Source of the DNA: Chloroflexota bacterium
Lineage (GTDB): Bacteria > Chloroflexota > UBA11872
NCBI GenBank assembly: GCA_028873795.1
Contig: JAPPNP010000076.1
Span: forward strand, 1-32,040
Direction of reading: 5' to 3'
DNA: 32,040 nt
Position 1 is the stretch's first letter. Each line of letters opens with the position of its first letter. Below the pieces are notes generated by a model. That model made no database searches and was not told where the DNA came from. It was given only the letters and a program-made list of their open reading frames with translations. The translations under genes were made by a program, and so were the position numbers. Below, one piece after another: positions 1-32,040 of this stretch.

Positions 1-36
1 GTCCCGGATGACGCCGGGTTACTGGTCGAGTCCCAT

Positions 37-92
37 TAGGGGCGCCCCTACAAGAAACGGGTCCGTGTAGGGGCAGCCCTTGTGGCTGCCCG
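37..92 (+). repeat. Composite palindromic repeat, copy 1
   Basis: The element has two parts: a perfect 14-bp palindrome (TAGGGGCGCCCCTA, 37-50), and about 16 bp further on a hairpin with arms GGGCAGCC and GGCTGCCC (68-92). The same two parts, in the same order and spacing, occur in reverse orientation at 13656-13710. No transposase is nearby, so it looks like a small non-autonomous dispersed repeat. The spacer between the two parts differs between copies. Confidence 0.75.
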
Positions 93-112
93 TGGCACTC
101 CGGCGCCGGATC

Positions 113-820
113 CTATGTGAGGCGACGAATCTCGGCGACGACACCCGGCTCGATGCCGCACTCGGCGGCGACGCCTTCGTTGACCTCGACGGCGTAGCGG
201 GCGGGCGCCGCCGACCGTGTGATCGGCAGGTTTGGCGCGGTCTCGCCTTCCGGGCGCATGGTCTGCACGTCGACGACCACCGAAGCGCCGTTGATGAAGA
301 TGATGTCGAGCGGGATCAGCGTGCCCTTCATCCAGAAGCTGAGGATCTGGTCCTCCGCATAGACGAACATCATGCCGCGGTCGCGCCCCAGGGATTCGCG
401 GCCCATGAGACCCACGGCGCGCTCCTCGGGATCATCCGCCACTTCCAGATAGAACTCGCAGGCGCCGATTGACGCCGCCGCCTGGATTTCAGGGCCGAGC
501 GCAGGCGTCGGCGTTGCCGCGGGAGTGGGGGTAGTTGTTGCGGGGGGCGCGGGCGTCGGTGACGGCGTGGGCGTAGGCGTCGCGGTCGGTGAGGGCGACG
601 GCCGCGGTGTGGGCGCGGGAACCAGCGTCGCAGTGGGTGCCGGCGTCGTCGTGGGGTCTAGCGTCGGCGCGGTCGTTGCGGTCGGTGTAGGCGGCAGTGC
701 TGTCGCGTGGCTCGGCGAAACGGTCGCAGTTGGCGGCCGCGCTGCCACGGGAGCCTCGGCAGGCGCCGCGCCGCAAGCGGCCAGCATTACCACCGCGGCA
801 ACAACGGCGACGACCCTCAT
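113..820 (-). CDS. DUF192-domain lipoprotein
   Basis: The 235-aa protein starts with a lipoprotein signal peptide whose lipobox L-A-A-C ends at Cys16, so the mature protein should be anchored outside the cytoplasmic membrane. Residues 20-108 are a Pro/Thr/Ala-rich low-complexity linker, probably an extended spacer. Residues about 115-235 match DUF192: a GLMGRESL stretch, a GMMFVY strand, an F-W-M-K motif and a P-L-D-I-I-F-I strand. DUF192 proteins are small extracytoplasmic beta-barrel-like domains of unclear biochemical role. It is last in a minus-strand run after the cupin gene, 37 bp away. The start at 820 gives a complete signal peptide. The linker DNA is repetitive and produces several spurious ORFs in other frames. 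Family assignment is firm; function is unknown. Confidence 0.85.
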   Translation of the reverse strand: MRVVAVVAAVVMLAACGAAPAEAPVAARPPTATVSPSHATALPPTPTATTAPTLDPTTTPAPTATLVPAPTPRPSPSPTATPTPTPSPTPAPPATTTPTPAATPTPALGPEIQAAASIGACEFYLEVADDPEERAVGLMGRESLGRDRGMMFVYAEDQILSFWMKGTLIPLDIIFINGASVVVDVQTMRPEGETAPNLPITRSAAPARYAVEVNEGVAAECGIEPGVVAEIRRLT

Positions 821-857
821 GCGCCGACCTCCCTAGCCGTCGGTGCGTGTCGCGCCC

Positions 858-1271
858 TCAGCCTTGGTCCGCGTGCGACTGGTGCTCGTCCAGCACGATG
901 GTGTCCGAGTGGTCGGCGGGATACGGCGGCGACGTCACGAATAGCACCCGCGCCGGGGCATCGCCAGCGCAGGCAAACTCGATGGTCTCGCGCGGCAGCG
1001 AAACGATGCACTCCCCGGCTTCTAGCTCGACGCTTTGCGGTTGGTCCGCGTTCTGATCGAACGACGTGACGCGCACACGCCCGGCCAGCACGTAGGTGAC
1101 CTGCTCGATCGTGCGGTGAGCGTGCGGCCGGTAGGACGCCCCCGGCTCGAGCAGACCCTCGGCAAGCGTCATGTGGCGCGCTGGCGCCAGGTCGAACGGC
1201 CACACGGGCACGTCGTCCGGCGCCACGACACGCGGACCCGAACGCCGCACGCGCAGCGTCGCATTGCCCAC
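858..1271 (-). CDS. Cupin-domain protein
   Basis: This 137-aa single-domain cupin carries a textbook first cupin motif, G-x5-H-x-H-x3-E-x6-G, with putative metal ligands His50, His52 and Glu56. The second motif (around residues 86-100) lacks the usual histidine, so metal binding may be incomplete or atypical. The start is GTG at 1271, with an AGGA ribosome-binding site overlapping the stop codon of the upstream transaldolase-family gene (10-bp gap), which points to co-transcription and translational coupling. Small cupins of this type act as sugar or keto-acid isomerases, dioxygenases or ligand sensors. Nothing visible decides among these, although the sugar-phosphate-type neighbour favours carbohydrate metabolism. 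Confidence 0.8.
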   Translation of the reverse strand: MGNATLRVRRSGPRVVAPDDVPVWPFDLAPARHMTLAEGLLEPGASYRPHAHRTIEQVTYVLAGRVRVTSFDQNADQPQSVELEAGECIVSLPRETIEFACAGDAPARVLFVTSPPYPADHSDTIVLDEHQSHADQG

Positions 1272-1281
1272 CTGGAGCGTC

Positions 1282-2064
1282 CTAGGCGTGCGCGCCCTCG
1301 CCTAGAGAGACCGGCACGCCTTCCAGGTATCCCGCCTCGTGCATCTGCACCCATTCGTCCATGAACATGTCGTTCCACTGGTCGGTGAGCGGATGCTCCA
1401 TCAGCTCGGCGAAGACATTCCAGAAGATGATGATGCCGTCGGCCCCGTCGCGCAGCGCGGCATAGGCGGTGTCGACCGAACGCACCAGCGCCGCCGTGAT
1501 ATACGGACGCTGCTCCCAGCCGCGGAACATCGCCACGCACTCGCGCACCAGCTTGGTGGGATCGCCGCCGACCTGCTTCACCGGCTCGCAGAACGGCAGG
1601 ATGTGCGTCGCGCCGGCCTGGGCGACGGCCGCCGCCTGGCCCAACGAGAAGCACGTGGTGCAGAAGGTCTCCACGCCCTCGGCCTTGAGCGTGCTGAAGG
1701 CCTCGAGACCGTGCACGGCGCAGGGAATCTTGATGACGATCCGGTCGGACATGCGCGTGAATACGTGCGAGACGTCCAACAACTCCTGGGTCGTGTGCCC
1801 GTCAACCTCCACCACCACCTGCTTGTCGGTGATGTCCAGGTAGCGCTTCACCAACTCGGTCAGCGGTCCGTATTTTTGGACCATCTCGTTGAGCACCACC
1901 GTGTTGGTCACGATGCCGTAGCCGCCGCGCGGCAGCCAGACCTTCAGGTCTTCGGGATCGCCGGCCAGCCAGATCGCCGGCCCAGTACCCCGCTGACGCG
2001 CGGCGGGCACCGGCCCGGCAACCGGCGCGCTGTTGGCGTGTGCCATTGCGTTACTCACTGTCAT
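1282..2064 (-). CDS. Transaldolase / fructose-6-phosphate aldolase family protein
   Basis: This class I aldolase of the transaldolase family has about 260 aa. The segment I-V-I-K-I-P-C (Lys112) aligns with the Schiff-base lysine strand of FSA/transaldolase. It is followed by the usual G-L-x-A-x-x-x-L-K-A-E-G-V run and a strand ending in a Pro-Phe-Cys-Glu segment. Family members transfer or cleave three-carbon dihydroxyacetone units. It is longer than FSA (about 220 aa), with extra N- and C-terminal residues. Start choice: the open frame runs to 2217, but the family-like sequence and a GGGAGG site favour ATG 2064 or the in-frame GTG at 2058, which is better spaced. Either overlaps the stop of the upstream VOC gene, indicating coupling. 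Substrate unknown. Confidence 0.82.
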   Translation of the reverse strand: MTVSNAMAHANSAPVAGPVPAARQRGTGPAIWLAGDPEDLKVWLPRGGYGIVTNTVVLNEMVQKYGPLTELVKRYLDITDKQVVVEVDGHTTQELLDVSHVFTRMSDRIVIKIPCAVHGLEAFSTLKAEGVETFCTTCFSLGQAAAVAQAGATHILPFCEPVKQVGGDPTKLVRECVAMFRGWEQRPYITAALVRSVDTAYAALRDGADGIIIFWNVFAELMEHPLTDQWNDMFMDEWVQMHEAGYLEGVPVSLGEGAHA

Positions 2065-2470
2065 GCCTCCCGTCGACCAGCTGCAATCCCATGTCTTGTG
2101 TGGCGTCGGTGTCGAGGAAGCTGATGCGCCAGCCCGACGAGCTGACGATCGGCGCCGTGCCGCCGATGCCATATGCCGCCTCGAGGGTTGCGAGGGTGAC
2201 GTCCATGGCGTCATCACGGAAGGCCACGTGGTGCACGCTGGCGCCGTGCTCGTCGAGGTGCGCGGCGAACTTGCTGCGGGAAGGGTCGGTGGGGCAGATC
2301 AGTTCCAGGAACGCGCCCGAGTCACCGACCCTCAGCGCCGCGTATCGATTGCCCTCTTCTTCGGATGCCCAGATCTGCTCGGCCTCCATGCCCAGCGTGT
2401 CGCGGAAAAGCTCCAGCGCCCGGTCGAGGTCCGGGACGACGTAGGCCACGTGGTGAATTGCGTCGAACAT
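2051..2470 (-). CDS. VOC superfamily protein, methylmalonyl-CoA epimerase/glyoxalase-like
   Basis: The 139-aa protein has the two beta-alpha-beta-beta-beta modules of the vicinal oxygen chelate fold. The first module begins with I-H-H-V-A-Y (His7) and has L-E-L (Glu56). The second begins with V-H-H-V-A-F (His81) and ends with G-L-Q-L-V-D. By analogy with methylmalonyl-CoA epimerase the metal ligands would be His7, Glu56, His81 and the last position, which is Gln130 here where Glu is usual. That substitution makes exact epimerase activity uncertain. It is the first gene of a four-gene minus-strand run and its end overlaps the start of the transaldolase-family gene. Lactoylglutathione-lyase-like or dioxygenase-like activity is also possible. 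Confidence 0.82.
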   Translation of the reverse strand: MFDAIHHVAYVVPDLDRALELFRDTLGMEAEQIWASEEEGNRYAALRVGDSGAFLELICPTDPSRSKFAAHLDEHGASVHHVAFRDDAMDVTLATLEAAYGIGGTAPIVSSSGWRISFLDTDATQDMGLQLVDGRHDSE

Positions 2471-2614
2471 GCCAACTCTCGCTCTAGACGTGCGGCTATG
2501 GACCAGAGTTTACGTGGCGCGCCGGTTGCTGGCTGCCCGGCCAGAGATGGCGGGGCGCTCTGTGGCGCGTCGCTCGGCTCCAGCGGCTGTCCTGCCCGCG
2601 TCGCGCAACCCTCC

Positions 2615-2720
2615 GTCATTCCCGCGAAGAGCCTGCCCCGTACTCGATACGGGGCGGGAATCTACCATTCCGTCATTCCGGCGAAAAGCCTGCCCCGTAC
2701 TTGATACGGGGCCGGAATCC
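2615..2720. repeat. Two tandem nested inverted-repeat elements
   Basis: Two elements of about 48 bp (2615-2662 and 2672-2720) sit 9 bp apart. Each has outer arms of the type ATTCC(C/G)GC...GC(C/G)GGAAT and an inner stem CCCCGTA...TACGGGG. A third copy lies at 3591-3640 and shorter relatives at 16520-16539 and 31936-31955. They lie in the 311-bp gene-free stretch 2471-2781, where I see no gene. Translated, they give the spurious peptide motif S-R-P-V-S-S-T-G-Q-A. Confidence 0.8.
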
Positions 2721-2760
2721 AGTCCGGTCGAAACTGGAGGCGTCCCGGATGCTCGGCGCC

Positions 2761-2781
2761 GGGCGGGTCTGAGACCCGCCC
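2761..2781. repeat. GC-rich hairpin repeat at the end of nth
   Basis: A 10-bp perfect stem (GGGCGGGTCT with AGACCCGCCC) around one base is followed by CCTAC. Related hairpins occur at 12316-12336 and 16453-16480. The stop codon of endonuclease III lies immediately beyond this stem, in the conserved CCTAC edge of the repeat. It could also act as a terminator for nth. Confidence 0.65.
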
Positions 2782-3534
2782 CTACGGGACTCTGCCAACG
2801 CTTCCGTACGGCGACCGCGAGGGCCGATTCGGCGTGGTGGTACTGGGACAGATGTCGTTGAGCGTGCACGCGTCGCATTGCGGCTGGCGCGCCTCGCAGA
2901 CGCGCCGCCCGTGAAAGATCACGCCGATGCCCGCGAAGATCCAGTCGTCGCGGGCGATCAGGTCCATCAGGTCGCGCTCGATCCGCACCGGCTCGTCGTG
3001 CTTGGTGAACCCCAGCCGCTGCGACAGTCGGGCGACGTGCGTGTCCACCACCACCCCGCTGGGAATGCCGAATGCCTCGCCCAGCACGACGTTGGCGGTC
3101 TTGCGGGCCACGCCGCGCAGCTTGAGCAGCGACTCCATGGTCGTCGGCACTTGGCCGTCGAACTCCTCGACGAGATGAGCGGCCGTCGCTCGAATCGACC
3201 TGGCCTTCTGCCGGTAGAACCCGGTGGGGTGCACGATGTCCTCGATGTCTTCCTGCCGCGCCGACGCCAGCGCCTCGGCCGTCGGATAGCGCGCAAATAG
3301 CGTTGGCGTCACCTTGTTGACCGCCACGTCGGTGGTCTGCGCCGACAGGATCACGGCGATCAAGAGTTGGAAGGGGTCGGTGTAGGTCAGTTCGGCCGCG
3401 GCCTCGGGGTAGAGTCCGCGAAGACGGCGGATGATTTCGGCCGTCCGCGCGCGGCGCGCCGCCTTTGACTCGCGCCAACTGCGCACCGGCGGTCCTGACC
3501 GCCGCCTCGAGACGTTGCCGCGACGCGCTGCCAT
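2782..3534 (-). CDS. nth: Endonuclease III (DNA glycosylase/AP lyase)
   Basis: This 250-aa base-excision-repair enzyme removes oxidised pyrimidines and cleaves the abasic site. The helix-hairpin-helix L-R-G-V-A-R-K-T-A-N-V-V (139-150) carries the catalytic Lys145, and V-D-T-H-V supplies the catalytic Asp164. The C-terminal iron-sulfur motif is complete: C213-x6-C220-x2-C223-x5-C229. The N-terminal 30 residues are an Arg-rich extension not present in E. coli Nth (211 aa). The start at 3534 is the first ATG of the conserved frame. The last 15 or so residues are low-complexity and the stop lies in the edge of a dispersed hairpin repeat, so the native C-terminus may have been altered by repeat insertion. 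It is monocistronic, flanked on both sides by repeats. Confidence 0.95.
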   Translation of the reverse strand: MAARRGNVSRRRSGPPVRSWRESKAARRARTAEIIRRLRGLYPEAAAELTYTDPFQLLIAVILSAQTTDVAVNKVTPTLFARYPTAEALASARQEDIEDIVHPTGFYRQKARSIRATAAHLVEEFDGQVPTTMESLLKLRGVARKTANVVLGEAFGIPSGVVVDTHVARLSQRLGFTKHDEPVRIERDLMDLIARDDWIFAGIGVIFHGRRVCEARQPQCDACTLNDICPSTTTPNRPSRSPYGSVGRVP

Positions 3535-3590
3535 TTGCGGAGCATATCGCGCACCCGGTGGCTCGGCTGATAGCCGGTCGCCTGACGTCC

Positions 3591-3640
3591 GTCATCTCCG
3601 CGAAGAGCCTGCCCCGTACTCGATACAGGGCGGGAATCCA
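3591..3640. repeat. Nested inverted-repeat element, third copy
   Basis: This is a third copy of the element at 2615-2720, with slightly degenerate outer and inner arms. The gap 3535-3799 between endonuclease III and the VanW gene otherwise shows nothing I can assign. Confidence 0.75.
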
Positions 3641-3799
3641 TTCTGAATCTTCAACCGGCACATCAAGGGCGTGGGCTGGCGTTTGGGCGCGGATAGAGCG
3701 TGTGGCGTCCCTCACAGATGGCCGTTGATATCATCGGGCAACCTTGACACTTGGTATGGCTGTAACTCACGGACGCGCGTCGCTTCTGGGCGATCGTCC

Positions 3800-5716
3800 A
3801 TGACGGCTGAGCACTCCGGCCAATCGCCGACGCGGCGCGCCCTGCTCCTGGCCGGTCTGGGAGTCGTCGGATTCGCGGCGGCCGCTCCCGTCGCCTTGGT
3901 CGCGGCCCTGTTGCGCGGCGATGACGGGATGTTGCCGGCGGGCATGCGGGTCGACGGCGTGGACGTGGGCGGGCTCTCGCCCGAGGAAGCCGTGGCGCGG
4001 CTCGACGCGCACTGGGGGCCCTATCTCGCGAACCCGGTGAGCTTCGAGCTTGGCGGCCGGATGTGGCATCCCTCGGCCGCCGACGTCGGCCTCACCGTGG
4101 ACTACCGAGCGGCCTTGCGGGGCGCAATCGCCGCGCAGGGCGGCGGCGGCATTACGCGTCGGATTTCCGAGCCACCGGCGTCAGTGGATCGCGCGCTGGT
4201 CGCCGCGAAATTCGACGCAAATGTGCTGCGCGGCTACGTGGCCGGCATTGCCCAGGGATTCGATCAGCCCGCCGTAGACGCCGGCGTGTCCCTGGCTGGA
4301 GCCGACACGGTGGCCGTGCGGCCCGGACAGACCGGTCGCGTGGTCGATGTCGAGGCGGCGGTGGGGGCCGTCGGTGATCTCACACAACCGGTATCGCCGC
4401 GTCCGGTGATTACGCTGACCTTCCGCGAGGACTTTCCGGCCTATACCACGGACGACGTGCGTGCCGCGCTCGACCAAATCACGCGCATGACCAGCGCGCC
4501 GCTGTGGCTGACGCACAAGAGTCGGGGATGGACCATCACCCCCGAGGAGCTGCGGGCTGCCATCAATGTCCAGGGGAACGACCAGCGATTGACCCCAACC
4601 CTTGACTTCACGCGTTTCAACGACCTGTTCACGCTCATCGACGACACCCTCGCCGCCGAGCCGCACCCAACGGTGTTCGACTACGACGAGGCGCGAAATC
4701 GCGTGCGGGCCTTCGAGGTGGGCAATCCCGGACAGATCGTGGATCGTGCCGCGCTCGAGCAGGCAATGGCGCAGGCGGTGGCCTCCCCCGATGACCGCGT
4801 GGTTGAAATCCCTCTCATCTTGCTCAACACGGGCGCCGACTTCGCCGAGAATCCGTTGGGAATTCGGGATCTGCTGGCCATCGGCGATTCGGTCTACAAG
4901 GGGTCCCCCGACTACCGCCTGCACAACATCTCGGTCGGCGCGAGGAAGCTCGACGGCCTCGTCGTGCCGGCCGGCGAGACGTTCTCGTTCCTCCAGAGCA
5001 TCGGGCCGTTCGAGCTGCGCCATGGCTGGGTCGAGGGCAGCGTCATCCTCGCCGACAAGACCGAACAGGGCATCGGCGGCGGCATCTGCCAGGTCTCGAC
5101 CACGCTCTTTCGCGCCGTGCTGAACGCTGGACTTCGCATTGAGGAGCGATGGCCTCACCTCTATCGGGTGCGCTACTACGAGATGGGTCCGGCGCCGATT
5201 GGCATTGACGCGACGATCTTTAGCCCCGGGCTCGACTTCAAGTTCCGCAACGACACCGAGCATCCCATCATGCTGCGGGCGCACGCCGACGAAGACATTG
5301 GCGCCCTGACATTCGAGGTCTGGGGCGTCAACGATGGTCGACGGGTCGAGATCGTGGACCACGAGCTCAAGGACTGGGAGGACCCGCCGCCGGATGAAGG
5401 CATTGTCGAGCCGACCGAGGATCCCGAGTTCGAGGAGCAGGTCGAGTGGGCCAAGCGGGGCGTGCTGGCGGCGTTCTCGCGGGTGATCACCTGGCCCGAC
5501 GGGAGCGAGACCAGATCGACCTTTCGCTCCAGCTTTGTTCCGTGGCCCAATCGCTACCTCGTCGGTATCGACGTGGCGAAGGCCAGGTTCCCGGCGCAAT
5601 ACACGGTGGGGTTCCCCTACACCCCCTTGGTGGCCGGGGGGGGGGGGGGGGCCGGGGCGCCCGCCCCGCCCCCCTTTCCGGCCGGGCGGGCGGTTTTGGC
5701 GGCGCACGGCCGCTAG
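3800..5716 (+). CDS. VanW-domain cell-envelope protein (YoaR-like)
   Basis: This is a 638-aa membrane-anchored protein. Residues 11-38 form an Arg-Arg-preceded hydrophobic segment, either a signal anchor or a Tat-like signal. Residues about 48-190 and 210-340 resemble the two putative peptidoglycan-binding (PG_binding_4/YoaR) domains; [10 protein letters not shown] at 51-60 is typical. Residues about 370-515 are the VanW domain with its signature [12 protein letters not shown] (426-437). VanW proteins are cell-wall-associated and occur beside some glycopeptide-resistance genes; their reaction is unknown. I chose ATG 3800 because the 43 codons upstream do not resemble a family N-terminus. The C-terminal 25 residues are translated from a 16-G run and GC-only sequence and may be an artefact. 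Confidence 0.88.
5636..5651 (+). repeat. Homopolymer of 16 G within the VanW gene
   Basis: Sixteen consecutive G residues are followed by about 45 bp of almost pure G/C. This encodes a Gly/Pro/Ala tail unlike the rest of the protein. It could be a slippage-prone tract or a sequencing/assembly artefact. Confidence 0.9.
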
Positions 5717-5757
5717 CCAAGCGGCCGCGCGCCCTTCTAGGATGGATGGGCGATTCA

Positions 5758-5834
5758 CGGGGCGTGGCGCAGCCTGGTAGCGCGCATCGTTTGGGACGAT
5801 GAGGTCGCGAGTTCGAATCTCGCCGCCCCGACCA
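5758..5834 (+). tRNA. tRNA-Pro (anticodon UGG)
   Basis: A full cloverleaf can be folded. The 7-bp acceptor stem pairs 5758-5764 with 5824-5830. The D stem is GCGC/GCGC (5767-5770 with 5780-5783). The anticodon stem is CATCG/CGATG (5785-5789 with 5797-5801) around the loop TTTGGGA, giving anticodon TGG at 5792-5794. The T arm contains GTTCGAATC. The discriminator is A5831 and CCA is encoded (5832-5834). It decodes CCN proline codons. It sits alone between the VanW and M14 genes. The 182 bp that follow (5835-6016) show nothing I can assign. Confidence 0.97.
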
Positions 5835-6016
5835 GCGGGCGGTGCCGACGCAGATGCTCTGGGGCAGGTGGAGTTGGCGCGCGGCGGCAGTGTCGTCCGG
5901 GCGCCGCTCCAGCGCTCAGGTTGCCGCGACAATGACGTGACGATGCGAATGACAATCGGGGCTGCAAGGTCCGCCGTCCGCCGGCATCCGGTGGCGCCGG
6001 CGTCGAGTCCGCCACC

Positions 6017-7045
6017 GTGCTAGCCGCCAGGCGGCCGCGGCGACCGGGCCGGCGCGTACTCCGGGCAACAGCGGTGATCCTGTGCACGGCGGGCCTGCTG
6101 GCAATGAGTGGCGCCTCCGTGAGCCTTGCCGCGCCGGGCGATCCTCCGCTGTTACCCGAGCGCCGCGCGGCGTCGGACGCCGCGCCGCCGGCCAAGAAGC
6201 CGACGCCCGAGCCAACCGAGCCGGCGACCGAGGTCGATGAAGCGCCCGACTCGGTCGGGAATTCCCGGGTGTTGACGCGCTCGGTCGAAGGGCGCGCCAT
6301 TCACGTCGTGGAAATTGGCCGCGGACCGCGTTGGATCGCGGTCATCGGCGGCATTCACCAGGGCAACGAAGCGAACACCACCGATCTCGTCGATCTGCTG
6401 CTCGAACACTTTCGCGAAAATCCCGACCTGGTCCCCAGCGGGGTTGGCCTGGCGCTGATTCCCAACCTCAACCCCGACGGGGCCGTGGCGGGCACGCGCG
6501 AAAACGCGAACGGGGTCGATCTCAATCGCAACTGGGACGCCGACTGGCAGCCCGACAGCTACGGTCCCTCGGGGCTGGTTGTCGGAGGAGGAGGCACGGA
6601 GCCATTCTCGGAGCCGGAGACCCGTGCCCTCGCCCGCTATCTGGTTGACCGACCGTTTCTCGCGGCGATCTTCTACCACAGCCGGGGTGGCCTGGTGGTG
6701 GCGGGTTATGGCGACGACGGCGGTTCGGCGGAGCTCGCGCGCGTGATCGCCCTAGCCGCGCAGTACCTCTATCTCACGGAATGGACGGCCTACCCCCTCA
6801 GCGGTCAGGCGACCGACTACCTCGCCAATCAAGGCATTCACGCGGTGGACGTGGAGCTGACCAACTACACCGATCCAGACTTCGCGCGCAACCTGGCGGG
6901 GCTGCGCGCGGCCCTGGCGTGGGCGCAGGAGCTCGATCCGCCCCCCGGCGCCCAGCGCGATGTTCCGGCGCAGATTGCCAATCGCTGCGGGTGCAAGCTG
7001 GGCGTGGACTGCGTGGGCTTGGGGCTGGCGCTGTGCCTGTGGTGA
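6017..7045 (+). CDS. Secreted M14-family zinc carboxypeptidase
   Basis: This 342-aa protein starts at GTG 6017. It has a basic N-terminus, a hydrophobic segment (about 17-38) ending in S-L-A-A, and a Pro/Glu/Thr-rich spacer, so it should be exported. The catalytic domain begins near residue 85. G-G-I-H-Q-G-N-E gives zinc ligands His114 and Glu118, F-Y-H-S gives His221, D-L-N-R-N-W (168-173) is the substrate-carboxylate motif, and Glu280 is the probable catalytic glutamate. Relatives trim peptidoglycan peptides or C-terminal residues. His and Glu are three residues apart rather than the common two, a variant spacing. The C-terminal 20 residues carry four cysteines (324, 326, 332, 340), which is unusual. 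It converges with the permease gene that ends 7 bp away. Confidence 0.88.
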   Translation: MLAARRPRRPGRRVLRATAVILCTAGLLAMSGASVSLAAPGDPPLLPERRAASDAAPPAKKPTPEPTEPATEVDEAPDSVGNSRVLTRSVEGRAIHVVEIGRGPRWIAVIGGIHQGNEANTTDLVDLLLEHFRENPDLVPSGVGLALIPNLNPDGAVAGTRENANGVDLNRNWDADWQPDSYGPSGLVVGGGGTEPFSEPETRALARYLVDRPFLAAIFYHSRGGLVVAGYGDDGGSAELARVIALAAQYLYLTEWTAYPLSGQATDYLANQGIHAVDVELTNYTDPDFARNLAGLRAALAWAQELDPPPGAQRDVPAQIANRCGCKLGVDCVGLGLALCLW

Positions 7046-7052
7046 CGACGAG

Positions 7053-7849
7053 CTAGGAGGTTCCCCAGGCCTCCGGCGTGCCAACCGACTGATATTTGCG
7101 AAGCGCAGCGTCACCAGCCCGCCCGCCATCATGGCCAGACCCACCGGGAGTCCGAGCACGCCCGGCATCAGGTACACGTCTGGTCGCAGGGCGAACGCCA
7201 CCGGATAAAACACCGTGAACGCGATCGGAATGGCGGTCAGCACGCCCCGCAGCGGCTGGCCCATGATGTCGATGGGATACCGCGAGTGATCCATGAACGA
7301 CGCGATGCCATGAAAGAACTGCCGCGAGCGCGTGAACCAGGCGCACGACAAGAACATGATGAGCCGCATGCCGGTCAGCACGAATACCGTGCACACCAGA
7401 GCCAGCAGCAGTAGGCCCGTCTGCGCCAGACTCTCAAAGATTCCGCTGTTCACTGCCGCCACGGCCGTGGTTGCGACGAAGGTGATGACGACCATGGCGT
7501 AACGCGGGTGCGCGGCGTCCAGGTTTGCCCACAGCACGATCGGGACGGGACGCACGCGGGCGTAGTCGAACTGGCCCGTGTAGAAGTAGGAGTCCACTTT
7601 GTTCGGAAACGCGAAGAGGAAGTTTCCGATCGCGTCCGCCAGCATGGCCATGCTCCACATGAGCATGACCTCCCATGCCGTCCACTGGCCAAGCTGCGGC
7701 GTCACGGCGAAGATCACGCCAATGAACGCCAGCCGCACGGCCCGATAGATCAGGTCGCCGATGACGGTGGCGATCGTGTCCGCGCGGTACTGCGCGAGTA
7801 CCTTGGGCAGGAGCCGAAATCCTTCGACATAGATCCGGGCCCAGCGCAT
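7053..7849 (-). CDS. ABC-2 permease, copy B1 (frameshifted near C-terminus)
   Basis: This membrane subunit of an ABC exporter belongs to the ABC2_membrane_6/DUF990 family, usually about 260 aa with six membrane segments. It starts at ATG 7849, two bases after the stop of permease A1. It aligns throughout with permease B2 (9873-10676) until L-R-F-A. There B1 lacks seven bases present in B2 (around 7097-7103), moving the conserved tail K-Y-Q-S-V-G-T-P-E-x-W-G-x-S and its TAG at 7053 out of frame. As sequenced, the frame runs on to 6752, giving about 365 aa and overlapping the M14 gene antisense by 294 bp. The coordinates given are the ancestral gene. It may still work, since only the last 17 residues are affected, or the deletion may be an assembly error. 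Confidence 0.82.
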
Positions 7850-7851
7850 GG

Positions 7852-8667
7852 TCAGCCGCCCTGGACCAGCACGCGGCGCACGAGTCGCAGCCAGAGGATT
7901 CGGCCGGCCACGATCAGGCCCACGCCCCACGCCGCCTGAACGCCGAGGGCGGCAAGCGCATCGAGGCCTTCCAGCCGTCCGATGTAGATCAGGGTTGGGG
8001 AAGAAACCATCGCGTGGAACGGAAACACCAGCGCGAGGGCGCCCAGCCATGCCGGGAGCAGCGTAAGGGGAACCAGTCCGCCGCTGAGCAGTTCCTGCAC
8101 GGCCACCCGAAACATATTGATACCCGGTGATTGGGTGACGACGATGGTGAGGGCGGCCATCAGGTAGTGAAAGCCAGCGGCCACCAGCCAGCCCAGCGCC
8201 ACGCTCAGGACAAACAGCAGCGCCTGCACCCCGGAATGCGGGTCGCCGATGACGCCGGTGAGCCGGAAGACGAGCCACGTCGGCAGCGCGACCATTAGCG
8301 TGTCGACGGCAAACACGCCCAGCCACTGCGCGTAGCGCAGCACCTGGTTATCGATGGGCCGAACGAGGTCCATCGCAATCTCGCCGGAGTCCACGCTACC
8401 CATGGCCTTGTAGAAGAGCTGCCGGTTGGCATGGCTCATTCGGGCCAGGCTCACGACCTGCGCGACGGCGATGTAGGTGGCCAGCTCCCCCGCCGTGAAG
8501 GCGGCTTGCGTCGCATCCGAGTTCTGCCGGATTGCGCCCCAGAGATTCACCAGAATCCACGTATTGAGCAGGGTGATTCCCAGACTCATGAAAAACCCGA
8601 AGCGAAGCGCCAGGCTGACCTTGACGTACGACCACGCAACGGCGGTGAGCGTGGCGAGTCTCCGCAC
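7852..8667 (-). CDS. ABC-2 permease, copy A1
   Basis: This 271-aa ABC-2 exporter permease (ABC2_membrane_6/DUF990 type) has about six hydrophobic segments and no enzyme motifs. It closely matches permease A2 (10679-11494) along its length; shared blocks include V-A-W-S-Y-V-K-V-S-L-A, S-L-A-R-M-S-H-A-N-R-Q and D-L-V-R-P-I-D-N-Q-V-L-R-Y. The start is GTG 8667, nine bases after the ATPase stop, with no strong ribosome-binding site, so translation is probably coupled. It should pair with B1 as a heterodimeric pore driven by the ATPase at 8677-9678. Family members are annotated as uncharacterised drug, lipid or polymer exporters; the substrate here is unknown. Confidence 0.88.
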   Translation of the reverse strand: MRRLATLTAVAWSYVKVSLALRFGFFMSLGITLLNTWILVNLWGAIRQNSDATQAAFTAGELATYIAVAQVVSLARMSHANRQLFYKAMGSVDSGEIAMDLVRPIDNQVLRYAQWLGVFAVDTLMVALPTWLVFRLTGVIGDPHSGVQALLFVLSVALGWLVAAGFHYLMAALTIVVTQSPGINMFRVAVQELLSGGLVPLTLLPAWLGALALVFPFHAMVSSPTLIYIGRLEGLDALAALGVQAAWGVGLIVAGRILWLRLVRRVLVQGG

Positions 8668-8676
8668 GAGGCCGAG

Positions 8677-9678
8677 CTACTCGACGCCGTGCTGGTAGAC
8701 GCTGAGGATCACGTCCTCGATCGGCGGATCGAGCACCGTGATGCTTCGCAGCCGGGCAGTTTCCATGATGAGGCTGACGGCGCTCACGATGTCTTCGGCG
8801 GCGCCGATCCCCGACACTCGCAGGCGAGTGCCTTCGACCGCGATGGCGGCGCTCGGCCAGCGTTCGGCCAGCCTGGCGCGCGTGGCATTCGCGGATCCAT
8901 CGGCCAACTCGGCCTGGATCGAGCGCGACGAGGCGTGGCGGTTCAGCAGGTGCTCGAGCGATCCGTCATAGATGAGCGCGCCCTCGTTGAGCACCACCAC
9001 GCGCTCGCAAAGCTCTTGGATGTCCGAGAGATCGTGGGTGGTGAGGATGATTGCGGTTTGGTGCTCCTGGCTGATGGAGCGGATGAACTCGCGGATCGCG
9101 TGCTTCCCCTCGATGTCGAGGCCAATCGTCGGCTCGTCCAGGTAGACGACGCGGGGACGGTGCAGGAACGCCGCCGCCAACTCGCAGCGCATGCGCTGGC
9201 CGAGACTGAGCGTCCGCACGGACTGGCGCATCAGCTCATCGAGCCCCAGCAGATCGGAAAGCTCCCGCAGCCGCGCCTCGTAATCCGCCTGGCTCAAGCC
9301 GTAGACCTTGCGCAGCAACGCATAGGCGTCGATGGGCGGCAGGTCCCACAGCAGGTGCGACCGCTGGCCGAACAACACGCCGATGTTGCGCGCGTTGTCG
9401 ATGCGGCGCTTGAAGGGGTCGAGCCCCAGGATCCGGGCGTCGCCGGACGTCGGGTAGAGCACGCCCGCCAGGATCTTGACCGTCGTCGATTTGCCGGCGC
9501 CATTTGGTCCCAGCAAGCCGACGATCTCGCCTTCGGCCACGTCGAACGACACGTCGTCCACGCCGCGAATCTCGCGGTATTGCGGCGCGACGAACGACCG
9601 CAGCCACCCGAGGCGTCCGGAGCGGCGCCGCTCGACTCGATACGTCTTGGTCAGGCCGTTGGCCTCGATTGCCGCGAT
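8677..9678 (-). CDS. ABC-2 exporter ATPase (probable ATC start)
   Basis: This is the ATP-binding subunit of the exporter, of the DrrA-like/COG4586 type. With start 9678 it has 333 aa. The A-loop Tyr13 lies in L-T-K-T-Y-R-V; Walker A G-P-N-G-A-G-K-S is at 57-64, the Q-loop Gln at 105, signature L-S-L-G-Q at 157-161, Walker B V-V-Y-L-D-E-P at 177-183 and H-loop His at 215. A C-terminal regulatory domain follows from about 250. The first ATG/GTG/TTG in frame is GTG 9561, which would remove the first strand and A-loop. The conserved sequence extends to an ATC at 9678, preceded by GAGG with 5-bp spacing, and the same context survives at the scar near 11556. I therefore prefer ATC; GTG 9561 is the conventional alternative. 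Confidence 0.87.
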   Translation of the reverse strand: MAAIEANGLTKTYRVERRRSGRLGWLRSFVAPQYREIRGVDDVSFDVAEGEIVGLLGPNGAGKSTTVKILAGVLYPTSGDARILGLDPFKRRIDNARNIGVLFGQRSHLLWDLPPIDAYALLRKVYGLSQADYEARLRELSDLLGLDELMRQSVRTLSLGQRMRCELAAAFLHRPRVVYLDEPTIGLDIEGKHAIREFIRSISQEHQTAIILTTHDLSDIQELCERVVVLNEGALIYDGSLEHLLNRHASSRSIQAELADGSANATRARLAERWPSAAIAVEGTRLRVSGIGAAEDIVSAVSLIMETARLRSITVLDPPIEDVILSVYQHGVE

Positions 9679-9687
9679 GGGAACCTC
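9676..9687 (-). promoter_or_regulatory. Ribosome-binding site and non-canonical ATC start of the ATPase
   Basis: GAGG at 9684-9687 is followed by the 5-bp spacer TTCCC and then ATC (9678-9676). No ATG, GTG or TTG lies in frame between here and the upstream TGA at 9771-9769. The same GGAGG-TTCCC-ATC-GCG arrangement is present at 11554-11567, arguing against a sequencing error in the start codon. Confidence 0.5.
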
Positions 9688-9797
9688 ACTTTGCCGCTGC
9701 CGGTCGGAATCCGGGCCGCCGCCGATTCGGCGCCCAACTTTCAGCCTACTCCCCGCCGCGATGAGGCGTCAGCGGGTTCCATCGAATCCGGGCGCCG

Positions 9798-9822
9798 CGC
9801 CGAGAACGCTGAAATCTCGGCG
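9798..9822. terminator. Hairpin between the two ABC-2 modules
   Basis: An 8-bp stem (9798-9805 with 9815-9822) surrounds a 9-base loop. A smaller 6-bp stem lies at 9844-9858, just after the permease B2 stop. There is no T-run. They may separate transcription of the two modules. Nothing else is seen in the gap 9679-9872. Confidence 0.4.
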
Positions 9823-9872
9823 TCCCGACCATCCAACTGAAGCCAGCGGCGTCCGCTGCCGCCGGAGATGTT

Positions 9873-10676
9873 CTAGGAAGCTCCCCACATCTCCGGGGTG
9901 CCGACCGACTGATACTTGCGGAAGGCGAATCGAAGCATCACGAGACCCCCGGCCATCATGATCGCCGCCACCGGGAGCCCCAGGATGCCCGGCATTAGGT
10001 ACTCGTCCGGCCGCAGGGCGAACGCGGCGGGATAGAACACCGTGAACGCCAGCGGAATGGCCGTCAATACGCCTCGGAGCGGCTGGTCCATCACGTCGAT
10101 GGGGTACCTCGAGTGATCGGTGAAGGCGGCGATTCCGTGCGATAGCACGCGAGACCGCGTGAACCAGGCCGCCAGGCAGAAGAGCATCAGCCGCATGCCA
10201 ATGAACACCAAGCCAGTGCTCAGAAGGGCGACTGCCAGCAGCCCCATCTGTCCGGCGCTTCCCAGAATTCCTGTGTTCGCCGCCGACACGATCGCCACGC
10301 TGAGCATGACGACAACCAAGCTGACATAGCGCGGCTGGGTCGCCACCGTATTGGCCCACAGCACGATCGGGGCCGGTCTGACACGGACGTAGTCGAGGTC
10401 TCCTTCGTGGAAATAGCGGTCAATCACCGTCGGAAAGACGAAGAGCAGGTTCCCGACGCTCTCGGCGAGCATGGCCGTGGCCCACATGAGCGTGATCTCC
10501 CACGGTCCCCATTGACCCAATTGTGGCGTGACCGTGAATAGCAAGGCGACGACCAGCAGTCGTATGACCCGGTATCCCAGATCGCCCAGAATCATCGCGA
10601 GGGCGTCCACGCGGTATTGCGCCAGCCGCTTGAGGGTCAGCCGCAGACCCTCGACATATATCCAGGCCCAGCGCAC
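9873..10676 (-). CDS. ABC-2 permease, copy B2
   Basis: This intact 267-aa ABC2_membrane_6-type permease is the paralogue of B1. Shared blocks include I-Y-V-E-G, T-P-Q-L-G-Q-W, R-V-R-P-x-P-I-V-L-W-A-N and Q-P-L-R-G-V-L-T-A-I-P. The conserved end K-Y-Q-S-V-G-T-P-E-M-W-G-A-S runs to TAG at 9873. The start is GTG 10676, two bases after the A2 stop, the same architecture as A1/B1; the open frame to 10757 is a read-through of the A2 end. Because its own ATPase gene is deleted, this permease pair must borrow an ATPase, plausibly the one encoded immediately downstream, or be non-functional. The lack of frame damage suggests it is still under selection. Confidence 0.88.
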   Translation of the reverse strand: MRWAWIYVEGLRLTLKRLAQYRVDALAMILGDLGYRVIRLLVVALLFTVTPQLGQWGPWEITLMWATAMLAESVGNLLFVFPTVIDRYFHEGDLDYVRVRPAPIVLWANTVATQPRYVSLVVVMLSVAIVSAANTGILGSAGQMGLLAVALLSTGLVFIGMRLMLFCLAAWFTRSRVLSHGIAAFTDHSRYPIDVMDQPLRGVLTAIPLAFTVFYPAAFALRPDEYLMPGILGLPVAAIMMAGGLVMLRFAFRKYQSVGTPEMWGAS

Positions 10677-10678
10677 CG

Positions 10679-11494
10679 TCAGCCTCCCTGGACCAGCACG
10701 CGGCGCACGAGCTGCATCCAGAGCAAGCGACCGCCCACGATCAAGCCAAGCCCCCACGCCGCCTGAATGCCCAGAGCTGCCAGCGCGTCAAGGCCTTGCA
10801 GATGACCGATGTAGATCAGCGTCGGGGAGGACACCATGGCATGAAACGGAAAGACCACCGCCGCCGTTGCCAGCCAGCCCGGCATCAGTGCCAGTGGGAT
10901 GAAGCCGCCTCCCAGCACTTCCTGCAGCGCCACTCGCATCAGGTTGACGCCCGGCGTCTGGGTAATCACCAGTGTCAGGGCGGCTAGCAAGTAGTGGAAG
11001 CCCGCCGCCACCAGCCAGCCCAGCGCCACGCTCACGGCAAACAGCCCCGCCTGCACGCCGGAATGCGGATTGCCGACGATGCCGGTGAGGCGGAACACCA
11101 GCCAGGTCGGGACGGCCACCATCAGCGCATCCACGGCGAATACGCCCAGCCACTGCGAGTAGCGCAAGACCTGATTGTCGATCGGACGCACCAGGTCCAT
11201 GGCGATCTCGCCCGTATGTACGTGGCGCAGGGCTTGGTAGAAAAACTGCCGATTCGCGTGGCTCATTCGCGCCAGGCTCACGACCTGGGCGATGACGATG
11301 TAGGTTGCCAGCTCCGCCGCCGTGAACTCGGCTTGCGCCTCGACCGAATTCTGGCGAATCGCGGCCCACAGCCCTACAAGAATCCACGTCGTGAGCAAAG
11401 TGATCGCCAGGCTCATGAAGAACCCGATGCGGCGCGCCAGGCTGACCTTGACGTACGACCACGCGACGGCAATGGGAAGGGTCGCTGCTTGCAT
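10679..11494 (-). CDS. ABC-2 permease, copy A2
   Basis: This 271-aa paralogue of permease A1 has the same length, the same start motif (A-V-A-W-S-Y-V-K-V-S-L-A) and the same end (R-R-V-L-V-Q-G-G). It starts at ATG 11494, eight bases after the stop of the ATPase remnant, closely mirroring the A1/ATPase spacing. The longer open frame to 11782 has no family similarity and runs through the scar in another frame, so I discard it. It should form a heterodimer with B2. It is the first full gene of the minus-strand exporter cluster, divergent from ferritin; the 167 bp between the scar and the ferritin start must hold the promoters, but I cannot pick convincing boxes. Confidence 0.87.
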   Translation of the reverse strand: MQAATLPIAVAWSYVKVSLARRIGFFMSLAITLLTTWILVGLWAAIRQNSVEAQAEFTAAELATYIVIAQVVSLARMSHANRQFFYQALRHVHTGEIAMDLVRPIDNQVLRYSQWLGVFAVDALMVAVPTWLVFRLTGIVGNPHSGVQAGLFAVSVALGWLVAAGFHYLLAALTLVITQTPGVNLMRVALQEVLGGGFIPLALMPGWLATAAVVFPFHAMVSSPTLIYIGHLQGLDALAALGIQAAWGLGLIVGGRLLWMQLVRRVLVQGG

Positions 11495-11502
11495 CGGCCG
11501 CG

Positions 11503-11556
11503 CTATGCCGCGCCGTGCCGGTAGACACCCGGGATCAGGTCCTCGATCGGCGCGAT
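11503..11556 (-). pseudogene. Deletion scar of an ABC ATPase gene (module 2)
   Basis: These 54 bp join the very beginning and the very end of an ATPase gene like that at 8677-9678. The left part (G-A-G-G-T-T-C-C-C-A-T-C-G-C-G) matches the ATPase start context. The right part encodes P-I-E-D-L-I-P-G-V-Y-R-H-G-A-A-stop, matching the intact ATPase end P-I-E-D-V-I-L-S-V-Y-Q-H-G-V-E-stop. The intact gene has ATCGAGG both at codons 4-6 and near its end, so recombination between these short direct repeats explains a deletion of about 950 bp that keeps frame. The remnant encodes only 17 residues and cannot hydrolyse ATP. Confidence 0.82.
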
Positions 11557-11723
11557 GGGAACCTCCCGTGTGCTTGCGGTCGGGGGACTTCGCGCAGCCG
11601 TGAATGCCGCGCAATACATTGAGCGTACTCCGCGCCGCGCTCAACGGTGACCGTGACTCCGATGCGCCGTGGCGTTCCTTGCCTAGAATTGCGCGAACCC
11701 GCGCGAAATCTGGAGACCCGCAA

Positions 11724-12260
11724 ATGCCGATGAACGACGACCTGGCCGACGCACTGAACGCGCAGATCACGCACGAGTTCAACGCCTCCTATATCTACCT
11801 GGGGATGGCGGCCTACTTCGAATCCCTGGACCTCGACGGCTTCGCCGGCTGGATGCGGGCGCAGAGCACGGAGGAGTGGGACCACGGGATGCGCATCTTC
11901 AACCACCTGGCCGCTCGGGACGTTCCCATCGCGCTGGCGGCGCTGCTCAAGCCCAAGTCGGGCTATGACGACCCGCAAGCCGCCATTGCGGCCGCGCTCG
12001 CCTACGAGCAGGGCAACACCCGCGCCGTCAACGCGCTCTATGCCAGGTCGGTCGAGTGCGGCGACTATCAGGCCAAGTCGCTGATGGACTGGTTCGTCAA
12101 CGAGCAAATCGAGGAAGAGGACACCCTACGCACACTGCTCAGCCAGCTCAAGATCGCGGGCGGGGACGGAGCAGGGCTGCTGATCCTCGATCGCGAGCTT
12201 GGCGCCCGGCAGCCGGCGGAGCCGGGCGGCGAGGACATGGGCGGCGATACCGCGGGATAG
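11724..12260 (+). CDS. Non-haem ferritin (FtnA-like)
   Basis: This 178-aa iron-storage subunit should assemble into a 24-mer cage that oxidises and stores iron in the cytoplasm. By comparison with E. coli FtnA, ferroxidase ligands are present: Glu18, Glu51 and His54 (T-E-E-W-D-H), Glu95, and the N-E-Q-I-E-E-E stretch with Glu127, Gln128 and Glu130/131. The final helix region G-G-D-G-A-G-L-L-I-L-D-R-E-L is typical. ATG 11724 is chosen because GGAG lies 8 bases upstream and homology begins there; the frame extends to 11604 without family similarity. It is a single gene, divergent from the ABC cluster. Downstream 12261-12498 holds a GC hairpin near 12271-12294 (possible terminator) and a dispersed repeat. 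Confidence 0.93.
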   Translation: MPMNDDLADALNAQITHEFNASYIYLGMAAYFESLDLDGFAGWMRAQSTEEWDHGMRIFNHLAARDVPIALAALLKPKSGYDDPQAAIAAALAYEQGNTRAVNALYARSVECGDYQAKSLMDWFVNEQIEEEDTLRTLLSQLKIAGGDGAGLLILDRELGARQPAEPGGEDMGGDTAG

Positions 12261-12315
12261 GCGGGGTTCCCCGGGGGTGTCCTTTCCCCCACGGGAGACC
12301 TCAGAACAGATGTAG

Positions 12316-12336
12316 GGGCGGGTTTCAAACCCGCCC
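12316..12336. repeat. GC-rich hairpin repeat
   Basis: A 10-bp perfect stem (GGGCGGGTTT with AAACCCGCCC) surrounds a single C and is preceded by GTAG. It belongs to the same family as 2761-2781 and 16453-16480. It lies between ferritin and the PhyH gene. Confidence 0.7.
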
Positions 12337-12498
12337 GGCTTGCTAATGAACAGGTTCAGCTGCCGGTGGATTCCCGCGCTGCGTGCTGTCATGCCGCCTG
12401 TGGATAGCAAAGCAGCCAAATATCCGGCCACGGACGCTCGCGCGTGCGTCATAATTCGGCATTAGCACGGGTCGAATAGCGATTAAGGTGGGGATCAC

Positions 12499-13632
12499 AT
12501 GGTGTCCATTACCCCGAGCGTGCCGCAGCTGGAGCCGCTTCCCGAACGGAAAGTCACGGCCGTCCCGACCGTGCCGCAAGTGCCGGCGCTGACCGAAAGT
12601 CAGATCACCCAGTTCAAGCGCGATGGGTTTCTTGTGCTGCCGGGAGCCCTCGATCAGGAGCTTTGCCGCCGCGCGCGGGACGATATGTGGGAGGCGATCG
12701 GCACCTATCTCCCGCGGATGAAGCGCGGCGATCCGTCCACGTGGACGCCGATCACCGACGAGGAAAAGACCAACTTCCCGGTCGCCTATCACGGCGGGCA
12801 GCCCTATTTCGGCGGCGGCGGAACGCGGTACTACGTGCGCAACGGCACCAAGGACTTCATGCTCGACCTGGGTCCACGGGCGCTGTGGACCGTGGCGGAG
12901 CAGCTCCTGGGCAAGGGCACCGTGGTGTGGCCGGCCGGGCGCGACGAGACCGGAAGCACCAGCGGCCCCTGCCTGATGAGCGACGAGTCGATGGAGGTGC
13001 TGTACGGCCAAGACCTAGAAACCTGGCCCTCTCTGCCCACGTTCCAGACGCAAACCCTGCGCCTGCCGCAGCAGGGGATCGAGCTCCTCACCGGGCAGGG
13101 CACGCGCGGCCTCTACTGCACGCTGCCGAATAGCCCGGACCCAGGGCCCAACTGGCGCGGCGCGCATTCCGACGGCTCGTCCTACGGCCGCTTCCGGCTC
13201 AACTTCGCGGCCTACATTGACGACCTGCCGCCCGCTTCCGGCGGCTTCACCGTGTGGCCGGGCAGCCATACGCGGATCTGGGAGCACCACTGGAAGACGT
13301 TTCACGCCGGTGAAACACACGTTGGACGGCGCCACAACTCGCGCAAGCTGGGGGGCCACGAACGCATAGCCGATCCCATCGTCGAAGCGGTGAAGGCCGA
13401 CACGGAGGCGGTCGACACCTACGGCCCGACGGGTTCTGTGGTGCTGTGGCACCACAAGATCCTGCACGTGCCCGGCCAGAACACGTCCAACGACGTGATC
13501 CGCCAGGCCACGATCTATGGATACATGAAGTCGCCCGAAAGCCTCTCCGACGAGATGGCCATGACCGACGCGGGCGGCGACATCTGGCGCGACTGGTCGG
13601 ACGAGGTGCGCGCGATCGACGCGGGGGGCTGA
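12499..13632 (+). CDS. Phytanoyl-CoA dioxygenase (PhyH) family protein
   Basis: This 377-aa protein is a predicted Fe(II)/2-oxoglutarate-dependent oxygenase. The N-terminal family segment F-K-R-D-G-F-L-V-L-P-G-A-L lies at 39-51. The iron-binding triad is visible: H223-x-D225 in A-H-S-D-G, and His323 in I-L-H-V-P-G-Q-N, with Arg335 as the likely 2-oxoglutarate carboxylate ligand. S-G-G-F-T-V-W-P-G-S-H (247-257) is a typical core strand. It is longer than many bacterial members, with a large insert around 75-215. The family hydroxylates lipids, halogenated compounds and small metabolites; the substrate is unknown here. ATG 12499 follows an AAGGTGGGG purine stretch at suitable spacing. It has no obvious operon partner; repeats flank both sides. 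Confidence 0.9.
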   Translation: MVSITPSVPQLEPLPERKVTAVPTVPQVPALTESQITQFKRDGFLVLPGALDQELCRRARDDMWEAIGTYLPRMKRGDPSTWTPITDEEKTNFPVAYHGGQPYFGGGGTRYYVRNGTKDFMLDLGPRALWTVAEQLLGKGTVVWPAGRDETGSTSGPCLMSDESMEVLYGQDLETWPSLPTFQTQTLRLPQQGIELLTGQGTRGLYCTLPNSPDPGPNWRGAHSDGSSYGRFRLNFAAYIDDLPPASGGFTVWPGSHTRIWEHHWKTFHAGETHVGRRHNSRKLGGHERIADPIVEAVKADTEAVDTYGPTGSVVLWHHKILHVPGQNTSNDVIRQATIYGYMKSPESLSDEMAMTDAGGDIWRDWSDEVRAIDAGG

Positions 13633-13655
13633 GGCCCCGCCTGCAACCGCGATGA

Positions 13656-13710
13656 GGGCAGCCACAAGGGCTGCCCCTACGTGCACCAATTCCCTGTAGG
13701 GGCGCCCCTA
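13656..13710 (-). repeat. Composite palindromic repeat, copy 2 (inverted)
   Basis: This is the inverted copy of the element at 37-92. The hairpin arms GGGCAGCC/GGCTGCCC are at 13656-13676 and the perfect palindrome TAGGGGCGCCCCTA at 13697-13710, with a spacer of about the same length but different sequence. It lies 24 bp after the PhyH stop. Confidence 0.75.
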
Positions 13711-13807
13711 GTGGGCGCCCTCCGGAATCGATCCGAGCGCGTCGATCTGGGGTGACGTGGTCCCACTGCTACCGTGGCCGAATCGGACCGAATCCCAAGG
13801 ACGCCGC

Positions 13808-14869
13808 GTGACCTCGGACTTGCAGCGTTGCGTCGCTGAATTCGAGCGGCAGGCGGCGGCGGACGCCGCGACGGCTGACCACTCGCTGCTGGCGGACGGC
13901 TTGGCCGCCTTCGAGCGCCTGCCGCCGGACCAGCGCCTTGCATCAGACAACGTCCGAGCCGCGGCCAAACTCTTCATCCATCTGCGCAAGCGAGCCGAGA
14001 CTGTCGACTTGCTCACCGAATATCTGGCGCAAGACCTGGAAACCGAGGACGAGGAGTGGGCGCGCTGGGAGCGCACCGACAACCTGGCGCTCATGCGCCG
14101 CTTCGAGGAGACGGTGGAAGCGCAACGCGACGACTACGCCTGGGCGAAGGAACGACTCGAACCGCACCGTTGGCTCCCGGTCATGTACGACGGCACGCAG
14201 GCCCTGGCGTGGTGGGGAAGTGGGCAGGTGGGCGACTGGCTGGCCATCGTGCACGAGTTGCGCGCCGCCGTTCCCGTCGACGAGCGAACGCGCACGGACT
14301 GGTTTGTGCTCAACCGCACCGAAGTGGCGATGCTTGCGCAAGCCGAGCGGATCGACGACGCGCTGGCCGCCGCTGACCGGGTGGGCGCGCTGGCCGATTG
14401 CTTTCCCGCGTGGGAGCAGGCCGAAGGCGTGCGCCTGGAGGCGGAATTCACGCGCATGACCGTGCTCACACGGGCTGGTCGCGACGAGGAGTTTGACGCC
14501 GTGTCCGACCGCGTGATCGCGCGGCTGGCCGCGTTCCAGACCAACTACGCGGACGCCGCCCAAGGCCCGCAGCAATACGGGATGCTCTGTCACAACGCCG
14601 CCAGCCGCCTCTATTTCGCGAAGCGCTACGAGCGCGCGGCGCGGCTGTTTCGGGAGGCGACGCGGGGAAATGCACCCAATCTCACCTACATCTGGCTGGC
14701 TGCGTGCGAATGGGCGTCCAACCGGGACCGCGGCGAGGTCATGGACCTGCTTCGCGAGGCGGCCAAGCGCGATCCCTCGGGGTCCGTCTGGCGGCAAGTC
14801 CAGCGACTGCCCGAGCTCGCCGACCTCGCGGACGACGAGGAAGTCATGGCAGCCGCTGCGGATGCGTAG
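13808..14869 (+). CDS. Helical-repeat (TPR-like) protein of unknown function
   Basis: I do not recognise this 353-aa protein. It is rich in Ala, Glu, Arg and Leu, with no signal peptide, membrane segment or Cys motif, and appears all-helical. The block Y-G-M-L-C-H-N-A-A-S-R-L-Y-F-A-K-R-Y-E-R followed by A-A-R-L-F-R-E-A-T has the spacing of a tetratricopeptide repeat, and earlier segments (around 60-85 and 185-225) have similar helix-pair character. A scaffold or protein-interaction role is plausible, but no partner can be named. The start is chosen as GTG 13808, with AAGGA 8 bases upstream; the frame also opens at GTG 13757 without such a site. A hairpin follows, then the Nudix gene on the same strand. 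Confidence 0.72.
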   Translation: MTSDLQRCVAEFERQAAADAATADHSLLADGLAAFERLPPDQRLASDNVRAAAKLFIHLRKRAETVDLLTEYLAQDLETEDEEWARWERTDNLALMRRFEETVEAQRDDYAWAKERLEPHRWLPVMYDGTQALAWWGSGQVGDWLAIVHELRAAVPVDERTRTDWFVLNRTEVAMLAQAERIDDALAAADRVGALADCFPAWEQAEGVRLEAEFTRMTVLTRAGRDEEFDAVSDRVIARLAAFQTNYADAAQGPQQYGMLCHNAASRLYFAKRYERAARLFREATRGNAPNLTYIWLAACEWASNRDRGEVMDLLREAAKRDPSGSVWRQVQRLPELADLADDEEVMAAAADA

Positions 14870-14878
14870 GCATTTAGC

Positions 14879-14907
14879 ATTGAGCCTGCCCCGCGTCCGG
14901 GCTCAAT
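14879..14907. terminator. Hairpin between the TPR-like and Nudix genes
   Basis: An 8-bp perfect stem (ATTGAGCC with GGCTCAAT) surrounds a 13-base GC-rich loop, starting 9 bp after the upstream stop codon. There is no T-run, so termination strength is uncertain. Confidence 0.45.
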
Positions 14908-14926
14908 CACGGACTAGCGCCGACGC

Positions 14927-15280
14927 ATGAGCGGTCGTCTCCGCCGCCGCGCAACCGTGGTCGTATATCGGAGTGGGAAGGTGCTACTGGTCAGTGACAA
15001 GGCGGGCCGGTTCTTGTTGCCCGGCGGGGGCATCAAGCCGGGAGAGCAACCGATGGCGGCGGCCGTCCGGGAGCTGCATGAAGAAACGGCACTGACGGCC
15101 AAACGAGCGGAGTATCTGTTTACTTGGGAAAGCTCCACCAACCGCCATTTCGTCTTCCTCGTCGAGGCGAACGGCGACGTGGAAATCGGCCCCGAGATTG
15201 GGGAATTCCACTGGTGGGACCAGCGGGAGCCCGTGCCGTCCTACCCGCATGTGCGGACCGTCCTCGAGCGCCTGAGTTAG
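14927..15280 (+). CDS. Nudix hydrolase
   Basis: This 117-aa single-domain enzyme should hydrolyse a nucleoside diphosphate linked to another group, using Mg2+ or Mn2+. The Nudix box runs from Gly34 to Leu56: G-x5-E40-x7-R48-E-L-x-E52-E53-T-A-L. The metal-binding REL-x-EE core is intact, but the usual Gly after E-E-T is Ala55, a mild deviation. Substrate specificity cannot be read from the sequence; short stand-alone Nudix proteins of this size act on oxidised nucleotides, ADP-ribose, diadenosine polyphosphates and others. ATG 14927 starts cleanly at the first beta strand. The 89 bp after it, before the convergent DapA-family gene, show nothing assignable. Confidence 0.9.
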   Translation: MSGRLRRRATVVVYRSGKVLLVSDKAGRFLLPGGGIKPGEQPMAAAVRELHEETALTAKRAEYLFTWESSTNRHFVFLVEANGDVEIGPEIGEFHWWDQREPVPSYPHVRTVLERLS

Positions 15281-15369
15281 CGACGCATCCGCTGTCCCTG
15301 CGAGGAGCCTTAGGTGTGGGCGCGTATGAGCCCCCGATCCAAGCCGACTCAGGCCAGATGCTCGACCAA

Positions 15370-16266
15370 TTAGGCGGTCTTTAGCAGCTGCCCGATCAGA
15401 AAGTCCGCGTAGGCCAGGGAGTCGGCGTCGATGGTGACGGTGGGGTTGCGCAGGGTGGGGTGCTGGAGGAGGCCACGGGCGGCGAGCAGGCGCTTTTCTA
15501 GGGCGTTGAAGAACTCCATGTCGGAGAGGCCGAAGGCCAGCCACGGCACGAGCGGCTCGAACGCGGCCAGCGCCTCCGCCGCGTGGCCGGCAACCGCCAG
15601 CCGCCACGCGGGCGCCAGCCGATCGGTGAGCGCGAGGCCGGGCATGATCCCGACGATGCCGGTGGGCACCAGCTCGAGCATGTAGAGCCCGCCCCAGCCC
15701 TCGAACACCTCCACGCGGCCCCCGGTGGCCTCGATGATGGCGCGCACCTTGGGACCCATGCGCGGCTCTTCCAGCTTGATGTAGCGAAAGTTCGGGCAGA
15801 CGTCGGCGAGCTTGGCGCAATAGTCGGCGCCGACGGAGCCGCCGCTCGGGTTCCAGTCCTGGATTAGCACCGGCGTCGCGACTGCATCGCAGACCGTGCG
15901 GGCGTAGTCGAACTGATCGTCGTCGGTCAGCGGAAACTGGCGCGGCAGCGCGAAGGAAATGACCTCCGCGCCGATGTCGGCGTTTTGGCGGGCGAGTTGG
16001 GCCGCGCCCAGGGCCGAGCCGTGGTTGCACTGCGCCATCACCGGCAGGCGGCCGCCGGCCTGGTCCACGGCGACCTCGACGACTTCGAGCCGCTCCGGCT
16101 CGGTGAGCTTGTAGAACTCGCTGCCGTAGGCCGGCAGGCAGATGGCGGCGGCCTCGGCGTCCACGGCAAAGTCGACCAGACCGCGAAGCGCCGCCGCGTC
16201 GATGGCCTCGTCACCGGGCGCGAACGGCGTCGGAACGATTGGCACGACGCCCGAGATTGATTTCAT
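15370..16266 (-). CDS. DapA/NanA-family class I lyase (dihydrodipicolinate synthase superfamily)
   Basis: The 298-aa (beta/alpha)8-barrel protein starts V-V-P-I-V-P-T-P-F, typical of the family. The Schiff-base lysine is Lys164 in R-Y-I-K-L-E-E-P, and G-I-V-G-I-M-P-G-L is the usual late-barrel strand. The active-site Tyr motif of true dihydrodipicolinate synthase (Y-N-x-P) is replaced by Q-D-W-N-P (136-140), so lysine biosynthesis is unlikely. Members with other residues here cleave or dehydrate sugar acids and related keto acids through a pyruvate imine. A sugar-acid aldolase or dehydratase is the best guess and would fit the rhamnonate-dehydratase-like gene at 21881. The start ATG is at 16266. 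The gene is isolated between the Nudix gene and a repeat-rich gap. Confidence 0.88.
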   Translation of the reverse strand: MKSISGVVPIVPTPFAPGDEAIDAAALRGLVDFAVDAEAAAICLPAYGSEFYKLTEPERLEVVEVAVDQAGGRLPVMAQCNHGSALGAAQLARQNADIGAEVISFALPRQFPLTDDDQFDYARTVCDAVATPVLIQDWNPSGGSVGADYCAKLADVCPNFRYIKLEEPRMGPKVRAIIEATGGRVEVFEGWGGLYMLELVPTGIVGIMPGLALTDRLAPAWRLAVAGHAAEALAAFEPLVPWLAFGLSDMEFFNALEKRLLAARGLLQHPTLRNPTVTIDADSLAYADFLIGQLLKTA

Positions 16267-16284
16267 GGTTGCCCCCTCACCCCC

Positions 16285-16545
16285 GGATCAAGTCCGCGGC
16301 AGGCTCTATCCCTCTCCCACGGTGGGGAGAGGGGACGTTCCAGCCGTCGCGGTCGCGCGTCGCAAGTCCGTGTAGGGGCAGCCCTCGTGGCTGCCCTGAG
16401 TCATTCCCGCGACGGCGGGCATCTAGTGGCCCCTGAACCTGCTCAGCCGGGAGTAGGGGCGGTTCGCGAACCGCCCCTACGCTTAGCGGCAAGCGTGTTT
16501 CCAGATTCGACGGCACTGGATTCCGGCTTGCGCCGGAATGACGAG
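16285..16545. repeat. Repeat-filled gene-free region
   Basis: The gap 16267-16594 has no gene I can support. It holds at least four repeat types in series: 16285-16335 with a 9-bp stem CCCTCTCCC/GGGAGAGGG, related to 31874-31914; 16371-16396, the hairpin half of the composite repeat; 16453-16480, a perfect 28-bp palindrome of the GTAGGGGCGG... type; and 16520-16539, a short ATTCCGGC/GCCGGAAT inverted repeat. The region looks like a landing site for nested small elements. Confidence 0.75.
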
Positions 16546-16594
16546 GGGTTTCGCAACGATCTTCAATCCGACGTGGCAATGGATATCTCGCGTG

Positions 16595-16789
16595 CTAACT
16601 ATCCCCGCCGCCCTGGGCGGCTGTCGGTTGCCCGTAGCGCGGATACCAGTAGGTCCGGTAGATGCGGAAGCACTTGTCGCTGCACACGATGACCGGCTTG
16701 CCCTCGTGCTCCTTCACCATCTCCTGCACTGGAATCAAGATGCCGCAGCTCGCACAGCGCGGCATTTCGTCGACTTCACGTTGCGGCAT
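16595..16789 (-). CDS. Small four-cysteine (zinc-ribbon/TRASH-like) protein coupled to HyuB
   Basis: This 64-aa protein has the pattern C-A-S-C followed about 20 residues later by C-S-D-K-C, that is C-x2-C...C-x3-C, typical of a small Zn or other metal site, then an aromatic-rich segment (R-I-Y-R-T-Y-W-Y-P-R-Y). ATG 16789 lies 14 bp inside the end of the HyuB-type gene and is preceded by GGGGAG at 7-bp spacing, so the two are translationally coupled. An internal ATG at 16765 is possible. No enzyme motif is visible. Its position suggests a third subunit or metal-delivery partner of the HyuA/HyuB complex. A free-standing metal sensor is an alternative. Confidence 0.75.
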   Translation of the reverse strand: MPQREVDEMPRCASCGILIPVQEMVKEHEGKPVIVCSDKCFRIYRTYWYPRYGQPTAAQGGGDS

Positions 16790-18578
16790 GCGCCATCTCC
16801 CCTCGCTTGCGGCGCGTCGCGTCGGCATCAATCGCGCCCGCGTCGTCCAGCACCACCCCATAGGTCCGCTCGGCTGCTTGCGCGTCGATCAATTCGTCGG
16901 CCACGTCCTGGCGCACCAGCTCGGGTTGTCGCTCGTGGGGAGCGCCGTAGCCGCCCCCACCGGGCGTGCAGAGCATGATCAGGTCACCCTCTTCGAGCTC
17001 GACGTTCGAGAATTTGCCCGCCGAAATGCGGTCATACAGGTCCTTGGCCGAGAGCCAGCGGTCGGAACCGGACGGCTTGAACAGCAGCGCCGCGTTCCCG
17101 GCGGGATCGCCGCCCTTGAGGCCCCAGGGCCTGAACCAGGTGCGGTTCACGTGCGCGCTGATGGTGATCGGCGCCAGGCAGCGCCAGATGCGCCGCACGC
17201 CGAATCCGCCGCGGTGGGCGCCCGGCCCGGTGCTCTCGGGAATGACGCTGTACTCCTCGATGCGCACCGGATAGCGGACCTCGATCACCTCGCAGGGCGA
17301 GTTCAGGCAGTTGCCGTTCTTGGTCACCATCGCGTCGTTGCCATCGGCGTCGATGCGTCCACCGCAGCCCATGCCCTCGATGTGCAACAGGACGAACGGC
17401 TCGCCGGTATCGGTGTTGGTGCCGTAGATGCCGAGCAGGCCGCTCGTACCGCCGTCGCAGGCCTGGCTGCGGTCGCTCATCTGCGAGAAGGCGGCGAAGA
17501 GCACGTCCATGGTGTTGGGATAGGTGTCGGAGTTGCCGCCCACGCACGATCCGGGGTAGTTGACGTTCACCACAGTGCCCGGCGGCGCCACGATGGCGAT
17601 GGGCCGATAGGCGCCGTGATTCCACGGGATGTCGTCGGGAATCATGTGGAAGATCGTGGCGTAGGTCGCGGATGCGGTCGTGCCAAATGACTGGTTGATC
17701 GCCCCGGCCGATTGGGGATCGGACCCGGTGTAGTCCACCACGATCTCGTCGCCGCGCACGTTGACTTCCGCCGCGAAGCGGTAGGACGTGTCGGGCAGCA
17801 CGCCGTCGTCTTCGATGATCCCTTCCGCCGCATAGGCGCCGTCGGGCATGCGCGCGATGGCCTGCCGCATCATGACCTCGGATACGTCCTTGATCTGCTC
17901 CGACAGCAGGTTGAAACGGTCGATGCCCAGGCGGTCGATGAGGTCCACGATGCGGCGCTCGGCCAGGTAGGTCGATCCCACCATCGCCATCAGGTCGCCG
18001 CGCGACACCTTGGGCGTGCGCACGTTGGACGTGATGATGGCGAAGATGTCTTCCACCGGCTCGTCGTTCTTGTAGATCTTGATCGGGGGCAGCCGCAGAC
18101 CTTCCTGGAAGATGTTGCGCGTGTCGCCGAAGGCCGCCGGCACCATGCCGCCGATGTCGGTCATGTGCGCAATGTTCGCCGCATAGGCCACGACCTCATC
18201 GTTGTAGAAGCAGGGCTTGAGGGTCATGAACTCCGGCATGTGGCAGCCGCCGCGATAGGGATCGTTGTGCAGGATCACGTCACCCGGATGCATGTTTTCC
18301 GGGCCGACCTCCTTGATGGCCCACTCGACGGTGTGCACGATCGCGCCGATGTGCGCCGGGCAGAAATCGCCCTGGGCGATCATCTGGCCGGCGGCGTCGA
18401 ACACCACGCAGGAGAAGTCGCGCGCCTCGTTGAACATGGTCGAGTAGGACGTGCGCAGCATGGCCGCGCCCATCTCCTCGCAGGTGCCGATCAGGTAGTT
18501 ACGCGTGACCTCGAGCTGGACCGGGTCGTCGATGTTGAGGTCGGCGACGCTGCGCTTGGCGGATGTGTCCTGCACCAT
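16776..18578 (-). CDS. HyuB-type hydantoinase B/oxoprolinase family subunit
   Basis: This 600-aa protein is the partner subunit of HyuA-type ATPases. Together such proteins hydrolyse cyclic amides (hydantoins, 5-oxoproline) or carboxylate ketones. Conserved family blocks are N-D-P-Y-R-G-G-C-H (105-113), H-M-T-D-I-G-G (138-144), the central V-N-V-N-Y-P-G-S-C-V-G-G segment, and the C-terminal G-P-G-A-H-R-G-G-F-G and G-G-G-G-Y-G. Full length is preserved. The ATG at 18578 follows the HyuA stop by one base (TGA-G-ATG), with a GGAGGTGGAG purine site inside the HyuA end, so translation is coupled. Its 3' end overlaps the small cysteine protein. The substrate is not deducible; the upstream peptide-type transporter genes suggest an imported amide-like compound. 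Confidence 0.92.
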   Translation of the reverse strand: MVQDTSAKRSVADLNIDDPVQLEVTRNYLIGTCEEMGAAMLRTSYSTMFNEARDFSCVVFDAAGQMIAQGDFCPAHIGAIVHTVEWAIKEVGPENMHPGDVILHNDPYRGGCHMPEFMTLKPCFYNDEVVAYAANIAHMTDIGGMVPAAFGDTRNIFQEGLRLPPIKIYKNDEPVEDIFAIITSNVRTPKVSRGDLMAMVGSTYLAERRIVDLIDRLGIDRFNLLSEQIKDVSEVMMRQAIARMPDGAYAAEGIIEDDGVLPDTSYRFAAEVNVRGDEIVVDYTGSDPQSAGAINQSFGTTASATYATIFHMIPDDIPWNHGAYRPIAIVAPPGTVVNVNYPGSCVGGNSDTYPNTMDVLFAAFSQMSDRSQACDGGTSGLLGIYGTNTDTGEPFVLLHIEGMGCGGRIDADGNDAMVTKNGNCLNSPCEVIEVRYPVRIEEYSVIPESTGPGAHRGGFGVRRIWRCLAPITISAHVNRTWFRPWGLKGGDPAGNAALLFKPSGSDRWLSAKDLYDRISAGKFSNVELEEGDLIMLCTPGGGGYGAPHERQPELVRQDVADELIDAQAAERTYGVVLDDAGAIDADATRRKRGEMAHAAT

Positions 18579-18579
18579 C

Positions 18580-20604
18580 TCACTCCACCTCCAGAATCAC
18601 GCTGCCCTGCGGCTCGACCCGAGCCGACCAGTCGGGCGGCACGATGGCCGTGGCGTCGTCTTCCACGATCATCGCCGGACCGGTGAAGGTGTTGCCGGCC
18701 CGCAGGTCGTCGCGGTGATAGAAGGGCGTGGACAGCAGGCCATCCGCTTCGGTGAAGTAGACCTCGCCCACCTTGACCGGCGCCGGCATGGGGCCGGGCG
18801 GGACATCGGGTAGGAGGACCTCCCGACGCCGGGCAATGGCCGTCAGGCGCATGTTGACGATTTCGAATGCCGACTCGGGGAAGCTCCAGCCGAACTGGCG
18901 ATCGTGCTCAGCGTCGAAGGCCTTGCGGGCGGCGGCGATGTCTTCGGCGGCGATAGTTCCGCCGGCGACCGGGACTTCGAGCTCCCAGTTCTGCCCGTAG
19001 TAGCGCAGGTCCAGACTGCGCTGCATGGCCGGCGGATCGCCGAAGCCCTCGCGCGCGAAGTCGTCGCGGGCGCGCTGCTCCAGATCGTCGAAATCGCTCT
19101 GCACGGTCTCGACGTCGATGTTGTCGGAGTAGGTGATGCGCGTTTGCATGTAGTCGAACCTGGTGTCGGCCATCAGCGCGCCCAGGGCGCTGAACGCGCC
19201 GGGGAAGGGCGGCACCACGACGCGCTGCATTCCGAGATGATCGGCCAGGTAGGCGCCGTGAAGCGGGCCCGCGCCGCCGAAGGCGACGAGGGCGAACTCG
19301 CGCGGGTCGATGCCCTGGTCGATGGTGAGCAGGCGCATGGTCTCGGCCATGTTGCTGTTCATGATCTCGAGGATGCCCGCTGCGGCGCGCTCCGCCGTGA
19401 ACCCCAGTTGTGAGCCAATGCGCTCGACCGCCGTCCGCGCGGCCTCCGGCACCAACTGCACGTCGCCGCCGAGCTTGAATGCGGGATCGAGTCGGCCCAG
19501 CACCACGTTGGCGTCGGTCGACGTCGGCTCGGCGCCGCCGCGGCCATAGCTCGCCGGTCCGGGATCGGCGCCCGCGCTTTGCGGGCCGACCTTGAGCAGG
19601 CCGGCTGCATCGAGCCAGGCGATGCTGCCGCCGCCGGCGCCGATGGAGCGGATGTCCAGCATGGGCGTGGCGATGGGGATGCCGAACTCGAGCTCGGTGG
19701 TCGTGGTTTGCGCCGCACGGCCGCCGGCCACCAGGCAGGCGTCGAAGCTGGTGCCCCCAATGTCGGCGGTCATCAGCGGGTCGAGTCCCAGGTCTTGCCC
19801 CAGCTGCAGGCTGCCGATTACGCCGCCCGCCGGACCGCTCTGAATCATGGTGACGGGCTGGGCCTTGGCGGTCTGCGTCGCCATGACGCCGCCGTTGCTG
19901 CGCATGATCAGCAGACCGCGTGCGCCTCGGCGGTCCAGCTCCTCTTCGAGCGAGGTCAGATATTCGTCGATGCGCGGCTTGAGGTAAGCGTCGATCACCG
20001 TGGTGCTCGTGCGCTCAAACTCGCGCCACTGCGGGAACACGTCCGAGCTGATCGAGACGTAGGCCTCGGGGTACAGCTCGCGCACGATTTCCCGGGTGCG
20101 GCGTTCGTGTTCGGGGTTCAGGAACGAAAAGAGATAGCTGACGGCGATGGCCTTGACTTCCTCCGCGCGCAGGCGCTCCACTGCGGCCACGACGTCTTCT
20201 TCCTCCAGCGCCTGCACCACCTCGCCGTGCGCGCCGATCCGCTCGCGAACCTCCAGGCTGAGCGCGCGATCCACCAGGTGGCGCGGCTTGCGCCAGTGCA
20301 GGTCGAACGACTCCGGGCGCACGATGCGCTGGATGCGCAGCACGTCCCGAAATCCCTGCGTGGTGATGAGCCCGATGCGCGGTCCGCGGCGCTCGATGAG
20401 CATGTTGGTGCCGACGGTGGTGCCGTGCACGAAGTACTCGATGGCCGCCGGGTCGATCTCGGCTTTCGCCAGGGCGTCGAAGATTCCCTGCGATGGCGAG
20501 GCGGGTGTCGTGAGCGACTTCGCGACCTGCAATCCGGTGTCGCCATCGGTGGCGATCAAGTCCGTGAACGTGCCGCCCATGTCGACCGCGACGTTATGTG
20601 GCAC
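18580..20604 (-). CDS. HyuA-type hydantoinase A/N-methylhydantoinase family ATPase subunit
   Basis: This 674-aa protein has the ASKHA (actin-like) ATPase fold. Phosphate-binding loop 1, D-M-G-G-T-F-T-D, is at 8-15; loop 2, D-I-G-G-T-S-F-D, at 281-288; and the adenosine motif F-G-G-A-G-P-L-H at 442-449. Residues 58-66 (F-V-H-G-T-T-V-G-T) and 256-261 (S-G-P-A-G-G) are further family signatures. It would use ATP to activate the substrate (a cyclic amide or ketone) for the HyuB subunit. The start is GTG 20604 with GGAG 7 bases upstream; the nearby ATG at 20608 is out of frame. It follows the DppB-type permease by 89 bp, with a hairpin in between, so linkage is likely but transcription may be attenuated. 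Confidence 0.93.
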   Translation of the reverse strand: MPHNVAVDMGGTFTDLIATDGDTGLQVAKSLTTPASPSQGIFDALAKAEIDPAAIEYFVHGTTVGTNMLIERRGPRIGLITTQGFRDVLRIQRIVRPESFDLHWRKPRHLVDRALSLEVRERIGAHGEVVQALEEEDVVAAVERLRAEEVKAIAVSYLFSFLNPEHERRTREIVRELYPEAYVSISSDVFPQWREFERTSTTVIDAYLKPRIDEYLTSLEEELDRRGARGLLIMRSNGGVMATQTAKAQPVTMIQSGPAGGVIGSLQLGQDLGLDPLMTADIGGTSFDACLVAGGRAAQTTTTELEFGIPIATPMLDIRSIGAGGGSIAWLDAAGLLKVGPQSAGADPGPASYGRGGAEPTSTDANVVLGRLDPAFKLGGDVQLVPEAARTAVERIGSQLGFTAERAAAGILEIMNSNMAETMRLLTIDQGIDPREFALVAFGGAGPLHGAYLADHLGMQRVVVPPFPGAFSALGALMADTRFDYMQTRITYSDNIDVETVQSDFDDLEQRARDDFAREGFGDPPAMQRSLDLRYYGQNWELEVPVAGGTIAAEDIAAARKAFDAEHDRQFGWSFPESAFEIVNMRLTAIARRREVLLPDVPPGPMPAPVKVGEVYFTEADGLLSTPFYHRDDLRAGNTFTGPAMIVEDDATAIVPPDWSARVEPQGSVILEVE

Positions 20605-20627
20605 TCATGCGCTCCAATTCAGATCAG

Positions 20628-20650
20628 GTCAGGGTCAGACGGACCCTGAC
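20628..20650. terminator. Hairpin between DppB-type permease and HyuA genes
   Basis: A 9-bp perfect stem (GTCAGGGTC with GACCCTGAC) surrounds a 5-base loop, between the permease stop (20694) and the hyuA start (20604). No T-run follows on the minus strand. It could terminate or attenuate read-through, or protect the upstream message. Confidence 0.5.
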
Positions 20651-20693
20651 GGGCGTATCGGCGGCGCCGGCAAATTATGCGGCAGGCGCCCGC

Positions 20694-21644
20694 TCAGGTG
20701 AGCCGGACGCGCGGGTCGATGTACGTATAGAGCACATCGACGAGGAGATTCGCTATCACGTAGATCGTCGCCGCCAGCATCACCAGGGCCTGAACCACGG
20801 TGTAGTCACGCGTGAGGATGGCCTTGACCAGCGTGAAGCCAATGCCCTTGCGGCTGAACACCACCTCGATGACCACCGCGCCGATCAGCAGGCTGCCGAA
20901 CTGCAAGCCCACGATCGTCACGACGGGGATCAGGGCGTTCTTGAGGGCGTGGCCCCAGACGACGGTGCTCTCGCGCACGCCTTTCGAGCGCGCGGTGCGG
21001 ATGTAGTCGCGGCTCATCACGTCGAGCATGGACGACCGGGTGAGCCGGGCCACGATCGCCGCGCCTCCAATTCCCAGGGCGAGCGCGGGCATGATGAGCT
21101 CCTTGCCGTTGCCGTTGGCAATGGCCGGCAGGAAGTTGTTCATATTGATGGCGAAGATGTAGATCAGGAGCAATCCGATGAGGAAATTGGGAACGGAGAC
21201 CCCCAGCACCGCGATGAATTGGCTTGTGTAGTCCACCCAGGTGTGGTGCCGCATGGCCGAAATCACGCCGGCAACCAGGCCAATGAAGAGTGTCACCGCC
21301 ATGCCGGCCAGCGTGAGCAGCAACGTCGAGGGGAATTGCTCCGCGATCACGTCCGTGATGGGCTGCTTGGTGCGGAACGAGCGCCCAAGGTCGAGCCGCA
21401 GCACGTCCCAGATGTAGTAGACAAACTGCTCGGGAATTGACTTGTCGAGGTGCAGCTTCGCCTTCGCTTGCTCGAGGGCCTCGATCGAAACGGATGTGTT
21501 GGACGTGCCGCCCGCGTCGCTGCTGTAGTAGAAGACTGTGACGGGATCCCCAGGGATAAGGCGCAGGAGGACGAACACCAGCAGCAGAACGCCCAGAATC
21601 ACTGGGATCGCGGCGAGCAACCGCCGGACGATATATCGCCCCAT
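20694..21644 (-). CDS. Peptide-type ABC importer permease, DppB/OppB family
   Basis: This 316-aa inner-membrane subunit of a family 5 (dipeptide/oligopeptide/nickel type) importer begins with R-Y-I-V-R-R-L-L-A-A-I-P and a first membrane helix, followed by a periplasmic loop with I-P-G-D-P and a further run of five membrane segments. The ATPase-coupling EAA-like loop is D-Y-I-R-T-A-R-S-K-G-V with the downstream H-A-L-K-N-A-L-I-P (about 221-246). AGGAG lies 10 bases before ATG 21644. The matching DppC-type permease and binding proteins lie 2.5-7.7 kb away on the same strand, separated by two plus-strand genes. No ATPase subunits are in the window. HyuA/HyuB follow, suggesting the imported solute feeds that enzyme. 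Confidence 0.92.
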   Translation of the reverse strand: MGRYIVRRLLAAIPVILGVLLLVFVLLRLIPGDPVTVFYYSSDAGGTSNTSVSIEALEQAKAKLHLDKSIPEQFVYYIWDVLRLDLGRSFRTKQPITDVIAEQFPSTLLLTLAGMAVTLFIGLVAGVISAMRHHTWVDYTSQFIAVLGVSVPNFLIGLLLIYIFAINMNNFLPAIANGNGKELIMPALALGIGGAAIVARLTRSSMLDVMSRDYIRTARSKGVRESTVVWGHALKNALIPVVTIVGLQFGSLLIGAVVIEVVFSRKGIGFTLVKAILTRDYTVVQALVMLAATIYVIANLLVDVLYTYIDPRVRLT

Positions 21645-21681
21645 GTTGCGCTTGCTCCTAGCTCACCGTGTGAACGGCCCG

Positions 21682-21695
21682 ACGAGGCGCCTCGT
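21682..21695. promoter_or_regulatory. 14-bp perfect palindrome in a divergent intergenic region
   Basis: ACGAGGCGCCTCGT is a perfect palindrome in the 236-bp gap between the divergently oriented DppB-type permease and the rhamnonate-dehydratase-like gene. The position suits an operator for a dimeric regulator. No regulator gene is present and no convincing promoter boxes are seen, so this is tentative. Confidence 0.3.
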
Positions 21696-21880
21696 GGAGG
21701 GTTGAGCCTAGCCATCCTTCGAGTGGCCTCAGGCTCGGCAGTGTAGCCGACAGCTCATCTGGCGATCACGCGGCCGACGAAGCGCTGGCTGAGGCCGTGT
21801 ACGGTCGCGACCCAGGGGCGAGGCTTCGAATTTGCTCTCGTGAGACACTGCAAGCAGCCCGACTACGGTGTCCTCGCGCG

Positions 21881-23041
21881 TTGAAAATCACAAGCGTCGA
21901 GACCAGAGTGCTCGAGTTGCCCGCTCGCGATCCCGCTGACGGTCGGCGACGCCCCGGCTGGCTCGAGCGGAACCCGATCGCGAATCCAATGTCGCCCTAT
22001 GTCCCCGCCGAGTCGAACATGCTGCGCTGGGTGCCGGAGTGGCCGGACTTCCTCGTCGTGGTCACGGCGGAGGACGGCACGCAAGGGATTGGCCCCGGCC
22101 GATATGGGCGTCCCGTCGCCGCCGTCATCCAGGACTACCTGGGGCCGCGCATCGTCGGTGAGCCCGCGCTCGCAACCGAGCGGCTCTACGACATGCTGGT
22201 GCGGTTGTGCACGCCTTTCGGCGCCGCCGGCCTTGCGTCGTACGCCGTCAGCGGCATTGACCTGGCGCTGTGGGATCTCAAGGGCAAGGTTCTCGGGCGT
22301 CCGGTCTATCAGTTGCTGGGCGGTCCGGCCCGAGACTTCGTGCCGTGCTACGCCACCTGCGGTGACGTCGACTGGGTCAAGGAGCTTGGATTCACCGCCG
22401 TGAAGGTGCCCTGTCCCTACGCCCCCGTGCATGGCCGAGGTGGCCTGAAGCGAAACGTCGAGCGCGTGGCCGAGGCTCGCGAGTACATGGGCGACGACGC
22501 GCAGCTCATGCTCGACTGCTGGATGTCGCTCGACGTGGAGTACGGCGTGCAATTGGCGGAATCGTTGCGCCCGTACAACCTCGCGTGGATCGAAGAGATG
22601 CTCCGTCCGGAGGACTTCGACGGCTACGCGCAGTTGCGGGCGCGCCTACCCTGGCAGACGCTGGCCACCGGCGAGCATTGGTACACCCCGATTCCCTTTC
22701 AGCATGCGGCGTCGCGCCGCCTGGTGGACATCCTGCAGCCGGATATTGCGTGGGTCGGCGGCTTGACGCCCCTGCTCAGGATCTGCGCCATCGCGGAGGC
22801 GGCGGGGCTGACCGTCATTCCGCACGGCGGGGCCGGGAGCCCGTATGGGCAACACGCCCTGTTCGCGCTCCCGGCGATCCCGCTCGGTGAGTGGTACATC
22901 GCCACGGCGCCGGGTGTTCCGCTGGAAAACGGCCCCTTGTTGCCGGGCACGGCCGTACCCAAGAATGGCAGGCTACGACCATCTGACGCGCCCGGCTTCG
23001 GCGTGGAGATCGATGCCGACAAGCTGCCGGCGTTCCTGTAG
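21881..23041 (+). CDS. Enolase-superfamily sugar-acid dehydratase, L-rhamnonate dehydratase-like
   Basis: This is a 386-aa member of the mandelate racemase/enolase superfamily. Mg ligands are Asp212 (L-M-L-D-C-W-M-S), Glu238 (W-I-E-E) and Glu265 (T-G-E-H), with candidate acid/base His266 and His315 (V-I-P-H-G). The blocks L-M-L-D-C-W-M-S, W-I-E-E, D-I-L-Q-P-D and P-G-F-G-V-E closely recall E. coli RhmD. By analogy it would dehydrate a 6-carbon sugar acid to a 2-keto-3-deoxy acid. The N-terminal RhmD His before the first Trp appears to be Gly here, so the substrate may differ. TTG 21881 is preferred because the family N-terminus (M-K-I-T-S-V-E-T-R-V) starts exactly there; the frame opens at GTG 21797. 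An aldo/keto reductase gene follows 30 bp downstream. Confidence 0.88.
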   Translation: MKITSVETRVLELPARDPADGRRRPGWLERNPIANPMSPYVPAESNMLRWVPEWPDFLVVVTAEDGTQGIGPGRYGRPVAAVIQDYLGPRIVGEPALATERLYDMLVRLCTPFGAAGLASYAVSGIDLALWDLKGKVLGRPVYQLLGGPARDFVPCYATCGDVDWVKELGFTAVKVPCPYAPVHGRGGLKRNVERVAEAREYMGDDAQLMLDCWMSLDVEYGVQLAESLRPYNLAWIEEMLRPEDFDGYAQLRARLPWQTLATGEHWYTPIPFQHAASRRLVDILQPDIAWVGGLTPLLRICAIAEAAGLTVIPHGGAGSPYGQHALFALPAIPLGEWYIATAPGVPLENGPLLPGTAVPKNGRLRPSDAPGFGVEIDADKLPAFL

Positions 23042-23071
23042 GGACGGCGCGCCGGCGCCGCGGGCCGGCTG

Positions 23072-24010
23072 ATGGAGTATCGGCGACTGGGCCGGACGGG
23101 CCTCGAAGTGTCGCTGGTGGGACTCGGCACCGGCGGGCCAAGCCAGTTGGGCCAGACTCGCGGCGCCACGCGTGAAGTTATTCGCGCCTTCGTGCGGCGC
23201 GCGCTCGATTTGGGAATCAACTATTTCGACACCGCGCCGGTATATCACGACAGCGAGGCGCTGCTCGCCCATGCGCTGGACTGCGTGCCGCGGGACGAGG
23301 CCGTGGTTGCGACCAAGTATCCGAGCGTGGTCGACGTGCATGCGGACGCGCCGCCCCTGGCGTCGCCAAGCGTCATTCGCCCATCCGTGGAGGCGAGCCT
23401 GCGGCGACTCCGGCGGGACGCGCTGGACATTGTGCTGATTCACGCGCTGCGGCCGGAGCTCTACGACGAGTGCCGCGAGCGCCAGGTGCCTGAATTGCTC
23501 CGCCTCAAGGACGACGGCCTGGCGCGGTTCGTCGGGATTTCCGGATGGCCGGTGATGGTGGGCCGAGCCGTCGCCGAGGGATGGCCCGACGTGGTGATGC
23601 CGAACTACAACCTGCTCACCCACGCCCCCGAACGGCATGTATTCCCGCCGGCCCGCGTGCACGACGTGGGCGTGGTCGCGATGACGCCGGTGCGACGCGC
23701 CATGACCGATCCCGCGCACCTGCGCGAGGTGGTGCGGCAGATGAAAGCCGCCGGCCTGGTGCCGCCCGCGTCAGTGCCGGAGGCGGAACCGCTCGACTGG
23801 CTCATCCACGGCGACGTGGGGTCGGTGATCGAGGCGGCTTATCGCTTTGCGGCTACGCCGCCCGAGGTCGCCTGCGTGCTGACGGGTACGGCCGATCCGG
23901 CCCATCTCGAAGCGAATGTCGCGGCGGTTCAGCGTGGACCGTTGCCCGCCGCTGACGTCGAGCGGCTGCGGGCAACCTTCGGCGGCCACGACGAGTATTT
24001 CGGCGACTAG
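23072..24010 (+). CDS. Aldo/keto reductase
   Basis: This is a 312-aa NAD(P)H-dependent oxidoreductase with the aldo/keto reductase barrel. The start M-E-Y-R-R-L-G-R-T-G-L-E-V-S is typical. The catalytic tetrad is complete: Asp53, Tyr58, Lys82 and His124 (L-I-H-A-L). It is 30 bp downstream of the rhamnonate-dehydratase-like gene on the same strand and surely co-transcribed with it. A plausible job is sugar or lactaldehyde/galactose-type dehydrogenation in the same pathway, since some relatives act as L-fucose/L-galactose dehydrogenases. It differs considerably from the second aldo/keto reductase at 30913. A strong hairpin follows its stop. Confidence 0.92.
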   Translation: MEYRRLGRTGLEVSLVGLGTGGPSQLGQTRGATREVIRAFVRRALDLGINYFDTAPVYHDSEALLAHALDCVPRDEAVVATKYPSVVDVHADAPPLASPSVIRPSVEASLRRLRRDALDIVLIHALRPELYDECRERQVPELLRLKDDGLARFVGISGWPVMVGRAVAEGWPDVVMPNYNLLTHAPERHVFPPARVHDVGVVAMTPVRRAMTDPAHLREVVRQMKAAGLVPPASVPEAEPLDWLIHGDVGSVIEAAYRFAATPPEVACVLTGTADPAHLEANVAAVQRGPLPAADVERLRATFGGHDEYFGD

Positions 24011-24124
24011 AGCCGAAGCCCGCGCGTGCGATGCATCGCCAGGCGGGGCAGAAAGAGCGCACCGCCGCCGGTCCTGGGTTTACCTGCTCGGCGAAGAGCA
24101 CGAGGCTCGTTCGCCGGCAGGCCC

Positions 24125-24153
24125 TGGCCGAGGTTCCCGCCCAACCTCGGCCA
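24125..24153. terminator. Strong hairpin between convergent genes
   Basis: An 11-bp perfect stem (TGGCCGAGGTT with AACCTCGGCCA) surrounds a 7-base loop, between the ends of the aldo/keto reductase (24010) and binding protein 1 (24189). There is no T-run, but its position suits a bidirectional terminator. Nothing else is seen in 24011-24188. Confidence 0.65.
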
Positions 24154-24188
24154 CCCAGACCCGGCGGCGGTGCTGATCTCCCTAGACG

Positions 24189-26108
24189 CTAGCCGCCCTT
24201 CTTGTCGTAGAAGTCCATCGCGAACGCCTGGTCGAGCAGCGTGGAGTGCGCCACGCCACCGATCTGGTCGCTGTTGTAGAACCACTGCGCCATGGCGTCG
24301 GCCAGCGGGATGTTGACGGCGGCCTCCTGGATCAGGCGGTTCGCCTCCATCCACATCTCGGCGCGCTTGGACTCGTCGAACTCGGCGCGGGCCCCGTCGA
24401 GCAATGCGTCGATGGGGTCGCCCTCGGTCGCCACGCCCGGCTCACCGTTGTAGTTGAGGAACGCGAACGCCCGACCCGGCAGCCCGTAGTTCGACGTGTG
24501 GTACTTGGCGTACAGCACGTCGGCGTCGGGGCCACGCCCGCCGGTCCACTGGTGGGTGTACTTCCCTTGCGCCATGTCGTTGATGTAGGTCGCGAACTCG
24601 ACGTTCGGGATGTCAACGAAGATGCCGATGCCGGACTCGATGTCCAGCTTGTACAGCTCGCTCAACGGGTTCGGCGTGTTGGGGAACTCCACCTGCATGC
24701 GCTGGCCGTCGCGATAGCGGAAGCCGTCCTCACCGCGGGTGTAGCCGGCGTCGTCCAGCAACTGGTTGGCCTTGCCGACGTCCCACGGGTAGAGGTCTTC
24801 CATGTCCGCGTTGTAGCCGATGGTGCCCGGCGTGAGGATGTTGCCGGCGATGCGCGGGATGCCGCCGTTGCCGCGCTGCACCACGAGCTTCTTGTTGACC
24901 GCGTGGTTTAGCGCCTTCCGGACGACGATGTCGTCGGTGGGCCAACGCGTCGAGTTGATGTGCAGGAACCACGGCATACCCGAAGACATTCGTCCAAGGA
25001 TGGCGCGGTTGTCCTGCTTCGCGAAACGCTCCATGTCGATGAACTGGAAGTGCTGGATCCAGTCCACCTCGCCGGCCTCGAAGGCCGCCGCGCGCGCCAC
25101 CGCGTCCTGCGCCAGGATCTGGATGACGAACTCGTCGGGGTACGGGGCCCCCTGGTTCGTCGCCCACTCCGGCGCCCAGGCGTAGTCTTCGTTCCGCTCG
25201 TAGGTGACGGAGACCTGCTCCTGCCACTCCTTGAACTTGTACGGACCCGTGCCGACCGGGTTGCGCGCGATGTCTTCGCGGTAGGTGATGTACGCCTGCG
25301 GCGAAGCAAACGTGATCTGGCGGTCCGCCAGCACCTGCATGAACAGGGCCTGCGGCGTCTTCGTCTTGAGATCGATGGTGTAGTCGTCGACCTTCGTGAC
25401 ACTCTCGATGTCGCCAACTTGGCCCGCGATCTCACCCCGCTCCAGGCTCTCGTCTAGGAACAGCATGAAGTTGAAGGTCACCGCGTCCGCGTTGAACGGC
25501 GTGCCGTCGTGGAACACGACGTCCTGCCGCAACGGAATGCGGCGCGTCAGGCGGTCATCCGACAGCTCGGGCATGTCGGCGGCCAGCCGCGGGATTATCC
25601 GGTTGTTGGGCGCCCAGGTGTACAGGGTCTCGTACATCGGGAAGCCGCTGCGGTAGGACCACTGGTCCATGCGCACCGGGTTGAACGAGGTGATGGGACC
25701 AGGCGTACCCCAGGTGATGCGGCCACCGCGGGTCGGGTTCCACTCGCCGAGCGGAACGGCTTCGTCTGAGCGGAAGAGGTTGATGCCCTTCAGCGCGCCG
25801 CGCGCCGCCGTCTCGGCCTCGATCTCGACGACGACTTCCTTCTCGACGATTACTTCCTTCTCGACGACGACTTCCTGTGTGACGACGACTTCCTTCTCGA
25901 CTTCCTTGATGACTTCCTGCGTCACCACCTTCTCGACCTCGACCTGTTGGATCTCGGTGACGGTGACGATCTTCTCGACCTCGACTTCTCTGATCTCTAC
26001 CTCGCCCTCGCCACACGCGGCGAGCGCGGCGACGCCGACGCCCCCCGCCAGGGCCAAAGCCCCGCCACGCAGGACGTTTCGACGACTCAGAGACTTCCCA
26101 CGATCCAT
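24189..26108 (-). CDS. Family 5 solute-binding lipoprotein 1 (peptide-type ABC importer)
   Basis: This 639-aa extracytoplasmic binding protein has a signal combining a Tat motif (S-R-R-N-V-L, 8-13) and a lipobox L-A-A-C ending at Cys32, so it should be exported folded and lipid-anchored. Residues 35-100 are a Val/Glu/Lys-rich tether of VEVEKVV-type repeats, probably helical or coiled coil, lifting the domain from the membrane. The binding domain (about 120-635) is SBP_bac_5. The start is ATG 26108, 7 bases after GGAGGG; ATG 26114 is too close to that site. It is the same length as, and nearly identical to, binding protein 2, with a 348-bp stretch identical base for base. Ligand unknown. Confidence 0.93.
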   Translation of the reverse strand: MDRGKSLSRRNVLRGGALALAGGVGVAALAACGEGEVEIREVEVEKIVTVTEIQQVEVEKVVTQEVIKEVEKEVVVTQEVVVEKEVIVEKEVVVEIEAETAARGALKGINLFRSDEAVPLGEWNPTRGGRITWGTPGPITSFNPVRMDQWSYRSGFPMYETLYTWAPNNRIIPRLAADMPELSDDRLTRRIPLRQDVVFHDGTPFNADAVTFNFMLFLDESLERGEIAGQVGDIESVTKVDDYTIDLKTKTPQALFMQVLADRQITFASPQAYITYREDIARNPVGTGPYKFKEWQEQVSVTYERNEDYAWAPEWATNQGAPYPDEFVIQILAQDAVARAAAFEAGEVDWIQHFQFIDMERFAKQDNRAILGRMSSGMPWFLHINSTRWPTDDIVVRKALNHAVNKKLVVQRGNGGIPRIAGNILTPGTIGYNADMEDLYPWDVGKANQLLDDAGYTRGEDGFRYRDGQRMQVEFPNTPNPLSELYKLDIESGIGIFVDIPNVEFATYINDMAQGKYTHQWTGGRGPDADVLYAKYHTSNYGLPGRAFAFLNYNGEPGVATEGDPIDALLDGARAEFDESKRAEMWMEANRLIQEAAVNIPLADAMAQWFYNSDQIGGVAHSTLLDQAFAMDFYDKKGG

Positions 26109-26242
26109 AGACATTCCCTCCAATTGCAGGCACTCCGGGCCTGTGCGCGAGAGGATAACAGCCCGCGCGGGCGATTCGCACCGCGCGGAATCAGGTGATC
26201 GCGGGTCCTTTTGGTCGTCTACGCCCGCGCACGAGGGGATCC

Positions 26243-26303
26243 CGGCACCGTCCGCCGGCGGATGATCCGAGCGGTCCCGAGACCCTCCCGGCGGACGGTG
26301 CCG
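26243..26303. terminator. Long-arm hairpin between the two binding-protein genes
   Basis: A 16-bp perfect stem (26243-26258 with 26288-26303) encloses 29 bases that can form a small inner stem. It follows binding protein 2 and precedes binding protein 1 on the minus strand. It may terminate or attenuate transcription, or stabilise the upstream transcript. A short sequence before the stop codon (GATCTCCCTAG...CTAGCCGCCC) is shared with the end of binding protein 1. Confidence 0.6.
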
Positions 26304-26323
26304 ATCTCCCTAGGCGCTAGACG

Positions 26324-28243
26324 CTAGCCGCCCTTCTTGTCGTAGAAGTCGAGCACGGTGGCTGGTTCGTGGATTGTGGAGAGCGCCACGCCGCCGATCT
26401 GGTCCCTGTTGTAGAACCACTGCCCCATGGCGTCCGACAGCGGCAGGTTGACGGCGGCCTCCTGGATCAGGCGGTTCGCCTCCATCCACATCTCAGCGCG
26501 CTTGGACTCGTCGAACTCGGAGCGCGCCCCGTCGAGCAGCGCGTCGATGGGGTCGCCCTCGGTCGGCACGCCCGGCTCGCCGTTGTAGTTGAGGAACGCG
26601 AACGCCCGGCCCGGCAGCCCGTAGTTCGACGTGTGGTACTTGGGATACAGCACGTCGCCGTCAGGGCCACCCCCGCCGGTCCACTGGTGGGTGTACTTCC
26701 CTTGCGCCATGTCGTTGATGTAGGTCGCGAACTCGACGTTCGGGATGTCAACGAAGATGCCGATGCCGGACTCGATGTCCAGCTTGTACAGCTCGCTCAA
26801 CGGGTTCGGCGTGTTGGGGAACTCCACCTGCATGCGCTGGCCGTCGCGATAGCGGAAGCCGTCCTCACCGCGGGTGTAGCCGGCGTCGTCCAGCAACTGG
26901 TTGGCCTTGCCGACGTCCCACGGGTAGAGGTCTTCCATGTCCGCGTTGTAGCCGATGGTGCCCGGCGTGAGGATGTTGCCGGCGATGCGCGGGATGCCGC
27001 CGTTGCCGCGCTGCACCACCAACTTCTTGTTGATGGCGTGATTCAGCGCCTTCCGGACGACGATGTCGTCGGTGGGCCATCGCATCGAGTTGATGTGCAG
27101 GAACCACGGCATGCCCGGGGCCAGACGTCCAAGGATGATGCGGTTGTCCTGCTTCGCGAAGCGCTCCAGGTCGATGAACTGGAAGTGCTGGATCCAGTCC
27201 ACCTCGCCGGCCTCGAAGGCCGCTGCGCGGGCGACGGCGTCCTGCGCCAGGATCTGAACCACGAACTCGTCCGGATACGGCGCTCCCTTGTTCGTTGCCC
27301 ACTCCGGCGCCCAGGCGTAGTCGTCGAACCGCTCGTAGGTGACGGAGACCTGCTCCTGCCACTCCTTGAACTTGTAGGCGCCGGTGCCGACCGGATTGCG
27401 CGCGATGTCCTCGCGATAGGTGATATAGGCCTGCGGCGAGGCGAACGTGATCTGAAAATCGGCCAGCACCTGCATGAACAGGGCCTGCGGGGTCTTGGTC
27501 TTGAGGTCGATGGTGAAGTCGTCCACCTTCGTGACGCTCTCGATGTCTCCCACCTTGCCCGCGATCTCGCCCCGCTCCAGGCTCTCGTCCAGGAACAGCA
27601 TGAAGTTGAAGGTCACCGCGTCCGCGTTGAACGGCGTGCCGTCGTGGAACTTCACGTCGCGGCGCAACGGAATGCGGCGCGTCAGGCGGTCAGCGGAAAG
27701 CTCGGGCAGGTCAGAGGCCAGCCACGGAATGATCCGGTTGCCCGGCGCCCATGTGTACAGGTTCTCGTAAATCGGGAAGCCGTTGCGATAGGACCACTGG
27801 TCCATACGCACGGGGTTGAGCGACGTGATCGGGCCCGGCGTTCCCCAGGTGATCCGGCCACCCCGGGTCGGGTTCCACTCGCCAAGCGGGACGGACTCGT
27901 CGGAGCGGAAGAGGTTGACGCCCTTCTGCAGGCCGCGAGCGGCCGTCTCGGCCTCGATCTCGACGATGACTTCCTTCTCGACGACGACTTCCCGTTCGAC
28001 GACGACTTCCTGCGTGACGACGACTTCCTTCTCGACTTCCTTGATGACTTCCTGTGTCACCACCTTCTCGACCTCGACCTGTTGGACCTCGGTGACGGTG
28101 ACGATCTTTTCGACTTCGACCTCTCGAATCTCAACTTCGCCCTCGCCGCAGGCAGCCAGTGCGGCGACGCCGACGCCGCCCGCCAGGGCCAAAGCCCCGC
28201 CACGCAGGACGTTTCGACGGCTCAGAGACTTGCCACGATTCAT
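26324..28243 (-). CDS. Family 5 solute-binding lipoprotein 2 (peptide-type ABC importer)
   Basis: This 639-aa paralogue of binding protein 1 has identical length, the same Tat plus lipobox signal (Cys32), the same Val/Glu-rich tether and the same SBP_bac_5 domain. Differences cluster in the N-terminal third of the domain and near the C-terminus, leaving the middle unchanged. ATG 28243 is preceded by GGGGAGGG at ideal spacing; the frame extension to 28261 is not needed. It follows the DppC-type permease by 100 bp on the same strand. Having two near-identical binding proteins for one transporter could raise binding-protein dosage or broaden specificity. Ligand unknown. Confidence 0.93.
   Translation of the reverse strand: MNRGKSLSRRNVLRGGALALAGGVGVAALAACGEGEVEIREVEVEKIVTVTEVQQVEVEKVVTQEVIKEVEKEVVVTQEVVVEREVVVEKEVIVEIEAETAARGLQKGVNLFRSDESVPLGEWNPTRGGRITWGTPGPITSLNPVRMDQWSYRNGFPIYENLYTWAPGNRIIPWLASDLPELSADRLTRRIPLRRDVKFHDGTPFNADAVTFNFMLFLDESLERGEIAGKVGDIESVTKVDDFTIDLKTKTPQALFMQVLADFQITFASPQAYITYREDIARNPVGTGAYKFKEWQEQVSVTYERFDDYAWAPEWATNKGAPYPDEFVVQILAQDAVARAAAFEAGEVDWIQHFQFIDLERFAKQDNRIILGRLAPGMPWFLHINSMRWPTDDIVVRKALNHAINKKLVVQRGNGGIPRIAGNILTPGTIGYNADMEDLYPWDVGKANQLLDDAGYTRGEDGFRYRDGQRMQVEFPNTPNPLSELYKLDIESGIGIFVDIPNVEFATYINDMAQGKYTHQWTGGGGPDGDVLYPKYHTSNYGLPGRAFAFLNYNGEPGVPTEGDPIDALLDGARSEFDESKRAEMWMEANRLIQEAAVNLPLSDAMGQWFYNRDQIGGVALSTIHEPATVLDFYDKKGG
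26672..27019 (-). repeat. 348-bp tract identical between the two binding-protein genes
   Basis: Read by eye, 26672-27019 and 24537-24884 match at every base, including all third codon positions, while flanking parts of the two genes differ every 10-20 bases. This is the pattern left by recent gene conversion within an older tandem duplication. Confidence 0.75.
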
Positions 28244-28343
28244 ATTTCCCTCCCCAAACATCTGGCTTCCCGAACCTGTGCGCGAGGATACCAGTCGGCA
28301 AGTATCTCGTTCGGCCCGGAAACGGTCGCCGCGATGGTCGGGG

Positions 28344-29312
28344 CTATTGCGCCCAGGCGCTCGCTTGCGGGTCCAGCGCCTCGCGCAGGCCGTCGCCCAG
28401 CATGTTGAACGACAGCACCGTCAGCGCCAGTGCGAGCCCGTTGAAAATGCAGATCCACGGGGCCAGGGCGAGGACGGCGCGGTATTGCGAAATCTCCAAG
28501 CCCCACTCCGGCGTCGGCGGTGAGGCGCCCAAGCCCAGGAAGCTGAGTCCGGCCGCCGAGATGATGGTCGAGCCCAGCCCCAGCGTGGACATGATCAGGA
28601 TGGGGCTGAGGATGTTTGGCAGGATGTGACGCACGATAATGCGGGAGTCGCGCATGCCGATCGCGCGCGCGGCCCGCACGTAGCCAAACTCCTTGGCCGA
28701 GAGCGTCGAGCCACGCACGACGCGCGCATAGAACGGAATGCCCGCCACGCCCAGGGCGATCATGGCGTTCGTGAGGCTGGGTCCGAGCGACGCGACGATC
28801 ACGATGGCGAGCAGCAGCCCTGGAAACGCCAACAGCACGTCAAGCAGGCGGCTGATGACCATATCGATCCGTCCGCCGAAATAGCCAGCGGCCATACCGA
28901 GGATCGTGCCGCCGGCCCCAGCAAGCAGGACGGCGACGAAGCCGACCCGCAGCGAGATGCGCGACCCGTGCACCACGCGGCTGAAGACGTCGCGGCCGAT
29001 GTCGTCCGTGCCAAAGGGGAAGAACGCCGGTTCCACCTCCCCGCTCTCGCCCACGCGGGTGCCGCTGGACCAGGGCGGGAGCAGGCGATTCTCGAGCACC
29101 GACTCGAGCGTCGGTTTGATGTTGATGCCTTCGGGCGCGATCACGTCGGCGAAAACGGCACAGAGCGCAAAGAGGATCAGCACCACGCCACCGGCCATGG
29201 CCGCGAGATTGCGGCGCAGCCGCCGCCACGCCATCGACCACTCGCTGCGCACGGCAGCCGAAGCCACCGCGTCGATGGAGGCCGTGTCGGACAGGGGTTC
29301 GGCTGTTGCCAT
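28344..29312 (-). CDS. Peptide-type ABC importer permease, DppC/OppC family
   Basis: This 322-aa second permease of the family 5 importer has an N-terminal cytoplasmic tail (1-35), a first membrane helix (about 36-58), then a periplasmic loop containing F-G-T-D-D-I-G-R-D-V-F-S-R (98-110), a hallmark of DppC-type proteins. Five more membrane segments follow. The EAA-like coupling loop is Y-V-R-A-A-R-A-I-G-M with the downstream H-I-L-P-N-I-L-S-P (about 214-238). It starts at ATG 29312 with no strong ribosome-binding site. It is the first gene of the block that continues with the two binding proteins; its DppB partner is at 20694. The ATPases must be encoded elsewhere. Confidence 0.93.
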   Translation of the reverse strand: MATAEPLSDTASIDAVASAAVRSEWSMAWRRLRRNLAAMAGGVVLILFALCAVFADVIAPEGINIKPTLESVLENRLLPPWSSGTRVGESGEVEPAFFPFGTDDIGRDVFSRVVHGSRISLRVGFVAVLLAGAGGTILGMAAGYFGGRIDMVISRLLDVLLAFPGLLLAIVIVASLGPSLTNAMIALGVAGIPFYARVVRGSTLSAKEFGYVRAARAIGMRDSRIIVRHILPNILSPILIMSTLGLGSTIISAAGLSFLGLGASPPTPEWGLEISQYRAVLALAPWICIFNGLALALTVLSFNMLGDGLREALDPQASAWAQ

Positions 29313-29389
29313 TGCCGTCGGTAGGAGAGGGGCCGCGATTCGGGGACGATACTACATAGGCCGTTTGGCGCGGGCGGGCCGACGGCGGC

Positions 29390-30259
29390 CTACGCCAGCG
29401 CCACCAACCCTGCCCCAAGGGCGATGGCGCCGGCGCCGACGAATCGCGGAGCCGTTCGCGGCTCGCGCAAAAGCGTCATGCCCAGGGCCGCCCCGATCAG
29501 AATGCTGACCTCGCGGGCGGCGGAGACGTACGGCGCGGGCGCCATGGTCAGCGCGATCAGTACCAGCAGGTACGCGGCCACGCACAGGATGGCGACCAAC
29601 GTCACGTCGCGCCAGGAGACCGACACGCGGCGCCAGGGTCGAGCGCCGTACTGCGCCAGGACCACCGGGGTGAGAATGCCGGCTGCGATCAGCCACATCA
29701 GGTAGACGTACGTGAGGGGATTCACCACGGCCACGCCTTGCTTGTCGACCAACGTGTACGAAGCAATCAACACGCCGGTAAACGCGGCGTAGCGACCGCC
29801 GGGACGCAGCAGCATGCGCAGCGGATCGAGCATTGATCGGAGATGCAGGCTCCGCAGATTGAGCACGTAGATGCCGGCAATCACCGTGAGCACGCCGGCC
29901 AGGCCGATCCCCGAAACCGATTCGCCGACGAGCCAGACGCTCACGACCAGCACCAGCGTGGGCCCAAGGCCGCGAGCTAGGGGATACGTAACCGAAAGGT
30001 CGGCGCGCGCATAGGCGTTGGCCAGCGACCAAAAGTACGCCGCGTGCAGCACCCCCGTGGCCGCGATCCAGCCCCAGCCGCCCGTCGGGATCGGCTCCAG
30101 GATCACCCCGACGACGAACGCCGGGAGGTAAAGCACCGACGCGATGGCCAGCGCGAGCCAGAAGAAGACCGGGTGTCCCTCGCCCCGCTTGGCGAGCAGG
30201 TTCCACGCGGCGTGCAGCGCGGCCGCGACGAAGACCAGGGCCAGGGCAGCCGGAGGCAC
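29390..30259 (-). CDS. EamA-family (DMT superfamily) membrane transporter
   Basis: This 289-aa protein has about ten hydrophobic segments arranged as two EamA repeats (about 5-135 and 150-288). The first helix contains H-A-A-W-N-L-L-A-K-R, typical of the family, and P-L-A-R-G-L-G-P and A-R-E-V-S-I-L-I-G-A mark equivalent positions in the two halves. DMT transporters export amino acids, nucleosides, sugars or drugs; no feature identifies the solute. The start is GTG 30259. It is downstream of the DUF3830 gene on the same strand (87 bp) and upstream of the DppC-type gene (77 bp), so it may be part of a longer minus-strand transcript. Confidence 0.9.
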   Translation of the reverse strand: MPPAALALVFVAAALHAAWNLLAKRGEGHPVFFWLALAIASVLYLPAFVVGVILEPIPTGGWGWIAATGVLHAAYFWSLANAYARADLSVTYPLARGLGPTLVLVVSVWLVGESVSGIGLAGVLTVIAGIYVLNLRSLHLRSMLDPLRMLLRPGGRYAAFTGVLIASYTLVDKQGVAVVNPLTYVYLMWLIAAGILTPVVLAQYGARPWRRVSVSWRDVTLVAILCVAAYLLVLIALTMAPAPYVSAAREVSILIGAALGMTLLREPRTAPRFVGAGAIALGAGLVALA

Positions 30260-30346
30260 GGCGAATCCAATTGAGAGGTCGCGGGGTCCGGCAAGCTACC
30301 ACGGAGGGTCCGCGATTCCTCGCGACCACGAGCGTCGAGGGCGGGT

Positions 30347-30835
30347 CTAGAACGTCCGAATCTGGATGGTGGCCGTGCCGTCGTAGCGCAGGCGCTCGCA
30401 CCGGGCGGCGAAGGCCTGCCAGACGTCCGCCGGACCCTCGAACGTTCCAAAGACGTTCGCCGCTTCGAGCGTGATGAACTTTCCGGGGATGGTCGGGCGG
30501 GCGTAGCGGTCGTAGGGCCAGTAAACCTCGCTCAGCGCGCCCGGGTGACCGTGCCGCGTGCCGGCTTCGTAGTGCGTGAAAATCAAGTCGCCGGGCGCCA
30601 CGCAGGTGGTGGCGTTCTCGATGGGCGCCACCACGGTCGGGTCGAAATAGAACGCCGCGATGGTCCCCGAGTAGATTGCATGCAGGCATTCGGCCTCGTC
30701 CGGCAATCTCGCCGTCACCGCCGCACAGGTCTTCGGCGCGGCGTCCCACAGCAGCTTGAAGCGAGCCGGCGGGGCGCCCGGCAGCTCGAGCTCGATGGTG
30801 GAAATCCTGGGCTCCTCAGATTCCGGTATGGCCAT
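30347..30835 (-). CDS. DUF3830 family protein (cyclophilin-like fold)
   Basis: This 162-aa soluble protein resembles DUF3830, a small family with a cyclophilin-like barrel. Supporting segments are I-x-L-x-L-P...F-K-L-L-W-D-A-A-P-K-T-C at the start, A-I-Y-S-G-T-I-A-A-F-Y-F, E-N-A-T-T-C-V-A-P-G-D-L-I-F-T-H in the middle, and the Y-G-R-like loop E-V-Y-W-P-Y-D-R-Y-A. No catalytic residues are known for the family. Members often sit in catabolic clusters with amidohydrolase, HyuA/B or racemase genes; I state this from memory and it fits the neighbourhood. ATG 30835 follows an AGGAGGCGACACGA context with a good AGGAGG site. The assignment is moderately secure; the role is unknown. Confidence 0.75.
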   Translation of the reverse strand: MAIPESEEPRISTIELELPGAPPARFKLLWDAAPKTCAAVTARLPDEAECLHAIYSGTIAAFYFDPTVVAPIENATTCVAPGDLIFTHYEAGTRHGHPGALSEVYWPYDRYARPTIPGKFITLEAANVFGTFEGPADVWQAFAARCERLRYDGTATIQIRTF

Positions 30836-30912
30836 TCGTGTCGCCTCCTGCGATCAATCCCAATGCGCGACTGTAGGTCTCAAGCCGCTCGTTCGCGAGG
30901 CGTGAGCCGGAT

Positions 30913-31827
30913 CTACGCTCCAGCCGCAATGGCCGCCAGCTCGGCCCGCTCGCTTTCGGTCATTCGCCACTCGACGGCGCGGACGTTCTCTTCGATCTCC
31001 TCGGGGCGTCGCGTGCCGGCTAGCGCGACGCTCACGATGGGGTTGGCGATCACCCACGCCAGCGCCAGCTGGGCGACGGTGAAGCCGCGGTCGCGGGCCG
31101 CCTCCTTGAGCCGGTCCACCCGCCGCAGGTAGCTGAGAAAGTGCTCGCGCTCGAACAGCGGCTGCTCGAACACGGTGCCGCGACTGCGGAAGTCGTCCTC
31201 GCCGAAGGTAGTCTCGGGCGTCATCGCGCCCGTCAGCAGCCCGTGCGCCATCGGGCCGAATGCCATCACGCCAAGCTCGCGCTCCTGGCAGAAGGGAAAC
31301 AGCTCGGCCTCCGGTCGACGGTCGAACAGGTGATAACCGATCTGCTCGGTGACGAGGGGAAACGTCTCCAGGCACTCGCCGAGCTGGGCGGCGCTGAAAT
31401 TGCTGACGCCGCCGTAGCGGATCTTGCCCTGCCGCTGGAACTCGGCCATGGCGCCCATGGAGTCGGCGATGGGCACGCTCGCATCCGGCCAGTGGATCAA
31501 GTAAAGATCGAGATAGTCGGTCTGCAGCCGCTGCAGGCTGCCTTCCAGGTCGGCGGCCATCTTGTCGGGCGCGGTGCTGCCCTTGCTCACCAGCACCACG
31601 TCGTGCCGGCGTCCCTTGAGCGCCCGTCCGACGAGCTTTTCGCCTTCGCCAAGCCCGTAACCGGCGGCGGTGTCGATCAGCGTGACGCCAAGGTCGATGG
31701 CGCGGTGGATGCTGCGGATGGCCTCGTCGTCGTCGAACGGGCCGTACTGCCCTCGTCCAATGGGAAACCCACCGAAGCCGATGACGGATGTCACCAGATC
31801 GGACCGGCCCAGCCTGCGGTGTTCCAA
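30913..31827 (-). CDS. Aldo/keto reductase, second copy
   Basis: This 304-aa NAD(P)H-dependent aldo/keto reductase has the catalytic tetrad Asp52 (L-I-D-T-A), Tyr57, Lys82 (V-S-K-G) and His112 (L-I-H-W-P-D). The C-terminal cofactor segment A-L-A-G-T-R-R-P-E-E-I-E-E-N is typical. It is more like general stress or sugar-type members (YhdN/IolS group) than the reductase at 23072. I start it at TTG 31827 because GGGAG lies 7 bases upstream and the protein then begins M-E-H-R-R-L-G-R-S, matching family N-termini; the frame to 31992 runs through repeat sequence. It is the first gene of the minus-strand run with DUF3830 and EamA. Substrate unknown. Confidence 0.9.
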   Translation of the reverse strand: MEHRRLGRSDLVTSVIGFGGFPIGRGQYGPFDDDEAIRSIHRAIDLGVTLIDTAAGYGLGEGEKLVGRALKGRRHDVVLVSKGSTAPDKMAADLEGSLQRLQTDYLDLYLIHWPDASVPIADSMGAMAEFQRQGKIRYGGVSNFSAAQLGECLETFPLVTEQIGYHLFDRRPEAELFPFCQERELGVMAFGPMAHGLLTGAMTPETTFGEDDFRSRGTVFEQPLFEREHFLSYLRRVDRLKEAARDRGFTVAQLALAWVIANPIVSVALAGTRRPEEIEENVRAVEWRMTESERAELAAIAAGA

Positions 31828-31873
31828 GTCGACGCTCCCACATTCGCGCGTACCGGATTCCCTTCGACCCCAT

Positions 31874-31959
31874 ATCAAGTATGGAGCAGGCTCTGGCCCT
31901 CTCCCACGGTGAGACCGTTGCATACCGCGTCCGTCATTCCGGCGGAGGCCGGAATCCAG
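31874..31959. repeat. Two dispersed repeat fragments at the right edge
   Basis: 31874-31914 shares ATCAAGT, GCAGGCTCT and CCCTCTCCCACGGTG with 16288-16324 but lacks the second stem arm. 31933-31959 is a short ATTCCGGC/GCCGGAAT inverted repeat like 16520-16539. No gene is supported from 31828 to 32040. Confidence 0.65.
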
Positions 31960-32040
31960 CGTGCAATCAGCCTGTTCCCCCACGAGTAGCAACGGTGTTG
32001 GACCGTCAAGGGATTAGCCCATGGTGGGGTCCCACAGGGC

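Follow-up and report, generated by a model that had tools for sequence, protein, structure and literature searches.

The stretch of DNA analysed here (32,040 nucleotides of a Chloroflexota genome, referred to as the window) carries hyuA, hyuB and a gene for a small cysteine-containing protein as a coupled trio on the minus strand. These genes, their predicted metal ligands and their immediate neighbours are as follows, where A1 and A2 are alignments of the small protein, which we refer to as the finger.

20694..21644, minus strand: oligopeptide/dipeptide-type ABC permease, directly upstream of hyuA (Pfam BPD_transp_1)
18580..20604, minus strand: hyuA, ATP-binding (ASKHA) subunit, 674 aa, GTG start (Pfam Hydant_A_N, Hydantoinase_A, Hydant_A_C)
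16776..18578, minus strand: hyuB, metal-site subunit, 600 aa (Pfam Hydantoinase_B)
18417-18419, minus strand: HyuB Asp54, predicted metal ligand (alignment to CapB)
18240-18242, minus strand: HyuB His113, predicted metal ligand (alignment to CapB)
18231..18233, minus strand: HyuB Glu116, third ligand of the predicted metal tetrad, equivalent to Asp102 of CapB (alignment to CapB)
18165-18167, minus strand: HyuB His138, predicted metal ligand (alignment to CapB)
16595..16789, minus strand: 64-aa finger gene, proposed third subunit (ORF, conservation, dN/dS, AF2, Foldseek)
16754..16756, minus strand: finger Cys12, knuckle, first ligand of CxxC (invariant column in A1/A2)
16745..16747, minus strand: finger Cys15, second ligand of CxxC (invariant column in A1/A2)
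16682..16684, minus strand: finger Cys36, first ligand of CxxxC, before the helix (invariant column in A1/A2)
16670..16672, minus strand: finger Cys40, second ligand of CxxxC (His in some family-f76 homologues)
15370..16266, minus strand: dihydrodipicolinate-synthase-family gene downstream of the finger gene, putative operon member (Pfam DHDPS)

HyuA (Hydantoinase_A family domains, E 1.6e-92) and HyuB (Hydantoinase_B, E 1.6e-162) are full-length members of their Pfam families. The stop codon of hyuA and the ATG of hyuB are separated by the single base 18579, and the ATG of the finger ORF sits 14 nt within hyuB, with a Shine-Dalgarno-like stretch (GAGGGGAG) upstream. A sequence-only reading of this DNA had described the one-base gap, the start inside hyuB and a 64-aa protein with C-x2-C and C-x3-C motifs, all of which were confirmed, the cysteines having the pattern C12-x2-C15 ... 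C36-x3-C40. The ABC permease gene and hyuA are probably on one transcript. Other neighbours of the trio in the window are oligopeptide ABC genes and genes of the enolase, aldo/keto reductase and PhyH families. Phytanoyl-CoA-dioxygenase-family genes are found near the hyuAB operon in two families (12499-13632 of the window and 3903-4811 of L086), and a GC-rich, repeat-like palindromic element (ggggcggttcgcgaaccgcccc) lies downstream of the operon at 16455-16480.

HyuA contains all three ATP motifs of the hydantoinase/oxoprolinase (Hyd) enzymes (i.e., DxGGTxxD, DxGGT and GxxPGP), with phosphate motifs at D8-MGGTFTD and D281-IGGT and an adenosine motif at G345-ADPGP, interpreted according to the description of caprolactamase (PMC8453981). 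The solved structures closest to HyuB are those of N-methylhydantoinase (7hk5) and caprolactamase CapB (6yra), with E of 1.9e-76 and 5.4e-86. In CapB, the metal is bound by Asp41, His99, Asp102 and His124 (PMC8453981). The aligned residues of the window HyuB depart from the Asp-His-Asp-His tetrad of Hyd enzymes, as the predicted third ligand is Glu. Acetone carboxylase has Glu at another ligand (Glu89, first position) (PMC8453981), and the 7hk5 N-methylhydantoinase, when aligned to CapB, has Gln for His at the fourth (D-H-D-Q).

The 64-aa protein matched no family above a curated Pfam or NCBIfam cut-off, with a best Pfam score of 16 bits against a cut-off of 25.8. The small ORF is nevertheless a real gene under strong purifying selection, beyond what chance would give, because dN between the window and its congeners was 0-0.035 over codons 6-54 as opposed to a dS of 0.24-0.45. 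The ORF and its position were also retained in 5/5 congeners and, within the same order, in another family. In the AF2 model (10-row alignment, pLDDT 78), a CxxC knuckle is followed by a beta-hairpin (E25-28/E31-34) and a helix (H38-53) with the CxxxC at its start, the arrangement of a treble clef. The top Foldseek matches of this model were eL24 and the TRASH domain of ZMYM5 (2das), none with E below 0.001, and a profile search of PDB sequences returned the same fold class. Since the model, Foldseek and the profile search agree, the finger is a treble clef of the TRASH/eL24-like type, and its four cysteines are predicted to bind zinc.

Linkage of the small gene to hyuAB only here, which the sequence-only reading had named as grounds for rejecting its proposal, is clearly contradicted. 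We surveyed 121 relatives and, in a second step, 400 genomes of the phylum, in which all but one of the small-protein matches were directly 3' of or within a HyuB gene; the match in G344 was a YHS-like domain located elsewhere and was rejected as outside the finger family. In the window's class, every Zn-domain match was after or inside HyuB, and in a second Chloroflexota class 11/11 HyuBs of the finger subfamily had the domain. In the window genus and g4, the finger has an ORF of its own that overlaps hyuB, and in g6, g11 and G263 this ORF lies up to about 80 nt from hyuB. In genus g2, and at a second hyuAB locus in the genome of the window, the finger instead extends the C-terminus of HyuB, which then measures 709-713 aa. 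Once, in G006, HyuA, HyuB and the finger form one ORF of 1491 aa. The domain is not exclusive to HyuB. In G447 it follows an M20 peptidase, with no HyuB within the 12 kb read (finger at about 3420-3690 and peptidase at 2048-3379 of L162, G447:C29, with acetamidase/formamidase and amidohydrolase genes nearby), and the finger may thus serve other amide hydrolases as well.

Outside Chloroflexota, the sampling consisted of plasmids, and we located the alphaproteobacterial fingers by inspecting the genes around the best HyuB matches on them; tblastn of plasmids with the Chloroflexota fingers gave chance matches only (Aminobacter, Rhizobium SSA_523). The small gene follows hyuB in Shinella and Sulfitobacter, lies between hyuA and hyuB in Rhizobium leguminosarum, precedes hyuA in the haloarchaeon Halalkalicoccus jeotgali and is within the hyuAB cluster in Methylobacterium, while in Agrobacterium vitis the finger is fused to the N-terminus of HyuB. 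Where annotated at all, these fingers are listed as hypothetical proteins or hidden in HyuB. When the Shinella finger was used in tblastn of plasmids, 19/19 matches fell in hyuAB gene clusters, and 18 of these adjoined, or were part of, a HyuB or HyuA gene. A scan of viral contigs for the finger found nothing. Profile comparison of the Chloroflexota fingers with the others (hhalign) gave 92.8% probability, restricted to the finger core. Treble clefs are much alike, and common descent of the Chloroflexota and alphaproteobacterial/archaeal fingers is likely, not proven. Thus, linkage to hyuAB extends to two Chloroflexota classes, alphaproteobacterial plasmids and a haloarchaeon, and the earlier proposal of a small cysteine protein that goes with HyuAB, probably as a zinc-type third subunit, is supported by this linkage and by the fusions.

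A maximum-likelihood tree of 71 HyuB sequences, including CapB and N-methylhydantoinase, was obtained by a quick search with no bootstrap and has long deep branches between the subfamilies. All finger-associated HyuBs were in one clade of 36 (SH-aLRT 100), which comprises members from the two Chloroflexota classes, the alphaproteobacterial plasmids and the haloarchaeon. The finger was present with 33/36 HyuBs of the clade and 0/35 outside it, and by alignment to CapB the D-H-E-H tetrad was found in 36/36 clade members and Asp at the third position in 35/35 of the others. The Glu is therefore best regarded as a diagnostic signature of the clade in these alignments. The traits specific to the clade all map to a single ancestral branch, so that none can count as independent support for another, and the tetrad change is no proof of a functional tie to the finger.

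The three finger-less HyuBs represent two lineages, a paralogue 75% identical to the window HyuB (two genomes) and G020:C4, and are orphans with no adjoining hyuA. All 33 finger-bearing members have hyuA directly upstream (the hyuA match of R. leguminosarum RCAM0626 is in pieces), and every complete hyuAB pair of the clade examined had a small finger gene or a fusion. The finger is thus retained with complete HyuAB pairs and lost along with hyuA, in two independent losses, which points to a function in the assembled enzyme with its two sites and not with HyuB alone. The orphan paralogue (12780-14582 of L135, G005:C10; same in G000:C36) shares its cluster with HyuA and a HyuB-finger fusion (3431-7565) and with RraA-like and 2-hydroxyacid dehydrogenase genes, and it may use the HyuA of that cluster.

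We consider it probable that the 64-aa protein serves as a third subunit, small and structural, in an ATP-dependent HyuAB hydrolase of the hydantoinase/oxoprolinase/lactamase type. In such an enzyme, HyuA would spend ATP on activating the amide carbonyl of its cyclic substrate, and the activated intermediate would move to the metal site of HyuB for ring opening. The zinc-stapled treble clef would dock on HyuB and help hold the working HyuA-HyuB assembly, by analogy with the unrelated gamma subunit that wraps the HyuB counterpart in ketone carboxylases, and it would mark the HyuB subfamily with an Asp-His-Glu-His instead of an Asp-His-Asp-His tetrad. The AF2 model of a natural HyuB-finger fusion (6-row alignment) was of low confidence (pLDDT 49) and uninformative on docking. 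More tentatively, HyuAB enzymes that combine the finger with the Asp-to-Glu change may form a distinct, uncharacterised class in bacteria and archaea. Enzymes of this class would be ATP-dependent, consist of three subunits and have a chemistry or metal of their own, and their third subunit would be required to couple the ATP site to the distant metal site; we regard this broader proposal as possible rather than probable.

The fold similarity to eL24 and TRASH could also suggest a regulatory or DNA/RNA-binding protein that is merely co-transcribed. One finger gene adjoins a GntR gene, another is the one beside the M20 peptidase, and linkage alone could stem from a regulator rather than a subunit. 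A co-transcribed regulator is unlikely, given that the finger is fused to either end of HyuB, is lost together with hyuA and goes with a single HyuB clade that spans two domains of life.

The sequence-only reading had raised the possibility of a carboxylase-like complex, i.e., a minimal ATP-dependent carboxylase of the acetone/acetophenone type with a shrunken gamma subunit. The acetone and acetophenone carboxylases (Acx/Apc) do pair HyuA- and HyuB-like subunits with a small Zn subunit that has four Cys and wraps the HyuB counterpart (PMC5214803, PMC5543143), and caprolactamase also requires bicarbonate (PMC8453981). The true gamma domain, PF08882, is moreover a separate protein or a C-terminal fusion to HyuB in other Chloroflexota, which is a parallel architecture. 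Carboxylase gamma belongs to PF08882, and its site is Yippee-like (PMC5543143). Homology of the finger to it was ruled out, as hhalign gave a probability of 3.9% and PF08882 had no match in the genome, nor in the relatives of its class searched. HyuA and HyuB score best against caprolactamase/N-methylhydantoinase and not Apc/Acx, HyuB being far closer to CapB and N-methylhydantoinase than to ApcD or AcxA; scores against the Apc equivalogs were 330 bits for ApcC and 123 for ApcD, with cut-offs of 1500 for both, and both proteins were also far below the CapA/CapB equivalog cut-offs. The neighbouring genes point the same way. In Shinella and Sulfitobacter, genes for 4-aminobutyrate transaminase and succinate-semialdehyde dehydrogenase lie beside the finger hyuAB, the Agrobacterium vitis and Methylobacterium clusters have other aminotransferases, and a class III aminotransferase-like reading frame is a further neighbour. 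Aminotransferase neighbours would fit an amino-acid product freed from a cyclic amide, and gene context therefore favours cyclic-amide hydrolysis over carboxylation. The neighbours at the window locus and at the second hyuAB locus, which as read in a congener are 2-hydroxyacid dehydrogenases, an RraA-type aldolase and a GFO/IDH/MocA oxidoreductase, name no substrate. Taken together, a shrunken carboxylase appears improbable. Separately, C-terminal fusions of PF08882 were observed in the HyuBs of L184, L185, L187 and L188, and the acetone-carboxylase gamma at 1336-1851 of L180 (G187:C1) apparently lacks its Zn cysteines (SRSGYEF, DPLDGT).

The coincidence of the finger clade with the altered tetrad could instead be explained by a metal chaperone or insertion factor for the D-H-E-H site that is no permanent subunit, a possibility raised in the sequence-only reading. 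A homologue in L159 (G487:C25:17700-17879; FCTTSGRM...FATPED) has lost three of the four Zn ligands and is still encoded directly after hyuB, and in some homologues of family f76 C-x3-H replaces C-x3-C. Because the ligand-less homologue keeps its place, the zinc of the finger fits a structural role better than one in delivery or catalysis. A four-Cys treble-clef site is normally structural. The Zn of carboxylase gamma was also judged structural (PMC5214803). With the frequent, permanent fusions to HyuB added, a chaperone is disfavoured and we give it little likelihood. Finally, that the finger is a neutral, hitch-hiking small ORF without a role, as its small size and overlap with hyuB might suggest, is barely credible and already contradicted by a dN far below dS and by the fact that two Chloroflexota classes, Alphaproteobacteria and Halobacteria have all kept it.

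Hyd enzymes have been described as two gene products only, with the gamma subunit absent from any Hyd complex (PMC5214803). Given the finger in every complete pair of the clade examined, this two-gene description appears incomplete for the clade. A search of the open-access literature for zinc fingers or third subunits in hydantoinases returned nothing beyond the carboxylase and caprolactamase papers, an absence that is weak evidence. If a third subunit is indeed present, expression or assay of HyuAB alone would miss a part of these enzymes, a part now annotated as hypothetical or unannotated. The combination of H-x2-E in HyuB and a finger provides a simple signature for finding and annotating the clade, and with finger-HyuAB in three phyla of bacteria and archaea the observation in the window is more general than could be seen locally.

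Among known systems, the TRASH, MYM-FCS and eL24 fingers share the C-x2-C ... FCS-x2-C spacing and the hairpin followed by a helix, but the window domain scores below every curated Pfam/NCBIfam cut-off and is tied to a metabolic enzyme. The PP0621 family (NF041023) has weak similarity over the finger, at 22 bits far below its cut-off of 45, and likely shares the fold only. Caprolactamase CapAB resembles the window enzyme in the ATP motifs of HyuA, the fold of HyuB and the two adjacent genes for catalytic subunits, but it consists of two subunits only and its CapB tetrad is D-H-D-H as opposed to D-H-E-H. Like the finger, the small four-Cys subunit of AcxABC/Apc is encoded beside HyuB and is fused to it in some Chloroflexota, whereas gamma is a 15-20 kDa PF08882 protein with different Cys spacing and a Yippee-like fold, to which the finger is not homologous. 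Two unrelated small Zn folds thus appear to have been placed on the same HyuB scaffold, and a second, independent small Zn subunit would make the unexplained role of gamma in the ketone carboxylases testable by comparison.
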